A model generated the notes under the pieces. That model was not told where the DNA came from, did not search any database, and was given only the letters and a program-made list of their open reading frames with translations. A stretch of DNA of 64,000 bases from Kroppenstedtia eburnea (GTDB lineage: Bacteria > Bacillota > Bacilli > Thermoactinomycetales > DSM-45169): positions 2,728,001-2,792,000 of the forward strand of contig NZ_CP048103.1 in NCBI RefSeq assembly GCF_013282215.1, given 5' to 3'. The translations under genes and the position numbers were made by a program. Within the stretch, counting starts at the first letter, position 1. Every line of letters starts with the position of its first letter. Shown here one piece after another: positions 1 through 64,000 of this stretch.

Positions 1-737
1 AGAATCAGGGCATAGGGCAGGTGAATAATCAGATACCCGATATAAGCCAGTATACCCACACTGGCACAGACGAGCAACTGTCCCCGGATGTAATTGCCCA
101 GGGCTTCATCCACATCCCGAAACAAGTGGAGCACTTCCTTCCGCCGACGGACAGGAAGCAAGGTGATCAATGATTTTTCGATCACATCCACATCTTTCAA
201 CATGTAAAAGGCGAGAAAGGGGATGATCACCACCAAAAAAAGTTGATTGAGGGTGGATCCCAGGGAATCCATCAGATTGCCCACCCCGTCAGTGACAGCC
301 CCTTCCATTCGATTGAGGGATTTTTCAATCCCCAACCGCACACTATCGGGAAGGGAATCCTTGCTGTGGTTGTATTGGTCGATCCAGGACTGAACCCGGG
401 CGTTCCATTCCGGCAGATGTTCGGAAAGCTCGGCCAATTGCGTATTGAGCAGTGGAACCAGATGGGTTAAAAGGATGGCGATTGCACCGATGAACAAAGA
501 ATAGATCAGCAGAACGGCCAGGGAGCGGGGAAGGGAACGATTGGCCAACAGATTGACCACCGGATTCAGGAGATAGGAGATGATAACTGCCACCAGAAAA
601 GGACCCAACACCGCTTTGATAAAGAGAAACACCGCCCGGATCAGCGGTTCAATCTGGACCAGCAAAAACAGAATCCCCAAGATCATGAGAACCAGCAAAG
701 CCGTCCCCAGCCAACGGCTTTGCGTCAACCGATCCAT
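1..737 (-). CDS. AI-2E family transporter, 3' end outside the window
   Basis: Polytopic membrane protein of the AI-2E/YrrI permease family. About 245 residues are visible, starting MDRLTQSRWLGTALLVL. A hydrophobic pair of helices is followed by the family-typical ISYLLNPVVNLL segment, a long amphipathic stretch (about residues 85-150), and further membrane helices near the edge (LLVCASVGILAYIGYL). The start ATG at 737 has a strong GGAGGTGGAGAT leader. In Bacillus the homologue yrrI lies between alaS and yrrD/recD2, which matches the genes to its right. The substrate is unknown; members have been linked to autoinducer or ion transport. The C-terminus lies beyond base 1. Confidence 0.85.
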   Translation of the reverse strand, partial: MDRLTQSRWLGTALLVLMILGILFLLVQIEPLIRAVFLFIKAVLGPFLVAVIISYLLNPVVNLLANRSLPRSLAVLLIYSLFIGAIAILLTHLVPLLNTQLAELSEHLPEWNARVQSWIDQYNHSKDSLPDSVRLGIEKSLNRMEGAVTDGVGNLMDSLGSTLNQLFLVVIIPFLAFYMLKDVDVIEKSLITLLPVRRRKEVLHLFRDVDEALGNYIRGQLLVCASVGILAYIGYLIIHLPYALI

Positions 738-805
738 ATCTCCACCTCCCCTGACTTCTTGATACAGTATATGTCCAACCCCCGGCATTTACCCAACCAA
801 TCAGA

Positions 806-833
806 AACCCCCGGAAGCATCAGCTTCCGGGGG
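806..833 (-). terminator. Intrinsic terminator-like hairpin
   Basis: Eleven-base perfect stem, CCCCCGGAAGC pairing with GCTTCCGGGGG around a 4-base loop. On the minus strand it is followed by TTTCTGATT. It lies after the small 923-1138 gene and before the AI-2E permease, so it may separate or attenuate the two. Confidence 0.55.
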
Positions 834-922
834 CAAGTCATCCAGCCTTTTTCAAGGCTGCCTTCGCTCAAGCCTGCTGCAGAAGGGGGGTCAGGTATCC
901 AAAGAACGGGGCAAAGGATGGG

Positions 923-1138
923 TCAGCGGCCGAAACGGCGAATCATTTTGCTTCCCATGGTCCGGGAAACAATCCCGGCCATCGCCGCACTCAGTTTCAT
1001 GTTGCGCATCCATCGGGGTGCGTCCCGCTGAATGCTTTCCACCATCTGATCGATGATGGAGCGGTTTTGACGGGAGCGACGGAACAACAGGGCTGCGGCT
1101 GAACCGATGAACAGGGCGGACAGGATCGAGCGTTTCAT
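923..1138 (-). CDS. Small DUF3918/YrzQ-like protein
   Basis: A 71-residue basic protein, MKRSILSALFIGSAAALLFRR and onward. It has one N-terminal hydrophobic helix (about residues 5-19) and an Arg/Met-rich soluble tail. Size, composition and place between the AI-2E permease and the PRC-barrel gene resemble the Bacillus YrzQ/DUF3918 family. Its function is unknown; single-span membrane anchoring is inferred from the helix. It sits head to tail with the zinc-ribbon gene upstream, 17 bases apart, in the leftward recD2 block. Confidence 0.6.
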   Translation of the reverse strand: MKRSILSALFIGSAAALLFRRSRQNRSIIDQMVESIQRDAPRWMRNMKLSAAMAGIVSRTMGSKMIRRFGR

Positions 1139-1155
1139 ATCAATCCCCCTCCTGA

Positions 1156-1353
1156 TTACATGGAAATGGAATCCTGGTTCCGATCAAGAAACAAATCGTT
1201 CAGGGAACTCAATGTGCCGTCTTCCTCCACCTGATGGACAGAGGTGATCTCCCCGTCGGCCACCGACAGTTCAATAAAACATCCCCAGCAATAAAGCTGG
1301 TTGGACCCGATTTTACCCAAATCATGGGATCGGCAATTGGGACAGCGAAGCAT
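1156..1353 (-). CDS. Small zinc-ribbon protein
   Basis: A 65-residue protein starting MLRCPNCRSHDLGKIG. Two knuckles, CPNC (residues 4-7) and CWGC (22-25), are spaced as in a rubredoxin-type zinc ribbon, so one structural zinc is expected. The remaining 40 residues are acidic and without motifs. It lies 17 bases downstream of the PRC-barrel gene in the same leftward operon. Function unknown. The paired cysteines make a random ORF unlikely. Confidence 0.65.
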   Translation of the reverse strand: MLRCPNCRSHDLGKIGSNQLYCWGCFIELSVADGEITSVHQVEEDGTLSSLNDLFLDRNQDSISM

Positions 1354-1370
1354 CGGAAATCCCTACCTTC

Positions 1371-1871
1371 TCATACGTCCTGGGGAAGTTGTCCCTCCAT
1401 GGATGCGATCAGCACATCCTCTCCCCACGTCAGGGGGGAGTTGGGGCGAAACACTTTTCGCCCTTCACGGAGATCGCGGATAAATCCGTCGGACAACTCG
1501 TACCCCATCAGGATTCCCATGTTTTCCATAAAATAGACGTCTTCCACCATTCCCAGTTCACGCCCGTTGGACATCATCACCGGGCGCCCTTTCAGCCTGC
1601 GCTGTCCGGTGAGCAGGCCGAACCAGCCTCTCTCCCCTTCTTCCAGCGGGCGGATATCTGCATCGCTGTCCACAATCACGGCGTCGGCACCCAGAGTGGA
1701 GATCCCTGTGAAAGGGAGATACCTCCCTTTACGAATCCATCCCCCGTTTTCCAACAACAGTCCGACCATCCGCTGATTCTCGTCAAACAGAAGATCCCGG
1801 ACCGTGCCCAATCGTTTGCCCGTTCCCACATGGATGACCGGAAGACCGATGACGTCCTGAGATTTGCGCAA
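1371..1871 (-). CDS. yrrD: PRC-barrel domain protein (YrrD family)
   Basis: A 166-residue cytoplasmic protein with two PRC-barrel domains. The first (residues 5-75) contains GLPVIHVGTGKRLGTVRDL; the second (90-155) contains GRPVMMSNGRELGMVEDV. PRC-barrels are small beta-barrels used for RNA or protein contacts, as in RimM. The Bacillus homologue yrrD is also next to recD2, and here recD2 is 64 bases upstream on the same strand. Molecular function is not established for this family. Confidence 0.8.
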   Translation of the reverse strand: MRKSQDVIGLPVIHVGTGKRLGTVRDLLFDENQRMVGLLLENGGWIRKGRYLPFTGISTLGADAVIVDSDADIRPLEEGERGWFGLLTGQRRLKGRPVMMSNGRELGMVEDVYFMENMGILMGYELSDGFIRDLREGRKVFRPNSPLTWGEDVLIASMEGQLPQDV

Positions 1872-1935
1872 GGATCCTCACTCCTTCCGCTTCTCTTAGT
1901 ATGGAGCCCAGCCCGGTCACCATGCTGGGGGATCC

Positions 1936-4197
1936 TTACCATTCCCGTTGGAGCAGATCGGCCAGCTGGCTGTTCCGCTCCTCCCGCTCCCCTTGTCTCA
2001 CTCCCTCATCGAGGGCTTCTTTTTCTCCGCATAATATCAGGTAAGATTTGCTGCGCGTGATCCCGGTGTAAATCAGGTTCCGTTTCAACATGCGCCGGTA
2101 CGCCTTCAGCAAGGGGAAGATCACGATGGCGAACTCCGACCCCTGGGCCTTGTGAACCGAACAGGCGTAAGCCAGGGAGAGTTGATTCAATTGACTCCGC
2201 TTATAAGGGACTTCCTGCCGGTCAAACTGCACCCAAAGCACTGGATCGTCCTTCCCCGCCTCCTCGTCCATCGCCGTGATCAAACCCATATCCCCGTTGT
2301 AAACCGGATGCTCGGGGTGATTCATCAATTGGAGAACTTTATCCCCATGCCGGAAGACCGACTCCCCCCAGCGGATCTCCTTGCGGCCGGGCTTGGCCGG
2401 GTTGACCGCCTGCCGGATTTCTTCGTTGATCCGGTTCACCCCCGCCGGCCCTTTGTACATGGGGGCCAGCACCTGTACATCAAACAGAGTGTACCCCTTG
2501 TGGAGCGCCTGTTGGTAGGTCTGCAGGATCACATCCACCGCCTGATCCCGGTTGCAGGAAAAAAAACGGCGATCCGGCATCGGTTTCGTCAAATTGTCAG
2601 GCACTTCCCCTTTTTTCAGGGCGTGGGCCAACCCGATAATGGAGGAACCTTCCTCCTGCCGGTAAATCTCCGTCAATTCCACCCGGGGGATCGCCTCCAC
2701 CTGAAGCAAGTCCTGCAGCACCCGTCCCGGTCCCACGGAGGGGAGCTGGTCATCGTCCCCCACCAGAATCACCTGCATCCCCCGGGGCACGGCCCGGAAC
2801 AGTTGGTTGGCCAACCAGATGTCCAACATGGACACCTCATCCACAATCAGCAGAGACCCCTCAATGGGGTGATCCGCATCCCGTTCAAAAAAGTCTCCCT
2901 TCCAGCCGAGCAGTCGATGGATGGTCATCGCCGGCAGACCCGTCGCTTCCGACATCCGCTTGGCCGCCCGACCCGTGGGAGCCGCCAGCCGGATGGGATA
3001 AGGCTTGCCCGATGTCTCATAATGAGCCGGGTCCAAAGAGCACTCGTTCAGCTTGGCAAAAAGATGGCAAATTCCACGGATCACAGTTGTTTTCCCCGTT
3101 CCGGGACCCCCGGTCAAAATCATCACCGGGGAATCGATGGCCGTGGTCATCGCTTCCCGCTGCCGCTCCGCATAGGAGACCTTCAGCTCCTCCTCCACCT
3201 CTCCCACCGCCTCAAACAACTCCCGGACGGGAGTGGGCTCCAACTTTCGTTCCAGCCAGTCCCGCACCCGGATCGCCGCTCCGTGTTCCGCATAGAAGAG
3301 GGAAGGCAGATAATATTTCCCGTGGTCATCGACGATCCGCTCTTCGTGGACCATCGACTCCAGGTACTTCTTTCGCTCCGCCGCGGGAAACAACTCCTCC
3401 CCCTGGGGTGTCAACAACACGTTGAGTTCCCGGGCCAACTGTTCCTCTGTCACATAGACATGCCCCCGGGAGAGTGAGGCCTCCCGAATGGCGAACAGAG
3501 CCGCCGCCTGGAACCGTTCCGGCGAATCCGGCGCCAACCCGCTCTTCCGTGCAATCTCATCGGCCCGGCGAAAACCGATCCCCTCCACCTCTTCAACGAG
3601 GCGATATGGATTTTGGCGGATGATTTCCAGAGTGGCTTCCTTGTATGTTTGCACCACCCTGAGGGCGATGGCCGGTCCCAATCCAAACTGATACAGCTGA
3701 ACCAACGCCTGCTCCAGCGCTTGATGCTCCTTGAGACCCTCAGCGATCGTGTTGGCCCGTGATTCCGTGATCCCCGGCACCCTTCTCAGGATCCCGGGAT
3801 CCACAGCCGCTTGTGCCAGCACGCCGGGTCCCAGAAAATCCACAATCTTCTCCGCTGTCTTCTTCCCCACACCGGGAAACAGACCGCTGGAGAGATATTT
3901 GGCGACAGCCTCCCGGGTCTGGGGGAGTTCTTTTTTCATATGACGGATCCGGTACTGGCGGCCGTACTTGGGATGCTCCTTCCACTCCCCATAGACCACC
4001 ACCGTCTCATCGGGATGGGGCAGCATCATATTCCCCACCACCACCACTTCCTCCTGATCCAGGGGTTCGGAGGATTCTGTCACCCGCAACGTAAACACAC
4101 CGTATTGATTTTCTTCATTGTAAAAGATCTCCTGTGCCAGGGAGCCCTTGAGATACCCTTCCCCCGCAAAGAGATCCAGGCCCGGTTGTTGTTCCAT
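1936..4197 (-). CDS. recD2: RecD2 family 5'-3' DNA helicase
   Basis: SF1B helicase of the RecD2/YrrC type, about 753 residues, acting in DNA repair and replication-fork maintenance without RecBC partners. Visible features: an N-terminal OB-like region, helix-hairpin-helix motifs (GLFPGVGKKTAEKI, RRVPGITESRA, VEGIGFRRADEIA, between residues 105 and 235), Walker A GGPGTGKTT near residue 365, Walker B LLIVDEVSMLD, and motif VI YTGITRSK near the C-terminus. A GTG is available at 4206, but the ATG at 4197 has AGAGGTG six bases upstream and begins MEQQPGL, so it is preferred. The family motifs are intact. Confidence 0.95.
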   Translation of the reverse strand: MEQQPGLDLFAGEGYLKGSLAQEIFYNEENQYGVFTLRVTESSEPLDQEEVVVVGNMMLPHPDETVVVYGEWKEHPKYGRQYRIRHMKKELPQTREAVAKYLSSGLFPGVGKKTAEKIVDFLGPGVLAQAAVDPGILRRVPGITESRANTIAEGLKEHQALEQALVQLYQFGLGPAIALRVVQTYKEATLEIIRQNPYRLVEEVEGIGFRRADEIARKSGLAPDSPERFQAAALFAIREASLSRGHVYVTEEQLARELNVLLTPQGEELFPAAERKKYLESMVHEERIVDDHGKYYLPSLFYAEHGAAIRVRDWLERKLEPTPVRELFEAVGEVEEELKVSYAERQREAMTTAIDSPVMILTGGPGTGKTTVIRGICHLFAKLNECSLDPAHYETSGKPYPIRLAAPTGRAAKRMSEATGLPAMTIHRLLGWKGDFFERDADHPIEGSLLIVDEVSMLDIWLANQLFRAVPRGMQVILVGDDDQLPSVGPGRVLQDLLQVEAIPRVELTEIYRQEEGSSIIGLAHALKKGEVPDNLTKPMPDRRFFSCNRDQAVDVILQTYQQALHKGYTLFDVQVLAPMYKGPAGVNRINEEIRQAVNPAKPGRKEIRWGESVFRHGDKVLQLMNHPEHPVYNGDMGLITAMDEEAGKDDPVLWVQFDRQEVPYKRSQLNQLSLAYACSVHKAQGSEFAIVIFPLLKAYRRMLKRNLIYTGITRSKSYLILCGEKEALDEGVRQGEREERNSQLADLLQREW

Positions 4198-4305
4198 GAC
4201 AAGCACCTCTGCCGATCGGATGTTCTCTCTACCCCAGTATAGAGGGAAATGGGCGCCGATTCCATCGATTCAGGGACAAACGGGGAAAGAAATGGGGGAA
4301 AATAT

Positions 4306-4346
4306 TTGACAACAAATCGATTACGTAATAATATATTTTTACGTAA
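4306..4346 (+). promoter_or_regulatory. Sigma-A promoter with paired TTACGTAA operators
   Basis: A near-consensus promoter, TTGACA (4306-4311), 17-base spacer, TAATAT (4329-4334). The octamer palindrome TTACGTAA occurs twice, at 4321-4328 (end of the spacer) and 4339-4346 (start-site region), starts 18 bases apart. This suits a dimeric repressor blocking polymerase. The downstream ArsR-like gene is the obvious candidate for autoregulation (inference). Confidence 0.75.
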
Positions 4347-4372
4347 AAACACATTCAAAGGATGCTGCCCAT

Positions 4373-4972
4373 ATGAACCACGGGAAAATTGCAGAGACCC
4401 ACCGGGTGGAAGATCCGGAACAGGCCGCCGCCCTGCTTCATCCCTTGCGAGGGGAGATCCTCACCCGTTTGTCGGAACCCGCATCCGCCGCAGAGGTGGG
4501 CCGGGCCCTGGGAGAACCTCCCCAGCGGGTGAACTACCACCTGAAGGCTCTGGAAAAAGTGGGTTTGGTCCGCCGGGTGGGAAGCCGGCAGGTGAAAAAT
4601 CTGGTGGAAGTCCTGTACCAATCCATCGCCCGCTCCTTCCTGCTGGCAGACACCTTGGGGCTGAGTCCCCAGGCCTTGGAAGGATTAAAGGACCGCACCT
4701 CCCTTGCCCATCTCATCCATATGACCGAAAAGATCCGGGGTGACGCCATTCGCCTGATCGAACAGTCGGAACAAGAGGAACCGGTGCCCAGCGCCTCTTT
4801 GGACACGGAAATCCGGTTGGCTGATGAACAGGAGCGGGAAGCCTTTGTACGGGATTATGTCCGGCTGGTGGAAGAATTGGCTTCCCGGTACCAGTCCGGT
4901 GCCGGCGGCCGGCCCTACCGCATGGTGATGACCGTTTACCCCCAACCGGAAAAGGAGGAGAACGATGAGTAA
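4373..4972 (+). CDS. ArsR-family winged-helix transcriptional regulator
   Basis: A 199-residue regulator. Residues 15-75 form an ArsR/HTH_20-type winged helix (LHPLRGEILTRLSEPASAAEVG, then the recognition helix PPQRVNYHLKALEKVGLVRR). The C-terminal 120 residues are helical and probably bind a ligand or form the dimer. No metal-binding ELCV-C motif is seen, so a metal sensor is unlikely. It is the first gene behind the TTACGTAA promoter and overlaps the next ORF by 8 bases, implying coupled translation with a small protein and a ClpP paralogue. It is probably a repressor of this operon (inference). Confidence 0.8.
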   Translation: MNHGKIAETHRVEDPEQAAALLHPLRGEILTRLSEPASAAEVGRALGEPPQRVNYHLKALEKVGLVRRVGSRQVKNLVEVLYQSIARSFLLADTLGLSPQALEGLKDRTSLAHLIHMTEKIRGDAIRLIEQSEQEEPVPSASLDTEIRLADEQEREAFVRDYVRLVEELASRYQSGAGGRPYRMVMTVYPQPEKEENDE

Positions 4973-5201
4973 AAAGGAAGATCTTCTCTCTTGGGAAAGA
5001 GTTGGAGCCTCCCCAAACAAGGGGAGTGACAAGGTGATTCCCTTCCCGGCCCCGGAGAAATCCATGGAGTCCACCGTCTCCACTTGGACCGTGATCGGAA
5101 ATGAACCGGGCGCGCCCCCTGTCACCATCCGGCAGGTTTCCTCCGGTTTCGGCACGCTTAAACCACGCGCACTCCTTTCCTCCCATGGAAAGGCTGCCTG
5201 A
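4965..5201 (+). CDS. Small unknown protein, coupled to the regulator
   Basis: A 78-residue ORF starting [18 protein letters not shown] do not recognise its family. Support comes from AAGGAGGAG just before the ATG and from the 8-base overlap with the regulator gene. It ends 13 bases before the clpP start. It is rich in Ser, Pro and Gly with no membrane helix or cysteines, and may be largely unstructured. It could be an adaptor or substrate of the ClpP encoded next, but that rests only on position. Confidence 0.55.
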
Positions 5202-5214
5202 AAGGAGAGAAGGA

Positions 5215-5793
5215 ATGATGAACCTGGTTCCCACCGTGATCGAACAAACCCACCGCGGCGAACGATCTTACGATATCTATTCCCGGTTGTTGAAAGACCG
5301 GATCGTTTTCCTCGGCGGCTCCATCGACGAAGCCTTGGCTCATTCCATTGTCGCCCAGTTGTTGTTTCTCGCCTCGGATGATTCCGACAAGGACATCCAC
5401 CTCTATATCCACTCGCCTGGTGGAGACACCACCGCCGGCTGGGCCATCTATGACACCATGCGACACATCCGTCCCGACATTTCCACCATTTGCATCGGGA
5501 TGGCCGCTTCCATGGGAGCCGTCCTCTTGGCTGCCGGCACTCCGGGAAAACGGATGGCCCTGCCCCATGCTGAGGTGATGATTCACCAGCCCTGGGGCGG
5601 AACCCAGGGGCAAGCCTCCGATATCGAGATTCGCACCCGTTGGATGCTCCGGACCAAAGAACGGATCAACCAAGTGCTGGCAGACCATACCGGTCAACCC
5701 GTGAATCGCGTGAAAAAAGACACAGACCGCGATTATTTCCTGACAGCGGAAGAAGCCAAAACCTACGGATTGATCGACCGAATCATTTCCTAG
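5215..5793 (+). CDS. clpP: ClpP-family ATP-dependent protease subunit
   Basis: A 192-residue serine protease of the ClpP tetradecamer family. The catalytic triad is visible: Ser99 in [10 protein letters not shown], His124 in [10 protein letters not shown], and Asp169 in KKDTDRDYF. The handle region [11 protein letters not shown] follows. The start is ATG 5215 ([11 protein letters not shown]) behind AAAGGAGAGAAGGA; ATG 5218 is equally possible, while more upstream starts run through the preceding gene in another frame. No clpX or tig lies beside it. The regulator and small protein upstream suggest an accessory, separately controlled ClpP paralogue rather than the main housekeeping copy. Confidence 0.9.
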
Positions 5794-5806
5794 GAGGAGG
5801 ATGAGG

Positions 5807-6820
5807 GTGAAATTGCTGATCTTGGGCGGAACCTCCTTTTTGGGACGCCATCTGGTGGAAACCGCTCTCTCCAGAGAAGTCGATGTCACCCTGTTCAACC
5901 GGGGGATCACCGCCCCGGGGCTGTTCCCGGAGGCGGAAACCATCTGCGGGGACCGGGACGGGGGACTCTTTCCCCTCAAGGGCCGGTATTGGGATGCTGT
6001 CATCGACACCTGTGGCTATCTCCCCCGTCTGGTCCGGGACTCGTCCCGGTTGCTGGTGGATCACACCCGCCACTACACCTTTGTATCCAGTATTTCGGCC
6101 TATGCCGCCTTTGCCCGAAGCGGTCAGGATGAGACCGCTCCCTTGGCTGCCCTGGGAAACCGGTCCACTGAAGAAGTCACCCCGGATACTTACGGCCCCT
6201 TGAAAGCTGTGTGCGAGAAGGAGGTGGAGCAGGCCCTCCCGGAGAGATCCCTCATTCTCCGCCCCGGCCTGATCGTCGGCCCCTATGACCCCACGGACCG
6301 CTTCACCTACTGGCCCGCCCGGCTGGCAGAGGGAGGGGAAGTTCTCGCACCCGGCCATCCAAAACGACGGGTGCAATGGATCGATGTCCGCGACTTGGCC
6401 AACTGGATGCTGTCCCTCGCGGAACAGGAAAAAACCGGCATCTATAACGCCGTCGGCCCCGCCGCTTCCGTAACCATGGAAGAGTTTCTGCTGACCGGTA
6501 TCCAGGCTTTGAACAGTCGAGGGGCTTCCCTCATCTGGACGGAGGATACGTTTTTGCAACAACAACAAGTGGAACCCTGGATGGAACTCCCCCTCTGGAT
6601 CCCCCAAACCGGTCCCTGGGTGGAGAAAAACGGTCCGATGCAGGGGATGTTGGAAATTGACAACCAAAAGGCCCTCAGTGAAGGTCTTTCCCTCCGACCC
6701 CTGGCGAAAACGATGCAGGACACCCTGACCTGGGACAAAACCCGTCCCCGCTCCCTGCAACGGAAAGCGGGAATCTCCCGGGAACGGGAACAACAGTTGC
6801 TGGCAACCATGACATCCTGA
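5807..6820 (+). CDS. NAD-dependent epimerase/dehydratase (extended SDR)
   Basis: Soluble protein of about 337 residues with an N-terminal Rossmann nucleotide-binding motif, LILGGTSFLGRHLVE (GxxxFxG type), and a typical extended-SDR body (LILRPGLIVGPYDPTDR, QWIDVRDLANWML). The classical YxxxK pair is not obvious; the region has TYGPLKAVCE, which matches the active-site segment of atypical extended SDRs. The substrate is unknown. GTG 5807 is preferred over ATG 5801 because the AGGAGGAGG site ends directly before the ATG. It lies 13 bases after clpP and probably ends that operon. Confidence 0.8.
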   Translation: MKLLILGGTSFLGRHLVETALSREVDVTLFNRGITAPGLFPEAETICGDRDGGLFPLKGRYWDAVIDTCGYLPRLVRDSSRLLVDHTRHYTFVSSISAYAAFARSGQDETAPLAALGNRSTEEVTPDTYGPLKAVCEKEVEQALPERSLILRPGLIVGPYDPTDRFTYWPARLAEGGEVLAPGHPKRRVQWIDVRDLANWMLSLAEQEKTGIYNAVGPAASVTMEEFLLTGIQALNSRGASLIWTEDTFLQQQQVEPWMELPLWIPQTGPWVEKNGPMQGMLEIDNQKALSEGLSLRPLAKTMQDTLTWDKTRPRSLQRKAGISREREQQLLATMTS

Positions 6821-6826
6821 ACCACC

Positions 6827-6875
6827 ATGCCAAAAAAGCCGGCCACCGCTGAAGCGGAGACCGGCTTGTTGGCAT
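6827..6875 (+). terminator. Stem-loop after the clpP operon
   Basis: Long inverted repeat, ATGCCAA...AGCCGG pairing with CCGGCTTGTTGGCAT across an 18-base loop, starting 7 bases after the dehydratase stop codon. The T-tract is weak, so termination efficiency is uncertain. Confidence 0.5.
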
Positions 6876-7033
6876 AGGCAGGTGTGTTGATCATCCCTAC
6901 CGGGATGGTGTCGAAACAAAAGTTTGCAATCATTTTTGCTATTCTTCGAGTAGAATCCATCATTTCTTCAAAGGCTTAAGGGAGTACTGGGACAAGCCGC
7001 CCTTTGGAGCAGGAATGGAACCTCTCGCAGTTC

Positions 7034-7999
7034 TCACAGGGGTTGCACATTTTTATGATGCATTAGGTTTCCCAATGTTTCTTCCAATCCTTTTCTGAAG
7101 GGAGTTGCCGGAATGGGGCCGATCCGTTTCTCATATTTTTCCCCACTCAGAACAAATCCTTCTTCGGTAAGGTACATAATTTCAACAATTTCTCTCATCA
7201 ACGGGTCAAACAAGCCGATGCAACGAATCGCATTTTTGTGTAAAGGAATGACCCACTTACGATTTCCAGTAATCTCACGGACCATTTCTATAATTTTTTT
7301 CCCTGAGATCAATCCGGATCCGGGTATATTCCAGTTCTCCCCATAGGCATCATCCCTTTCTGCTATATTCACAATCATCTTGGCTGCATCCGGTAAATAA
7401 ATATATTCCCGCGGTGTTTTCAAGTTTCCGATAAAAACAGAAATTTTGTTGGCAGCCATCCCCTCCAATGTAGGCTGCAAATAGGAGTTCTGTGAGGTCG
7501 GGCCATAATAATCCGGCAACCGCACAATTAATGCTTCTGCATTCTTCCACTTGTTACTGAAGATTAGATTCTCGAACTCCACCCTGATCTTCCCCTTTTT
7601 CGTATGCGGCTGTTTGGGGTGGTTTTCATTCCCTTTTGCGACTTGACGTCCATAAACATAGATCCCATCGACAATCACAATCTTCTTGCCCAGCAGATCG
7701 GCTGCCTTCATCACATTTTCCCCGAGCAACAGAAGTTGATCCGCCATTTCATAATATTTGACATTGGCACACTGGAATATCACTTCTACATCTTTTGCTG
7801 CCTCTGCTATGGTTTGGTAATCAAATACATCCCCCAGTTCATAGGACAACCGTTGATTGAAATCGTTTTGTTCCATTAATGCTTTCAATTTCCTTTCGTT
7901 ACGCCCGAAGGTAACTACCTTTACACCACGGGTCAGCAATTCCGATACAATCACCTGACCCGTCCCACCAGTGGCTCCCAATACCATCGCAGAATTCAT
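7034..7999 (-). CDS. NAD(P)-binding SDR-family protein
   Basis: A 321-residue atypical/extended SDR. The N-terminus MNSAMVLGATGGTGQVIVSELL carries the GATGGTG dinucleotide-binding loop. Later segments, VIVDGIYVYGRQ, LIVRLPDYYGP and TPREYIYLPDAAKM, match NAD-dependent epimerase/NmrA-like proteins. It is more AT-rich than the flanking housekeeping genes, with many AAA/ATT codons. Upstream lies a TetR regulator on the same strand, and both promoters carry the same palindrome, so this enzyme is the likely target of that repressor. Substrate unknown; a role in detoxification is a guess from the pairing. Confidence 0.75.
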   Translation of the reverse strand: MNSAMVLGATGGTGQVIVSELLTRGVKVVTFGRNERKLKALMEQNDFNQRLSYELGDVFDYQTIAEAAKDVEVIFQCANVKYYEMADQLLLLGENVMKAADLLGKKIVIVDGIYVYGRQVAKGNENHPKQPHTKKGKIRVEFENLIFSNKWKNAEALIVRLPDYYGPTSQNSYLQPTLEGMAANKISVFIGNLKTPREYIYLPDAAKMIVNIAERDDAYGENWNIPGSGLISGKKIIEMVREITGNRKWVIPLHKNAIRCIGLFDPLMREIVEIMYLTEEGFVLSGEKYEKRIGPIPATPFRKGLEETLGNLMHHKNVQPL

Positions 8000-8020
8000 T
8001 TTGTCTCGCCCCTTTATTTA

Positions 8021-8036
8021 GTGATTGATCAATAAC
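8021..8036 (-). promoter_or_regulatory. Palindromic operator before the SDR gene
   Basis: The sequence GTGATTGATCAATAAC is a near-perfect palindrome centred on TTGATCAA, 22 bases upstream of the SDR start. The same element occurs before the tetR-like gene at 8619. It is the probable binding site of that regulator. Confidence 0.65.
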
Positions 8037-8069
8037 AACATGCTGAAATGAAAACCGATGTGACATCGG

Positions 8070-8591
8070 TTAGTCATTTTTTTCATGATCAATCAACTCC
8101 GGTAAATCTATAACATAGGAAATATTGCAGAGCATTCCCCTCGCCAAGAACGTTGTGGCTTCTCTTTCCGCATTTGGGATTCCTGAAGCTTGGAACCTTT
8201 CCAAGACATAGTTCCTGATTCGTGACAAGCCCTTTCTCGTACAATTTCTGATGGATTCTTCTGTCACTGAGATCCCTATAATCTGCAACGCAATTTCATT
8301 GGGATGTGATGCTGACAACTCTTCATAGGCTTCAATCATTTTGGATACCAATTGTCCGGGACCGGCATCCACACTTTTAAAGGTTTGAAGGATCCGTTCA
8401 TATGCCCGATCCATAGCAGCGACAAACAACTCCTCTTTTGTTTTAAAGAATCTGAAGACATAAGGTTGGGATATGCCGGCTTTTTCGGCGATCAGTGCAG
8501 TGGTTGTATTGTAATAGCCTCTCTCCGCAATCACTTCCAGACTCGCTTCGAGAATCTCTTCCTTTCGATTTGTCTTTACTGGTTTGGCCAT
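8070..8591 (-). CDS. TetR/AcrR-family transcriptional repressor
   Basis: A 173-residue regulator. The N-terminal HTH covers residues 8-58: EEILEASLEVIAERGYYNTT, then IAEKAGISQPYVFRFFKTKEELF, a textbook TetR recognition helix. The remaining helical domain should bind an inducer and dimerise. The gene lies 70 bases upstream of the SDR gene, and each has its own GTGATTGATCAAT-type operator, so autoregulation plus control of the SDR gene is the simplest reading. The ligand is unknown. Confidence 0.9.
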   Translation of the reverse strand: MAKPVKTNRKEEILEASLEVIAERGYYNTTTALIAEKAGISQPYVFRFFKTKEELFVAAMDRAYERILQTFKSVDAGPGQLVSKMIEAYEELSASHPNEIALQIIGISVTEESIRNCTRKGLSRIRNYVLERFQASGIPNAEREATTFLARGMLCNISYVIDLPELIDHEKND

Positions 8592-8618
8592 GGTGAAAGC
8601 CCCTTTTATTCTTTGTTA

Positions 8619-8634
8619 GTGATTGATCAATTAC
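8619..8634 (-). promoter_or_regulatory. Palindromic operator before the TetR gene
   Basis: GTGATTGATCAATTAC is palindromic except for one position in each arm. It lies 27 bases upstream of the regulator's ATG and matches the element at 8021-8036 at 14 of 16 bases. This is the expected layout of a TetR autoregulation site. Confidence 0.7.
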
Positions 8635-8639
8635 ACAAT

Positions 8640-8960
8640 AACCGATTCAGATGCCCAATGCAAGAGCTAAGAACGGAAATTTCCCCGCCAAGTCGAAAAA
8701 ACCGGCTTGTCAGAATCGGGATTCGATGCTGTCCCATGCTGCGGCGGCACTTAGATGGAGATCCCCTGCGGCTCCCCCGAACCGGTACTTTGGGGGGAAA
8801 CGGCCCGTTGGGGGGATGACAACCAAAAAGGCCCCCTGAACGGGAGCTGCGCCACTGAAAATAGCTTGGAACGGAGATTGAAATCAGATACAAAAACGGC
8901 CGATTCCTCTTGGGAAAACGGCTTTTCTCAGGTCAAGCAAACAAGGATAGAAAACCCCTG
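8640..8960. other. Gene-free interval
   Basis: About 320 bases between the TetR gene and the deformylase stop codon. Short ORFs exist on both strands, but none has a ribosome site or recognisable product. G-rich and C-rich runs (around 8770-8840) give weak folding potential, but I see no known riboswitch or terminator. Confidence 0.5.
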
Positions 8961-9482
8961 TCACTGTGGCTTTCGCCCCGCCAAACGAAGTGCATCGAGG
9001 AGATGGACAGGCTGTTTGGTTTGATCATGGTAGAGATGATTTCCTCGAATATGATCGATGAAAAGGACTCCGTTCAAGTGATCGATTTCGTGTTGAATAC
9101 ATCTTGCCAAGTGATTTTCTCCTTCGAGGAACCATGTCTCCCCATGTCTGTTCAGGGTTTTCACTTTCACATACTTCGCCCGTTTCACAATTCCGGTATA
9201 TCCGGGATACGATAAGCATGCTTCCGGACCGACCTGTTCGCCGTGACTCTCTTCGATCTCGGGATTGATCAGCTCGATTAATCCTTCGGCACCGTCAATC
9301 ACAATCACTCTCCACAGCATCCCCACCTGCGGGGCGGCCAATGCGGCTCTCCCCGGCTTGGCATACAGCGTATCAGCCAGATCATCCAGCAGTTTTTCTA
9401 TTTTAGGGGTGATCTGATCGACCGGTCTGGCCCTCTTTCGGAGGATGGGGTCTCCAAACAGCAAGATATTTCTCTCAGCCAT
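8961..9482 (-). CDS. def: Peptide deformylase, divergent motif I and II
   Basis: A 173-residue deformylase that removes the formyl group from new polypeptides. Motif III HEIDHLNG (two zinc/iron-binding His and the catalytic Glu, about residue 133) is intact. Motif I reads GRAALAAPQVG instead of GxGLAAPQ(V/I)G, and motif II reads EACLSYPG instead of EGCLS, keeping the metal-binding Cys. This fits a secondary, type-variant enzyme; a main def elsewhere is likely (inference). Its start overlaps the XRE regulator by 8 bases, so the two are coupled. Confidence 0.88.
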   Translation of the reverse strand: MAERNILLFGDPILRKRARPVDQITPKIEKLLDDLADTLYAKPGRAALAAPQVGMLWRVIVIDGAEGLIELINPEIEESHGEQVGPEACLSYPGYTGIVKRAKYVKVKTLNRHGETWFLEGENHLARCIQHEIDHLNGVLFIDHIRGNHLYHDQTKQPVHLLDALRLAGRKPQ

Positions 9483-9732
9483 ACTTTTTCTCCTCTCCGG
9501 TTGAATCTTTTATTGGAGTATGAACCCACAAATCATTGGGTGTACACTCCAACGCCGTGCATAGGGCATCCAACGTTTCAGCCTTCATCTGTTTGGGTGA
9601 TCCGTTCATCAATGCGCTGATCGATGGTGCGGATAAACGGTATCCTGCTTTTTCTTCCAACAGACGGGCCAATTCCGTTCCTTTCCAAATGCCTCTTTCT
9701 GCCATGACTTTTCGCAACATCCAAATGAGCAC
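9475..9732 (-). CDS. Small XRE/Cro-type regulator
   Basis: An 85-residue HTH protein of the HTH_26/YozG type. The helix-turn-helix lies at residues 18-45 (ELARLLEEKAGYRLSAPSISALMNG), followed by LDALCTALECTPNDLWV, the usual end of this domain. Translation probably starts at GTG 9732 (GGGGTGAG upstream). It overlaps the deformylase gene by 8 bases, a pairing that suggests regulated expression of the deformylase, perhaps against actinonin-like inhibitors (speculative). Confidence 0.8.
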   Translation of the reverse strand: MLIWMLRKVMAERGIWKGTELARLLEEKAGYRLSAPSISALMNGSPKQMKAETLDALCTALECTPNDLWVHTPIKDSTGEEKKYG

Positions 9733-9882
9733 CCACTCACCCCCCGCTGTAAGCTACAGCCTAAATAAATTAGCCCATAGCTAAATATACCATGAATTTT
9801 CCAAAACGCGAAGTGGTTGTCATGATTACAGGACGGCTTTTATACAATCTTGGGCAAAATGCAAATACCATTCAATTGGACG

Positions 9883-9910
9883 CAAAAAAGCCGACGAATA
9901 CTCGCCGGCT
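9883..9910 (-). terminator. Intrinsic terminator of the cymR-iscS operon
   Basis: On the minus strand, AGCCGGCGAG pairs with TTCGTCGGCT (one G-T pair) and is followed directly by TTTTTTG. It lies 37 bases beyond the iscS stop codon and closes that transcript. Confidence 0.85.
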
Positions 9911-9946
9911 GATGGAATTCAAATCTACATCGGTTGCCCGGTGTCT

Positions 9947-11092
9947 CTATTCGGCAGTGAGCCGCCGGACCACTTTCGCCACCCTTTGCGCCGCAATCCG
10001 CACCTCTTCCTCGGTGTTCCCCATCCCGAAGCTGAACCGGATGGCGGAGCGCAGGCGGTCCTCCGGGAGTCCCATCGCTTCCAACACGTGGGAGATCTCC
10101 AGCGTACCGGAGGTGCAAGCGGAGCCGCTGGCACAGGCCACTCCCTCCAGATCCAGGTTCATCAGCATCACTTCCGTATCGGCTCCCGGAAAGCTGAGGT
10201 TGAGAATATGGGGCAGGTGATGCTCCGGATGACCGTTGACATGATACCGGATATCTGCGGCATCCAGCTCCTCCAGCATCGCTTGACGACAGCGATCTGT
10301 CTGTTGCCGGTGTTCTTCCCGGTGAAGAATGGCCAACTCCGCGGCCTCACCAAAACCGACGATGCCGGGGACGTTTTCCGTTCCCGCCCGACGCCGCTTC
10401 TCTTGCAGACCCCCGTGCTGAAGGGGCTGAAGGGGAACATTGCGTCCGATCCAGAGGGCACCCACCCCCTTGGGGCCGTTGATCTTGTGGGCGGACACCG
10501 TCAACAGATCGACGGGCAAACTCTTCACATCGATCTTCTCCATGCCGAAGGCCTGGACCGCATCGGTATGGAAGAAGACCCCGTGCTCCCGGGCGATCTC
10601 CCCGATTTCCGCCACTGGCTGCAGTGTGCCCACTTCATTGTTTCCGTACATGATACTGAGGATCGCCGTCTCTTCATCCAAGGCTTCCCGCACCTTTTCC
10701 GGAGACACCTGACCCGTTTCATCCACCGGCAACCGGGTGACACGAAAACCGAATCGCTCCAGAAATTCACAGGTATCCAAGACGGCATGGTGTTCCACCT
10801 GGGAGGTGATCACATGATCTTTCCCTTGTTCCCTGAGTGCGAGGGCGACACCGGTCAAGGCCAGGTTGTCCGCCTCAGTGCCGCCGCTGGTGAAGATCAG
10901 CTGTCCGGGATCGGCGTTCAATCCGCGGGCCACCTGATCCCGGGCCCGATCGACGGCATTGCGGATCTCCCGTCCAAAACCGTGGATACTGGAGGGATTT
11001 CCATATTTCTCTCCCAGAAAGGGGAGCATCGCTTCTTTTACCCGGGGATACACCGGAGTGGTTGCCGCATGATCCAGATAGATCGCCATCAT
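9947..11092 (-). CDS. iscS: Cysteine desulfurase (YrvO/IscS type)
   Basis: PLP enzyme of 381 residues that takes sulfur from cysteine for Fe-S clusters or tRNA thiolation. Visible features: N-terminal YLDHAATTP, His in the VEHHAVL segment, PLP lysine in SAHKINGPKG (about residue 205), and the catalytic-cysteine loop VACASGSACTSG (about 325). It follows cymR by 17 bases, as in Bacillus. There mnmA normally follows; here a terminator and an unrelated XRE-def pair follow, so its tRNA-thiolation partner must lie elsewhere. ATG 11092 or 11089 are both possible starts. Confidence 0.95.
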   Translation of the reverse strand: MMAIYLDHAATTPVYPRVKEAMLPFLGEKYGNPSSIHGFGREIRNAVDRARDQVARGLNADPGQLIFTSGGTEADNLALTGVALALREQGKDHVITSQVEHHAVLDTCEFLERFGFRVTRLPVDETGQVSPEKVREALDEETAILSIMYGNNEVGTLQPVAEIGEIAREHGVFFHTDAVQAFGMEKIDVKSLPVDLLTVSAHKINGPKGVGALWIGRNVPLQPLQHGGLQEKRRRAGTENVPGIVGFGEAAELAILHREEHRQQTDRCRQAMLEELDAADIRYHVNGHPEHHLPHILNLSFPGADTEVMLMNLDLEGVACASGSACTSGTLEISHVLEAMGLPEDRLRSAIRFSFGMGNTEEEVRIAAQRVAKVVRRLTAE

Positions 11093-11109
11093 CCTTCACC
11101 TTCATCCAG

Positions 11110-11529
11110 TCAAATGTAAAACATGTAAGAGTCCTGATCCCCGTCAGAGGAGTGGCTGTTCAGATCCGCCAGGGTGGTGTTGTCCAACACCTCTGCGATC
11201 GCGTCCCGGATTCTGCGCCACAGCTCCCGCCGGCCGGGATCTTCTTCCTCATTGAATTCCACCGGACTGATCGGCCCTTCCAGCACCCGGATCACATCCC
11301 CAGCCGTGATCTCCTCCGGTGAACGGGAAAGTTTATACCCTCCGTAAGCTCCCCGCACACTTTTAACCAATCCTGCGTTTCGCAGGGGCGCCACCAGCTG
11401 TTCCAGGTAGTGCTCGGACAGGTTGTGCCGCTCGGCCACGCTTTTCAGCGAAATCGGCTTTTCTCCGAACCGGGCCGCCAAATCCATCATGATCGTCAGT
11501 CCGTACCTTCCTTTGGTGGATACCTTCAA
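11110..11529 (-). CDS. cymR: Rrf2-family regulator CymR
   Basis: A 139-residue Rrf2 winged-helix repressor, MKVSTKGRYGLTIMMDLAARF. The DNA-binding helix is LSEHYLEQLVAPLRNAGLVKSVRGAYGGY. It lacks the three-cysteine cluster of IscR, which fits CymR, the master repressor of cysteine metabolism in Firmicutes that senses O-acetylserine through CysK. The start is TTG 11529, with GAGGTGA five bases upstream. Linkage to iscS and divergent rarA is the conserved Bacillus arrangement. Confidence 0.92.
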   Translation of the reverse strand: MKVSTKGRYGLTIMMDLAARFGEKPISLKSVAERHNLSEHYLEQLVAPLRNAGLVKSVRGAYGGYKLSRSPEEITAGDVIRVLEGPISPVEFNEEEDPGRRELWRRIRDAIAEVLDNTTLADLNSHSSDGDQDSYMFYI

Positions 11530-12208
11530 TTACGTCACCTCTTCCCAACCACTGTTTCATCATTTTATCCCAAAACTGCATGGAAAGTTGCATCATCGGC
11601 CCAATCAATACCGAAAAGAGCAATGTCCCCGCTCCGACCGGCCCCCCCAACAACCAACCCGCAACCAACACCCCCACCTCCAACAGGAGGCGGACCCGGC
11701 TGAGGGGAATGCTTGTCTTTTCCGCCAACACCAGCACCAGCGCATCCCGGGGCCCGGCACCCAAGCGGGGGGCGATGTAGAGACCGTTGCCCAGACCGAT
11801 CAAAACCAGCCCCGTCATCAACATCAAGGATTGACCCCAGGTTGATGACGGAGTTTCCAACCACAACCATCCCACCCACAGCCAACCGTCCACAAACCAT
11901 CCCATCAACATCATATTGATGATCGCTCCCCAACCCGGCCACTTCCGGGCGAGGACCGCTGCCAGGGTCACTACCGCCGCCCCGGCCAGCTGCAACCACA
12001 TGCCCACTGTCAATGGGGTGACGGAGGCCAGTCCCATATGGAAAACATCCCAGGGGGCCAGTCCCATTTCGGCGCGGATCATCACCGCAATTCCCAGGGA
12101 CATCACTGACAGACCCGCCATAAAAGCACTCCACCGGATCAGGAAAGGCCGCCACTTGGGGCGGATGCTTTGCGCTTCCTGTTTCCCTTCACCTGTTGCC
12201 AACTTCAA
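11363..12208 (-). CDS. YczE/YyaS/YitT-family membrane protein, tail runs into cymR
   Basis: Polytopic membrane protein. About 200 residues (MSLGIAVMIRAEMGLAPWDVFHMGL ... IAPRLGAGPRDALVLVL) match the YczE/YitT family, with five to six hydrophobic segments and the conserved GLAPWDV and GAGPRD loops. TTG 12208 with GAAGGG seven bases upstream is the best start; an ATG at 12286 has no ribosome site. The frame does not stop before cymR. It continues 167 bases into it, giving an Arg-rich 55-residue tail. Homologues end about there, so a small indel near the 3' end is suspected. Function unknown. Confidence 0.72.
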   Translation of the reverse strand: MKLATGEGKQEAQSIRPKWRPFLIRWSAFMAGLSVMSLGIAVMIRAEMGLAPWDVFHMGLASVTPLTVGMWLQLAGAAVVTLAAVLARKWPGWGAIINMMLMGWFVDGWLWVGWLWLETPSSTWGQSLMLMTGLVLIGLGNGLYIAPRLGAGPRDALVLVLAEKTSIPLSRVRLLLEVGVLVAGWLLGGPVGAGTLLFSVLIGPMMQLSMQFWDKMMKQWLGRGDVIEGIHQRKVRTDDHDGFGGPVRRKADFAEKRGRAAQPVRALPGTAGGAPAKRRIG

Positions 12209-12286
12209 ATCATCAACCCTTCTTTCCCAATGAAAAAGCCTTCCGCACAGGACGTCATCATCAGCTAGTGTAACATAAGTCGGCAT

Positions 12287-12475
12287 AGAAGCATTGTGAT
12301 TTAGTGCATTCCTGGACGGTCGGGATTGGGTTTCACATGACCTTCCGGTTGTTCTTATGAGCCAAAGTCACTCCATGTGAAACCCAACCCTCCCTGCATA
12401 GCGAGACCGGGTGCGAAAGCACCCTGGCGAGACTTGTGCCCTATGGGTATGAACGGCCTTTTCACAACGCATATA
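12287..12475 (+). repeat. Family-1 intergenic repeat, copy A (one 55-bp unit)
   Basis: MITE-like element. The left end AGAAGCATTGTGA and right end TTCACAACGC are imperfect inverted repeats. The core arms GGGATTGGGTTTCACATG (12322-12339) and CATGTGAAACCCAACCC (12374-12390) form a long hairpin. One unit follows, containing GGGTGC-GAAA-GCACCC (12409-12424), a perfect GNRA-capped stem. It abuts the 5' side of the YczE gene. Confidence 0.8.
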
Positions 12476-12580
12476 GGGGAAAGTGGCAAAGGGGAGACGA
12501 AACCCGCTCCCTTCAAAAGCCGGTCCATTCTATTGTACAATTATCTTCAGAGAGTATCCGGCTTTGAAAGCACAACAGAA

Positions 12581-12637
12581 AGGAGGAAGACGCCTCTCCC
12601 CCCAGGCACCCTGTGGGCGGCAGGCGTCTGACCTTCC
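12581..12637 (+). promoter_or_regulatory. rarA leader: Shine-Dalgarno and start separated by a hairpin
   Basis: AAGGAGG (12581-12587) is the only good ribosome site but lies 50 bases before the rarA ATG. Between them AGACGCCT (12589-12596) pairs perfectly with AGGCGTCT (12622-12629). Folding leaves one base plus eight bases between the site and the ATG, which is a normal spacing. A TGA at 12629-12631 blocks any upstream in-frame start. Confidence 0.6.
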
Positions 12638-13969
12638 ATGAATCTTTTCGATTACGGACAGGAGCAGGAAAAAGAAAAAACAGCCCCGCTGGCGGCGCGA
12701 ATGCGCCCCCGCACTCTGGACGAAATCGTGGGCCAGTCCCATATCCTGGGGCGCGGTAAATTGTTGCGCCGATCCATCGAGGCGGACCAACTGTCATCCA
12801 TTCTTCTTTACGGTCCACCCGGAACGGGAAAAACCACTTTGGCCAAAGTGATTGCCAATACGACCCAAGCCCGTTTTGAACAGTTGAACGCAGTGATCGC
12901 CGGGGTGGCCGAAATCCGCCGCATCACCCAGGAGGCAAAAGAACAGCTGGGAATGTATGATCTGCGCACCCTGCTGTTTATCGATGAAATCCACCGTTTC
13001 AACAAATCCCAGCAAGATGCCCTTCTCCCCTTCGTGGAAGACGGAACAATCATCTTGATCGGGGCAACCACGGAAAACCCCTCTTTTGAAGTGAACTCCG
13101 CCCTTCTCTCCCGCTCCCGCCTCTTTCAGTTGCATCCCCTGACCGAGGAAGAACTGAAATCCTTGGCCCGCCGCGCCTTGATGGATGAAGAACGCGGTCT
13201 CGGGAACTTCCGGACGCAGGTGGAAGAGGAGGCTCTGGATCACATGGTCCGGGCCGCCGGCGGAGACGCCCGCAACATGCTCAATGCCCTGGAGTTGGCT
13301 GTCACCACCACTCCTCCGAAAGAAAACGGCATTCGCCGGATCACCCCGGAGGTGGCGGAGGAATCCATCCAGCGCAAAATCGTCCGTTATGACAAAGGCG
13401 GAGACAATCACTATGACACCATCTCCGCTTTTATCAAAAGCATGCGGGGGTCTGATCCCGATGCCGCCCTGTATTATCTGGCCAAGATGATTCATGCCGG
13501 AGAGGATCCCCGTTTTATCGCGCGGCGCGTTTTTATCCATGCCGCCGAAGACGTGGGCATGGCCGATCCCCGGGCTCTCCTGATCGCCTCTGCCGCGGCC
13601 CAGGCCGTGGAACACATCGGCCTTCCCGAAGCCCAGATCCCCTTGGCGGAAGCGGTGATCTACATCGCCACCGCTCCCAAAAGCAATGCCGTCTATGAGG
13701 GGATCTCCCAAGCGATGGAGGCTGTGAAACAGGAAGCCCGCGGGGAGGTTCCCCCCCACCTGCGGGACACTCATTTCAAAGGTGCCAAAGCGCAAGGGCG
13801 GGGAGTCGGTTATCTGTATCCCCACAACTTCCCCAGGGGATACGTGGACCAACAGTACCTGCCCGATGAACACCTGGGCAAAACCTTCTACCACCCCACC
13901 GATATCGGGTATGAAAAAAAATTGAAGGAGTTCATCCGGTGGGTCAAACAGTCTCCCCCTGAAAAATAG
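12638..13969 (+). CDS. rarA: Replication-associated recombination protein A (RarA/MgsA)
   Basis: AAA+ clamp-loader-like ATPase of 443 residues that acts at stalled replication forks. Walker A GPPGTGKTT lies near residue 60, Walker B LLFIDEIHRFNKSQQDALLP near 110, sensor 1 GATTENPSFEVN, and arginine-finger segment LLSRSRLF. The C-terminal half is the RarA tetramerisation domain (KMIHAGEDPRFIARRVFIHAAEDVG). The N-terminus MNLFDYGQEQEKEKTAPLA is typical of Firmicutes RarA and supports ATG 12638 despite its unusual leader. It is divergent from cymR, as in Bacillus. Confidence 0.95.
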   Translation: MNLFDYGQEQEKEKTAPLAARMRPRTLDEIVGQSHILGRGKLLRRSIEADQLSSILLYGPPGTGKTTLAKVIANTTQARFEQLNAVIAGVAEIRRITQEAKEQLGMYDLRTLLFIDEIHRFNKSQQDALLPFVEDGTIILIGATTENPSFEVNSALLSRSRLFQLHPLTEEELKSLARRALMDEERGLGNFRTQVEEEALDHMVRAAGGDARNMLNALELAVTTTPPKENGIRRITPEVAEESIQRKIVRYDKGGDNHYDTISAFIKSMRGSDPDAALYYLAKMIHAGEDPRFIARRVFIHAAEDVGMADPRALLIASAAAQAVEHIGLPEAQIPLAEAVIYIATAPKSNAVYEGISQAMEAVKQEARGEVPPHLRDTHFKGAKAQGRGVGYLYPHNFPRGYVDQQYLPDEHLGKTFYHPTDIGYEKKLKEFIRWVKQSPPEK

Positions 13970-14006
13970 AACCCGTCACCCATAAGGGGTGACGGGTTCT
14001 ATTTTT
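13967..14006 (+). terminator. Intrinsic terminator of rarA
   Basis: A perfect 15-base stem, TAGAACCCGTCACCC with GGGTGACGGGTTCTA, begins inside the rarA stop codon and is followed by TTTTT. Confidence 0.92.
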
Positions 14007-14068
14007 AACCGTTGCAGGATCCGCTGACCAATCTCGCCCGATCCGACCAGAACTAATTCACAATGCTT

Positions 14069-14908
14069 CTAATGATCAGGTTCGGCCAGCTTCCGGATCT
14101 CTGCCTCCGTCAATCCAGTCGCTTTGGCGATCGAGGCGATTTCCATCCCCATCTGCAGCAGATTTTTGGCCACCTGTGCTTTTCCTTCCGCCATCCCTTC
14201 CTCTCTTGCCCCTTCCATCATGGAGCGTTCGTCCAGGAGAGCCTTTCGGCGCATTTCGTACAGGTAACGGGCCTCCCGATCCTGGCTCAAAAATTCCAGT
14301 GTCGTCATCGCCTTGCGCAGTTCGGGTTGATCCACGGCAATCTCCTCCCACTTGCTTTTATCCAGCCCTTTGAGAAAAAGCAACCACTTCACCAATCCGC
14401 CGCCCATATCAAAGGGCTCCTCCTCCAGTTTCGGCAGTTCCATAAAATGAATCTCCAAATCATCGGTGAGCACAATCCCGGAATGATCCTCGCGCAGATG
14501 AAAGACATGGTGATAGGATTCACCTGGAAGGTAGCGGAAATTGATGATGTTGATAGTGATCGTCTTCTTGAGGTCCCGGTAATTATGCCCCTCGCCGAGT
14601 TGCTCCTCATACAGTTTACTCCAATAGTACAACGTTCGCTTCTCAATATCATGACGATTGAAGAGCTGAATCTCGATATTGATCTGTTTGCCGTCCTCAG
14701 TGACGGCCCGGATATCGAGAATGGACTGCTTGTCATGGACTGCGTTCTTATCGATGTACGGATTGACAAGAGTGATCTCTTTCAACAGTTCACTTCGGCT
14801 CGCCTTAAATGTCTCATTGAGAAAGGCGAGCAGAACGTCTTTGTTTGCTTCACTTCCGAAGATCCGCTTAAAAACGAAATCCACCTTGGGATCGAGCAGA
14901 GGACGCAT
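14069..14908 (-). CDS. Rpn-family PD-(D/E)XK nuclease
   Basis: A 279-residue member of the Rpn/PDDEXK_2 family (recombination-promoting nuclease, formerly called putative transposase). The N-terminus has the typical LLDPKVDFVFKRIFGSEANKD. The nuclease core is LDIRAVTEDGKQINIEIQ (residues 65-82; Asp, Glu and Gln in the DxE/ExQ arrangement). The C-terminus carries the usual helical GMAEGKAQVAKNLLQMGM repeat and a LTEAEIRKLAE tail. Members are often horizontally acquired and present in several genomic copies. It stands alone between the rarA terminator and a repeat element. Confidence 0.85.
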   Translation of the reverse strand: MRPLLDPKVDFVFKRIFGSEANKDVLLAFLNETFKASRSELLKEITLVNPYIDKNAVHDKQSILDIRAVTEDGKQINIEIQLFNRHDIEKRTLYYWSKLYEEQLGEGHNYRDLKKTITINIINFRYLPGESYHHVFHLREDHSGIVLTDDLEIHFMELPKLEEEPFDMGGGLVKWLLFLKGLDKSKWEEIAVDQPELRKAMTTLEFLSQDREARYLYEMRRKALLDERSMMEGAREEGMAEGKAQVAKNLLQMGMEIASIAKATGLTEAEIRKLAEPDH

Positions 14909-15027
14909 GGGGTCACCTCAACACATAAATTCCTTCGAATAATGGTGACTTTAGTATATCATGATTCTGCTTTTTTCTGTCAATTTCACTCTTGGTTAAC
15001 CATCCCTCTTTCAGGATGTGTCTGATC

Positions 15028-15236
15028 AATCCATAGCTAGGGCCGGGCCGGTCGGGATTGGGTTTCACATTGCGTTCCGTTGTTCTTGCGAGCCAAAGTC
15101 ACTCCATGTGAAACCCAACCCTCCCTCGGATGTTTTCACCCCACTTCCAGGGCGTGTCTTGCTTTGAGGCACGGGGGGGGGTACCATCTCTCCTTCGGGT
15201 CAATACGAGAATGCTGTACAATTATTTTAGGCCCTG
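15028..15236 (+). repeat. Family-1 intergenic repeat, copy B (extended tail)
   Basis: Core arms GGGATTGGGTTTCACAT (15054-15070) and CATGTGAAACCCAACCCT (15105-15122). It lacks the 55-bp unit. The right end, TTTTCACCCCACTTCCAGGGCG, continues into a tail with a G10-type run (around 15172) and finishes TTTTAGGCCCTG. The left end is CCATAGCTAGGGCCGGGCC, shared with copy C. Confidence 0.7.
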
Positions 15237-15345
15237 TTAACCCCAATACTGATAATTGCGAAAAAATAAAAGAAAGCCACAGAAATAGCATTTCTTCAAT
15301 CTTGTTCAAGTAACGCACCTGATTCTGGAACACTTAAAAATTGAG

Positions 15346-15369
15346 GAACCGTCTTATATAAGACGGTTC
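15346..15369 (-). terminator. Terminator of the low-GC orphan gene
   Basis: A perfect 24-base palindrome, with GAACCGTCTTAT read identically on both strands. On the minus strand it is followed by CTCAATTTTTAA. It overlaps the last codons of the 15354-15716 gene. Confidence 0.75.
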
Positions 15370-15716
15370 TCCAAGGATTCGATTGCCAGTTTAAGTGCAG
15401 TTAAGCGACGCTCATTTAATGTTTTTTGAGAACTGCCTTCTTTTGCTTTTGCTATCTGTTTTTCGATAGATGGAATGACACCTTGTAGAACTTCTTTAGA
15501 TGTCAATATGATTTCTTCGTCATAGCAAAAATCTTCCCCATTCCAAGTACCTTTGAGGCTTTCTAAACCAATTTTTACAGCGGCTCGTCTCTTTTTGACA
15601 AGGGTTGTGTTTGAACCTTTTTCTGTCATGTTTTTATAAGAATTTGAAAGTTTATTAAAAGTCGACTCCAAGGATTTAATGGACCAATCTTGGATTTCTT
15701 GGCTAACAGTCTTCAT
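15354..15716 (-). CDS. Low-GC orphan protein with an internal duplication
   Basis: A 120-residue helical, Lys-rich cytoplasmic protein starting MKTVSQEIQDWSIKSLESTF. I do not recognise the family. Two similar segments stand out: LVKKRRAAVKIGLESLKG (about residues 39-56) and LNERRLTALKLAIESLEN (100-117), so the protein is probably a two-repeat helical domain. It is clearly more AT-rich than its neighbours (AAA, TTT and TCT codons) and sits alone between a repeat element and the nucleotidase gene, which suggests recent acquisition. It has its own terminator. Confidence 0.7.
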   Translation of the reverse strand: MKTVSQEIQDWSIKSLESTFNKLSNSYKNMTEKGSNTTLVKKRRAAVKIGLESLKGTWNGEDFCYDEEIILTSKEVLQGVIPSIEKQIAKAKEGSSQKTLNERRLTALKLAIESLENRLI

Positions 15717-15889
15717 ATACGAACCTCACCTTTTTTAATAATCCTGTTTGTCGACATACTTTAACAAGTTGCTAAACGCTTTGCTCACCTTGATAACCCC
15801 CAAATACATGTTCTTGTGATTATATCAGGATTTCGGACAAGTAAATATCAACAATTATCTTTAACGGAGCCTTATTTTAAAAAACAAAA

Positions 15890-15906
15890 CCGCCTTATAC
15901 AGGCGG
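15890..15906 (-). terminator. Terminator of the nucleotidase gene
   Basis: On the minus strand CCGCCT-GTATA-AGGCGG is followed by TTTTGTTTTTT, 28 bases beyond the nucleotidase stop codon. Confidence 0.88.
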
Positions 15907-15933
15907 AATCACAAAAAAGCATCACTTCAGCAA

Positions 15934-16521
15934 TCAGTCGATATTTTTTCTGATGTTCTCCTCCATCCGCTCAATCAACGGTTCTGCTTCGTCCCACCCG
16001 GTGATGCGGGGCAGTTCATCCCGGTAATTCCGGTTATAGGCCGCATCCATCACCACAGTCGGGATTCCCGCCGCCACCAATCGGTCCAGGTGTTGCGGTG
16101 CGTCTTCAAAAAAGAGTTCCACGCCGAGCTTTTGGGCCACCTTCGCTTTGTCCTGTGAACCCATAAACAGGTTTTCGCCATCATAAGGAAACTCATGTTT
16201 ACGAAGCCAATCCTTCGTCACCTGGGTGATCTCCGGAATCCCGGGACGGGCGGTGATGAAATAGATTTCATGACCTTTTCCCTTCAGATCGCGAAGGACG
16301 GGAGCCGCATTCTCCAGGGGAACCCCCAGGGTGTAGATCCGGGCCTCCAATTTCCGCCACAGTCTTCTGCCCTCTTTCCGGTTCAGACCGTAGGCCCGAT
16401 CCAGATGAAAGTCCCGAACATCCTCGCAACGGACGGAGCGGTTGAGTTCTTCGTTGAAACAGCGGACCGCCGCTTCCTGGGTCCTTTTGATCGTTCCGTC
16501 AATATCCACACCAAGTTTCAT
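15934..16521 (-). CDS. HAD-type 5'(3')-deoxyribonucleotidase-like protein (NT5C/YqfW)
   Basis: A 195-residue HAD phosphatase. Motif I GVDIDGTIK gives the nucleophile and acid/base Asp pair near the N-terminus. Motif II is EIYFITARP, and motifs III/IV are QDKAKVAQKLG and FFEDAPQHLDRL. The cap insert and overall size fit the NT5C family, so a nucleoside monophosphate is the expected substrate (family inference). ATG 16521 (MKLGVDIDG) with GAAGGA eight bases upstream is preferred to ATG 16530, which touches the ribosome site. Confidence 0.82.
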   Translation of the reverse strand: MKLGVDIDGTIKRTQEAAVRCFNEELNRSVRCEDVRDFHLDRAYGLNRKEGRRLWRKLEARIYTLGVPLENAAPVLRDLKGKGHEIYFITARPGIPEITQVTKDWLRKHEFPYDGENLFMGSQDKAKVAQKLGVELFFEDAPQHLDRLVAAGIPTVVMDAAYNRNYRDELPRITGWDEAEPLIERMEENIRKNID

Positions 16522-16606
16522 GATCAGCATCCTTCAAATATTTATCTGCGGGCCCTTCTCGTTAGTATCCAAGATCAAGGGAGATTTAAAACGGAAAATA
16601 AAAAAG

Positions 16607-16787
16607 AAGAGCCCCATTATGCCGTGGCTCCCTAAGTTTTGAACCTGCTCGTGGCAGGTGGGTGCCCTGCACCCGTGTTAACAAGTCCCGTAAAGGGCAT
16701 TCGCGCTCACGGATGACGCAGGCTCCCGCTTAAAAGGTGTTGGCTCAAAACTGTCGGTGGTTCACGAACATCTCAGGGCTCTTTTTG
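16607..16787 (+). ncRNA. ssrS: 6S RNA
   Basis: About 180 bases of non-coding sequence next to aspS, where Bacillus has bsrA. Closing stem AGAGCCC (16608-16614) pairs with GGGCTCT (16776-16782), followed by a T5 tract. The 5' side of the central bubble reads CCTAAGTTTTGAACC (16631-16645), closely like the Bacillus 6S-1 template region for product RNA, which fixes the plus orientation. Further arms GTGGGTGCCCTGCACCC and the 3' strand CGAACATCTCAGGGCTC complete the rod. It binds sigma-A RNA polymerase and mimics an open promoter (family knowledge). Confidence 0.83.
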
Positions 16788-16855
16788 TGATTTTATGTTA
16801 ACACATGAAGCGGATCTTTATCAAGCGGTAGTTTGTGTATGGTTCGACCAATTTC

Positions 16856-18640
16856 TCACTGGCGGGAAATCTCCTGCTCCCGGTGGGTGATATGAAGCTC
16901 ATCCAACTGGTGTTTCGAGACCGGTGACGGAGCCCCCGTCATCAGGCAGGTGGCGCTGGCGGTCTTGGGGAAAGCGATCGTGTCCCGCAGGTTACTCCGA
17001 CCCGCCAACAGCATCACCAGACGATCGAAACCGAAGGCGATCCCCCCGTGGGGCGGCGCACCGTATTCAAAAGCCTCCAACAGATAGCCAAACTGCTCCT
17101 TCGCCTCTTCCATGGTGAAACCCAAGGCTTCAAACATCATTTCCTGGATCTCGCGACGATGGATGCGCCGGCTTCCCCCACCGACTTCATACCCGTTCAA
17201 CACCATATCGTAAGCTTTGGCCCGGACTTGGGAGGGGTCGCTTTTCAACAACGGGATATCTTCATCCACCGGACTGGTGAAGGGATGGTGTTCCGCATAA
17301 TAGCGACCCTCTTCCTCATCGTATGAGAGCAAGGGGAAATGGGTCACCCAAGCGAACTTGTAAACCCCCGCCGGGATCAGATCCAGCTCTCTGGCCAGGC
17401 GGATTCGCAGTTCTCCCAGCACCTCATTCACCACCCGGGGACGATCGGCAACAAACAGGAGGAGATCACCGGTTTCCGCTTCCGTCGCCTTCATGATGTC
17501 ATGCCATTCACTTTCCGAGAGAAACTTGGCCACCGGCCCCTTGGTTCCCTCTTCCCGGACGGCGAGCCAGGCCAATCCCTTGGCTCCCAACTGCTGGGCC
17601 ACTTCACCCCAGGAATCGATCACCTTGCGGCTCCAGTCTGCCCTTCCTTTCACATTGATCGCCTTGACCCGCCCCCCGTCGGCAACGGTGGAGGCGAACA
17701 CCTTGAAGGAGCTTCCTTTCACCATCTCCGACAGGTCCACCAGTTCCATACCGAAGCGAAGGTCGGGACGGTCACTGCCAAACCGCTCCATCGCCTCCCG
17801 ATACGGAATCCGACGGAAAGGACGTTCCACTTCGACACCGATGGTTTCCCGGAACAACCGGACCACCATTTCCTCCATCATCGCCATCAGTTCATCCGTC
17901 TCCAGAAAGGAAGCCTCGATGTCGATCTGGGTAAACTCCGGCTGACGATCTGCCCGCAGATCCTCATCCCGGAAACAGCGGACGATTTGGAAATAGCGTT
18001 CCATGCCTGAGACCATCAGCAGTTGTTTGAAGATCTGGGGGGATTGAGGCAGGGCGTAAAATTCCCCTTCATGCACCCGGCTCGGCACCAGGTAGTCCCG
18101 GGCCCCCTCCGGGCTGCTCTTGGTCAACATCGGGGTTTCCACTTCGATAAACCCGTGCTCATCGAGAAACCTGCGCACCATCTGCATCGCCCGGTGTCTG
18201 AGGAGCAACGTCTCTTGCATCACCGGGCGGCGCAGATCGAGATACCGATACTTCAGCCGGGTGGTCTCCTCCACTTCCGTATCATCGGCCACTGTAAAAG
18301 GCGGGGTTTTGGAAGCGTTCAAGACTTCCACTTCCCGTGCCAGCACCTCAATCTCCCCCGTCTGCATCCTGGGGTTGATCGTCTCTTCCGATCGGGCCAC
18401 CACTTCCCCCTGAACCGCCAGCACATATTCGCTCCGCACCTTGTCGGCGATTTCCGCCGCTTGCGGGGATACTTCCGGATTGATCACCACCTGAACCGTA
18501 CCGGAACGATCCCGCAGATCCAGGAAGATCAGACCTCCCAGGTTCCTCCACTTGCGAACCCAGCCGTTGAGTATGACCGTCGAGCCCACATGTTCCTTGG
18601 TCAACAGCCCGCAGTCATGGTTCTTGAAACTCGACTCCAT
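16856..18640 (-). CDS. aspS: Aspartate--tRNA ligase
   Basis: A 594-residue class II synthetase. An N-terminal OB anticodon-binding domain (residues 1-105: [26 protein letters not shown]) is followed by the catalytic core with motif 1 ([26 protein letters not shown]), motif 2 ([24 protein letters not shown]) and motif 3 ([15 protein letters not shown]). The bacterial GAD insertion lies between about residues 280 and 420. The C-terminus [17 protein letters not shown] is typical. It lies 21 bases downstream of hisS in the T-box-controlled operon, so histidine limitation should raise both enzymes. Confidence 0.97.
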
Positions 18641-18661
18641 GAAAATCCCTCTCTTCTCAGG

Positions 18662-19927
18662 CTATCTTGTACATGCATGACGAATATAATCCGTCAGTTG
18701 GTCCAGCTGGATCGTCTCCTGTTCACCGGTGGACAGGTTTTTGACCACAATCCGGTCCTCCTCCAGTTCATCCTCCCCCAGGATGGCCACATAAGCGGCA
18801 CCGGATCGATCAGCGGCTTTCAGCTGGGCTTTGAGCTTTCGATCGAGGTAGTCCCGTTCAGCGGAGAGACCCGCCTCCCGGAGTTGCTTCAAAAGGGAGA
18901 CCCCCCGTTTTTTGGTTGCGGCACCCAGTGTGACAAGGAAGCAGTCCACTCCCCGGCGGATCGGGGGATTCACCTCTTGTTGCTTCAGGGCCAGGATCAC
19001 CCGCTCCAAGCCGAGACCGAAGCCGATTCCCGGCATGTCTGCCGGTCCTCCCACCTCTTCCACCAGACCGTTGTAACGGCCGCCTCCGCCCAGGGAACCA
19101 CCCTCCGCCTCTTCCAGCAGGTATTCAAAGGCAGTCTGGGTGTAATAGTCCAGCCCGCGCACCAGCCGGGGATTGACCTCATAGGGAACTTCCAGGAGAT
19201 CGAGATTCTCTTTCACCGTATCAAAGTGGGGAGCACAATCATCACAGAGGAATTGGAGCATTTTCGGGGCGTCCTCGGTCAACCTGCTGCAGGTCTCGTT
19301 TTTGCAGTCCAACACCCGCATCGGATTCCGTTCCAGCCGGGACTGGCAATCCTTGCAAAGTTCCTCCCGGTGGGGAGTGAGGAACTTCACCAGGGCCTCC
19401 CGGTGAACCGGCCGGCAGCGGGGACAGCCGACACTGTTCAATTCCACCCGAACCTTCCTCAGCCCGACTGCGGTGTAAAACCGGTAACCCAGATCAATAA
19501 TCTCCGCATCCACCTCAGGCTCCCGCGTCCCGAACACTTCCACGCCAAACTGATGAAATTGCCGTTGCCGGCCGGCCTGGGGACGTTCATACCGGAACAT
19601 GGGTCCCATGTAATACAGCTTGGTCGGTTGCGGCCCGGCATACATCTTGTTTTCCACAAAGGAGCGGACGACAGGGGCTGTCCCCTCCGGTCGCAAGGTG
19701 AGACTGCGTCCGCCCCGGTCTTCAAATGTGTACATTTCTTTCTCCACGATATCCGTGGTTTCCCCCACCCCGCGCCGAAACAGCTCTGTCTGTTCAAACA
19801 GCGGGGTGCGGATTTCAGAAAAGTGATAGAGACGGCAGAGCTCCCGGGCCTTCTCTTCCATGTACTGCCATCTTTCCACTTCACCGGGTAACAGGTCCGA
19901 CGTTCCACGGGGGATCCGATAGTTCAC
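18662..19927 (-). CDS. hisS: Histidine--tRNA ligase
   Basis: A 421-residue class II synthetase. Motif 1 lies in FSEIRTPLFEQTELFRRGVGE, motif 2 in YYMGPMFRYERPQAGRQRQFHQFGVE, the HisA motif is RGLDYYTQTAFEY, and motif 3 is GIGFGLGLERVIL. A C-terminal anticodon-binding domain follows (LVTLGAATKKRGVSLLKQLREAG). GTG 19927 (MNYRIPRGTSDLLPGE) with AGGAGG nine bases upstream is the best start; a TTG at 19951 would lie in the terminator's T-tract. It is first gene of the hisS-aspS operon behind a histidine-type T-box. Confidence 0.97.
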   Translation of the reverse strand: MNYRIPRGTSDLLPGEVERWQYMEEKARELCRLYHFSEIRTPLFEQTELFRRGVGETTDIVEKEMYTFEDRGGRSLTLRPEGTAPVVRSFVENKMYAGPQPTKLYYMGPMFRYERPQAGRQRQFHQFGVEVFGTREPEVDAEIIDLGYRFYTAVGLRKVRVELNSVGCPRCRPVHREALVKFLTPHREELCKDCQSRLERNPMRVLDCKNETCSRLTEDAPKMLQFLCDDCAPHFDTVKENLDLLEVPYEVNPRLVRGLDYYTQTAFEYLLEEAEGGSLGGGGRYNGLVEEVGGPADMPGIGFGLGLERVILALKQQEVNPPIRRGVDCFLVTLGAATKKRGVSLLKQLREAGLSAERDYLDRKLKAQLKAADRSGAAYVAILGEDELEEDRIVVKNLSTGEQETIQLDQLTDYIRHACTR

Positions 19928-19949
19928 TTTCTCCCGCCTCCTCAAGATC

Positions 19950-20250
19950 AATATAAAAAATCTCCCGCCACTGACCTGATGTCAGGGACGAGAGATTGGT
20001 TCACATATTCCCGCGGTGCCACCCTTTTTGGAAACGGATTTGCATCCGTTTCCCGCTCAGGCCGGGTATCGTCCGGCAGACGTCCGAATCTACCAACCCC
20101 ATCGGGTGTTCAGTCCGGAACCTCCAGGTGTCTTTCCCCGGGGCGAGACAGAGGAACGTTTGCAGCCCGTTGACGCTCCCTCTCTGGCTGCCCGGTTCCC
20201 GGGTACTTTTCCCATCATCGGCGGATTCAGCTCAAGTTGTTGTTAAGACA
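19950..20250 (-). promoter_or_regulatory. T-box riboswitch, histidine specifier
   Basis: On the minus strand the conserved AAAGGGTGGCACCGCGGG T-box (20010-20027) is followed by a terminator stem, AATCTCTCGTC...GGCGGGAGATT plus T6 (19952-19998). Stem I contains the AGTA and GAGAGGGAG-like elements. The specifier-loop region reads CTGAACACC; CAC at 20106-20108 is a His codon in the expected context. Uncharged tRNA-His should stabilise the antiterminator and switch on hisS-aspS. Confidence 0.9.
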
Positions 20251-20252
20251 GG

Positions 20253-20281
20253 ATTGTACGGGATGGATGGACAAAAGTCAA
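20253..20281 (-). promoter_or_regulatory. Sigma-A promoter of the hisS-aspS operon
   Basis: TTGACT (20281-20276), 17-base spacer, TACAAT (20258-20253) on the minus strand. It sits immediately upstream of the T-box leader. Confidence 0.88.
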
Positions 20282-20353
20282 GGTGTTTGTGAGAAAAGAT
20301 ACAAATATGCCCGATCCCATCATTGTCCGGTGTCGATCAGGTTATATCTGTTA

Positions 20354-20760
20354 AATCCATATCTGGGGCCGGGCCGGTCGGGGTTGGGTTTCACATTCCA
20401 TTCCGTTGTTCTTCCGAGCCAAAGTCATTCCATGTGAAACCCAACCCTCCCATAGCGAGACCGGGGAGCGACAGCGACCCAAGGCGAGACTTGTGCTGGT
20501 GAGTGCATAGCGAGACCGGGGAGCGACAGCGACCCAAGGCGAGACTTGTGCTGGTGAGTGCATAGCGAGACCGGGGAGCGACAGCGACCCTGGCGAGACT
20601 TGTACTGGTGAGTGCATAGCGAGACCGGGAACGGAGTGACCTTGGCGAGACTTGTGCCCTGTGGGTATGACGATGTTTTCACCACGCTTCCAAAATGTAT
20701 CTTGCATTGATTCAAGACAGATGGTTTCCTTTGACACTTGAATTTCCAGACATGCCCTGA
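20354..20760 (+). repeat. Family-1 intergenic repeat, copy C (four units, extended tail)
   Basis: Arms GGTTGGGTTTCACAT (20382-20396) and CATGTGAAACCCAACCCT (20431-20448) are followed by four tandem units, then the right end TTTTCACCACGCTTCC (20676-20691) and a tail ending GACATGCCCTGA. The left side, ATCCATATCTGGGGCCGGGCC, matches copy B. It is the largest copy in the window. Confidence 0.8.
20451..20673 (+). repeat. Tandem array of a 54/55-bp unit
   Basis: Units start with CATAGCGAGACCGGG at 20451, 20506, 20561 and 20615. Each runs through GGCGAGACTTGT and ends CTGGTGAGTG, except the last, which exits as GCCCTGTGGGTATGA. The two flanks CGAGACCGGG and GGCGAGACTTGT are constant, while the 12-14 bases between them vary. 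Confidence 0.9.
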
Positions 20761-20918
20761 ACCGGATCCCGGGTGTTGAAATGGCGGATCGACAGCCCGG
20801 GATGGATTGAACCCCGGCCGAACAGATGTCTGTTTGTAAGTGTCCAACAGCGGGATTTTGTTATGGAACAATCCTGAATCCAGCTTCGCCTAAATTATAA
20901 TTTGTTGTATCACAGATG

Positions 20919-20948
20919 TTTACTTTTCATAAACTGTTATAGTATAAT
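20919..20948 (+). promoter_or_regulatory. Promoter of the small Cys-rich gene
   Basis: TTTACT (20919-20924), 18-base spacer, TATAAT (20943-20948) in an AT-rich stretch, about 30 bases upstream of the ATG at 20977. Confidence 0.7.
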
Positions 20949-20976
20949 GACATCAACCTGATCGGGAGGGATTCCA

Positions 20977-21111
20977 ATGCACACCAACCCTCAAACGCAG
21001 GACGTGTGCCCGGTTTGTGGGAGCACCATTGAGGATAACCGTGAAGTGGCATTGAGCGAATGCTGCTCCAACCATTGGGTGAAGCAGCAGATCGACAACT
21101 GCTACTGCTGA
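20977..21111 (+). CDS. Small cysteine-rich zinc-binding peptide
   Basis: A 44-residue protein, MHTNPQTQDVCPVCGSTIED and onward. CPVCG (residues 11-15), CC (29-30) and a terminal CYC give six cysteines plus a His, consistent with a zinc ribbon or treble-clef-like site. A consensus promoter, a GGGAGGG site six bases before the ATG, and a terminator directly downstream make an autonomous transcription unit. I do not recognise a named family. Confidence 0.72.
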   Translation: MHTNPQTQDVCPVCGSTIEDNREVALSECCSNHWVKQQIDNCYC

Positions 21112-21153
21112 GGAGTACTTTCCGACACTCACTCCTTTTCCTGTGATCCACCT

Positions 21154-21861
21154 TTATGAGCCTCCATCTGTGAGGCTTTTTTGTTTTATAACAGAGTTGA
21201 CTCCCTGAACAAATATCCCTTTGTCCCGATCCATCTCCGCATACAACACCTCTTCCAAGTCCATATGAAAATGGCGCTTCAACTTCTCCAGCAACCAGGC
21301 TTCCGAGATGTTGAGATGGGGTAATACCTCCCGGTCCAACTCCCCGTCCACGATCACGGGAAAGGAAGTGGTCTCCTGGGGCGCCTGAAGTTTCAGGTCC
21401 TTGAGCGTGACCGGTTGGACACCGGATTTGGGAAGCACGGACAACTCCCCTCCCGCTTCCAGGACGGCATAATGCACCTCCGCCAATCCCCTGTATCCCT
21501 TTACCCGCAGCATCGACAGCAGCATCGGGATGCTCAGACGATTTTTCTTCAGTGCCTCCCGGTCGATCCGTCCCTTGGCGATCACTATGCTGGGGGTGCC
21601 GTCCAACGCTTTGAAAGGTCTGGTCAGGGAAAGTCGTGCAATCCCCACCATGCTGAGTCCCAGGATCATCACCCCGATGGTGGTTTTGAAAGCATCCTTG
21701 TTCACCAGGGGCTCCGCCGCCACATTGGACAGAATAAACAGGATGGCCAGATCATAGGGTGTCAGTCGGGCCAAAGATTTTTTCCCGATAAAATTGGTGA
21801 CCAGCCAGGTGGTCAAAATGACCAGACCACAACGGACGAGATAGATCAGGATTCCGGTCAT
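21154..21861 (-). CDS. DUF421 family membrane protein (YetF-like)
   Basis: A 235-residue protein. Three N-terminal membrane helices (residues 3-22, 38-55, 62-80) surround the family signature GKKSLARLTPYDLAILFILSNVAAEPL. Two soluble alpha/beta domains follow, including SIVIAKGRIDREALKKNRLS and PVIVDGELDREVL. The Bacillus relatives YetF, YrbG and YkjA are poorly characterised; some are linked to spore envelope function. It lies 14 bases after a DUF4363 gene, the usual partner. Confidence 0.85.
   Translation of the reverse strand: MTGILIYLVRCGLVILTTWLVTNFIGKKSLARLTPYDLAILFILSNVAAEPLVNKDAFKTTIGVMILGLSMVGIARLSLTRPFKALDGTPSIVIAKGRIDREALKKNRLSIPMLLSMLRVKGYRGLAEVHYAVLEAGGELSVLPKSGVQPVTLKDLKLQAPQETTSFPVIVDGELDREVLPHLNISEAWLLEKLKRHFHMDLEEVLYAEMDRDKGIFVQGVNSVIKQKSLTDGGS
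21157..21184 (+). terminator. Terminator of the small Cys-rich gene
   Basis: AGCCTC-CATCTGT-GAGGCT followed by TTTTTTG. It overlaps the final codons of the convergent DUF421 gene, so the two transcripts meet here. Confidence 0.85.
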
Positions 21862-21875
21862 CCTTTGGGCACCTC

Positions 21876-22253
21876 CTATACCTCCGGTGAGATGGAAGTG
21901 ATCTCTTCAAAGAGAAGGATCGAAGATCTGCCCGCCTTGACCACTTCACCGACGTCCCGGACGGCGACCGCGGTTTTCAGATGCATCAGAGACACATTTA
22001 GGCGGGCATAATTCTGATCCGCATACTTGATGGCCAAAATCATCCTCCCTTTTCCCCAGATCCGGCCCACCTCCCTCACTTCCGCCTCTGCCCGTTCCCA
22101 ATGATGCTGTTTGGCGTGATCCATCACTTGTTCAATCCGTTCCGGAAAGGCGGGATCATCGAAATAAAAGGTTATGTACTGCAACAGAAACAGACTTCCG
22201 AACAAAAGCCCCAGAATCACTCCCAAGGCGAGGGAGATGGAGCGTTGTTTCAT
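21876..22253 (-). CDS. DUF4363 family protein
   Basis: A 125-residue protein with an N-terminal signal anchor (LALGVILGLLFGSLFLLQYITF, residues 7-28) and an extracellular helical domain containing HHWERAEAEVREVGRIWGK. DUF4363 genes commonly accompany DUF421 genes, and the 14-base gap here implies one transcript. Function unknown; an accessory role for the DUF421 membrane protein is inferred. Confidence 0.75.
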   Translation of the reverse strand: MKQRSISLALGVILGLLFGSLFLLQYITFYFDDPAFPERIEQVMDHAKQHHWERAEAEVREVGRIWGKGRMILAIKYADQNYARLNVSLMHLKTAVAVRDVGEVVKAGRSSILLFEEITSISPEV

Positions 22254-22389
22254 ATGGATTCCTCCATCGCTGCCATCATGATCTTATCTTGAAAACAAAA
22301 GTTCTTCTTTATACCCTTTGCAGGATGTACGTTTGCAAATGGAGACGGATGAAACCCTTTGATGCACAGTCGGGACTCTCCATTTTTAC

Positions 22390-22418
22390 TCGACTCCCCA
22401 CATAGGAAATGGTAGAAT
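22390..22418 (+). promoter_or_regulatory. Probable promoter of the aminomutase cluster
   Basis: TCGACT, 17-base spacer, TAGAAT (22413-22418). It would leave a leader of about 200 bases before the ATG at 22630. A second -35-like TTGACA at 22464 has only a weak -10. The leader contains a CCCC-TTCTT-GGGG type hairpin but no riboswitch I can name. Confidence 0.45.
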
Positions 22419-22629
22419 ATAGATTGGAAGGATATACAACTCAGGTGAAAACCAGGCAACCACTTGACAGAATCGTCCCAAAAATGAATAGGGTGCCGCC
22501 CGTCACGCAGACCGCACTTCCCAACGTCCTGAGGAATTCACGGAAATCCTAGCTCGGCCCCCTTCTTCGGGGTGGAAACTGCCCGCCTGTCTCTGGCCTT
22601 TCCTTACACCTATTTTGGGAGGGAAAACA

Positions 22630-23763
22630 ATGAACAACGTTACGAATGAAAAGGTTCATCGTACAGAGAGAGAAATGGTGTTGGATGTAATCGGCAAATT
22701 CCGGACCAAAATGAGTCCCGCTCTGTCCCGGCTCGCCAAACAATCCGATCCCGTCGCCAAACAGTTTATTCCCAGTCCCTATGAAGCGCTGGATTTCGGT
22801 ACGGAAAAACCTTTTGAAGAAGGGAAGAACAATCACGGGATTTACGGATTGGAACGTGTATATGAAGACCGGGCGGTACTCACCCCGTACTTTGAATGCT
22901 CCGCTTATTGCCGGTACTGCTTTAAAAAATCCCGTACTCTGGCCGGTTCTGCCAAACGAATGAGCGATGAGGACATTGACAAGGCCATTCGTTTTATAGA
23001 ATCGGACAGCCGTATCCGTACAGTTTTGATCACCGGGGGAGACCCCTTGGTGGATCCCCGGTTGCTGGAGAAAGTATTGGATAAAGTTTTTCCGATTCCG
23101 CATATCAGAAACATACGAATCGGCACCCGAAACATCTTGTTCTCCCCTGAGAAAGTCACACCGGATTTGGCGAAAATGATTGCCCGCTATCAACAGATAG
23201 ACTATGACGAACCACGGAAGTCGAAAAACATTTCCATCGGTTTATCGCTGAACCATGTGGATGAATTGACACCTGAAGTGGTCCGTGCATATCAACGATT
23301 GATCCGTGAAGGCATTACAGTCCGGGGGCAAGTCGTCTTGTTGAAAGGAATCAATGATTCCGTCAGTGCAATGCGGGAACTGTTGGAGACCTTTCTCTGC
23401 ACGGGGATCGTTCCGTATTACCTGTTCCATTGCATGCCCGTGGTCGGTGCCAAACACTTCCGCACTTCTGTTCAAAAGGGACTCGATCTATTGCAGGAAC
23501 TCTCTCCATACTCCGGAACCACCACTTTTCAGTATGTATATGTTACCCCCATTGGAAAGCATCGCATCGCACCCGGACATCAACTTGAATATGTAAAGAT
23601 CGACGGTTCCCGTTATATTCGTTCCACAACTCCCTATAAGGCAGCTGATTTCCTCGAATTCTCCGACAACAGGGAGTTGCCTCCTCTCCACGGTATCAAC
23701 GAAGAGGGATATATCACCTCCCATTACCTGGATGGTCATGATGAAGAGGAGATCCTGGCATGA
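22630..23763 (+). CDS. KamA-like radical SAM aminomutase
   Basis: A 377-residue member of the lysine 2,3-aminomutase (KamA) family. The radical SAM cluster motif is CSAYCRYCF (about residues 92-100). SAM-binding ITGGDPLVDPRLLEKVL and GTRNILFSPEKVTPDL follow, and the probable PLP lysine lies in TPIGKHRIAPG. KamA moves an alpha-amino group to the beta carbon. In the lysine enzyme an Asp precedes the PLP-lysine loop (VVDAPGGGGK); here the same place reads VYVTPIGK, so the substrate may not be lysine. ATG 22630 with GGGAGGG is the start. It overlaps the ATP-grasp gene by 4 bases, implying a shared pathway. Confidence 0.82.
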   Translation: MNNVTNEKVHRTEREMVLDVIGKFRTKMSPALSRLAKQSDPVAKQFIPSPYEALDFGTEKPFEEGKNNHGIYGLERVYEDRAVLTPYFECSAYCRYCFKKSRTLAGSAKRMSDEDIDKAIRFIESDSRIRTVLITGGDPLVDPRLLEKVLDKVFPIPHIRNIRIGTRNILFSPEKVTPDLAKMIARYQQIDYDEPRKSKNISIGLSLNHVDELTPEVVRAYQRLIREGITVRGQVVLLKGINDSVSAMRELLETFLCTGIVPYYLFHCMPVVGAKHFRTSVQKGLDLLQELSPYSGTTTFQYVYVTPIGKHRIAPGHQLEYVKIDGSRYIRSTTPYKAADFLEFSDNRELPPLHGINEEGYITSHYLDGHDEEEILA

Positions 23764-25121
23764 AAAAAGCCTTTGTCTTTATTGAAAACCAAGCCTTCAA
23801 CACATTGCTGGAACTGGCGGCGCGAACCCGGGAACGGGGGTACACCAACCTCCTCATTTTCCGGAAAATGCAGCCTCATGAAAAGGAAAGGTTAAACGAA
23901 TACGAACAGCAACACCGACACCCTCTGTTTGAACAAATTTGTGAGGTGGAACGTTGGGACTACAGCCGGCTTCGGGATCTGGTCGAGGAAATGGCGGGAA
24001 AACAGCCTTTGGCCGGAATTTTGACTGTCAGCGGTTTATTTACTGCAGACGGTTTGCTCGGAGCCTCCGTCGCCCAAATTGCATCGGAAAAGGGGCTCCC
24101 TTCCCAATCCGTTGACGGGTTGTACCGTTCCAATAATAAATATCTGACACGAGACGCCTTGCGCCACGCGGGTCTGCAAACCGTCGATTTCGGCTTGGCC
24201 ACAGAGGAAACATCTCTGATCGAACATGCCCGGCGCATTGGCTATCCCGTGATACTGAAACCGATCAACGGCTGTGCTTCTCAGCTGGTGATCAAGTGCG
24301 AGAACGAGCAGGAGCTCCTGCAAGGGTATCGGTCAGCCCTCAAGAAACTCCCCCGATCCATTTACCGGGACCTGTATGCTTGCACTCACCGATTTGCCGA
24401 CAAAAAGGGAAATCAGATCATCTTTGATCCCCTGCGGACCATGCTCGTTGAGAAATATATCGAAGGTCCTGAGGCCAGCATTGAAATCGTGGCCACAGAA
24501 ACGGATGTGATCCCGCTGTTGGTTCACGACAAGGTCTTGGTGAGCGAAGGGGATCGAGTGGTGTACGAGCATTTACTGGTGGTTCCGCCGGTGAGGTTTA
24601 CCCCGGAAGAATTGGAAAACATCAGGCGGTATGCTGTTGAGGTGGCCAAAGCAACCGGTATTAAAAACTCGCTTTGCCATGTTGAAATTCGCTACGATAA
24701 ACATTCAGGCCCTCAACTGCTGGAAATCAACCCCAGGGTGGGTGGAATGCTGGTTACAAAAAGCTTGGAAACGATGATCGGATTTCATGCGTTGGACGCG
24801 ATGGTCGACCTTGCACTGGGGTCGTTTCAGCCCCGTCCATACCCTTGCACAACGGATCAGTACGGCATGTTTACCCTGTATCCGCCGCATGCCGGGTATT
24901 TCGAGCGTGTGGAAGGGCTGGACAAGCTGAATCGCATCCCGGGAATTTTGTCCTCAACGCTGCTGTTTCCGGAAGGAACCCAAATTCACGGAGATGATGA
25001 AGAGGTATTTCTTCTCATGTGCTGGGTAAAAGGGGAAACTTACGAAGAAATACGGGACATCTACGAACAGGCAAAAAGAGAAGTCCGGTTTCATGTGAAA
25101 AAGGAAGCACCCGCCCGATAG
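23760..25121 (+). CDS. ATP-grasp carboxylate-amine ligase
   Basis: A 453-residue ATP-grasp enzyme related to BacD-type dipeptide ligases and carboxylase-like proteins. The N-terminal PreATP-grasp region (MKKAFVFIENQAFNTLLELA) is followed by the ATP-binding lysine in YPVILKPINGCASQ (about 165), LVEKYIEGPEASIEIV, and the metal ligands in LLEINPRVGGML (about 322). Such enzymes form an acyl phosphate and join it to an amine, commonly making peptides or amides. Its start codon overlaps the aminomutase stop (ATGA). A beta-amino acid as substrate is an inference from that coupling. Confidence 0.85.
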   Translation: MKKAFVFIENQAFNTLLELAARTRERGYTNLLIFRKMQPHEKERLNEYEQQHRHPLFEQICEVERWDYSRLRDLVEEMAGKQPLAGILTVSGLFTADGLLGASVAQIASEKGLPSQSVDGLYRSNNKYLTRDALRHAGLQTVDFGLATEETSLIEHARRIGYPVILKPINGCASQLVIKCENEQELLQGYRSALKKLPRSIYRDLYACTHRFADKKGNQIIFDPLRTMLVEKYIEGPEASIEIVATETDVIPLLVHDKVLVSEGDRVVYEHLLVVPPVRFTPEELENIRRYAVEVAKATGIKNSLCHVEIRYDKHSGPQLLEINPRVGGMLVTKSLETMIGFHALDAMVDLALGSFQPRPYPCTTDQYGMFTLYPPHAGYFERVEGLDKLNRIPGILSSTLLFPEGTQIHGDDEEVFLLMCWVKGETYEEIRDIYEQAKREVRFHVKKEAPAR

Positions 25122-25228
25122 CAGGGCGGCTCGCTTCCCCATCAAGTGGACATTAAAAAATCCGCCCTTGATCCCATGAATATCCGTCAGGAAAAACAGG
25201 ACGTGCACAAAGGAGTGGATCCATCGGA

Positions 25229-26500
25229 ATGGGTATGGTCTTCAAACAGCGTTCGCCGATATTCAACCTTTATGTGCTGGCTGCAGGTAAAGGGATCTCC
25301 GATATCGGCAATTTCTTAAATATGGTGGCTTTTAATCTGTATGTCTTGTTTTTGACAGACAGCGCCTTGATTATGGGTCTCTTTATGGCCATACGATTGT
25401 TTGGTGGTTTTTTCTGCGGTTTTTTCTCCGGTATGTTGGCCGATCGAATGGATCGAAAGACCTTGATGATTTCTTCCGATCTGATTCGGTGTCTCGCTTT
25501 GCTCCTGTTGGTGTTGGCCCCGGACACTTGGCAGTTGCCTCTTCTGTTGATCACGTCTTTTTTGTTGGGTGCTTTCGGACAAGTTTTTAATGTTTCTTTA
25601 CAATCCAGCATCCCCGTGATCTTCGGCCAAGAGCATCGGGTAAAAGCGAATGCGGTCCTGAATGCCCTGCAATCCATCGGAATGGTCATCGGAACGCTGA
25701 CAGCCAGTCTCATCATTGCTTTTTGGGGGTACAAAACCGTTTTTCTGATCGATGCCCTCACTTTTTTGATTTCCGGCCTGGTCCTGGCCATCCTTCCGAT
25801 TCAAACGAAAGCGGAGACGAAATCTCCTCAGGAAGCGACCGACAAGGATACAGGATTTTTCATGGAAATAAAACTTCTTTCCCGATACCTGGGGGCTTTA
25901 CCCATTCTGTGGAGTTTGATGATGATTCGTCTCATCGATACCTTTGGTTCCGCTTCACATAATGTGGGGATCCCCGTTTTCTCCGCCCAGCTGTCACCCG
26001 AAAACCCCTCCTTCTATGTCGGGCTCATTTGGGCAACCTGGGCCGTCGGTAATCTGATCGGATCCCGCGGAACCATCAAATGGTTTAAAACTGACAAAAC
26101 TGTGATCAGTGAAATCGCCTTTATCTGTTCGACCTTCTTGATGTCTGCTTTTTTTATTCTTCTTTTCTGGGGTGAACACTGGCTGACCATTTTACCCTTC
26201 GCTTTGCTGGCGGGAGTTGCGGACGGTATATCCGCCATCTGTTTTAATTCACGCCTGCAACATGAACCGGATCACATCCGTGGACGGGTATTCGGTATTG
26301 CTTCTTCCTTTCAGACCGTCGGCTTCGGTGTGGGAATGATCATTTGTTCCCCGTTGTTGGAAATGATCTCCCCCTTCAAAGTTGCGGCCATCATGCATGG
26401 GATTCCGATATTCTTATGTGGATGGTTTATCCTGCGCCATATGAACCGATGGAAATACACACTTCGGTCCGCTGATCAAAAACAGGTGGAACACGGATAA
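25229..26500 (+). CDS. MFS exporter
   Basis: A 423-residue major facilitator with about twelve helices, of the MdtH/EntS-like drug or siderophore efflux type. The cytoplasmic loop motif GMLADRMDRKTLMI (residues 69-82) is motif A. The gene follows the ATP-grasp ligase by 107 bases on the same strand, and no terminator is evident in the gap. Export of, or self-protection against, the cluster product is the natural reading. The ribosome site AAGGAG is 13 bases from ATG 25229, longer than usual. Confidence 0.85.
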   Translation: MGMVFKQRSPIFNLYVLAAGKGISDIGNFLNMVAFNLYVLFLTDSALIMGLFMAIRLFGGFFCGFFSGMLADRMDRKTLMISSDLIRCLALLLLVLAPDTWQLPLLLITSFLLGAFGQVFNVSLQSSIPVIFGQEHRVKANAVLNALQSIGMVIGTLTASLIIAFWGYKTVFLIDALTFLISGLVLAILPIQTKAETKSPQEATDKDTGFFMEIKLLSRYLGALPILWSLMMIRLIDTFGSASHNVGIPVFSAQLSPENPSFYVGLIWATWAVGNLIGSRGTIKWFKTDKTVISEIAFICSTFLMSAFFILLFWGEHWLTILPFALLAGVADGISAICFNSRLQHEPDHIRGRVFGIASSFQTVGFGVGMIICSPLLEMISPFKVAAIMHGIPIFLCGWFILRHMNRWKYTLRSADQKQVEHG

Positions 26501-26897
26501 TTCCTGATGGATCACTTTGAAGGGCCGATGTATCCACAGAAAAACTTCCTTCTTATCTCAAGATCCACACCGGTCCCGTCCTTTTTCACTTCAGCTCCAT
26601 GCCCCAACAATAAAGCGCGGGGCACAGGGAGTTAACCACTGCACAAAGGAGTCTCGATATTACATATCTGCGGGTATCCGCAACTATTGCCCCTTCAGGC
26701 AACTTTGATCTTGTTTTTCAGCATGGCGGGGGCAGGACGGTGAGGCGGCTCCGATCTCTTGCAAAGAGCGCAAAGGCTCTTCGCCTCCTCACCGTCCTCG
26801 CCTTCTGTGATTTTCCACACAATCTTCTCTGAAGGGGCACTATTTAAGTTAAATTCCGGCAAAAGGGGACTGAGTCATCTGAAAGGGGTGTGAACAG
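26501..26897 (+). other. Intergenic region with a compound hairpin
   Basis: About 400 bases without a convincing gene. The only strong structure is at 26731-26801: AGGACGGTGAGGCG pairs with CGCCTCCTCACCGTCCT, enclosing a second hairpin AAGAGC-GCAAAG-GCTCTT (26764-26781). It is probably the terminator of the exporter operon, although no T-tract follows, or a structured RNA element. Confidence 0.5.
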
Positions 26898-27218
26898 ATG
26901 GGTCCGGAGTACCCGGAGAAAAAAGGATCCCTGTCCTGCCTGCAATCAGACCTGTTGCGACAACTCATCCGTCGCAAAAAACGGATTCTCATCCCGATGC
27001 TCCTCTTTTTCGCGATATTTTCCTTTTGTCTGCCCTTGTCCGTCAGTCTGTATCCTCACCAGATGAGCCGTCCCGCTCCCTGGCTCCGGGTTCCCTGGGG
27101 ATGGCTTTACGCCTTTGCACAGATTTTTTTGACCTGGTTGTGGGGATGGCTGTATTGGAGCGCTGCCAAAACCTTTGATCGCTTGGCGGAAGAGATCCGA
27201 CAGAGAGGGGAAACATGA
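26898..27218 (+). CDS. DUF485-type membrane subunit, copy 1
   Basis: A 106-residue protein with two membrane helices (PMLLFFAIFSFCLPLSVSL and WLYAFAQIFLTWLWGWLYWSA) and a basic N-terminus. This matches the small DUF485 partner that precedes ActP-type symporters. Its sequence is divergent (Trp-rich second helix). It overlaps the symporter start by 4 bases. Function is inferred from the family pairing. Confidence 0.7.
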   Translation: MGPEYPEKKGSLSCLQSDLLRQLIRRKKRILIPMLLFFAIFSFCLPLSVSLYPHQMSRPAPWLRVPWGWLYAFAQIFLTWLWGWLYWSAAKTFDRLAEEIRQRGET

Positions 27219-28767
27219 ACCGAACCTATTTTCTGTTATTTCTGTTTATTGTGGGAAGCACGTTGATTATCACCCACTGGGCCGCCCAGCGAAAACAGAC
27301 GACCCGCCAGTTTTTTATTGCGGACAGCAGTTTGAGTGGTTTCCAGAACGGGATGGCCATCGCCGGTGACTATATCAGCGCCGCCTCCTTTCTGGGCATC
27401 ACCGGTGCGATCGCACTTGGAGGTTATGACGGTTTTTTATATTCCATCGGCTTTCTCGTCTCCTATCTGCTCGTGCTGCTGGTGATCGCGGAGCCGGTGC
27501 GCCATCTGGGAAAGTACTCCCTGGCAGACGTGATCTGTGCCCGTTTCCCGGGTAATCGCATTCGGCTGGCGGTGGCCGCCGTCACTTTTACCATCTCCAT
27601 TTTTTACATGATTCCACAACTGGTGGCCACCGGGCTGTTGGTCCGTCTGCTGCTGGGAATCGACTACTCGGTCTCCGTACTGGTGATCGGCAGTCTGATG
27701 ACCGTCTATGTGGTCTTCGGGGGAATGGTCGCCACATCGTGGGTCCAGATTATCAAGACTGTTCTCCTGATGTCGGGAATCTTTTTGCTTTCATTGATGC
27801 TGCTGTCCCGTTTCGATTGGCAGTTGCCTCTGTTATTGCAACACGTGAAGGCGGGAACCCCCCTTGGAGACCGTTTTTTTAGCCCGGGACATCTCTTCTC
27901 CACTCCCCTGGAAGCCCTTTCCCTCCATCTGACGTTGTTTCTCGGAACGGCGGGCCTTCCTCATATCTTGATTCGCTTCTTCACGGTGAAAGATGCCGTG
28001 GCGGTTCGGCGTTCGGTGATTACGGCCAGTTGGATCATCGGCCTCTTTTATGTGATGACCCTGGCCCTCGGATTGGGAACTGTGGCCCTGGTGGGGTGGC
28101 AGCGATTAGTGGAGACCGATCCGACGGGGAATCTGGCGGCGCCCTTGTTGGCCAGGGAGTTGGGTGGAGATTTCCTGATGGCTTTTATCGCAGCCATCGC
28201 CTTTGCCACAATCGTGGCAGTGGTCACCGGACTCGTTATTTCCGCAACCACTTCCCTCTCCCACGATATTTATAATCAGATCTTCAGGAACAGCACCGCC
28301 ACAGAAAAGAGCAATTGCGGATCGCAAAGTGGACGGCGGGGGGGATCGGCTTGATTTCCATCCTGTTTTCACTGGGATTGGAAAACATCAATGTGGCCTT
28401 TCTCGTCTCTCTTACCTTCGTGATTGCCGCCAGTGCCAATCTGCCGGTGATCCTGTTCACTCTGTATTGGAGGCGCTTCAATGAAACCGGCGTGATGGTC
28501 GGACTGACGAGCGGATTTCTGGCCTCCCTGGTTGCAGTGATCACCGGCCCCCATATTATGAACCCCGGGCATGGCTGGATCACCACGGAACCCCTTTTCC
28601 CCCTGTTAAACCCCGGCGTGGTCGCAATCCCCGTCGGTTTTGCCGGCGCTTTTTTGGGGACGGTTCTGTCCCGCCGGCCGGTGGATGAGGAAGGCTTTTC
28701 CCGTGTGCTGGTACAGGCCCAGACCGGGATGGATCCGGGGAATCCAGTCGGGAGGAGACCGTCGTGA
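27215..28767 (+). pseudogene. Sodium/solute symporter (ActP-like) with a -1 frameshift
   Basis: Acetate-type SSS symporter, about 517 residues if read through. The first frame (27215-28354) gives MNRTYFLLFLFIVGSTLII and continues to SHDIYNQIFRNSTATEK. The rest of the protein continues in the -1 frame from 28309 (EQLRIAKWTAGGIGLIS ... ANLPVILFTLYWRRF). The break is in an AAAA run at 28305-28308; one extra A would restore the frame. The intact paralogue at 31839 aligns across the joint. The downstream frame still overlaps the kinase start. A recent inactivation, sequencing error or ribosomal slippage are all possible. Confidence 0.8.
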
Positions 28768-30524
28768 AGGTTTTGACGATGACCTTGTTTGAACGGCTGG
28801 GTCTGTTATTGGTTCTGGCCTTCCTGTTGACACGCATCCCGGGATTCCGTTCACTGTTGGACCGGGAGCTGGATGTGAAGACCACCGGGATGCACGCGCT
28901 GATCTTCGGTCTGTTCGGAATCGCGGGGGCGCAAGCCGGGGTCGTCATGGAAGGGGAGACCTTCTTCTCTTCTTTTTGGGTGTTTCAGGTGGAAGAGCAC
29001 CAGATGCTGGTCGGCACCAGCCTCGTCGCCATCGTGATCGCCGGCCTGCTGGGGGGCCCCGTTGTCGGCTGGGGCGCCGGGTGCATCGTCAGCCTCTACA
29101 TGTTTCAGTTGGGAGGGATGGGAGCTTTGGCGAACAGTTTGGTCCATCCCCTGACCGGCTTTTTGGCCGGATGGACGGCCCGCTTTTTTTCACAGGAACG
29201 GGTGATTGCCCCGACGAAAGCCCTGTTTATCGGAATCTTTCCACCGATTTTGCAGGGAGCCTTGTTGCTGGTGTTCAGTTCCCAACCGGAGAAGATGATT
29301 CCCTTCGTCGATCGGATCGGTCTGCCCCTGGTCCTCTCCAACAGTGTGGCGATCGCCATCTTTACCGCGATGATCCGGGTGGCCCTGCACGAACAGGAAC
29401 AAGAAGCCGCTTCTGCGACCCGGCGGGCGCTGACGATTGCCGAAGAAGCCCTTCCCTACTTGAAGAAAGAGTCCCCGATGGAGATGGCCGCCGACATAGC
29501 CGAGTTGTTGTTCAAGGAACTCCAAGTGGCTGCCGTTTCCGTGACCGACCGGATGGAAGTGCTGGCCCATCGGGGATTGGGAGATGACCATCATCATCGG
29601 GGGGACCCCCTCACCTCCCCTCTGTTGCAGCGAGCCATCCAAAAGGGAGAGGTGACGATCGCCTCCATGCGGGAAGAGATCCGGTGTCCACACCCCTGCT
29701 GTCCCCTGGAAGCAGCAATCATCGTTCCGATCGTGCAATCCGGTGAAATTTCCGGACTGATCCAACTCTATTTCAGGAAATCCCAACAGCTGCGGGCAGT
29801 GGAAGTGGCCTTGGCACATGGATTGGGCAAGCTGATCTCCAATCAGTTGAACGCGGTCTCCGCGGAAAAATTGCGGCTCTTGATCCGGGATGCAGAGCTT
29901 CGCAATCTTCAAGCCCAGATCAATCCCCATTTTCTGTTTAACACCCTCCACCTGATCTCCACCTTGATCCGGGTCAATCCGGATCTGGCGCGGAAAATCA
30001 CTGTTCACTTGGGAAATTACATGCGTTACAATCTCCGCCTGGCAAGCGCCTCACTGGTTCCCCTCGAGCAGGAATGGGAGCATCTCGACGCTTATCTGGA
30101 GATTTTGCGGATACGTTTTGCCGACCGGTTGAACCTGGTCTGCCATATGGAAGACGGGGTGGGTCAGGCGATGTTGCCTCCTTCCACCATTCAACCCCTG
30201 GTGGAAAACAGTATTCAACATGGACTTAAGGATGCGACATCCGGAGGCAAGGTGGAAATCGAGACCAGAAAAGGGAAAGAAGGAATCCGGATCATCGTAC
30301 GGGATAATGGGTGCGGATTTGCCGCCGACATTCTGGAACAAGTGGGGAAAACCCCCGTCCCCAGTGAAAAGGGGAGCGGGATCGGTCTGTATAATGTGAA
30401 TCAACGGTTGATCGGCCTCTTGGGGGCGGAATCACAGCTTCAAGTGTGCAACCGGCGATCCGGCGGCAGTGAAATCTCATTCCGGATTCCGGATCGGGAA
30501 GCAGCGGAGGAGGGAGTCGGATGA
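28764..30524 (+). CDS. LytS-family sensor histidine kinase
   Basis: A 586-residue membrane kinase. Residues 1-205 form a 5TMR-LYT domain with several helices and conserved NSLVHPLTGFLAG. A GAF-like region (230-370, with a CPHPCC cysteine cluster) follows, then the His_kinase domain with phospho-acceptor in QAQINPHFLFNTLHLIS (His near 388), and a HATPase with DNGCGF and GSGIGLYNVNQRL. Relatives (LytS, BtsS, YpdA) sense pyruvate or similar small molecules. The GTG start overlaps the symporter frame by 4 bases and its end overlaps the response regulator by 4. Confidence 0.92.
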   Translation: MKVLTMTLFERLGLLLVLAFLLTRIPGFRSLLDRELDVKTTGMHALIFGLFGIAGAQAGVVMEGETFFSSFWVFQVEEHQMLVGTSLVAIVIAGLLGGPVVGWGAGCIVSLYMFQLGGMGALANSLVHPLTGFLAGWTARFFSQERVIAPTKALFIGIFPPILQGALLLVFSSQPEKMIPFVDRIGLPLVLSNSVAIAIFTAMIRVALHEQEQEAASATRRALTIAEEALPYLKKESPMEMAADIAELLFKELQVAAVSVTDRMEVLAHRGLGDDHHHRGDPLTSPLLQRAIQKGEVTIASMREEIRCPHPCCPLEAAIIVPIVQSGEISGLIQLYFRKSQQLRAVEVALAHGLGKLISNQLNAVSAEKLRLLIRDAELRNLQAQINPHFLFNTLHLISTLIRVNPDLARKITVHLGNYMRYNLRLASASLVPLEQEWEHLDAYLEILRIRFADRLNLVCHMEDGVGQAMLPPSTIQPLVENSIQHGLKDATSGGKVEIETRKGKEGIRIIVRDNGCGFAADILEQVGKTPVPSEKGSGIGLYNVNQRLIGLLGAESQLQVCNRRSGGSEISFRIPDREAAEEGVG

Positions 30525-31291
30525 ACATACGGGCCTTGATTGCGGAAGATGAATGGCCGGCTCGGGCGGAATTAGCCTGGCTCCTGCAACGGGAGAAAGA
30601 TGTCACCCTCTGTCCGGCCGCCGAAACGGGGGATCAATTGTTGGCCTTATATGATCAACATCGACCCGATGTGATCTTTCTCGATATCCAAATGCCGGGC
30701 CTCTCCGGCATGGAGGCCGCCCGACGGTTGTTGAATGAAGACCGGGGGGATGGCAACCCCCCGTTACTGGTCTTCACCACCGCCTATGAGGATCATGCAG
30801 TGGAAGCCTTCGCCCTGGAGGCGGTGGATTATCTGTTAAAACCCTATGATGAGAAACGCTTTAAACAAGCGCTGGGCAGAATCCGGAAACGGCTGGCCGA
30901 CCGGTCCCCAACCACAGCCGAAACTCTTCGTACCCCGGCATCCCCCTTTTCCCTTCACAGGGATCGTCTGTTGGTGGATCACGGGGAAAAGATGGTCGTT
31001 CTTTCGCCCACTTCCATCAGTTATGCAGTTCGGGTGGAACGGCTGCTGGAGATTCACACGGAAAAAGAGATCCTGCAAAGCAAAATGACTTTGCAGGAAT
31101 TGGAGGACAAACTGCGGGAGTTCCCCTTTTTCCGCACCCACAGAAGTTATTTGGTCAACCTCGAGCACATCCGGGAGATCACCCCCTGGTTTAACGGTGC
31201 CTACAACCTGGTGTTGAAAGACGAAAATCAAAGCCGGGTCCCGGTCAGCCGCTCATCGGCCAAACGACTGTTTCAGCTGTTGGGACGTTGA
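30521..31291 (+). CDS. LytTR-type response regulator
   Basis: A 256-residue regulator. The receiver domain has phospho-Asp55 in VIFLDIQMPGLSG and the Lys in VDYLLKPYDEKRF. The C-terminal LytTR DNA-binding domain (about 155-255) includes FFRTHRSYLVNLEHIREI and SRVPVSRSSAKRLFQLLG. It is coupled to the LytS-type kinase by an ATGA overlap. Target promoters probably include the DUF485-symporter pair starting at 31528, by analogy with LytS/T-type systems that induce uptake carriers; a binding site could not be fixed by eye. Confidence 0.93.
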   Translation: MNIRALIAEDEWPARAELAWLLQREKDVTLCPAAETGDQLLALYDQHRPDVIFLDIQMPGLSGMEAARRLLNEDRGDGNPPLLVFTTAYEDHAVEAFALEAVDYLLKPYDEKRFKQALGRIRKRLADRSPTTAETLRTPASPFSLHRDRLLVDHGEKMVVLSPTSISYAVRVERLLEIHTEKEILQSKMTLQELEDKLREFPFFRTHRSYLVNLEHIREITPWFNGAYNLVLKDENQSRVPVSRSSAKRLFQLLGR

Positions 31292-31527
31292 TAAGATATA
31301 GACGGAGGGCGGCGGGATGTCGTCCTTTGGTTTCCACCAGGCCCCACCTGAACTCATCCCTGTTCTTTTTATCAAGTCGTTCACCTCTGTTTTTCGACAT
31401 TTCAGACATGCAAACGTGCAGTTGGCGCCCATTTTTCAGAAGAGTGTATCCGATTTATCTATACTGTTGGTTGGAACCGCTTACATCCCGAAGGGTATAA
31501 GTATACGAAAAATCTGGAGGTGGGTGG

Positions 31528-31836
31528 ATGGAAAAGTACGCAGAGATCGCCCGTTCACAGGAATTCAAGAAGTTTAAACGGGCAAAGTTGGTTTTTATCT
31601 GGCCGATTGTCATCCTGTTTCTTCTCTATTACCTGACGTTGCCCCTGTTGGCCGGTTATGCCCGTCCTTTGATGAGTTCATTTATCACAGGTCACATCAC
31701 CTTCGGTTATCTGTACGGGGTCCTCTGCTATTTGGTTGCTTGGATTTTGGCCTATCTGTATGTGAGAAAAGCCCGGAAATTTGATGAGCAGGCCCGGGCC
31801 ATCATCGACCCCTACACCCGGAAGAAGGGGGCCTGA
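31528..31836 (+). CDS. DUF485 membrane subunit, copy 2
   Basis: A 102-residue protein of the YwcB/YjcH type. [20 protein letters not shown] is the typical DUF485 N-terminus, followed by two membrane helices ([22 protein letters not shown] and [21 protein letters not shown]). It lies 2 bases before the ActP-like gene and 236 bases after the response regulator. The gap contains AT-rich promoter-like sequence (TTGGAA at 31471, TATAAG at 31496). Confidence 0.85.
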
Positions 31837-31838
31837 TC

Positions 31839-33371
31839 ATGGATGTACATCTGTTTGGCATTTTTCTGTTTGTGGCGATTGTCGGACTGACCATGTATAT
31901 CACCTACCGGGCCTCCAAACGGAACAAGAACACCACAGATTTTTATGCGGCGGGACGGTCCCTGACCGGTTGGCAAAATGGATTGGCCATCGCGGGAGAT
32001 TACTTGAGTGCGGCCTCCTTTTTGGGGATTGCGGGGTTGGTCGCCCTCAATGGCTACGACGGTTTCATGTATGCCGTCGGTTGGTTGATGGGCTATATCG
32101 TGGTACTCTACGTCGTGGCTGAACCCTTGCGCAACTCGGGAAAATACACCATGGCTGATGTACTGGCATATCGGTTGAAACCGATTCCGGTACGGACGAC
32201 AGCGGCGATTGTCACCATCGTGATCTCCCTTTTTTACATGGTGGCCCAGATGGTGGGGGCCGGGGTGATCATACAACTTTTGGTGGGTATTCCCTATGAA
32301 GTGTCGGTTCTGATCATCGGGGTCCTGATGATCATCTATGTTCTCTTCGGCGGGATGTTGGCCACCAGCTGGGTGCAGATCATCAAAGCGGTGCTGTTGA
32401 TGTTCGCCACCATCACGGTGATTCTGTTTTTGGCCTTCCTCTACGGTTTCAACCCGTCGCAATTGTTCGGTGCCGTGGCCGAAACCAATGGTGTGAAGTT
32501 TCTGCAACCGGGATTGTTGTACAACAATCCGATCGACCTGGTCTCCCTCGGAATCGCCCTCGTACTCGGGACGGCCGGCCTGCCGCACATCCTGATTCGC
32601 TTCTACACAGTGCCGTCGGCCCAGGAGGCACGAAAATCCGTCATTTGGGCGATGGTGCTGATCGGTGCCTTTTATGTCATGATCACCTTTGTCGGTTTTG
32701 GGGCGGCTATTCACGTGGGTCCTGAAGTGATCCGGGCCGCTGACCCCGGAGGGAACATGGCTGCTCCATTGCTGGCACAATATCTGGGTGGCGGAGCCGG
32801 AACCCTCGGCGGTGAGTTTTTCATGGCCACGATCGCCGCTGTCTCCTTTGCCACGATCGTGGCCGTCGTGGCCGGATTGGTGATCACCGCCTCCGGAGCC
32901 TTTGCCCATGACATTTACACCAATGTCATCAAACGGGGCAAGGCTGACGAGAAAAAGCAATTTCGCGTCGCCCGCAATACTGCACTGGTGGTGGGTGCCG
33001 CTTCCATCCTGATCGGGGTGCTGGCAAAAGGGCAAAATGTGGCTTACTTGGTGGCTCTCGCCTTCGCCGTGGCCGCCAGTGCCAACTTGCCGGTGATCAT
33101 CTTCTCCATTTATTGGCGACGCTTCAACACCACCGGGGCCGTGGCAGGAATGCTGGTCGGCTTGATCAGCGCGGTCACTCTTGTGATGCTGGGCCCCAGC
33201 GTCATGCAGGAGAACGCCATTTTTCCCCTGGCAAACCCCGGGATCATCAGTGTCCCCCTCGGCTTTGTCACATCCGTCCTCTTTACATTGTGGAGTAAAC
33301 CCGATCCTCTCGATGACAAGTATGACGAACTTTCCGTCAAGGCCAACACCGGACTGGGAACGGAGACGTGA
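31839..33371 (+). CDS. Cation/acetate-type symporter (ActP-like)
   Basis: Intact 510-residue sodium/solute symporter with about thirteen helices. Conserved segments are [67 protein letters not shown] and [17 protein letters not shown]. ActP proteins take up acetate and related monocarboxylates with sodium or protons. Neighbouring LytS/T suggests pyruvate or acetate as ligand (inference). It is closely related along its whole length to the frameshifted copy at 27215, so the locus is a duplicated module around one sensor. Confidence 0.9.
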
Positions 33372-33416
33372 GAGAGACGGTTTCATCATGAATACTGAGT
33401 GATTCCATGATTGAAA

Positions 33417-33455
33417 TAAAGCAATCCCCCGGCCATTTTGGAGGGGATTGCTTTT
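33417..33455 (+). terminator. Terminator of the symporter operon
   Basis: AAAGCAATCCCC pairs with GGGGATTGCTTT and runs on into a T-tract, 45 bases after the symporter stop. Confidence 0.9.
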
Positions 33456-33467
33456 TGATGGGTCACT

Positions 33468-33710
33468 AAAAGCATTGTGATTTAGTGCGTTCTTCGATGG
33501 TTGGGATTGGGTTTCACATGTCGTTTTCGTTGTTCTGACGATCCAAAATCACTCCATGTGAAACCCAACCCTCCGTGCATAGCGAGACCGGGAACGGAGT
33601 GACCCTGGCGAGACTTGTACTGGTGAGTGCATAGCGAGACCGGGAACGGAGTGACCCTGGCGAGACTTGTGCCCTATGGGTATGAATGACTTTTTCACAA
33701 CACTTCTAAA
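33468..33710 (+). repeat. Family-1 intergenic repeat, copy D (two units)
   Basis: Left end AAAGCATTGTGA and right end TTCACAACACTTCTAAA are imperfect inverted repeats. Arms are GGGATTGGGTTTCACATG (33503-33520) and CATGTGAAACCCAACCC (33555-33571). Two tandem units start with CATAGCGAGACCGGG near 33578 and 33630. The copy begins 13 bases after the symporter terminator. Confidence 0.85.
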
Positions 33711-33743
33711 CGACGACTCTTTTTGCACAAATTGTCAGATCGA

Positions 33744-34976
33744 TTATTGCGTCGCCACCCCGTTTTTCAGGATTCTCCGGTATTCGTCATAGGAGGTGAC
33801 CACCGGAGGTGGAGTCGGAGATTGCCAAGGAAGATACTTCAGGGCGTGAGCGGTGTTGAACAAGACCACGCGCTCGCCTTTGTGGAGATCCCCCCGGTCC
33901 AGAAGCCGGAGCAGACCAGCCCAGACCGCCGCCCCCTCCGGTGAGACGGAGATCCCTTCCCCACGCAGCGTTTTGCCGGCAGTGCCGATCTCTTCCGCTG
34001 TAACCGACACCGCCGTCCCACCGGTTTCCCGGAGAATGGACAGGATCAGCTTGCCTGCCGGCGGTTGGGGAACGCGTATTCCGGTGGGGCTGGCCCAGGT
34101 GGCATCTTCACTGGGGGTGACCTCCTCGGCACCCGCTTCCATCGCATCCACAATCGGGGTGCATCCCCTTTCTTGCACGCTGATCAAACGCGGAATCTCT
34201 CCTTGGACCCATCCCAGCTCTTTCAGTTCGCACAAAGCCTTCCAGATCCCGATCAGGCCGGAGCCACCCCCCGTGGGATAAATCACCGCGTCAGGCAACT
34301 GCCAACCCAGTTGTTCAGCCAGCTCCAGCCCCATCGTCTTTTTCCCCTCCACCCTTCCGGACTCCCTGGCTGTTCCTGTGGAGACCCATCCCATCTCCTC
34401 TGCTCCGTCCTGAATGATCCGACCCGCATCATGGATCAATCCGTCCACCAGGCAGGTTCGGGCCCCGTATTGCATCGCCTCCTCCACCATCATTCCCGGA
34501 CAGTCCCGGGGAATGAAGACGAATCCTTCCATTCCCGCCCGGGCGGCGTAGGCAGCCAGGGCGGAGGCGGCATTCCCGTTGGAGTTCACCGCCACCCGGG
34601 CAGATCCCCGTTCCCGTTGCAGAGAGATGGCCGCGGAGAATCCCCGGGCTTTAAAGCTGCCCGTCGGATTCTGTTCTTCCCTCTTCACCCAGATCCCGCT
34701 CAATCCCAGTTTATTCTCCCAGCGTTCCAGCCGAACCAGGGGTGTCCCTCCCTCCCCCAAAGTGACGATGGAATCCCTGTTCTTCAGAGGGAGTAATTCA
34801 TGATAGCGCCACATGGTGGCCGGGCGTTCTCTCAACTTCTCCCGACTCAGACGGTGCTTCACTTCCTCCAGGTCGTAATGGACCAGCAAAGTGCCTCCAC
34901 AGTCACAGATTCCACCGTCATAGCGAAAGGGAACCCTTCGGGAGCATCCGGTGCAAACCATCCAACGTCTCTTCAC
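33744..34976 (-). CDS. Threonine synthase-like PLP enzyme with zinc ribbon
   Basis: A 410-residue fold-type II PLP enzyme. The N-terminus CTGCSRRVPFRYDGGICDCGG looks like a zinc ribbon, as in archaeal-type threonine synthases and related lyases. The PLP lysine is in QNPTGSFKARGF (about 115), the phosphate loop is GGGSGL, and SNGNAASALAAYA is the conserved active-site stretch. It could be ThrC proper or a paralogue acting on another beta- or gamma-substituted amino acid. GTG 34976 follows AGGAGG. No thrB or hom gene is nearby. Confidence 0.8.
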   Translation of the reverse strand: MKRRWMVCTGCSRRVPFRYDGGICDCGGTLLVHYDLEEVKHRLSREKLRERPATMWRYHELLPLKNRDSIVTLGEGGTPLVRLERWENKLGLSGIWVKREEQNPTGSFKARGFSAAISLQRERGSARVAVNSNGNAASALAAYAARAGMEGFVFIPRDCPGMMVEEAMQYGARTCLVDGLIHDAGRIIQDGAEEMGWVSTGTARESGRVEGKKTMGLELAEQLGWQLPDAVIYPTGGGSGLIGIWKALCELKELGWVQGEIPRLISVQERGCTPIVDAMEAGAEEVTPSEDATWASPTGIRVPQPPAGKLILSILRETGGTAVSVTAEEIGTAGKTLRGEGISVSPEGAAVWAGLLRLLDRGDLHKGERVVLFNTAHALKYLPWQSPTPPPVVTSYDEYRRILKNGVATQ

Positions 34977-35019
34977 CTCTACTCCTCCTCCAAACCTCTC
35001 CTCGCCGGCCGACTTTTTG

Positions 35020-35775
35020 TCAAATGGCCCATTTGCGCTGCCTCTTTCGGTTTTTCAAAATCCTTTGGTAGTCCCTTCGGTCGGGAAGATCGGCAAAAGG
35101 GTAGATTCCGGGGGAGCGATTGGCTTCAAATATCCACAGCCGGCCTTTTTTGTCCATCCCGATATCGACACCGAATTCCCGCCGTCCCGGGTATGCCTTA
35201 TTCATCTCCGTTGCCGTGGCGATGGAGATCCGTTTCAATTCCCTTTTGATCTGATCCGCTTTCCGGGGATTCAACTTCAGATATCGGGTCAGAAGAGCTT
35301 GGGTGGAAACAGGACGACTGCCACCGCTCACATTGGTTACAATCTTCTTCCGCTTCCCGACTTTGGCGAAGATCCCCCCCACCACCCACTTACTTCCCAA
35401 TCGTTGGACATGGACACGGAAATCAAAGGGATGACCGTCAGGAGTCTCACTTTGAATCCCCTGTTGCAGGATATGTTTACGGGGTTGTACGTAGTGCTTC
35501 AAAACCCGGTATACCTCCTTGGAAGTTTTCACCCGCTGCGGTTTTCGGTCACCACCTCTGATCAGATAACCACTCCGGGTCCGATCCACCCGGAAGATCC
35601 CGATTCCCTGCATCCCCCCGTCCGGCTTGATATAGACACTGGAATAACGCTTCAGAAAGTCCCTCAGATGCTCCCGGTTATAAAGAGCTGTCTCGGGAAT
35701 GCAACGCGCTGTGACCGGATTCCGTTTCAACAGGCGACTCTGCAACCACTTGCTTCGTTTTGCCAAGCATCTCAC
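35020..35775 (-). CDS. YheC/YheD-family ATP-grasp protein
   Basis: A 251-residue ATP-grasp-like protein of the endospore coat-associated YheC/D group. YSSVYIKPDGGMQGIGIFRV holds the ATP-binding Lys, DFRVHVQRLGSKWVVGGIFAKVG is the central signature, and GVDIGMDKKGRLWIFEANRSPG is the metal-binding end. YheC and YheD act in spore coat or germination-related steps in Bacillus, so this supports a spore-former. The start is uncertain: GTG 35775 or TTG 35766. Confidence 0.85.
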   Translation of the reverse strand: MRCLAKRSKWLQSRLLKRNPVTARCIPETALYNREHLRDFLKRYSSVYIKPDGGMQGIGIFRVDRTRSGYLIRGGDRKPQRVKTSKEVYRVLKHYVQPRKHILQQGIQSETPDGHPFDFRVHVQRLGSKWVVGGIFAKVGKRKKIVTNVSGGSRPVSTQALLTRYLKLNPRKADQIKRELKRISIATATEMNKAYPGRREFGVDIGMDKKGRLWIFEANRSPGIYPFADLPDRRDYQRILKNRKRQRKWAI

Positions 35776-35984
35776 CCCATCTGTAACGGATTGATAGATT
35801 AATATACGCCGAATTTTCCTTTGGAAGTGTGGGATTTATGAACAAAAAGGGAAATAGACTTCCTTCCCGGACCGTTTGAGAGGAGTCCTCCTCAATTCCT
35901 TAACAAAATTTTACCAGCAGGTTAAAATTGTATATACAAAAATACTCTATGATCCAATTGACAGATGGAAAGGGGAGAGTGCAG

Positions 35985-36857
35985 ATGAATCCGAGGAAGC
36001 GCAGATGGTCTTTTTTGAACCGCCCGGGGATCCTGTTGCTGGCAGTCATCCTGCTGGTCGGTTTGCATCCCGGTCAGGCAGCGGCCGATCCCAAGGGGAA
36101 GACACCCTCCAAATTTATCAATGTGGCCCATCGGGGGGCTTCCGGGCATGCACCGGAAAACACCATCGCCGCTTATGATTTGGCCGTGAAGATGAAGGCC
36201 GATTATTTTGAGGTGGATGTACAGCGGAGCAAGGACGGTCGTCTGGTGATCATGCACGATACCACAGTGGACCGGACCACCGACGGGACAGGTAATGTAA
36301 AAGACCTGACCCTGGCTCAATTAAAACAGCTGGATGCCGGCAGCTGGTTCAGTCCCACCTTTGCCGGTGAGAAAATCCCCACGCTGGAAGAAGTGCTGGA
36401 TCGATACCGCGGGAAGGGAATCAAGATTTTGATTGAGCTGAAAGACCCGTCTCTCTATCCCGGGATTGAACAGCAGGTGGCGAAGGCACTCTCGGAGCGA
36501 AAGCTGGACAAACGGAAGGATAAAGTGGTGGTCCAATCCTTTGACCTTGAATCGATTCAACGTTTTCACCAGGTGTTGCCGAGAGTTCCAATCGGCGTTC
36601 TTGCCAGCTACGGCGATTACAAGGAGACAGGGGTGACCGATGAACACCTGCGCTCCTTCGCCGCTTATGCCGATTATGTCAATCCAAACAAAGATCTGGT
36701 GGATGCCGATCTGGTCCAACGGGTGCACCGGCACGGAATGAAGATTCTCCCTTATACGGTTCGTGATCGGACGGCGGCAGATCTGCTGTTTACAGCTGGT
36801 GTCGATGGGTTTATCACTGACTTTCCGGAATTGGGATACACCCACCATAAAAAATAA
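35985..36857 (+). CDS. Secreted glycerophosphodiester phosphodiesterase (GlpQ-like)
   Basis: A 290-residue GDPD. The signal peptide is basic MNPRKRRWSFLNRPG, hydrophobic LLLAVILLVGLHPG, and probable cleavage after AAA. The TIM-barrel signature VAHRGASGHAPENTIAAYDLAV is followed by FEVDVQRSKDGRLVIMHDTTVDRTTDG, with catalytic His, Arg, Glu and Asp all present. It hydrolyses glycerophosphodiesters outside the cell to glycerol 3-phosphate. ATG 35985 follows GGGGAGAG; the more upstream frame start at 35928 has no signal peptide. Confidence 0.9.
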   Translation: MNPRKRRWSFLNRPGILLLAVILLVGLHPGQAAADPKGKTPSKFINVAHRGASGHAPENTIAAYDLAVKMKADYFEVDVQRSKDGRLVIMHDTTVDRTTDGTGNVKDLTLAQLKQLDAGSWFSPTFAGEKIPTLEEVLDRYRGKGIKILIELKDPSLYPGIEQQVAKALSERKLDKRKDKVVVQSFDLESIQRFHQVLPRVPIGVLASYGDYKETGVTDEHLRSFAAYADYVNPNKDLVDADLVQRVHRHGMKILPYTVRDRTAADLLFTAGVDGFITDFPELGYTHHKK

Positions 36858-36871
36858 ATCGTTTACCTCTC

Positions 36872-36897
36872 GAGCACGGAATCCGTGCTCTTTTTTT
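36872..36897 (+). terminator. Terminator of the GlpQ-like gene
   Basis: GAGCACGGAATCCGTGCTC hairpin followed by TTTTTTT, 14 bases after the stop codon. Confidence 0.93.
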
Positions 36898-37000
36898 GCA
36901 CTCATCATTTCCCACCCATTCCATGATCAGATATCTGTGCTATAATGATTTCGTAATATGAAATTGCGTTCCATCAGATGAAACGAAAGGAGCGGATCAA

Positions 37001-37774
37001 ATGGATGCTGCCAAAGACCGTGTGCGTGATCAGTACCAGCGTTCCGGCGATGGGTACCGGGAGAGTGTCATTCACGCCAAGGGGAAGGACCTGGAGTGGA
37101 TCGCGGAAGAGATCGGCCCGTCCTCCCCGCCTCTCCTCGCTCTCGACATCGCCACCGGAGCCGGCCATACCGCCTTTGTGTTGAGCCGGGTCTGCCGCAG
37201 GGTGGTTGGCTTGGACATCACTCCCCGGATGCTGGAAATCGCCGCGGAGGAAGCGGACCGGCGCGGACTGGATAATATCACCTGGTTTGAAGGGGATGCG
37301 GAGAACCTCCCCCTGCCCGATCGGCTGTTTGATCTGGTCACCTCCCGGATCGCTCCCCATCACTTCCCTCATCCGGAGCAAGCCTTCGCCGAAGCCCGGC
37401 GGGTGCTGGTTCCCGGGGGCAGGTTGATCCTGGTGGATAACATCGTTCCCGACGACTCCGCAACGGATCGGATCCTGAATGAAGTGGAAACCCTGCGGGA
37501 TCCCTCCCATCAGCGGGTATTCCCGATCGTCGGGTGGACACGGCTGTTGGAGGCCGCCGGCTTCTCCACCGTCGCCCATGTCCGAAGTTGGGAGACTCCG
37601 GTTCAGTGGCGGGAATGGATGGACCGGGCCCGGACACCGACTCCTTCCCGGGAACAAGCGTGGAAACTGTTGCAGACTGCACCGGAGTCGGTGCAGCAAA
37701 AACTTGGGTTTGATCCAACCGCTGACGATCCGACCTTGATCCTCCGCAAAGGCATGTGGATCTGCCGAAAATAA
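37001..37774 (+). CDS. Class I SAM-dependent methyltransferase (YcgJ/UbiE type)
   Basis: A 257-residue Rossmann methyltransferase. Motif I LLALDIATGAGHTAFVLS (residues 46-63), acidic loop VVGLDITPRML, motif II FEGDAENLPLPDRLFDLVTS, and post-II RVLVPGGRLILVDNIVP. The C-terminal lid FPIVGWTRLLEAAGFSTVAHV is present. Substrate unknown. It is followed after 39 bases by a second, broken methyltransferase gene, with a small GC hairpin (37776-37791) between. Confidence 0.87.
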   Translation: MDAAKDRVRDQYQRSGDGYRESVIHAKGKDLEWIAEEIGPSSPPLLALDIATGAGHTAFVLSRVCRRVVGLDITPRMLEIAAEEADRRGLDNITWFEGDAENLPLPDRLFDLVTSRIAPHHFPHPEQAFAEARRVLVPGGRLILVDNIVPDDSATDRILNEVETLRDPSHQRVFPIVGWTRLLEAAGFSTVAHVRSWETPVQWREWMDRARTPTPSREQAWKLLQTAPESVQQKLGFDPTADDPTLILRKGMWICRK

Positions 37775-37813
37775 AAAGCCCCTTTTCAGGGGCCTCACAA
37801 AGGGGGGTGAACC

Positions 37814-38834
37814 ATGCCCATCGATTTTTCCCATCCCAAGAACAAAAACTCATATGCCACCCGCACCGCATCACCGGAGTGGAAACAACGGGTGCGGGCG
37901 ATACTGGATCCCCGGGGGATGAATGTGGCTGACATCGGATGTGGAGGGGGAATCTACTCCTGGGCGCTGGCGGAGATGGGAGCCCGGGAGACAGGGGTGG
38001 ATCCCTCTCCTGTGATGCTGGATGCCGCCCGGGAGTAGAGTGACTCCTGTCCACAGATCCGGTGGGTTCAAGGAAGTGCGGAACAGACGGGACTCCCCGA
38101 CGGAAGCTTCCACCTCCTCTTGATCCGGGCGGTAACCCACCACCTGCGGAATCTTTCTCCCTGCTTCCACGAGGCAGCCCGGGTCCTGCGCCCCGGCGGC
38201 ATGCTCCTCATTCAGGATCGAACTCCGGCAGACTGCCTTCTCCCCGCCACTCCCGACCACCTGCGGGGATTCATCTTTGAGCAGGCGTGTTGGTTACCCA
38301 CATTTTGGATGGGGAGATCGTGTTCTACCACGCTCCGGTTGCCATCCAGCAAGGAAGTGTAGACTGTCCGCTCCGAATCTTCCAGTCCGGGCAGGGGCAA
38401 AGCCTTTCGGATGTATCACAAGGAAGAATGTTGCCCCTAAACGCCCCTCCCTCCAGATTCTCCGCTGGGTAGGATGGCAAAGGTCACTTTGGTAGTACAC
38501 GACTCCCTCCACCGCCCATTTTTTAGTTAATCAACAGCCCAAGGAAAGCAAACGGCGTCATCCCGCTATCGAGGTCCGCCAGGCCCTGAGGGCGACGGGC
38601 TTCTCCCTTTCCTCGGAACAGCATCTGTGGGAGACCCGCTTGATCCACCGCAACCTGAAGGATTTGGAGCAGGACATTCTTCAGCGGCGGGGACGCTCCA
38701 TCCTCCATGAGCTGAATGATGAAGAGCTGCACCGATTGGCCCGGCATATCCGCCGAAGGCTGACCGCAGCAGGTGTCACCGCCGACATCCCGGACCGGGA
38801 CCGCTGGACCCTGTGGCTAGGGCGTGTCTGGTAA
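37814..38834 (+). pseudogene. Methyltransferase pseudogene split by a family-2 repeat
   Basis: Remnant of a class I methyltransferase. The first part (MPIDFSHPKNKNSYATRTAS ... MNVADIGCGGGIYSWALAEMG) runs to an in-frame TAG at 38036. The same frame continues without other damage (WVQGSAEQTGLPDGSFHLLL ... VLRPGGMLLIQDRTP) to HLRGFIFE. There a 256-bp repeat (38284-38539) interrupts it and shifts the frame. The C-terminal part resumes at 38541 (KESKRRHPAIEVRQALRATG) and ends DRDRWTLW, where repeat copy E supplies the last codons. So it carries a nonsense codon, an insertion and probably a truncated end. Confidence 0.85.
38284..38539 (+). repeat. Family-2 repeat, copy 1
   Basis: A 256-bp element beginning GGCGTGTTGGTTA and ending TTAATCAACAGCC, imperfect terminal inverted repeats. 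It is nearly identical over long stretches to copy 2 at 45600, for example GGAGATCGTGTTCTACCACG and GTAGTACACGACTCCCTCC. No coding potential. It interrupts a methyltransferase gene; only CA is repeated on both flanks. Confidence 0.85.
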
Positions 38835-38983
38835 CTCAAATTTCCGTGGAATGTGAGACGCGGTAGGAGTAACAGAGGGAGGATTGGGTTTCACATGGAG
38901 TGATTTTGGATCGTCAGAACAACGAAAACGACATGTGAAACCCAATCCCGGCCGTCCATGAACGCATAAATCACAACGCTTCT
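38817..38983 (-). repeat. Family-1 intergenic repeat, copy E (no unit)
   Basis: Inverted relative to copies A-D. Arms are GGATTGGGTTTCACATG (38881-38897) and CATGTGAAACCCAATCC (38932-38948), with end TCACAACGCTTCT (38971-38983). The other side carries the tail CTAGGGCGTGTCTGG, which overlaps the end of the methyltransferase pseudogene. The 55-bp unit is absent. Confidence 0.75.
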
Positions 38984-39015
38984 GGCCCGTAAAGACGGAT
39001 AAGACAACCCGAAGT

Positions 39016-39049
39016 CACCAAAACCCGGCCGATGGGCCGGGTTTTGGTG
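39016..39049. terminator. Bidirectional-looking terminator after the antiporter
   Basis: CACCAAAACCCGGCC pairs perfectly with GGCCGGGTTTTGGTG around GATG. It lies just beyond the antiporter stop codon. A close relative is at 42620. Confidence 0.8.
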
Positions 39050-39051
39050 AT

Positions 39052-40212
39052 TCAGTCGGAGGTCTGTGAAGTTGCTTCCTTGTTTTCCCCGAAGATCATC
39101 TTCAACAGGGGCGGTGTCACCAGTGTGGTCAGAATCACCACGATCACAGTGGAGGTGAAGTATTCCCGCGCCAGCAGTTCCGCCTCCAGGCCGATGGCCG
39201 CGATAATCAGGGCCACCTCCCCCCGGGAGATCATCCCGGAACCGATGCCCAGGGAGGATTTGAAGGAGAATCCGGTCAGGCGGGCACCCAATCCGCTTCC
39301 CACCAGCTTGGTCAGAATGGCGATCACAGTCAGGACAGCAATCAGAAGAAGTTGGCTGCCCAAACCTTCAAAGGTGACATTCAGCCCGATGCTGACGAAA
39401 AAGATGGGAACAAAAACCGCATAGGCGATCGGCTCCACCTTTCTCTCCACTTCCTGTTTGTAAGATGTCATGGAAACCGCCATCCCGGCGGCGAAGGCAC
39501 CGATGATCCCCGCCACTCCCAGCTCCTCCGCCATCCACGCGAAAAAGAAGCATATGATAAGTGCGGCACTGATCACTGACTCCGTCACTTTGAGCGGAGC
39601 CAGTCTGCGCATCACCCAGGGAACCCCTTTCCATCCGAGCAAAAGCACCGCTGCAAAAAAGAGCACCTTCTTGCCGATCACCCATCCGAGGGCAACATCC
39701 CCCGCCCCCAGAAAACTCATCAGGAAGGCGAGCAGAATCACCACCAAAATATCATCCACCACGGCCGCCCCCAGAATGGTAACGCTTTCGCGGGAGTTGA
39801 GGCGACCCAGATCTTTCAGGGTTTGCACCGTGATGCTGACAGAAGTGGCCGACAGGAGTAACCCCAAAAACAAAGACTGCTGGGAATCGAGACCAAAGGC
39901 GAGACCCGCGAAATACCCCCCCAGCAGCGGCAGGATGATCCCGCCGACGGCAACCGCCAGGGAAGAGTTCCGATTGCGGTTCAGCTCATGTATGTCCGTT
40001 TCCAATCCGGCGATAAACATCAACAACAGGACACCGATCTGGCTCAACTGATCGATCATCTCCGAACTCTCAACCCAGCCGAGCAAGGCCGGACCGATCA
40101 CAATCCCGATGATCAGCTTCCCCAACACGGCAGGCTGGCCCAACCGGACACTCAAATCCCCGGCCAGTTTGGTACACAGCAAGATGATCAACAATTCAAA
40201 AAACAGGAGCAT
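39052..40212 (-). CDS. Monovalent cation:proton antiporter (CPA2)
   Basis: A 386-residue antiporter with about twelve helices. Signatures are GQPAVLGKLIIGIVIGPALLG, LLMFIAGLETDIHEL, ATSVSITVQTLKDLG, and GAAVVDDILVVILLAF, whose paired Asp is typical of CPA2 exchangers. No C-terminal TrkA-N/TrkA-C domain follows, unlike KefB/C, so a NapA/GerN-like Na+/H+ or K+/H+ exchanger is likely. ATG 40212 follows GGAGGTG by four to five bases; the upstream in-frame start at 40263 has no site. Confidence 0.9.
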   Translation of the reverse strand: MLLFFELLIILLCTKLAGDLSVRLGQPAVLGKLIIGIVIGPALLGWVESSEMIDQLSQIGVLLLMFIAGLETDIHELNRNRNSSLAVAVGGIILPLLGGYFAGLAFGLDSQQSLFLGLLLSATSVSITVQTLKDLGRLNSRESVTILGAAVVDDILVVILLAFLMSFLGAGDVALGWVIGKKVLFFAAVLLLGWKGVPWVMRRLAPLKVTESVISAALIICFFFAWMAEELGVAGIIGAFAAGMAVSMTSYKQEVERKVEPIAYAVFVPIFFVSIGLNVTFEGLGSQLLLIAVLTVIAILTKLVGSGLGARLTGFSFKSSLGIGSGMISRGEVALIIAAIGLEAELLAREYFTSTVIVVILTTLVTPPLLKMIFGENKEATSQTSD

Positions 40213-40369
40213 ACAACACCTCCGGGCAAAGTTTAAAGTCTCCTTATGGTTTCCTTCTACCATTCTATAAAAGAACTAGATTTGATTGGGCACATAGTTT
40301 GATCATTTGGTTACATGTGATTCAATCCGCAACCCCGGAATGAAAATAATGATCCGTGGCTTCCGGCGT

Positions 40370-40575
40370 CCAGGGTATGGCAGGTCAATTCAAGTGCTGT
40401 AGAAAAGGTGGTCCCCCCCGGTGCCCCAAAGCAAGCCATGCCCTGGAAGCGTGGTGGAAACATCAGAGGGAGGGTTGGGTTTCACATGGAGTGATTTTGG
40501 ATCGTCAGAACAACGAAAACGACATGTGAAACCCAATCCCGACCGTCGAAGAACGCACTAAATCACAACACTTCT
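40370..40575 (-). repeat. Family-1 intergenic repeat, copy F (no unit)
   Basis: Arms are GGGTTGGGTTTCACATG (40472-40488) and CATGTGAAACCCAATCCC (40523-40540), with end TCACAACACTTCT (40563-40575). The opposite side begins with a 78-bp segment bounded by CCAGGGTATGGC and GCCATGCCCTGG (40370-40445), the same tail type as in copies B and C. Confidence 0.8.
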
Positions 40576-40599
40576 AAAAAAAGAGTGAGGGGAAAAAAG

Positions 40600-41790
40600 T
40601 TAATGCTGCATCCTGGCATTGCCTTTCCATGATACAGACATCACAAAAGCGGCAAACAGTACGACAGCGGCAAAGAGATACGGAACATGAATATTCAGGT
40701 CGAATAAGATGCCGCCCACGGCAGGTCCCACAATAATGCCCAGACTTGTATACGTGGAATTCATTCCGGAAACAAATCCTTGATTTTCACCGGCCATTTT
40801 TGAAAGCAAGGTGGTCACGGCAGGACGGAGTAGATCACAAGCAAAAAATACAATACACGTGACAACCAAAATGCCCCAATAGCTGTTAACGAATACCGTG
40901 GCAAGGATGAAAATGGCGGCCATGAGGAGCGAGCCATGAATCAATTTTTTCTCACCAAACTTGTCCACCAGCTTTTCAAAGATCGCAATTTGGGCCACCA
41001 CTCCGGAGATGGAACCTACGGTGATGATCACGGCTATATCTTTGGCAGTAAAACCGAACTTCGAATCAACAAACAGACTGAACATCATTTCATAAGCTGC
41101 CAATCCGAAGGATAACACAAAGACAATCAGAAACGGCACAAAATATACAGAATGGAGTGATTTCCTCATCTCCGCAAAAAAATCGGTCCTTATTTTCCCT
41201 GCCCTGTTTTTCTCTATTTGTTCTTTAGACACTGATTCTTGTAAAAAAAACAACGAAATGAAGGCAGCGATGAAGGCAAATCCTGCTGCGAAAAAGAAGG
41301 GGGCACGTATACCCAGTTCAGCGATCAGCCCACCCAGGCCGGGACCGATGATGAATCCGGAACTGATGGCAGCCGCTTGGTATCCCAATACTTTTGCTCT
41401 GTTTTCCAATGAAGTCCGATCGGCGATATACGTGATCACAGCCGGCATAATGAACGCGCCGCTGATGCCTCCCAAGATTCTGGACAGAAACAGAATCCAC
41501 ACCTGATTCCCCAATCCGAATAAAAGCTCCGAGAAAGAAAAAAAGAACAGTCCGAGGACAATCATTTTCTTTCTGCCGATGGTATCCACCCAAACACCGG
41601 TGATCGGAGAAACCAAAAGCTGTGCAAAAGCGAAAGCGGAAATCAAGTATCCTACGGTTTCTCCACTCAAATGCAATTCCTTTGCAAAGGATGGCATGAC
41701 CGGAACGACAAGACCAATCCCCACAAAGACAATAAATAAATTAAACAAGACCAATCCCAAAGACATCTGTTCTTTGCCATTTTTGCGCAT
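40600..41790 (-). CDS. MFS multidrug efflux-type transporter (DHA1)
   Basis: A 396-residue transporter with twelve predicted helices. Motif A is GVWVDTIGRKKMIVLG (about residues 65-80), and the antiporter motif C-like stretch SSGFIIGPGLGGLIAELG places it with NorA/Bmr/TetA-type drug-proton antiporters. It lies 59 bases downstream of a MarR-family gene on the same strand and should be under its control. The drug specificity cannot be read from sequence. Confidence 0.9.
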   Translation of the reverse strand: MRKNGKEQMSLGLVLFNLFIVFVGIGLVVPVMPSFAKELHLSGETVGYLISAFAFAQLLVSPITGVWVDTIGRKKMIVLGLFFFSFSELLFGLGNQVWILFLSRILGGISGAFIMPAVITYIADRTSLENRAKVLGYQAAAISSGFIIGPGLGGLIAELGIRAPFFFAAGFAFIAAFISLFFLQESVSKEQIEKNRAGKIRTDFFAEMRKSLHSVYFVPFLIVFVLSFGLAAYEMMFSLFVDSKFGFTAKDIAVIITVGSISGVVAQIAIFEKLVDKFGEKKLIHGSLLMAAIFILATVFVNSYWGILVVTCIVFFACDLLRPAVTTLLSKMAGENQGFVSGMNSTYTSLGIIVGPAVGGILFDLNIHVPYLFAAVVLFAAFVMSVSWKGNARMQH

Positions 41791-41849
41791 GTGAATTCCC
41801 CACTGTTCAATTCATTTCATATGTCAGTACTCAAGTGCTCAGCTTCCTT

Positions 41850-42299
41850 TTACCGGAGTTCTTTAGACTCCTTGATGACCCCATTGATTTTTTTCATCGT
41901 TTGCAACACTTGCTTCAGATCTTCGATCTCGATCCTCGATAGATATTTCCTGACAAAAGCCTCATCGGCTTCGTCGATCATATCAGCATATTTTTTTCCC
42001 TCCTCTCCAAGAGAGATAAAGGATTCACGACGATCCTTCGGATTATTTTTCCGAAGGATCAATTTCCTTTCTTCCAACTTTGCCAACACCTGGCTTACCG
42101 CGCTTTTGGTAATGGAAAATTTCGCAGCGATCTCATTTACCGTAACCCCTTGATGTCCCATAATATAGAGCAACATATTCTCCTGTTGAACGGTCAGGTT
42201 ATATTCATCCAGTTTTTTTGCGCCTTGATTGTAGATCATGTTGTTCTCGTTAAACAATTCATTGATCTCGTTGAAAATTCTTCGATACTCTGAAAGCAT
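41850..42299 (-). CDS. MarR-family transcriptional regulator
   Basis: A 149-residue winged-helix regulator. The recognition region is VTVNEIAAKFSITKSAVSQVLAKLEERKLILRKNNPKDRRESF (residues 52-94), with the wing in NPKDRRE. ATG 42299 (MLSEYRRIF) follows AGGAGG by six bases; the ATG at 42305 is too close to it. It is the first gene of a marR-mfs operon, the standard autoregulated drug-efflux arrangement. Confidence 0.9.
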   Translation of the reverse strand: MLSEYRRIFNEINELFNENNMIYNQGAKKLDEYNLTVQQENMLLYIMGHQGVTVNEIAAKFSITKSAVSQVLAKLEERKLILRKNNPKDRRESFISLGEEGKKYADMIDEADEAFVRKYLSRIEIEDLKQVLQTMKKINGVIKESKELR

Positions 42300-42375
42300 G
42301 ATCATCCTCCTGAGTATGGTATAGCCGGAATTTCAAACACCATAGGTTGTTTGGCGCGTCATATTCCGATGCCAA

Positions 42376-42430
42376 AGTTCTGACGAGCCAAAGATGCTCC
42401 CTGTGAACACCTTTTCACAACGCTTCCGAA
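42376..42430 (+). repeat. Degenerate remnant of family-1 repeat
   Basis: GTTCTGACGAGCCAAAG followed shortly by CCTTTTCACAACGCTTCCG reproduces the loop and right-end sequence of family 1, but the arms are lost. Confidence 0.55.
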
Positions 42431-42452
42431 TCCTTGGCGAGCCAAACAGTTT

Positions 42453-42470
42453 AGTTAACTTCACTTAAGT
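42453..42470 (-). promoter_or_regulatory. Candidate MarR operator
   Basis: Two perfect octamer palindromes, AGTTAACT (42453-42460) and ACTTAAGT (42463-42470), are separated by two bases and lie about 155 bases upstream of the marR start in an AT-rich stretch. They are a plausible repressor site. Confidence 0.4.
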
Positions 42471-42619
42471 ATATGCCCAACTCTTTGCCTTTTCAAATGA
42501 CGAAATCGTGAACTGCTCTCATCGCAGTGATCCGTGACCCGATGCCCATGAATTCTTTAACCGGGTTGCACAGTTGCAGTAAATCATCGACGATTGACCA
42601 GGATCAGACACCCCAACAG

Positions 42620-42651
42620 CACCAAACCCGACCGCTGGGCCGGGTTTGGTG
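42620..42651 (-). terminator. Terminator-like hairpin after the 42703 gene
   Basis: CACCAAACCCGACC pairs with GGCCGGGTTTGGTG with one mismatch. It resembles the element at 39016 but lacks a T-tract. Confidence 0.55.
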
Positions 42652-42702
42652 ATTCAGGCGGAAATTACTGATAAAACCTCTGACTGTGGAAAATCCCCTG
42701 AT

Positions 42703-43587
42703 TCAAGCCGCCTGTGGCAGATCGTTGGGACGAATCCGCTCATAACGATACAGAATGAGCAAGCATGCAACAGCCATGGAGAGAGGAAGTACGATCACCA
42801 TGTAGGCCAGACCCAGGGGAATCCCTGCCACCATCGTCAACACAACAAATCCCTCATGGACCAAAAATTGCAACAGGATGCAGAAGCCGATGATCAAACC
42901 GGCGACCAGCAGAAAAGCCACGTTGACCACCAGACCGGCCACACCGGCCAACAAGGTGGAAAGACAGACAGAACCAAAGGAAGAGGAAAAAAAGAGGCGA
43001 AAAGTCCGCTTCATCGATTCCAGCACCCGCAGATCATCCCGGACCAGGATCGCAGGCGCGTGTAAAAACAGCGCTATCACCAAAAAGAAGAATACCGCTA
43101 AAAAAGGTAACAGGATGAACACCACCCATTCCCCGATCAGCTCACTGGCGATCGCGAATGGAAAAATCATAAAAAAATATAACGGTGCCCAACAAAGGCA
43201 GAACAGCAGGTATTGACCCGTGAGGCGCCACATGTATCGGAAACCCTGGCTGAAGAAAGTTCCGATCTCCGATCTGTTTTCCAGCAGGACTTCCTTCCCC
43301 ATGCCGTAGATTCCACCCATTGTAAAGGATTGCACCAGATAGGAAACGGCGATGATCACCAGGTACGCAAGGATGAGCAGAATGACGCCGATCACCCCGA
43401 ATCCGAACATCGCCTCGGGCGTAAGGGAGTCCTCAAAAGAAGCCACCCCGCCGATCATCATCAGGAAGATCAAGAACAGGATCAAAATTCCCCCGTAAAT
43501 CACGGCATAAGAAGCCGCAATACCGAGAAACGTGGTCAAAGCCAATTTCAATCCATGTTTCCGTACCAATGTAAAAAAAGAAGCCAA
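42703..43587 (-). CDS. Polytopic membrane protein of unknown function
   Basis: A 294-residue protein with about six long hydrophobic segments, the most obvious near residues 17-45, 63-90, 120-150, 150-175, 205-235 and 255-280. The layout resembles glycerophosphoryl-phosphodiesterase membrane-domain/DUF975-like proteins (N-terminal segment, then LVQSFTMGGIYGMGKEVLL and FLHAPAILVRDDLRVLESMKRT). No catalytic motif is seen. It stands alone and has its own terminator-like hairpin. Confidence 0.7.
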   Translation of the reverse strand: MASFFTLVRKHGLKLALTTFLGIAASYAVIYGGILILFLIFLMMIGGVASFEDSLTPEAMFGFGVIGVILLILAYLVIIAVSYLVQSFTMGGIYGMGKEVLLENRSEIGTFFSQGFRYMWRLTGQYLLFCLCWAPLYFFMIFPFAIASELIGEWVVFILLPFLAVFFFLVIALFLHAPAILVRDDLRVLESMKRTFRLFFSSSFGSVCLSTLLAGVAGLVVNVAFLLVAGLIIGFCILLQFLVHEGFVVLTMVAGIPLGLAYMVIVLPLSMAVACLLILYRYERIRPNDLPQAA

Positions 43588-43727
43588 TGAACTCTTCCTC
43601 CCTGATCAAATACTTAAGAAAATAAAACAACTTCATTGTACCAATAAAACCAAGGAAAAAGAACGGAGATTTCACTTAAAAAAGCAACCGAATCATCGGT
43701 TGCCCGCTACATATCTTCATTCTTTTT

Positions 43728-45245
43728 TCAACGGTTTTCCGTGACTTCCCCCACACCGTAAGCACGATCCAAGGCTGTCAACTTCTCCCGGATGTGTTCC
43801 CGGTAGGTGTCGATATAAGCCTGAGGCTCTTTCGGGTTGGGGAAGCGATGGATCCGATCCGTTCCCGGAGGGATGATTTTACTGACCGCGCCGCAGCCGA
43901 GGCCGATGATGGTCTGCCGTTCCTCCATGATGATGATATTGTACAAGCTCTCTTCGCCGGGAAAGGCGTAACCCACATTTTCCTGATTCCCCAGGATGTT
44001 CTTCTGACGGTACAGATAGTAGGGGACATAACCCATCCTGCGGGTCCAGGCCCGGGCATCGTTGACCATCTCTGTGATTTGGTCCCGGTCGGCAGTCTTG
44101 TATTTTTCCGGATTGCGGGTCATATGGGAGCCCCGTTTGAAGGAAAGGGTATGGACAGTGAGCGACTCCGGCTTCAGCTCCTCCATCATCCGCAGGGATT
44201 GGCGGAAAGTGTCCGGCCCTTCCCCCGGCAACCCGATAATCAGATCCATGTTGATATTGTGCAATCCCATGGACCGGGCCAGTTCATATTTCTCCAGGGT
44301 TTCCTGGACGGTGTGGTGGCGGCCGATCAGTTTCAGGGTGTTTTCCTCAAAACTCTGGGGGTTGATGCTGATCCGATCCACCTTCCACCGGCGAAGGAGA
44401 TCCAGCTTCTCCACATCCAGCGTGTCGGGGCGCCCCGCCTCCACTGTCAGCTCCCGAACTCCCCCATAACCGGGGATGGCAGTTTTCATCTTCACAAACA
44501 GATCATCCATCTGACGGGCAGTGATCGATGTGGGCGTTCCCCCGCCGAAATAGATGGTGGTCACTGGCAGTCCCCGACTTTTCAGCCAGGCACCGATGGC
44601 CTCCATCTCCTCGTGGAGGCCGGCCAAAAATTCCTCCACGGAACCGTTGCGCCCCCGGATCGCATAGGCCGGGAAGGTGCAGTATGCACATTTGGTGGGA
44701 CAGAACGGGATTCCGATATACAGGCTCACCTCCCGATCCAACTCATACAGATCGGGCAACACCCGGGTCTGCCTGTCCACGATCTCTTGCAAAAGTTCAA
44801 TTTTATAGGGCAGCAACCGGTAATCCCGCTCCAGGACAGCGGCGGCCCCATCCGGGGTGAATCCCTCCAACATCATGCGATGAAGCAATTTGGTGGGGCG
44901 AACCCCGGTCAAAATTCCCCAGGGTTGACGGATTCCCGTCGCCTCTTCCAACACCTGCAACAGGGCGTGGTTGGCCACTTGCTTGATCCGCTTGCGCTCT
45001 TCTTTCTCCGATGCCGAATGGATGGCGGGCCGTTCATGAGTGCCGTGCCAGGCTTGATCCCGGTTGGGGTCGGTCAGCGTCACGACCGCCCGGATCCGTT
45101 CTCCCCGCCCGATCTCGAAGTGGATGAGTGTATCCGCCCTCTCCCGTTCCCCCACCACTTTTGCCTTGGGAGAAAACAAACCGACAATCAGCTCAATATC
45201 ACGGTAAAATTCCGGGGACACCCCCGAGACATGGAGTTTTTTCAT
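43728..45245 (-). CDS. hemZ: Oxygen-independent coproporphyrinogen dehydrogenase-like HemZ
   Basis: A 505-residue radical SAM protein of the HemN/HemZ family. The cluster motif is IPFCPTKCAYCTFPAY (about residue 183), with YFGGGTPTSITARQMDDL and NINMDLIIGLPGEGPDTF; the HemZ-specific N-terminal 150 residues include WGILTGVRPTKLLHRM. It is expected to act in anaerobic haem synthesis; in Bacillus hemZ lies near rel and dtd. The start is debatable. GTG 45272 is in frame but lies inside a hairpin; ATG 45245 (MKKLHVSGVS) fits the family's short N-terminus. Confidence 0.9.
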   Translation of the reverse strand: MKKLHVSGVSPEFYRDIELIVGLFSPKAKVVGERERADTLIHFEIGRGERIRAVVTLTDPNRDQAWHGTHERPAIHSASEKEERKRIKQVANHALLQVLEEATGIRQPWGILTGVRPTKLLHRMMLEGFTPDGAAAVLERDYRLLPYKIELLQEIVDRQTRVLPDLYELDREVSLYIGIPFCPTKCAYCTFPAYAIRGRNGSVEEFLAGLHEEMEAIGAWLKSRGLPVTTIYFGGGTPTSITARQMDDLFVKMKTAIPGYGGVRELTVEAGRPDTLDVEKLDLLRRWKVDRISINPQSFEENTLKLIGRHHTVQETLEKYELARSMGLHNINMDLIIGLPGEGPDTFRQSLRMMEELKPESLTVHTLSFKRGSHMTRNPEKYKTADRDQITEMVNDARAWTRRMGYVPYYLYRQKNILGNQENVGYAFPGEESLYNIIIMEERQTIIGLGCGAVSKIIPPGTDRIHRFPNPKEPQAYIDTYREHIREKLTALDRAYGVGEVTENR

Positions 45246-45281
45246 AAAAAAACCGTGCAGGCGGTGCCGCACGTACCTCCC
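45246..45281 (-). promoter_or_regulatory. hemZ leader: Shine-Dalgarno, terminator-like hairpin, start codon
   Basis: On the minus strand GGGAGGT (45281-45275) is followed by the hairpin CGTGCGGCACCGCCTGCACG (45273-45254), then GTTTTTTT and the ATG. The hairpin plus T7 looks like an intrinsic terminator placed between ribosome site and start. Folded, the spacing is about nine bases. Confidence 0.6.
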
Positions 45282-45415
45282 TTTGATCCACCGTTGATTT
45301 TTTCTCCCCCAGTCTAACCGACTCCCCTTCCGATTTCAATGGAAATGATGATCCAGGTCGGGGTTTTCACGGCCCGTCAAAAACCTTCCCCAAAGTCTTT
45401 TGAAAGAAGGGTCTG

Positions 45416-45577
45416 TCACGGGTCAACGGATTTCTTTTGCATTCCTTTTCTTCTCAGAAAATCTTCCCCCCCTGCTCTGCCGAAAGGGATTTCCCCGCCC
45501 CGTCGGTCCCACAGATCGGTGAATCCGTCCCCCGCCGACTGCGTCATCACCCGCTGTTCCTTTTCAGTTCTGCGCAT
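45416..45577 (-). CDS. Small unknown protein upstream of hemZ
   Basis: A 53-residue charged ORF, MRRTEKEQRVMTQSAGDGFT and onward, ending KKSVDP. AGGAGG lies eight bases before the ATG at 45577, which is the main support. No family recognised; no membrane helix. A family-2 repeat has inserted 22 bases upstream of the ATG, so its native promoter may be displaced. Confidence 0.45.
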   Translation of the reverse strand: MRRTEKEQRVMTQSAGDGFTDLWDRRGGEIPFGRAGGEDFLRRKGMQKKSVDP

Positions 45578-45599
45578 CCATTCTTCCTCCTGCGATCCA

Positions 45600-45853
45600 G
45601 GCGTGTTTATTAGACATATTTTGGGTGAGGAGATCGTGTTCTACCACGCTCCGCCTGCCATCCAGCAAGGAAGTAATGACTGGCCGCTCCGAATCTTCCG
45701 TTCGGGCAGGGGCAAAGCCTTACGGAAGCAACACAAGGAAGAATGTTGCCCCTAAACGCCCTCTCTCCAGATTCTCCGCTGGGTAGGATGGCAAAGGTCA
45801 CTTTGGTAGTACACGACTCCCTCCACCGCCCATTTTTCGGTTAATCAACAGCC
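45600..45853 (+). repeat. Family-2 repeat, copy 2, with target duplication
   Basis: A 254-bp element, GGCGTGTTTATTA at the left end and TTAATCAACAGCC at the right. ATCCA occurs directly on both sides (45595-45599 and 45854-45858), consistent with a 5-bp target-site duplication. Highly similar to copy 1 at 38284. Confidence 0.88.
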
Positions 45854-45956
45854 ATCCATTCCTTTTTATAGTTTGTCCCACGGAAGGAGGTGGAAAGCGG
45901 GATCCAGAATATTTTATTTGTGTGAAATGAAGAAAACCATGGTGAGGTGAGTTCGG

Positions 45957-46688
45957 ATGGATGGAGATCACTGTGCCGATTATGATCCCTTTGCCGATGT
46001 CTACGCCCGTCATTGGAACCATTTTCCGGATCGGATCCGGCCGGTGCTGGAATCAGAAGTGCTGCGACTCCTGCAGCCTGGCGACCGCATTCTGGATCTC
46101 TGTTGCGGCACCGGTGAATTGGCGGGGCAACTCACAGAAGCGGGTTTTCAAGTGACAGGTGTCGACCATTCAAAAGAGATGCTCGCCCATGCCCGCAAGC
46201 GTGCCCCCGGGGCTCGCTTCCTGTGGGCCGACGCCCGTTCCTTCGAAGTGGAACAGCCCCATCACGCCATCATCTCCACTTTTGACAGCCTCAATCATAT
46301 CCTGGATCCATCGGAGCTGGAGCAAGTTTTCAACCAGGTCCGGCAGGCTTTGGCGCCTGGAGGGATCTTCCACTTTGATTTGAATATGCATGAAGGGTAT
46401 CTGGAACGATGGAAAGGCGGCTTTCACATCACAGAGGAAGACCTGGTCTGCGTGATGGAGGCCCGCTATGACCCCGCCCGGAGATTGGCCTGCAATGATT
46501 TCACCCTGTTCACTCCGGAGGTTCCGGGATGGAGACGAAGGGATTTCACCCTGACTCAGCGATGCTACTCCAAAGAGGAAGTTCTCCTGATGCTGTCCTC
46601 CGCCGGGTTTCGCGACATTCACGCCAAATCCTCCGGGGAAGTCGGTTTCGACTCCTGCGGCCGCATGTTTTTCAGTTGCAGGAAATGA
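45957..46688 (+). CDS. Class I SAM-dependent methyltransferase
   Basis: A 243-residue methyltransferase. Motif I ILDLCCGTGELAGQLTEAGFQ (about 45-65), GVDHSKEMLAHARKRAPGA, motif II FLWADARSFEVEQPHHAIISTFDSLNHI, and post-II RQALAPGGIFHFDLNMHEG. It resembles the family of small-molecule methyltransferases often annotated as YodH-like. The start ATG 45957 follows GGTGAGGTGAG. Substrate unknown; stands alone. Confidence 0.88.
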   Translation: MDGDHCADYDPFADVYARHWNHFPDRIRPVLESEVLRLLQPGDRILDLCCGTGELAGQLTEAGFQVTGVDHSKEMLAHARKRAPGARFLWADARSFEVEQPHHAIISTFDSLNHILDPSELEQVFNQVRQALAPGGIFHFDLNMHEGYLERWKGGFHITEEDLVCVMEARYDPARRLACNDFTLFTPEVPGWRRRDFTLTQRCYSKEEVLLMLSSAGFRDIHAKSSGEVGFDSCGRMFFSCRK

Positions 46689-47009
46689 CAGAGTTCGAAT
46701 CCCGTGGTGGACAGCTTCGGGAATGTCGGTCCGGGGCGCGATTGGAACCGGTGGCATGGGGCCCCCGGTTTCTTTGGATTCCATCCACAGATTGTCAGTT
46801 CAACTATCTGATACGGTGTGGTATGTTTATAATATACATGTTATATTTATTCACATACTCCACTTCCCATCTGAGGTATTTCCTTATCATCCATATAAAA
46901 TCATTTGATTCAATTCACAATTCACTCTAAAATATGAAGCGGGTGAATCCGCTTTCATATCGTATACGAAGAAATCCCAGCTCAATTTGCAGATAAGGTG
47001 GCACAGAGA
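46689..47009 (+). other. Intergenic leader of the YjiH-like gene
   Basis: AT-rich non-coding sequence. A TATAAT lies at 46828-46833 with no clear -35. A hairpin at 46933-46960 (ATATGAAGCGG pairing with CCGCTTTCATAT) is followed by the palindrome CGTATACG. It may be a promoter region with a regulatory stem. Confidence 0.4.
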
Positions 47010-48365
47010 ATGAACTCCTCCAAAAAATTTTCTCCTTCATCATCCGACTATCTGAAGTTTCTCATTCCCTCTCTGATCGGAATTTTCCTGTTTATGATCC
47101 CGGTCCCCACCGAGGAGGGAGTCACGATTCCGGTGGCATGGCTGGCTGATAGGGTACAAAACCTGTTGGCCGATATCCTGCCTCACATCGTGACGGGGAT
47201 CCTTCTCATCACAGTCATCGGCTCCCTGATCGCCAAATGGGCCAAACCCGCCTGGATTTTGAATAACGTCTTCCTGAAGGGGCTCCTGGATGTGAAGCCC
47301 CTGTGGCTGATCGCCCGGATCCTGGGCTTGATCTTTGCCGTCATCACTCTGTTCCAGGTGGGACCCGAGGGGATCTGGTCGGAGGATACAGGGGGTACGC
47401 TCCTGTTTGACTTGTTGCCGGTGCTGTTTTCCGTTTTCCTGTTCGCCGGCTTCTTTCTGCCCTTGTTGATGGATTTCGGTCTGTTGGAGCTGTTCGGTGC
47501 TCTGCTCACCCCGTTGATGCGTCCCGTGTTCAAACTGCCCGGCCGCTCTTCCATCGATTGCTTTGCCTCATGGCTGGGGGACGGTACGATCGGAGTATTG
47601 CTCACCAATAAACAGTACGAGGATGGATTTTACACCCAACGGGAGGCGGCGGTGATCGGAACCACCTTCTCTGTGGTCTCCATCACCTTCTCCATCGTGG
47701 TGTTGGCCCAGATGAACCTGGAAAGCTTGTTCGTTCCCTACTACCTGACCATCGTTCTCGCCGGACTGGTGGCGGCGATTGTGATGCCCCGCATCCCTCC
47801 CCTGTCCCGCAAACCGGATACCTACTATGACGGATCCACCAACCGCTTGGATGAATCGATCCCCGCCGGTCACTCCCCCCTCCGCTGGGGCTTTCAACAG
47901 GCCGCCGACCGGGCTCGAAAGCAACGGTTCAATGACATTTTCAAGGGAGGCACGCAAAATGTCCTCGACATGTGGATCGGGGTGATCCCCGTCGTCATGT
48001 CCCTGGGAACCATCGCCCTCATCATCGCCGAGTACACCCCGGTCTTCGCCTGGCTGGGAAAACCCTTCGTTCCTCTGTTGACCCTGCTCCAGGTCCCGGA
48101 GGCCGGAGCGGCGGCTCAAACCATGGTGATCGGGTTTGCCGATATGTTCCTCCCCTCTGTGATCGGCAGTGGGATTGAAAATGAAATGACCCGGTTCATC
48201 ATCGCTTGTATCTCCGTGACCCAACTGATCTACATGTCGGAAGTCGGCGGGCTTTTGCTCGGTTCCAAACTCCCTGTCGACTTCAAGGACTTAGTTGTCA
48301 TCTTTCTCCTGCGCACCTTGATCACCCTCCCGGTGATCGTCTTGATGGCGAATCTCATCTTTTGA
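47010..48365 (+). CDS. YjiH family permease (nucleoside-recognition/gate domain)
   Basis: A 451-residue polytopic protein of the YjiH/Gate-domain family. FLIPSLIGIFLFMIPVPTEEGVTIPVAW is the characteristic start, followed by LLPVLFSVFLFAGFFLPLLMDFGLLELFGALLTPLMRPVFKLPG and ASWLGDGTIGVLLTNKQYE, and a second gate domain around WIGVIPVVMSLGTIALIIAEYTPVFAWLGKP. Transport substrate unknown. ATG 47010 follows AAGGTGG by nine bases; a GTG at 46998 overlaps the ribosome site. Confidence 0.85.
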   Translation: MNSSKKFSPSSSDYLKFLIPSLIGIFLFMIPVPTEEGVTIPVAWLADRVQNLLADILPHIVTGILLITVIGSLIAKWAKPAWILNNVFLKGLLDVKPLWLIARILGLIFAVITLFQVGPEGIWSEDTGGTLLFDLLPVLFSVFLFAGFFLPLLMDFGLLELFGALLTPLMRPVFKLPGRSSIDCFASWLGDGTIGVLLTNKQYEDGFYTQREAAVIGTTFSVVSITFSIVVLAQMNLESLFVPYYLTIVLAGLVAAIVMPRIPPLSRKPDTYYDGSTNRLDESIPAGHSPLRWGFQQAADRARKQRFNDIFKGGTQNVLDMWIGVIPVVMSLGTIALIIAEYTPVFAWLGKPFVPLLTLLQVPEAGAAAQTMVIGFADMFLPSVIGSGIENEMTRFIIACISVTQLIYMSEVGGLLLGSKLPVDFKDLVVIFLLRTLITLPVIVLMANLIF

Positions 48366-48372
48366 GCAAAAA

Positions 48373-48405
48373 TCAACCCGCCTCCCTGGGAGAGGCGGGT
48401 TTTTC
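48373..48405. terminator. Terminator between the YjiH-like gene and tkt
   Basis: AACCCGCCTC pairs with GAGGCGGGTT, followed by TTTT on the plus strand. It lies between two convergent genes and may serve both. Confidence 0.88.
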
Positions 48406-48416
48406 GTCATCTGATT

Positions 48417-50432
48417 TCAAGCCTGTAACACCTTTTTCACATGTTGGACCACATTTTCCACAGTGAACCCGTACTGCTCCATCACCTGCGGCCCCGGGGC
48501 GGAGGCTCCAAAAGTATCGATCCCGATCACCGCACCCCGGTCACCGGTGTACTTTTCCCAACCCGAGGGATGGGCCGCCTCGATCGCCACCCGGGCTCTC
48601 ACTGTTGACGGCAACACCTCATCCCGGTAGGCTTCCGGTTGCTCAGCAAAGAGTTCGCGACAAGGCATGCTGACCACCCGGGCCTGGATCCCCTCCTTGC
48701 CCAGCTCCTTCCGGGCTTCCACGGCGAGGTGAACCTCCGAGCCGGTGGCGATCAGGATCACATCGGGATTTCCTTTCTCAGCTTCGACGAGGACATATCC
48801 TCCCCGGAGAACCCCGTCCCGCCCCCGGTCCGCTGTTCCCTCCAGCACCGGCAACCCTTGCCGGCTGAGTGCCATCGCCACGGGTCCGTCGGTTTTCATC
48901 ATGGCATAGCGGTAGGCGGCCACCGTTTCATTGGCATCGCCGGGCCGGAACACTTTCAGATTGGGGATCAGGCGCAGTGAAGGAATCTGCTCCACCGGTT
49001 CGTGAGTCGGGCCGTCCTCCCCGACAGAGATGCTGTCATGGGTGAGCACGTACAGCACCGGCAGCCCGGACAGAGCCGACAGGCGCATCGCCCCCCGCAT
49101 GTAGTCGGAGAAGACCAGGAAGGTCCCACCGTAAGGACGCAGTCCGCCGTGATAGGCCATCCCGTTCAGTGCGGCACCCATGGCGTGTTCCCGCACACCG
49201 AACCAGATGTTGCGACCGGCGTAGTCACCCGCCTGAAAGTCCCGCTCCTCTTTCAGCATCGTCTGGTTGGATGAAGCGAGATCGGCGGAACCGCCCACCA
49301 GGTGGGGGATGGTTCGGGCCAGGGCGTTCAAGGTTTCGCCGGAGGCGGCACGGGTGGCGATTTTTTTGCTTCCCACCTCATAAACCGGCAACTTCTCCTC
49401 CCAACCGGCGGGAAGTTCGCCGCGAATCGCCTTCTCCAACCGCTCCCCCAGTTCCGGATGGGCTTGTTTATAGTTTTCGAAAAGTCTCTGCCACTCCGCT
49501 TCAGCTTGAATTCCCTTCTCTTTCAATGTCCGGAAGTGGCTTTTCACTTCCTCGGGCACATAAAAGGGTTCATCCCATTGCCAGCCGTAGGCTTTGCGCA
49601 CCTGGGCCGCTTCCTCCGCCCCGATGGCTTTCCCGTGCACCTCGGAAGTGCCGGCCAGATTGGGGCTGCCGTAGCCGATCGTGGTTTTCACCTCGATCAG
49701 GGTGGGCCGGGAGGTCTCGCTCCGGGCCTCTTCAATGGCGGAGGCGATCGCATCCAGATTGTTTTCCTCTTCCACCCGGAGCACCTGCCAGCCGTAGGCC
49801 TCAAAGCGTTGTTGCACATTTTCGGTGAAAGAGAGGTTCGTCTCTCCGTCCAGGGAAATATCGTTGGAATCATACAGGGCGATCAATTTGCCCAAGCGGA
49901 GATGGCCGGCCAGGGAAGCTGCTTCCGCCGACACCCCTTCCATCAGATCTCCGTCACCGCAAATGGTGTAGGTGTAATGATCGATCACCGGATAGCCGTC
50001 CCGATTGAAAACGGCGGCCAGGTGGGCTTCCGCCATCGCCATTCCGACAGCGTTGGAGATCCCCTGTCCCAGGGGACCCGTGGTCGCTTCCACACCGGGG
50101 GTGTGGCCGAACTCCGGGTGGCCCGGGGTTTTGCTTCCCCACTGCCGGAAATTTTTCAGCTCTTCCATGGACAGATCGTAACCGAAGAGATGCAACAGGC
50201 TGTATAAAAGCATGGAGCCATGGCCTGCAGACAGGATAAACCGATCCCTGTCGAACCAATCCGGGTGATCCGGATTGTGTTTCATGTAGCGGGACCAGAG
50301 TGTGTAGGCCATGGGCGCCGCCCCCATGGGCATCCCCGGGTGGCCGGATTTGGCCTGTTCCACCCCGTCGATGGACAGCATCCGAATCGTGTTGACAGCC
50401 AAAGTTTCAATGGACTGGCCGGTATTGGGCAT
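48417..50432 (-). CDS. tkt: Transketolase
   Basis: A 671-residue thiamine-diphosphate enzyme of the pentose phosphate pathway. ThDP-binding [20 protein letters not shown] (GDG...N type) near residue 155, early [18 protein letters not shown], the catalytic Glu region [19 protein letters not shown], and substrate-binding [19 protein letters not shown] are all present. The ATG at 50432 ([18 protein letters not shown]) has AAGGAGG eleven bases upstream; the longer in-frame extension lies over the promoter and is rejected. A single-gene unit. Confidence 0.96.
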
Positions 50433-50475
50433 AAACGTGAAGTCCTCCTTGTCCTCTGCTTTCTCACTCAAGCGT

Positions 50476-50484
50476 ATTATAGCA
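50476..50484 (-). promoter_or_regulatory. Extended -10 promoter of tkt
   Basis: TGCTATAAT on the minus strand, 44 bases upstream of the start codon. The -35 is poor, which the TG extension may offset. Confidence 0.6.
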
Positions 50485-50497
50485 TAGCCGAACAGAA

Positions 50498-50529
50498 AAC
50501 CCCTCACGAATCCGCCGGATTCCAAGGGG
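50498..50529 (-). terminator. Terminator of the rel-dtd operon
   Basis: On the minus strand CCCCTTGGAATCC pairs with GGATTCGTGAGGGG (internal mismatches) and TTTT follows. It lies 17 bases after the dtd stop. Confidence 0.75.
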
Positions 50530-50545
50530 TGGGTTGCACATGTGT

Positions 50546-50995
50546 TCAGTTGTCCGACGTTCGCTCCAGGATCAAGGTCACGGGGCCGTCATTGGTCAAC
50601 TCCACCTGCATCATGGCACCAAAAATCCCCGTTTCCACCCGGACCCCGTGAGACTCCAACTGGCGATTAAACTTCCGGTAGAGGACCTCGGCCACCTCCG
50701 GCCGCGCCGCAGCCATGAAATTGGGTCGCCTTCCCTTGCGACAGTCTCCGTAAAGAGTAAACTGGGAAACAGAAAGGATGGATCCCCCCACATCCAGCAA
50801 GGAGTGGTTCATCTTCCCCTCCTCATCTTCAAAAATCCGCAGGTGGACCAGCTTTTCCGCCAGGTGACGGATCTCTTCCTCCCCGTCCCCCTCTGTAAAT
50901 CCCACCAGGCAGACGAGACCGTGATCGATCGCCCCGGTTCTCTCCCCTTCCACTGTGACACTGGCATCTTTGGCACGTTGCACCACAACCCGCAC
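50546..50995 (-). CDS. dtd: D-aminoacyl-tRNA deacylase
   Basis: A 149-residue Dtd enzyme that removes D-amino acids wrongly attached to tRNA. The two active-site signatures are [12 protein letters not shown] (about 78-89) and the C-terminal [11 protein letters not shown], with [18 protein letters not shown] at the N-terminus. It follows rel by 21 bases, the conserved Firmicutes arrangement. Confidence 0.95.
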
Positions 50996-51016
50996 GTTTT
51001 TCCCTCCCGGACTGAT

Positions 51017-53167
51017 TTACTGCATGATGCGCCGTACACTGTAGATATCGGGCACCCCTTTGATCTTGTCCACCACCGACTGCAGGTGATTGATGTTGCG
51101 GATGGAGATGGACATACTGATCCGGGCCATGCCCCGTCGATCCGCCTTGCCGCTGACAGCGGACAGGGCGACCCTCGTTTCAGCCACAGCTTGCAGAACT
51201 TCGTTCAACAAGCCGTTCCGGTCCAGCCCCGACACCTCGATATCCACCTGGTAGGACTGATCCGGCCCCCCTTCCCACTCCACCGGGATCATCCGGGCCT
51301 CTTCCACCCCCACCAGATTGGGACAGTCCGCCCGGTGCACCGATACTCCCCTTCCCTGGGTGACAAAACCTTTGATCTCATCTCCGGGAACCGGATGACA
51401 ACAGCGGGACAGACGCACCAGCAGATTGTCCACCCCTTTGACCCGGACACCGTGATCCAGTTGTTTCCGCCGGGTGGGCATCGCTTTCACATCGGGGAGA
51501 ACCGGGGGGGTCTCCTCTTCGGAACGCATCCCTTCCGTCAACCGGTTCACCACCTGATGGGTGGATAACCCTCCGTATCCGACGGCGGCATACATGTCGG
51601 TTTCATCGGGGAAATTGAAGTTGTTGGCCACTTCCCGGACCCGATCCCCTCCCATGACAAGGGCGGGATCGTAATCCTGCTTTTTCAGCGCGCTCTCAAT
51701 CATTTCCTGTCCCTTGGCCACGCTCTCCTCTCGCCGCTCCTTCTTGAACCAGTTGCGGATTTTGTTTCGGGCTTGGGAGGATTTGACCAGCTTCAACCAG
51801 TCCCGGCTCGGACCGTAACTGTGTTTGGAAGTGAGGATCTCCACAATATCCCCTGTCTTCAAGCGATGATCTAGGGGAACGATTTTGTTGTTCACCTTGG
51901 CCCCGATGCAGCGATTGCCCACCTCTGTGTGAATGCGATAGGCAAAGTCCAGGGGAACGGATCCCGAGGGCAGCTCCAACACATCCCCTTTGGGTGTGAA
52001 GACAAACACCGAATCGGAAAACCAGTCCACCTTCAGATTCTCCACAAACTCCCGGGCATCGTGGGTCTCCTGTTGCATCTCCAGGATTTCCCGGAAAAAT
52101 TTCAACTTTTCATTGAAGGAACCTTCGATCTGGGCTCCTTCTTTGTAGGCCCAGTGAGCGGCGATCCCGTATTCGGCGATCCGATGCATCTCCCGGGTGC
52201 GGATCTGCACCTCGATCGGCTCTCCTTTGGGGCCGATCACCGTGGTGTGAAGGGATTGGTACATATTGGCCTTGGGCATGGCGATATAGTCTTTGAACCG
52301 CCCCGGCATCGGTTTCCAGATGGTGTGGATGATCCCCAGCACGGCATAACAGTCCCGGATCGAGTCCACGATCACCCGCACGGCCAACAGATCGTAAATT
52401 TCATTAAACTGTTTGTGATCTTTCACCATCTTGCGGTAGATGCTGTAAATGTGCTTCGGCCGCCCGGAGATGTCCGCAGACAGGTTCATCCCATCCAGAC
52501 GCTCACGGATGGTGGCAATCACCTCATCCAGATACTTCTCCCGTTCCGCCCGTTTCTGCTTCATCAGATTGACAATCCGGTAATACTGCTGAGGATTGAG
52601 ATTCCTCAGGGAACTGTCCTCCAACTCCCACTTGATGGTCGAAATCCCCAGACGATGAGCCAAGGGAGCGAATATCTCCAATGTTTCCTTGGCGATCCGG
52701 CGCCGTTTTGCCTCGGGAAGGTACTTCAAGGTGCGCATGTTATGGAGGCGGTCCGCCAGTTTGATCAGGATCACCCGGATATCCTGAGCCATGGCCACAA
52801 ACATTTTGCGGTGATTTTCCGCCTGGTGCTCAGCCGTGGACTTATATTTCATCCGTTGTTTCAATTTGGTCAGACCGTCCACGATCTGGGCCACAGTCTC
52901 GCCAAATTCGGCCTCCACGGTCTCCAGAGTGGCTCCGGTGTCCTCCACCACATCGTGGAGGATCGCGGAGATCAGAGTGGTGGCATCCATCTGAAGTTCC
53001 GCCAGGATCCCGGCGACCGCCACCGGGTGATGAATATATTCTTCACCGGATTTGCGGGTCTGACCCCTGTGGGCCTCCGCGGCAAAGAGATAGGCTTTTT
53101 CCACCTGTTCCAAGTCTTCTTTATTCAAATAGTGACCCGCTTCATCCAGCAGTTCCTCAATCGGCAT
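51017..53167 (-). CDS. rel: Bifunctional (p)ppGpp synthetase/hydrolase Rel
   Basis: A 716-residue long RSH protein. HD hydrolase: YIHHPVAVAGILAELQMD and AILHDVVEDTG, with LADRLHNMRTL. Synthetase: ISGRPKHIYSIYRKMVKD and KPMPGRFKDYIAMPKANMYQSLHTTV. TGS domain: VFVFTPKGDVLELPSGSVPLDFAY. Conserved cysteine pair LSRCCHPVPGD, then a C-terminal ACT domain ending VPDIYSVRRIMQ. Both catalytic domains look intact, so it should make and degrade the alarmone. ATG 53167 (MPIEELLDEAG) follows AGGTGAG; the 42-residue upstream extension is not conserved and is rejected. Confidence 0.96.
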   Translation of the reverse strand: MPIEELLDEAGHYLNKEDLEQVEKAYLFAAEAHRGQTRKSGEEYIHHPVAVAGILAELQMDATTLISAILHDVVEDTGATLETVEAEFGETVAQIVDGLTKLKQRMKYKSTAEHQAENHRKMFVAMAQDIRVILIKLADRLHNMRTLKYLPEAKRRRIAKETLEIFAPLAHRLGISTIKWELEDSSLRNLNPQQYYRIVNLMKQKRAEREKYLDEVIATIRERLDGMNLSADISGRPKHIYSIYRKMVKDHKQFNEIYDLLAVRVIVDSIRDCYAVLGIIHTIWKPMPGRFKDYIAMPKANMYQSLHTTVIGPKGEPIEVQIRTREMHRIAEYGIAAHWAYKEGAQIEGSFNEKLKFFREILEMQQETHDAREFVENLKVDWFSDSVFVFTPKGDVLELPSGSVPLDFAYRIHTEVGNRCIGAKVNNKIVPLDHRLKTGDIVEILTSKHSYGPSRDWLKLVKSSQARNKIRNWFKKERREESVAKGQEMIESALKKQDYDPALVMGGDRVREVANNFNFPDETDMYAAVGYGGLSTHQVVNRLTEGMRSEEETPPVLPDVKAMPTRRKQLDHGVRVKGVDNLLVRLSRCCHPVPGDEIKGFVTQGRGVSVHRADCPNLVGVEEARMIPVEWEGGPDQSYQVDIEVSGLDRNGLLNEVLQAVAETRVALSAVSGKADRRGMARISMSISIRNINHLQSVVDKIKGVPDIYSVRRIMQ

Positions 53168-53256
53168 ATCCCACTCACCTAAAATCATGTAGTTAAAATA
53201 ATTTTTCCTTATATTATCTCCAATCCCCACCATGAAGTAAAGGGAAAAGAAGATAT

Positions 53257-53280
53257 GAAAAAGGCCCGGCGAAGCCGGGT
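53257..53280 (-). terminator. Terminator upstream of rel
   Basis: On the minus strand CCCGGC-TTC-GCCGGG is followed by CCTTTTTC. It closes the membrane-protein gene at 53321 before the rel leader. Confidence 0.88.
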
Positions 53281-53320
53281 ACCCTTGTTCCATCCCGGAG
53301 CCGGAGCCCCTTGACCCGAA

Positions 53321-53674
53321 TCAATCGCGGCGACGGCGCCGAAAACCGAAGCCACCTGTCTGAAAACGGATATAAAGAAAGAGTGCTGAAAACAGGATAG
53401 CCAAAATCAGGATCATGATATATCGGGTCACTTCATCTTCTTCCGCCTTCTTCATCAAATACGGCGCCACCACCACTGCGCCATATGCCGTGATTTCGAA
53501 AGAGAACAGAAACATCTTCCAGACCCGGTAGAGATACTTCCTCACTTGAATATCGCCGGGGGTGAACAGCTCCTTAAAAAACAGAAACACGATGCAAGCC
53601 ATCCAAATCACAAAACCGGCTACGACCAACGTGGCAAATGCGGCAACCAATTCGGTGAAAAAATCGCCGAACAA
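53321..53674 (-). CDS. Small membrane protein of unknown function
   Basis: A 117-residue protein with two to three hydrophobic helices (LVAAFATLVVAGFVIWMACIVFLFF, ITAYGAVVVAPYLM, YIMILILAILFSALFLYI) and a very basic end, GGFGFRRRRRD. The TTG at 53674 lies seven bases after AAGGGGGG and starts MFGDFFTELV; a longer frame to 53770 has an implausible soluble extension. Function unknown. Confidence 0.6.
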   Translation of the reverse strand: MFGDFFTELVAAFATLVVAGFVIWMACIVFLFFKELFTPGDIQVRKYLYRVWKMFLFSFEITAYGAVVVAPYLMKKAEEDEVTRYIMILILAILFSALFLYIRFQTGGFGFRRRRRD

Positions 53675-53797
53675 GAGGATTCCCCCCTTCTCTCGATGTC
53701 TTTTCCCAGAATAACAAAAACAATTCCTGATCAAAAGGGGGGACTGCGGCGGAAGATGGGTCTCCGACAACCGTCATCCCCCTCTTCTGACAGGAAC

Positions 53798-55894
53798 TCA
53801 GCTCTTCCATTCTTTCCATTTCTCTTCCCATTCTTCTTTCTTCTTCTTCAATCGATTTTCTATTTTTTCTCTTCCCTTATCCCATTCCTTTTTCAGCTTA
53901 TCCCTCAGTTTTCCTTTCTCTTCGCCTTTCTCCTTCTCTTCTTCCTTCTCCTTGCGCTCCTCCTCCGGCGGTGTCCGATCAATTTTCGGCGGAGTCTTCC
54001 ACTTGACCTGGGAAAGATCGAACTCTTTTACGGGATGCCCCTGAAGGGCACCGCTCATCAGTTCCCGAAAGACAGGGGCGGCAGTGCTCCCGCTGGAGGT
54101 GGTCAGGAAGTGTTCGGCATCGGTTTTGTCATAGCCGATCCAGACCGCTCCCACCAGTTCCGGAGTGTACCCGACAAACCAGTTATCCTTGGCTCCGTCC
54201 CGCCCGTCAGGCAGTTGGGTGGTGCCTGTCTTCCCGGCAGTGGGACGACCCGGAATCTGTGCCTTCCGGCCGGTTCCCTCTTGCACCGCCCCCCGCAACA
54301 AATAAGTGATCTGCTGGGAGACGGCGGGTTGGGAGACACGGACGGATTTCTTATACCATTTGCCCAACACCTCTCCGTCCACCGTCTCCACCCGTCGGAT
54401 GGCATGGGCATCCACCACGATTCCGTCGTTGGCAAAGGCGGAATAGGCCTGGGCCATCTGAAGCGGGGAAACTCCTTCCCGCAAACCTCCCAATGCGAGA
54501 CCCAACTGCCGATCCTCGTCGGTCAAGGAGAGCCCGGAGGTTTTGGCGTATCGGTATCCCTTGTCCACCCCGATTTGGTCCAGCAACCAGACCGCCGGCA
54601 CATTGAGGGAATCGATCACCGCTTCATACATGGTGACCTCCCCCAAGTACTGTTGGTTCTGATTTTTAGGTGCGTAATTGCCAAAGGAGATTGGTCGGTC
54701 CACCAGCCGGGCATCGAGATCATATCCTTGCATGAGGGCGGGAGCATAAACCGAGATCGGCTTGATCGTCGAACCGGGCTGTCTCTTCAGCTGCGTGGCC
54801 CGGTTGAATCCCCGGAAAACATGGTCTCCGCGACCGCCCACCAAAGCCCGGATCCCTCCCGTCTTGGGATCCACCAGCACACTGCCGCTTTGCACCAGGG
54901 TATCTCCCTTCCCCTGGGGAAACAGATCATCCCGGGCGTACACATCCTCTGCAGACTGTTGCATGCGGGGATCCAACTCCGTATGGATGCGCAGCCCGCC
55001 GGAGAGCACCTCTTTCTCCGTCAGCCCGTAGCGGTCGATCGCCTCCTGGATGATGGCATCCACGTATGAAGGATACCGTCCTCTGTAGTCGTCCGATTCT
55101 TGTCCTTCCAGGACAATGTCTTTCTCTTTCGCTTTCTCTGCCGTCTTTTCATCGATAAACCCTTCCGCCACCATCTTGGAGAGGACGACATCCCGGCGGG
55201 TCATCGCCTTGTTGAAGTTTTTGAAAGGGGACAAGGCGGAAGGAGCCTGGATCATTCCGGCCAACAGAGCCGATTCCCCAACGGTCAGATCCTTGGGTTC
55301 CTTGCCAAAATAGGTTCGGGCCGCCTTTTTCAATCCCCAGGCCCCTTCCCCGAAGTAAATGGTGTTGAGATACGTTTCCATGATCTCATCTTTGGTGTAA
55401 TTGCGTTCGATCTTTTTGGCCAAGAGAACCTCTTTGATTTTCCGTTTGTAGGTACGCTCATGGGTGAGGAACACATTTTTGGCCAATTGTTGAGTCAGAG
55501 TGCTCCCCCCCTGCACCGTGTGCCCGGCCTGCAGGTTGGTGACAGCAGCCCGGATGGAGCCCCAATAGTCCACACCGGAATGGCTGTAAAAACGGTGATC
55601 CTCGATGGCCACCACAGCTTGAATCATATGGGTGGGGATCTCTTCCATCCCCACCGCCTCGGTTTTGGAGGCGGAGATCCTGCTGGCCACTTCCCCGTTT
55701 TGATCGATGATCACCGTCGGTTGGGGGGCTGCCCGGTCCATGGCGCTGACATCCCGGGATCCAACCAGAATGTTGAAAGTGATGATGAAGATGACTATCA
55801 GTGCAGTCAGGGTCCAGACCGTTTTTCGGACCCATGCTTTCCGCCACCAGGCGGCAACCACATCTTTTAAGGAATTTTTCGTTTTTGCCTTCAT
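53798..55894 (-). CDS. Class A penicillin-binding protein (PBP1A type)
   Basis: A 698-residue bifunctional peptidoglycan synthase. A short cytoplasmic N-terminus and one membrane anchor (TVWTLTALIVIFIITFNILVG) precede the glycosyltransferase with EDHRFYSHSGVD (catalytic Glu near 97) and GGSTLTQQLAKNV. The transpeptidase has SxxK in KRQPGSTIKPISVYAP (near 376), SLN in VIDSLNVPAVW, and KTG in TAGKTGTTQLPDG. The last 60 residues are almost only Lys, Glu and Arg, probably a long charged helix outside the cell. ATG 55894 follows AAGGAG. Confidence 0.93.
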   Translation of the reverse strand: MKAKTKNSLKDVVAAWWRKAWVRKTVWTLTALIVIFIITFNILVGSRDVSAMDRAAPQPTVIIDQNGEVASRISASKTEAVGMEEIPTHMIQAVVAIEDHRFYSHSGVDYWGSIRAAVTNLQAGHTVQGGSTLTQQLAKNVFLTHERTYKRKIKEVLLAKKIERNYTKDEIMETYLNTIYFGEGAWGLKKAARTYFGKEPKDLTVGESALLAGMIQAPSALSPFKNFNKAMTRRDVVLSKMVAEGFIDEKTAEKAKEKDIVLEGQESDDYRGRYPSYVDAIIQEAIDRYGLTEKEVLSGGLRIHTELDPRMQQSAEDVYARDDLFPQGKGDTLVQSGSVLVDPKTGGIRALVGGRGDHVFRGFNRATQLKRQPGSTIKPISVYAPALMQGYDLDARLVDRPISFGNYAPKNQNQQYLGEVTMYEAVIDSLNVPAVWLLDQIGVDKGYRYAKTSGLSLTDEDRQLGLALGGLREGVSPLQMAQAYSAFANDGIVVDAHAIRRVETVDGEVLGKWYKKSVRVSQPAVSQQITYLLRGAVQEGTGRKAQIPGRPTAGKTGTTQLPDGRDGAKDNWFVGYTPELVGAVWIGYDKTDAEHFLTTSSGSTAAPVFRELMSGALQGHPVKEFDLSQVKWKTPPKIDRTPPEEERKEKEEEKEKGEEKGKLRDKLKKEWDKGREKIENRLKKKKEEWEEKWKEWKS

Positions 55895-56006
55895 CTCAGA
55901 CGACTCCTTCAAAAAAGGCCCTCCCGGGCCGCTGTCGTTCCCCATGAATTTTGCCGGCGAAGATGCTCCTATCATACCACAGAAGCCGTCGGGGAAGAGG
56001 AAAAGT

Positions 56007-59000
56007 TTACAACCGGACCCCTGCCTCACAAATGTTGCGGAAATCGCAGTAACTGCATCGTCTTCCCGGGCGGAGCGGGAAATCTTCCATCTCTTGTCCC
56101 TGTTGCAACAGACGGGCGGATTCCCGCAGAGTCTCCTCCGCCTTCTCCATCCATTCCCGGTCCGTCCGGTATTCCACACACCGGCCCGGTTTCAGGAAAA
56201 AGAGAATCGCCCTGCCGGCTTGGATTCCCCACTCTTCCCGGGCGGCCAGAGCGTAAAGCTGCAGTTGGGGCAGATACTCCCGAGCCACCTCTTCCACTCT
56301 CTCTTCCGAAATATCGTTGGTTTTATAGTCCACCAACTCCCACACTCCATCAGGGGTGCAATGAATCCGGTCCAGCACCCCTTCCACCTCCAGCCCGTCG
56401 GAGCGCCGGATAAAACGACGCTCATTTTTCAGTCCGGCCAATCGCTCTTGTTCCAGGTAGAAGCGGCTGTTCAGATAGGATTCCAGCAACGGACGGATCT
56501 CCTCCAGGGCCTGGGATTGTAATTCCCCAGGAACCCGCCACTCCTCCAATACTTCGAAGCACCGGGCCGTCCAATCCTCCTCGGCGGAGCGGGGATCGGG
56601 GCAGTCTTCCAACAATCGGTGCACGATCCGGCCTTTGATGCGGGGATCCAAGACAGGACCTTCCGCCTCTCCCCCCGAACTTGCCGGGGAAAAGGGTTCC
56701 CCCTCCTCCATGGCGGGCATCCCGGCCACCCGTTCAAAATAATAGCGACGTGGACAGCCGGTCAGTGTCACCAGATCGGTCACACTCACCTCCAGCCGAT
56801 CCCTGTCTGTAAATCCCCGGGGTGCAAGCATCTTCTCCAGGAACGGGCTGGACTCCGGAGGCGAAGGGAGTGAACTCTCAGGCAGACCATCGCTGAGGGG
56901 GGAAAGTTTGCTTCTCTCTTTGAAGTCACTGTCCCCGCATTTGCGGACGGCCACCCCGGAATTTCCGTCGGCAAAATTCCAGATCCCCCGCTCCCAATCG
57001 ATCCGGTGAAAGCCCAGCACACCGTCCAACCATTTGGACCAGGTGTTTGCCGACAGAAGCTCTTCCCCTTTTTGCAGACCTTTGTGTTCCTCGGGAACCC
57101 CGCTCAGGATCAGGCGCTGTTCCGCCCGGGTCGTCGCCACATAGAAGAGTCGAACCGATTCCTCCCGCGACAGTTCCCGTTCTCTTTCCATCACCCGCTG
57201 CCAGCGGAAAGGATCCCTTTTTTCCCCGCTCTCATCCACCAACCGGACCACCAATCCCGCCTCCCGGTCCAACTTGAAGTCCGGGACATCGATGAGGGGT
57301 TTCCGGGCCAGATCCGGTACAAAGACGACTGGAAATTCCAGCCCTTTGGACTGATGAACACTCATCAGTCGAACACTGTTCCCATCCTCGGCTTCCACCG
57401 GTGCCTCTGTTTCCCGGTCTTCCATCTCTGTCAGTCGCACCACCTTTTCCAGAATCGACCGCAACGAGGTGGTGTCCACATCTTTCCACTGTCGCAGAAG
57501 TTGTAAAAACTTGTCCAGGTTGGCCCGGGCCTGTTTCCCCCGGGGAGTCGACCAGGTCACATGGATGTATCCACTTTGTTCCAGAAGATCGGACAACAGT
57601 TCCGCTGCGGGAACCCGCCCTTTGATCCGCCGGTATCGCTCAAACTGATGCAGGAACTGTTTGAGTTTCCGTCTTTCTTCCGGGGGCAACCCTTCCCGCT
57701 CCACCCACTCTTCCCGGGTCAGGACCCACCCCTCCCCTTGGGCGAGGCGGAGGAGGGTCTCATCGGACACCCCGCAGAATGGAGAACGGAGAACACCCAC
57801 CATCGCCAGCGTGTCCGCCGGGTCTTCCAGGATGCGCATCATATTGAGCAGATCAAAAATCTCCTGTTGTGCGAAAAAACCGCTTCCTCCCACCACATGA
57901 CATGGGATTCCTTCCCGGATCAGGGCTTCCTCCACCTCTTTCACATGGGTCATGGCCTGAAACAGAAGGGCAATCCCCCCATAGGGAATCCCTTCTTCCA
58001 CCAACTCACAAATCCGTCTTGCAATCGCGGCGGCCTCCACTTTCCGCGGGTCGGCCCCGGCAGCATCCACCGCCAAAAATTCCACCCGGGGTCCGTCACC
58101 GGCGGGGCGGCTGGCCCGGGCGGGTTGATAGTGATTGGCTTCTCCCGGCGCTCCTTTCATCAGCTTGTCGAAAAGCCCGTTGATAAACCCCACCAGAGCC
58201 CCGTCGGACCGGAAATTGTCCACCAGAGCGACTTCTTTCCCCCCGGATTGCAAGATCTCATCCCGGGTGCGGCCGAATACCGCCACTTCGGCTCCGCGAA
58301 AGCGATAGATCGATTGTTTCGGGTCTCCGACAACGAAAAGTTTTCCCGGGATTCTCTCCCCGTCCGGTCCGGGACGGAGGAGATCGACCAACTGTTTCTG
58401 TGCCTCGTTGGTATCCTGATATTCGTCCACCATCAGATAACGGATCCGGGACCGAACCTGCCGGCAAATCCGGGGATGTTCCCGCAGCAGGGTGACCGCC
58501 CGGAATTGCAGTTCGTCAAAATCCAGGCGATTCCGCTCTTCCTTCTTTTTCTTATACCTGGCATCCACCTGTTCCATCACCTGGAGCACCCAGCGGAGGA
58601 CGGACTCTTCTTCCGGAGAGAAAGCGAGACTGCCGGCGGTCTGCCAGGCTTGTGACACCGCCTCTTTCATCCGGTCCCGGGGAAGGATCACTTCCTCTTT
58701 CCTTCCCCAGTTGCCCCCGAGCAAGCCCATGATTTCCTCCAGCAGGGGAAGCACCACCTCCGGCGTCGTCTCCTCCTCCAACCCGATGGCGAGGCGGGGC
58801 CACTCCCTTTGGAAATCCGTCGCCTTCTTTCCGCCCTTCACCCGCTGGAGGTCCTCTCCCGCCTTCCGCACTTCCTCCAGCATCCTCCGAAATCCCCTCT
58901 GCAACTGATCCACCGTGTCGGAGAAATGCTGCAGCGTCCGGCCGGACAAGGTGGCCGGATCCCAACCGTTGCCCGCCATCTCCCTATAGACGGCAGCAAA

Positions 59001-59540
59001 ACGGGTTCGCAATCCGGCGGGACCCCAGAGAGCTGCCAGGGATCCGGGGGCGTTTCCCTCCATCCCCTTCACGGCGGAGACGAGGGTCTCAAGCACCGCC
59101 TCCCGGAGCAAAAGCCCCGCCTCCCGTTCATCCAACACCCCGAAGGCGGGATCCACATCAGCCTCCACCGGATGCTCACGCAACAGAGTCGTACAGAAGG
59201 AATGGATCGTGGAGACACGGATCCGTTCTGCGGAAATCAAAAACCGATACCAGCAGGCCGCCTCTTCATCCTCTCCCCGGACACGGGCCGCCTCCATCCG
59301 CTGCCGGATCCCCAGTCGGATCCGGTCTTTCATCTCCGTCGCCGCTTTCTCCGTGAAGGTGATGGCGACAATCCCGTCCACACAGTCCGGTTCTGATCGA
59401 TGCCGGTCGAGAATGGTGAGATACCGTTCCACCAGCACCCTCGTTTTCCCGGAACCGGCCCCGGCGGACACGATGCAATCCGTGTCCAGGGAATGGACAG
59501 CCTGAACTTGTTCCGGTGTCATTGAAAAGGGGGTGCTCAT
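56007..59540 (-). CDS. addA: AddA helicase-nuclease subunit
   Basis: A 1177-residue UvrD-like helicase plus RecB-type nuclease of the AddAB end-resection complex. Walker A is IVSAGAGSGKTRVLVERYL (about residue 30), motif II MVDEYQDTNEAQ, motif III KLFVVGDPKQSIYRFRGAE, and the late helicase motif LMSVHQSKGLEFPVVFVPD. C-terminal nuclease: GVLDRIHCTPDGVWELVDYKTND. ATG 59540 after GGGAGGG overlaps the addB stop (ATGA), the usual coupling. Confidence 0.95.
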   Translation of the reverse strand: MSTPFSMTPEQVQAVHSLDTDCIVSAGAGSGKTRVLVERYLTILDRHRSEPDCVDGIVAITFTEKAATEMKDRIRLGIRQRMEAARVRGEDEEAACWYRFLISAERIRVSTIHSFCTTLLREHPVEADVDPAFGVLDEREAGLLLREAVLETLVSAVKGMEGNAPGSLAALWGPAGLRTRFAAVYREMAGNGWDPATLSGRTLQHFSDTVDQLQRGFRRMLEEVRKAGEDLQRVKGGKKATDFQREWPRLAIGLEEETTPEVVLPLLEEIMGLLGGNWGRKEEVILPRDRMKEAVSQAWQTAGSLAFSPEEESVLRWVLQVMEQVDARYKKKKEERNRLDFDELQFRAVTLLREHPRICRQVRSRIRYLMVDEYQDTNEAQKQLVDLLRPGPDGERIPGKLFVVGDPKQSIYRFRGAEVAVFGRTRDEILQSGGKEVALVDNFRSDGALVGFINGLFDKLMKGAPGEANHYQPARASRPAGDGPRVEFLAVDAAGADPRKVEAAAIARRICELVEEGIPYGGIALLFQAMTHVKEVEEALIREGIPCHVVGGSGFFAQQEIFDLLNMMRILEDPADTLAMVGVLRSPFCGVSDETLLRLAQGEGWVLTREEWVEREGLPPEERRKLKQFLHQFERYRRIKGRVPAAELLSDLLEQSGYIHVTWSTPRGKQARANLDKFLQLLRQWKDVDTTSLRSILEKVVRLTEMEDRETEAPVEAEDGNSVRLMSVHQSKGLEFPVVFVPDLARKPLIDVPDFKLDREAGLVVRLVDESGEKRDPFRWQRVMERERELSREESVRLFYVATTRAEQRLILSGVPEEHKGLQKGEELLSANTWSKWLDGVLGFHRIDWERGIWNFADGNSGVAVRKCGDSDFKERSKLSPLSDGLPESSLPSPPESSPFLEKMLAPRGFTDRDRLEVSVTDLVTLTGCPRRYYFERVAGMPAMEEGEPFSPASSGGEAEGPVLDPRIKGRIVHRLLEDCPDPRSAEEDWTARCFEVLEEWRVPGELQSQALEEIRPLLESYLNSRFYLEQERLAGLKNERRFIRRSDGLEVEGVLDRIHCTPDGVWELVDYKTNDISEERVEEVAREYLPQLQLYALAAREEWGIQAGRAILFFLKPGRCVEYRTDREWMEKAEETLRESARLLQQGQEMEDFPLRPGRRCSYCDFRNICEAGVRL

Positions 59541-62500
59541 CTCTGTTCCCTCCCTGCGCCACTTTTCCAACCCAGCCGTTGTTCATCCACCCGGCAGACC
59601 GTTCGGTGGGGACAATGATCCGGACATATTCCCCCGGCGGGATCCACGGCAAAATCCCCCTGTTCCAAGCGCTCCAGGCGTTCCGCCAATCCGGTGCGAA
59701 TCTCCTCCAGCACCCCTTCCCAGGCATCTTCCTCCAGCACTCCCTTGATCCGGGAGCTGATCCCCGCCCGGCCGGCTTCCTCCTTGCGCCAGATTCCCCG
59801 GTTGCGGTGATCCCCCGGCGACTTCCCCTTGCGGGTTCCCGGAGTGAAGTATGCGGCTCCCACTGCCTTCCCGGGATCCATGCCGAAGGTTTCCTGAAGG
59901 ACCCACAGATAGAGAGGGAGCTGCAGATGGCTCCCCTGCAACACTTCCTTCAACCCGGGGGCAGGGCCGGATTTGTAATCGTAGACCATGTAATATCCTT
60001 CCTCATCCTGATCCACCCGGTCCACCTTTCCCCGCAGGCGAAGGAAGCGACCATTCCCGAGGGATAACTCCGCCGTCTCTTCCCTGCTGGCGGGGTCCAT
60101 TTCCCGTCGATCAACCAAGGCCGGATTTTTGGCCAATCCGAAAGAAAGCTCCAGGTAACGGGGACGGACCTCCCCGTCGACATTCTCCCGCCACGCCAGA
60201 TCATGGTCGAGGATCGACAGGAGCAACCGTTCCAGCCGTTTCCGCTCCACCCCCAGCAATGCAGGTTCGCGGATCTCCCCTTTCTCCCGGACAAACTCGG
60301 AGAAAACCGATTCCGTCACCGCGATCAGATGCTCCCGGGCACTCTCCGCAGCGGATGAAGTCGGCGGCTGTTCACGATAACGGTCCCAAAACCGGCAAAG
60401 AATCCGGTGCATCAGGTTGCCCCTTTCCAGCGGCGACAGGGGTTCATCCCCCACATCCCGGGATTGCGCCCCCAGGATCCGCCCGGCAAAGAAATGAAAG
60501 CGGCAACGGACCACCTCATTGAGCACCGAGGCGCTCCAAACCCCCTCCCGCAGTTTCGCCCCCAGGCTTGCGGTCAGGGAGGACGGGGGAAGCATTCCGT
60601 CAAAGACGGTGAAACCTTCGCTCCTTCGTTTTCCTTCAGCCCGGACCCTTGCCGAGAGAGTGTCAAACCATGAGGGATGCTCCTCACGCAAGCGATGTAA
60701 AATCGCTTCTGACAAAGCGTCAGATTCCGGCCCGCCGGCGGCCCGGGTGGCGACAGCCCGTTCCGCACCCCGGAGGAGAGAAGTACAATCCTCCCACAGC
60801 AAGGGAAACCGGTCTCCGATGCTCCTCTCCCATCGCTGAACCCCCTCTTTTCCAAAGACCTGCAACAACTCTTGCAAATAGGGGGAGGGGAGTTGACCCT
60901 TTCCTTCCGCTGAAGCCGATGAATAGGAGAAGACCAGCTTTTCCGTCGCCGCCGCTGCACAAAGGAAGAAGGGAAGAAGTTGATGCTCTCTCAACTCCTC
61001 CGCCAAGGGAAGGGACAACCCCTCTTTCCTCAGACGAAGCCGCTCCCGGTCGGGAATGAGCCAGTCCTCCCGGAAGAAGCGGGGCCATTTCCCTTCTGTG
61101 CACCCCAGCATAAAGACCGCCCGATAACGGTCCCCCCGGATCCGGTTGGGTTCCAGCAGACGGATCCCGCCCCGGCGGGCGGGACGCTTTACCACCTTCT
61201 TCCCTCTGGCCGCCTGTTCCAGAACCGCGGCAAAGGTGGCCGGATTGCACGCCTCTTCCCCCAGGCGGCTTTTTGTGAATACGGCCGCCCACTCCTCTGC
61301 GATGGAACACAGGCTTTTCCACGCTTTCACTTCAACAGCCCAGAGCTCCATCCCCTCCGGGTCCCCTGCCACTTGCCCGGCCCGGGGGCGGGGGTCCAAG
61401 GGACGGATCCAGTCGCTCATCCACTCCACCCATCCCCTCCAACTCCGCTCTGTGGGAATCTCCTCCAACCAGCGATAAAAATTTTGCAGACGGGCCAGCG
61501 AGTCTTCCGTGCAGCCGAACTGTTCCGGGTCGATCCGGGCGAGCCCTTGTTGAAAATCGACAAGATTTCGTGGGTGGCCCATCTCCCGCAAGATTTCCCG
61601 CCAAATCCGCCCCTCTCCTTCGCCTGCGCTCCAAGGCAGACAGGGATGATCCAGCAGTTCGGGGCGAAGCTCCTCTTTCCCCGTTCGCAGAGCCAAAGCC
61701 GACCGGACCAGTCCCAGCAGAGGGTGTTGGCTCAGGGGAATCGTTTCCGGCCGGTCACACGGGATTCCCGCTTTTTTCAAGGAAGTGAACAGGAGCGGGT
61801 GATATTCCTCCGGCCGGTTGGTCACCAGGGCCACATCGGAGAGAGCCGCCCCTGATTCGAGGAGCCACTGTTTCACCGCCGCCACCACCACTTCCACTTC
61901 GTGAGCCTCCCCCGGCGCGGACAGCACTTCCACTGCCCCTTGTCCCGTCACGGTCTCAGGGAAAGGATGAAAAGCTTCCTCCTCCAGCCGCAGGAGGGCT
62001 TCTGTTTTACCTGTGCCCGGAGAAGGGGAAAACGGATTTCGGATGTGAAAGCCCCGCCGGGACATCCGATCCGCCAACCGCCGCGTTTCGGAAAAAAGCC
62101 GGGGACGGCGGGCGTCCCATCCCAGATGAAGGGAGACCGGAACTCCCGCACTGACCAATTGCACCAGGAGCTGCTCCTGAAGGTGGGAAAGATCCACAAA
62201 GTGTTCTGCCACCACCCGCTCCGGCAAGCGGCACTCTCCTTTGCGCACCCGTTCCATGGCGATCAGGAAGGGCTCTTCGTGGTCCAGCAGTCCGAATTCA
62301 CGGAGCAGTTCCTGGTAAACTTCATAGACCCGGGTCATCTCCCTGTACTTTTCCTCCGAAGCATCCCCCCACAAGCGGCGAAGACGGGCCGGGCGAACCC
62401 CCGCCCGCTTCAGCTCGCCGATGCTCACCTCCATCAATTTCAGCCAGCCCGGACGTTCCGCCATCCGCCGGAAATAGCTGAATCCTCCCTCCCCCGTGAC

Positions 62501-62776
62501 ACGGGAGACCGCCTGTTGCACCAGCAACTCCTGTTCCACCGGTGTCATGAGCCGGGCCGACTTCCCCGGCAGCAACCCCATGACAAAGGAATCAAAACTT
62601 TGCACAGTCACCTGCTCTTCCGGAATTTGCCGCTCGTAGATCAGCCTCCGATAATCACGCACCGCCGCGGAACCGGGTACCAGGTAAACCGTCCTGCCCC
62701 GGCCCCGGGGGAGATGGGTCAACCCCACTCCCCGGGTTGCCCGGGAGACAGGATGCAAAACCACTTCACCGGTCAT
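59537..62776 (-). CDS. addB: AddB/RexB nuclease subunit, no Walker A motif
   Basis: A 1079-residue partner of AddA. The nuclease domain shows MVYDYKSGPAPG and GNLMHRILCRFWDRY. The iron-sulfur cysteines are CRFHFFAGR (about 760) and the C-terminal CPDHCPHRTVC (about 1050). The N-terminus is unusual. AddB normally starts with a GxSGxGK(S/T) ATP-binding loop, but here it reads VGLTHLPRGRGRTVYLVPGS with no Lys-Ser/Thr loop, as in RexB. ATG 62776 follows GGAGGTG, whose bases also form the stop of the small upstream gene. Confidence 0.9.
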   Translation of the reverse strand: MTGEVVLHPVSRATRGVGLTHLPRGRGRTVYLVPGSAAVRDYRRLIYERQIPEEQVTVQSFDSFVMGLLPGKSARLMTPVEQELLVQQAVSRVTGEGGFSYFRRMAERPGWLKLMEVSIGELKRAGVRPARLRRLWGDASEEKYREMTRVYEVYQELLREFGLLDHEEPFLIAMERVRKGECRLPERVVAEHFVDLSHLQEQLLVQLVSAGVPVSLHLGWDARRPRLFSETRRLADRMSRRGFHIRNPFSPSPGTGKTEALLRLEEEAFHPFPETVTGQGAVEVLSAPGEAHEVEVVVAAVKQWLLESGAALSDVALVTNRPEEYHPLLFTSLKKAGIPCDRPETIPLSQHPLLGLVRSALALRTGKEELRPELLDHPCLPWSAGEGEGRIWREILREMGHPRNLVDFQQGLARIDPEQFGCTEDSLARLQNFYRWLEEIPTERSWRGWVEWMSDWIRPLDPRPRAGQVAGDPEGMELWAVEVKAWKSLCSIAEEWAAVFTKSRLGEEACNPATFAAVLEQAARGKKVVKRPARRGGIRLLEPNRIRGDRYRAVFMLGCTEGKWPRFFREDWLIPDRERLRLRKEGLSLPLAEELREHQLLPFFLCAAAATEKLVFSYSSASAEGKGQLPSPYLQELLQVFGKEGVQRWERSIGDRFPLLWEDCTSLLRGAERAVATRAAGGPESDALSEAILHRLREEHPSWFDTLSARVRAEGKRRSEGFTVFDGMLPPSSLTASLGAKLREGVWSASVLNEVVRCRFHFFAGRILGAQSRDVGDEPLSPLERGNLMHRILCRFWDRYREQPPTSSAAESAREHLIAVTESVFSEFVREKGEIREPALLGVERKRLERLLLSILDHDLAWRENVDGEVRPRYLELSFGLAKNPALVDRREMDPASREETAELSLGNGRFLRLRGKVDRVDQDEEGYYMVYDYKSGPAPGLKEVLQGSHLQLPLYLWVLQETFGMDPGKAVGAAYFTPGTRKGKSPGDHRNRGIWRKEEAGRAGISSRIKGVLEEDAWEGVLEEIRTGLAERLERLEQGDFAVDPAGGICPDHCPHRTVCRVDEQRLGWKSGAGREQR

Positions 62777-62781
62777 CTGTG

Positions 62782-63006
62782 TCACCTCCGTTCACTTCTC
62801 CAAACCTGATACATGATTCTTTCCAAAAAGGGGAGCCTTTGAATGGAGAGGAGGGAAAAACCATCAAAGGCAAACATCGAAATAGGAATTCCCGGTTTGA
62901 GGCGGATCGCCTGCTCTCCATTCCCGGAGGGGATGAAGACGGCACCCGCCGGCCCGATCCCCGGATCATCGGTCCCATCACCAACCCGAATCCTTCGCTC
63001 CAACAC
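62782..63006 (-). CDS. Small unknown protein upstream of addB
   Basis: A 74-residue ORF from GTG 63006: VLERRIRVGDGTDDPGIGPA and onward, ending MYQVWRSERR. I do not recognise it. Coding use looks normal for this genome. Its final codons CGG AGG TGA form the addB ribosome site, which suggests translational coupling. The GGGAGGG upstream is twelve bases from GTG, a weak point. Repeat copy G lies 46 bases upstream. Confidence 0.45.
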   Translation of the reverse strand: MLERRIRVGDGTDDPGIGPAGAVFIPSGNGEQAIRLKPGIPISMFAFDGFSLLSIQRLPFLERIMYQVWRSERR

Positions 63007-63052
63007 AGGATTTCCCCACCCTCCCGGGAATCCGACACCCGGGATGAAGCTT

Positions 63053-63236
63053 AGAAGTGTTGTGAGAAAATCGTCATACCCACAGGGCACAAGTCGTGCC
63101 CAGGGTGCTTTCGCCTCCGGTCTCGCTATCAGGGAGGGTCGGGTTTCACATGGAGTGATTTTGGATCGTAAGAACAACGAAAAACATGTGAAACCCAATC
63201 CCGACCGACCCAGCCAGCACTCATTCACAACGCTTC
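63053..63236 (-). repeat. Family-1 intergenic repeat, copy G (one unit)
   Basis: The clearest ends of the family: AGAAGTGTTGTGA (63053-63065) and TCACAACGCTTCT (63224-63236), inverted repeats with two mismatches. Arms are GGGTCGGGTTTCACATG (63136-63152) and CATGTGAAACCCAATCCC (63185-63202). One unit containing GCGAAAGC lies between the left end and the hairpin. No clear target duplication. Confidence 0.88.
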
Positions 63237-63248
63237 TGAATATCCCGC

Positions 63249-63285
63249 CACCCGGAGGATCCCCGTGAGACCGGGTGACTTTTTT
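63249..63285 (+). terminator. Orphan terminator-like hairpin
   Basis: CACCCGG pairs with CCGGGTG, followed by ACTTTTTTC on the plus strand. No plus-strand gene lies upstream, so it may insulate mnmH from transcription through the repeat. Confidence 0.55.
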
Positions 63286-63316
63286 CATCTCTGCGGCCCG
63301 GATGCGCCGCTGTTTT

Positions 63317-63344
63317 TTGTGCCTTTCCAGCGCTGTGGTACAAT
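63317..63344 (+). promoter_or_regulatory. Promoter of mnmH
   Basis: TTGTGC (63317-63322), 16-base spacer, TACAAT (63339-63344), 75 bases upstream of the start codon. Confidence 0.65.
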
Positions 63345-63418
63345 AGGGATCATCCTGCATGAGAAGTTTAGGGGATTTTCACTTCCCACTTCTCAATTCC
63401 AGTATGGAGTGAAATGGC

Positions 63419-64000
63419 ATGAAAGATATCGAAATCGATGCCGCTGCCAAAGAACAAGGAATCTGCTGGATCGATGTCCGCTCCCCCGGAGAATTTGAGA
63501 CCGCCACCATTCCCGGAGCGGTCAATGTGCCTCTGTTTGATAACGAAGAGCGTGCCCGGATCGGGACCATATATAAACAGCGGGGAAAGAAAGAAGCCCT
63601 TCGGCTCGGGATGGAGATCGTCTCTCCCAAAATCCCCCGCCTGGTGGAATCGATGCAGGAGCAATCCCGGGGACGGACCCCGCTCCTTTTTTGCTGGCGC
63701 GGAGGGATGCGCAGCCGGTCCATGGCTGTCTTTCTCGATTTGGTGGAGACGCCTGTTCTCCGCCTGCAGGGCGGGTACCGGGCGTACCGGGAATATGTGG
63801 TCCAACGCTTGTCCAACTATCGCTTGAAGCCCCGTCTGATTGTCCTGCACGGGCTCACCGGTGTCGGAAAAACCGCCCTTCTCCACCGTTTGCGGAAGTC
63901 GGGCCTGCCTGTGCTGGATTTGGAGGGATTGGCAGGGCACCGCGGATCCGCCTTCGGAAATCTCGGGGAGATTCACCCACGGAACCAACGCATGTTCGAC
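63419..64000 (+). CDS. mnmH: tRNA 2-selenouridine/geranyl-2-thiouridine synthase, 3' end outside the window
   Basis: The first 194 residues of MnmH (SelU). Rhodanese domain: WIDVRSPGEFETATIPGAVNVPLFDNEERARIG and catalytic cysteine in LLFCWRGGMRSRS (about residue 92). A P-loop follows, VLHGLTGVGKTALLHRL (about 145-161). It converts 2-thiouridine at tRNA wobble position 34 to 2-selenouridine by way of a geranylated intermediate, using selenophosphate. ATG 63419 follows GGAGTG. No selD is in the window. Confidence 0.93.
   Translation, partial: MKDIEIDAAAKEQGICWIDVRSPGEFETATIPGAVNVPLFDNEERARIGTIYKQRGKKEALRLGMEIVSPKIPRLVESMQEQSRGRTPLLFCWRGGMRSRSMAVFLDLVETPVLRLQGGYRAYREYVVQRLSNYRLKPRLIVLHGLTGVGKTALLHRLRKSGLPVLDLEGLAGHRGSAFGNLGEIHPRNQRMFD

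Follow-up and report, generated by a model that had tools for sequence, protein, structure and literature searches.

Kroppenstedtia eburnea carries a KamA-type radical SAM gene, an ATP-grasp ligase gene and an MFS gene in direct succession, raising the question of whether so small a group can make and export a product of its own. We examined a window of 64,000 nucleotides (G000:C1:2728001-2792000) from the closed 3.56 Mb genome of this bacterium, with K. guangzhouensis as a close relative for comparison. Our analysis makes it reasonably probable that the three genes form a minimal natural-product pathway, in which a dipeptide containing a β-amino acid would be made from a non-basic amino acid and exported, both the catalysis and the product being deduced from the proteins encoded.

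Organization of the locus

All three genes were found where the original prediction had placed them, consecutive and in one orientation (Table 1), with the KamA stop codon (TGA, 23761-23763) and the ligase start codon (ATG, 23760-23762) sharing the four-base overlap ATGA. The KamA gene most likely starts at the ATG at 22630, behind the sequence GGGAGGG, the mechanical ORF opening at a TTG at 22615. Between the ligase stop and the MFS start lie 107 bases, and a pattern scan of the + strand detected nothing resembling a terminator between the three genes. The candidate promoter is proposed from its match to the consensus, such matches being fewer over the whole region than in shuffled sequences, and the block containing it is kept in K. 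guangzhouensis. No riboswitch, T-box included, from which the amino acid might have been identified, was matched at the Rfam gathering score in the 200-base leader or in eight related loci; a GGGGTGG stretch in the leader resembled a T-box but does not fit one.

Table 1. Features of the three-gene locus, in positions of the window
Feature	Positions	Strand	Evidence
Candidate sigma-A promoter, TCGACT-17-TAGAAT, extended -10 TG	22390-22418	+	Pattern scan; upstream of operon
KamA-type radical SAM/PLP protein, 377 aa, putative amino acid 2,3-aminomutase, new subfamily	22630-23763	+	Pfam, 2a5h, invariant residues, alignment, tree
ATP-grasp amino acid ligase, 453 aa, L-amino acid ligase (LAL) fold	23760-25121	+	Pfam, 3vot by sequence and fold, then BacD
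MFS exporter, 423 aa, TIGR00900/MefA/EntS-like drug or siderophore efflux type	25229-26500	+	Pfam MFS_1, NCBIfam, co-conservation

The flanking genes were assigned to other functions downstream, where a symporter gene is followed by a sensor/response pair; upstream, DUF4363 and DUF421/YetF genes lie on the opposite strand. At 27215-28767 a cation/acetate-symporter-like gene is broken into two overlapping frames of 379 and 150 aa, and its orthologue in K. guangzhouensis is a single 517-aa frame (L045:12481-14034), suggesting either a recent frameshift or a sequencing error. Elsewhere in the window, a 6S/SsrS RNA (16607-16782, - strand) adjoins aspS, an arrangement also present in K. guangzhouensis, and two tandem arrays (20451-20657, 55-base units; 33582-33666, 26-base units) have the common core GCGAGACCGGG... 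and possibly represent one dispersed GC-rich repeat family of the Kroppenstedtia genome.

The two enzymes and the transporter

The KamA-type protein scored above the Pfam cut-off for Radical_SAM, and its best solved relative, by both sequence and predicted fold, is lysine 2,3-aminomutase (LAM, AblA/KamA; 2a5h), which the fold model (pLDDT 81.8) matched with an E value of 4.6e-23, the next fold having an E value of 7e-7. The two proteins share their fold, the CxxxCxxC cluster motif (C90, C94 and C97, invariant in the subfamily), the PLP lysine (LAM K337, corresponding to the invariant K310, aligned in a GK motif) and the PLP-phosphate Arg/Tyr/Arg region. They differ, however, by an extra loop near residues 189-199 and at three positions of the substrate site: LAM D293 and D330 are replaced by Met269 and Thr306, respectively, both invariant across the aligned subfamily, and R134, the carboxylate Arg, is replaced by Lys99, which is invariant in the cassette clade. 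The roles assigned to these residues are those established for LAM from its structure, in which D293 and D330 hold the epsilon-ammonium group of the substrate and R134 its carboxylate.

The original prediction drew attention to the missing Asp before the PLP lysine. Thr306 does occupy the position of LAM D330, but its weight as the key specificity change is reduced because arginine 2,3-aminomutase (BlsG) has Thr there too; since BlsG nevertheless keeps Asp at the D293 position, the change of D293 to Met is the informative one. This change and that of R134 to Lys, neither of which the original prediction had pointed out, are more telling than Thr306, although the latter of the two is conservative and thus only lowers certainty. 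With such substrate residues the protein cannot be a simple lysine enzyme, in agreement with the earlier suggestion that the amino acid may be a different one. Judged from these residues, the substrate probably lacks a positively charged side chain and is neutral; lysine, arginine and glutamate are all improbable substrates, and an uncharged amino acid is the likely one.

Comparisons with the NCBIfam models also set the protein apart. Specifically, it scored 171.4 bits against TIGR03820 (AblA, lysine 2,3-aminomutase; cut-off 525.4, control LAM 627.8), 185 against TIGR04468 (BlsG; cut-off 600), 190 against TIGR04368 (glutamate 2,3-aminomutase; cut-off 650) and 173 against the subfamily model TIGR00238 (cut-off 199). 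Because it lies under every NCBIfam cut-off for KamA proteins, assigning it aminomutase chemistry extrapolates from the family. In the tree, the subfamily formed one clade (100/99) apart from LAM, the separate clade of arginine aminomutase and the AblA-like proteins, with long branches that leave the deeper placement unsure. The KamA of a Diapherotrites archaeon (L053:7992-9113) is sister to the cassette clade and retains Arg at the R134 position; its genome yielded no member of the ATP-grasp ligase family of the cassette. In the Kroppenstedtia genome, outside the window, a KamA-family gene of the AblA-like type (G000:C1:2833627-2834464, - strand; loci L003/L004) is broken into two frames.

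The ligase exceeded the Pfam cut-offs for ATP-grasp_4 (61.7 versus 27) and LAL_C2 (35.7 versus 29.4). Its fold model (pLDDT 92.5) matched BL00235 (3vot) best, with an E value of 2.6e-29, and BacD (YwfE; 3vmm), at rank 4-5, came next among ligases. With both enzymes it shares the fold, the LAL_C2 domain, the metal-binding Glu/Asn residues (E309, E322 and N324) and the catalytic Arg (R326), all four residues being invariant, whereas identity over the fold alignment is about 20% or less and the cassette proteins constitute a subfamily of their own. No named NCBIfam equivalog matched the ligase, the alanine-anticapsin ligase model giving a score of 19 against a cut-off of 850. The subfamily is closed: all members found scored at least 529 bits and every one lies inside a cassette, whereas other ATP-grasp proteins of those genomes scored at most 124; among 398 Bacillota, only the genome of the window has a member. 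The ligase is therefore not an orthologue of an enzyme of primary metabolism, and its sequence and modelled fold suggest that it joins two amino acids via an acyl phosphate.

The MFS protein scored above the Pfam cut-off for MFS_1; its best NCBIfam model was TIGR00900, under the cut-off of that model, and it also resembles the enterobactin exporter EntS. Membership of the MFS family fixes neither the direction of transport nor the cargo.

Recurrence and inheritance of the cassette

In a first scan, limited to one genome per species, we found relatives of the KamA-type protein in Caldalkalibacillus, Brevibacillus laterosporus, two Tumebacillus, Archangium, a deltaproteobacterial bin and a Pseudolabrys bin, with a more distant relative in the Diapherotrites archaeon. 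A profile built from nine KamA relatives gave at least 423 bits for the subfamily versus at most 175 for the ordinary KamA proteins that those genomes also encode, and located the subfamily in 1 of 398 Bacillota, in 13 of 399 Bacilli genomes (8 of 146 genera), in 2 of 195 Myxococcota and in 1 of 398 sampled Pseudomonadota, the last being the genome used as the centre of the sample. By order, it was present in 3 of 39 genomes for that of Brevibacillus and in 4 of 14 for that of Tumebacillus; the plasmid collection held no close KamA relative at 1e-60.

We read the neighbourhoods of 17 KamA members from Bacillota, Myxococcota and Pseudomonadota, leaving out the archaeon. The ligase gene adjoins the KamA gene in 16 of these loci and an MFS gene is present in 15, the full triad occurring in 14, with the MFS gene of one locus cut by a contig end. 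The association first proposed from a single genome thus recurs in others, and adjacency of KamA and ligase in 16 of 17 members from three phyla is more than chance would give. The outer neighbours vary among the loci, except between the two Kroppenstedtia genomes (near-identical Brevibacillus were left out of this comparison). Pairwise distances of the three proteins were highly correlated (Mantel r 0.956, 0.984 and 0.976; no permutation out of 2000 reached these values), shared species history contributing to these values. In addition, dN/dS between the two Kroppenstedtia species was approximately 0.06, 0.14 and 0.09 for the three genes, indicating purifying selection on all of them. The cassette is most likely a horizontally scattered, self-contained mini-pathway, and we regard this as part of the best explanation of the data.

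Several loci depart from the common form. In L051, a JmjC_2 oxygenase takes the place of the MFS gene, and L092 has no adjoining MFS gene of the cassette type; tailoring oxygenases in the variants are JmjC_2 in Pseudolabrys and 2OG-Fe_Oxy_2 in Burkholderia. In three Tumebacillus loci the exporter gene is followed by one or two additional copies of the ligase gene, as would be expected if longer peptides were made there. In L091 (genome G1179), the KamA gene is followed directly by the MFS gene, and no homologue of the ligase was found in the 2.28 of 3.4 Mb of this genome that was read, including the whole L091 contig, suggesting either that this locus can do without the ligase or that the gene has been lost. 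Such a locus is what would be seen if a free β-amino acid, or a simple derivative of it, were the exported product and the ligase had a side role in resistance, precursor protection or loading. We hold this to be unlikely, however, given that the ligase gene is present in all the other loci, usually between the KamA and MFS genes and translationally coupled, and that it has multiplied in Tumebacillus.

The distribution also bears on a role in osmolyte synthesis, in which a β-amino acid or dipeptide would be kept inside the cell as a solute, like N-epsilon-acetyl-β-lysine, the MFS protein being incidental or an importer. KamA enzymes do work with AblB in osmolyte synthesis, and some hosts live in stressful habitats (Caldalkalibacillus, L046). 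Nevertheless, no AblB-like gene adjoins the cassette, its absence having been recognized at the outset, so that the KamA-type protein differs from LAM in lacking this partner as well as the lysine-binding residues, and a second, canonical KamA (AblA), which groups with lysine 2,3-aminomutase in the tree, is retained elsewhere in the Kroppenstedtia genome. Furthermore, the MFS gene inherited with the enzymes is of the efflux type and the distribution is very patchy. We therefore consider an osmolyte pathway improbable; the patchy spread, the efflux-type transporter, the optional oxygenases and the extra ligases together fit secondary metabolism better.

Related systems and the proposed pathway

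The original prediction also held that no three-gene pathway of this form had been described, but clusters holding the same types of enzymes are on record. In Pseudomonas syringae pv. phaseolicola, the Pbo cluster contains pboE (MFS), pboF (lysine-2,3-aminomutase-like), pboG (L-amino acid ligase-like), pboH (2OG-Fe dioxygenase) and pboI (MFS) (PMC8473136); pboE to pboI form one operon required for phaseolotoxin production in that strain, and the Pbo product is taken to be a secondary metabolite (PMC8473136; PMC11278893). Compared by gene types, both systems thus have an MFS protein, a KamA-like radical SAM protein and a LAL-like ATP-grasp protein, in one operon in the case of Pbo; however, the Pbo genes are part of an NRPS/PKS-like cluster of 16 genes that also encodes a 2OG-Fe dioxygenase, whereas the Kroppenstedtia locus has three genes and no carrier or adenylation domains. 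A blasticidin-type cluster (NZ_CP108290) likewise contains BlsG, followed within a few kb by an aminotransferase, an ATP-dependent carboxylate-amine ligase and an MFS protein. As in the cassette, the gene of a KamA-type enzyme lies close to those of an MFS protein and a ligase of the ATP-grasp type, and the β-amino acid made by BlsG enters an amide, as predicted for that of the cassette, but the blasticidin S pathway uses arginine and a nucleoside partner and has many more genes, and BlsG belongs to another clade.

Two further cases came from our own searches. In Burkholderia cenocepacia (NZ_CP091013, L072:8514-13112), a stand-alone KamA-ligase-2OG-Fe_Oxy_2-MFS operon, unannotated in the record, has its genes in the pboF-G-H-I order by type. 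On conjugative plasmid p4 of Rhizobium ruizarguesonis (L075:4326-6933), a LAL-like ATP-grasp gene immediately precedes a KamA gene that belongs to another clade, which reads as an independent KamA-ligase pairing. Taken with the Pbo and blasticidin-type clusters, these cases indicate that the pairing of KamA, ATP-grasp ligase and MFS is already known. The literature search for a three-gene pathway returned only the Pbo papers as relevant; it covered open-access texts, which are sparse in older enzymology, so that absence from them is weak evidence. Within the literature searched, a carrier-free form of three genes, built on this KamA subfamily, seems not to have been described.

The cassette might be viewed as a stripped-down pboE-I, yielding a building block or signal that regulates or modifies other metabolism and is not an antibiotic. 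All three enzyme types do stand together in one Pbo operon, for which a signalling role has so far only been proposed (PMC8473136), and the Burkholderia operon matches both the gene-type order of pboF-I and, with Met at the LAM D293 position, the cassette protein. However, the likeness to PboF and PboG was drawn from gene types, the KamA of the Burkholderia operon shares no more than 25% identity and sits on a long branch that does not belong to the cassette clade, and the three-gene form comes without NRPS or PKS genes. We accordingly give this reading a low probability.

We favour instead the minimal pathway for an exported dipeptide. In the first step, the KamA-type enzyme, with SAM, a [4Fe-4S] cluster and PLP, would shift the α-amino group of an L-amino acid to the β carbon. 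The ligase would then activate one amino acid as an acyl phosphate and couple a second to it, with the β-amino acid as one or both partners, giving a protease-resistant dipeptide, which the MFS pump would carry out of the cell. The putative product may be an antibiotic, a signal or a metallophore. More tentatively, and with somewhat less than even confidence, we propose that the KamA-type proteins represent a new class, a neutral amino acid 2,3-aminomutase with Met and Thr in place of both Asp residues, acting in a two-enzyme, carrier-free route to exported β-dipeptides that has spread between phyla as a three-gene cassette.

To our knowledge, the substrates of known KamA enzymes are lysine, arginine and glutamate, and a subfamily of other specificity would therefore widen the routes to β-amino acids, which are useful building blocks. 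With one tailoring enzyme, one ligase and one pump, the cassette comes close to the smallest possible natural-product pathway, one easily missed by cluster finders keyed on NRPS or PKS genes and simple enough for testing in a laboratory Bacillus. It may, in addition, serve as a clean model of the unexplained pboF-pboG step in Pseudomonas.
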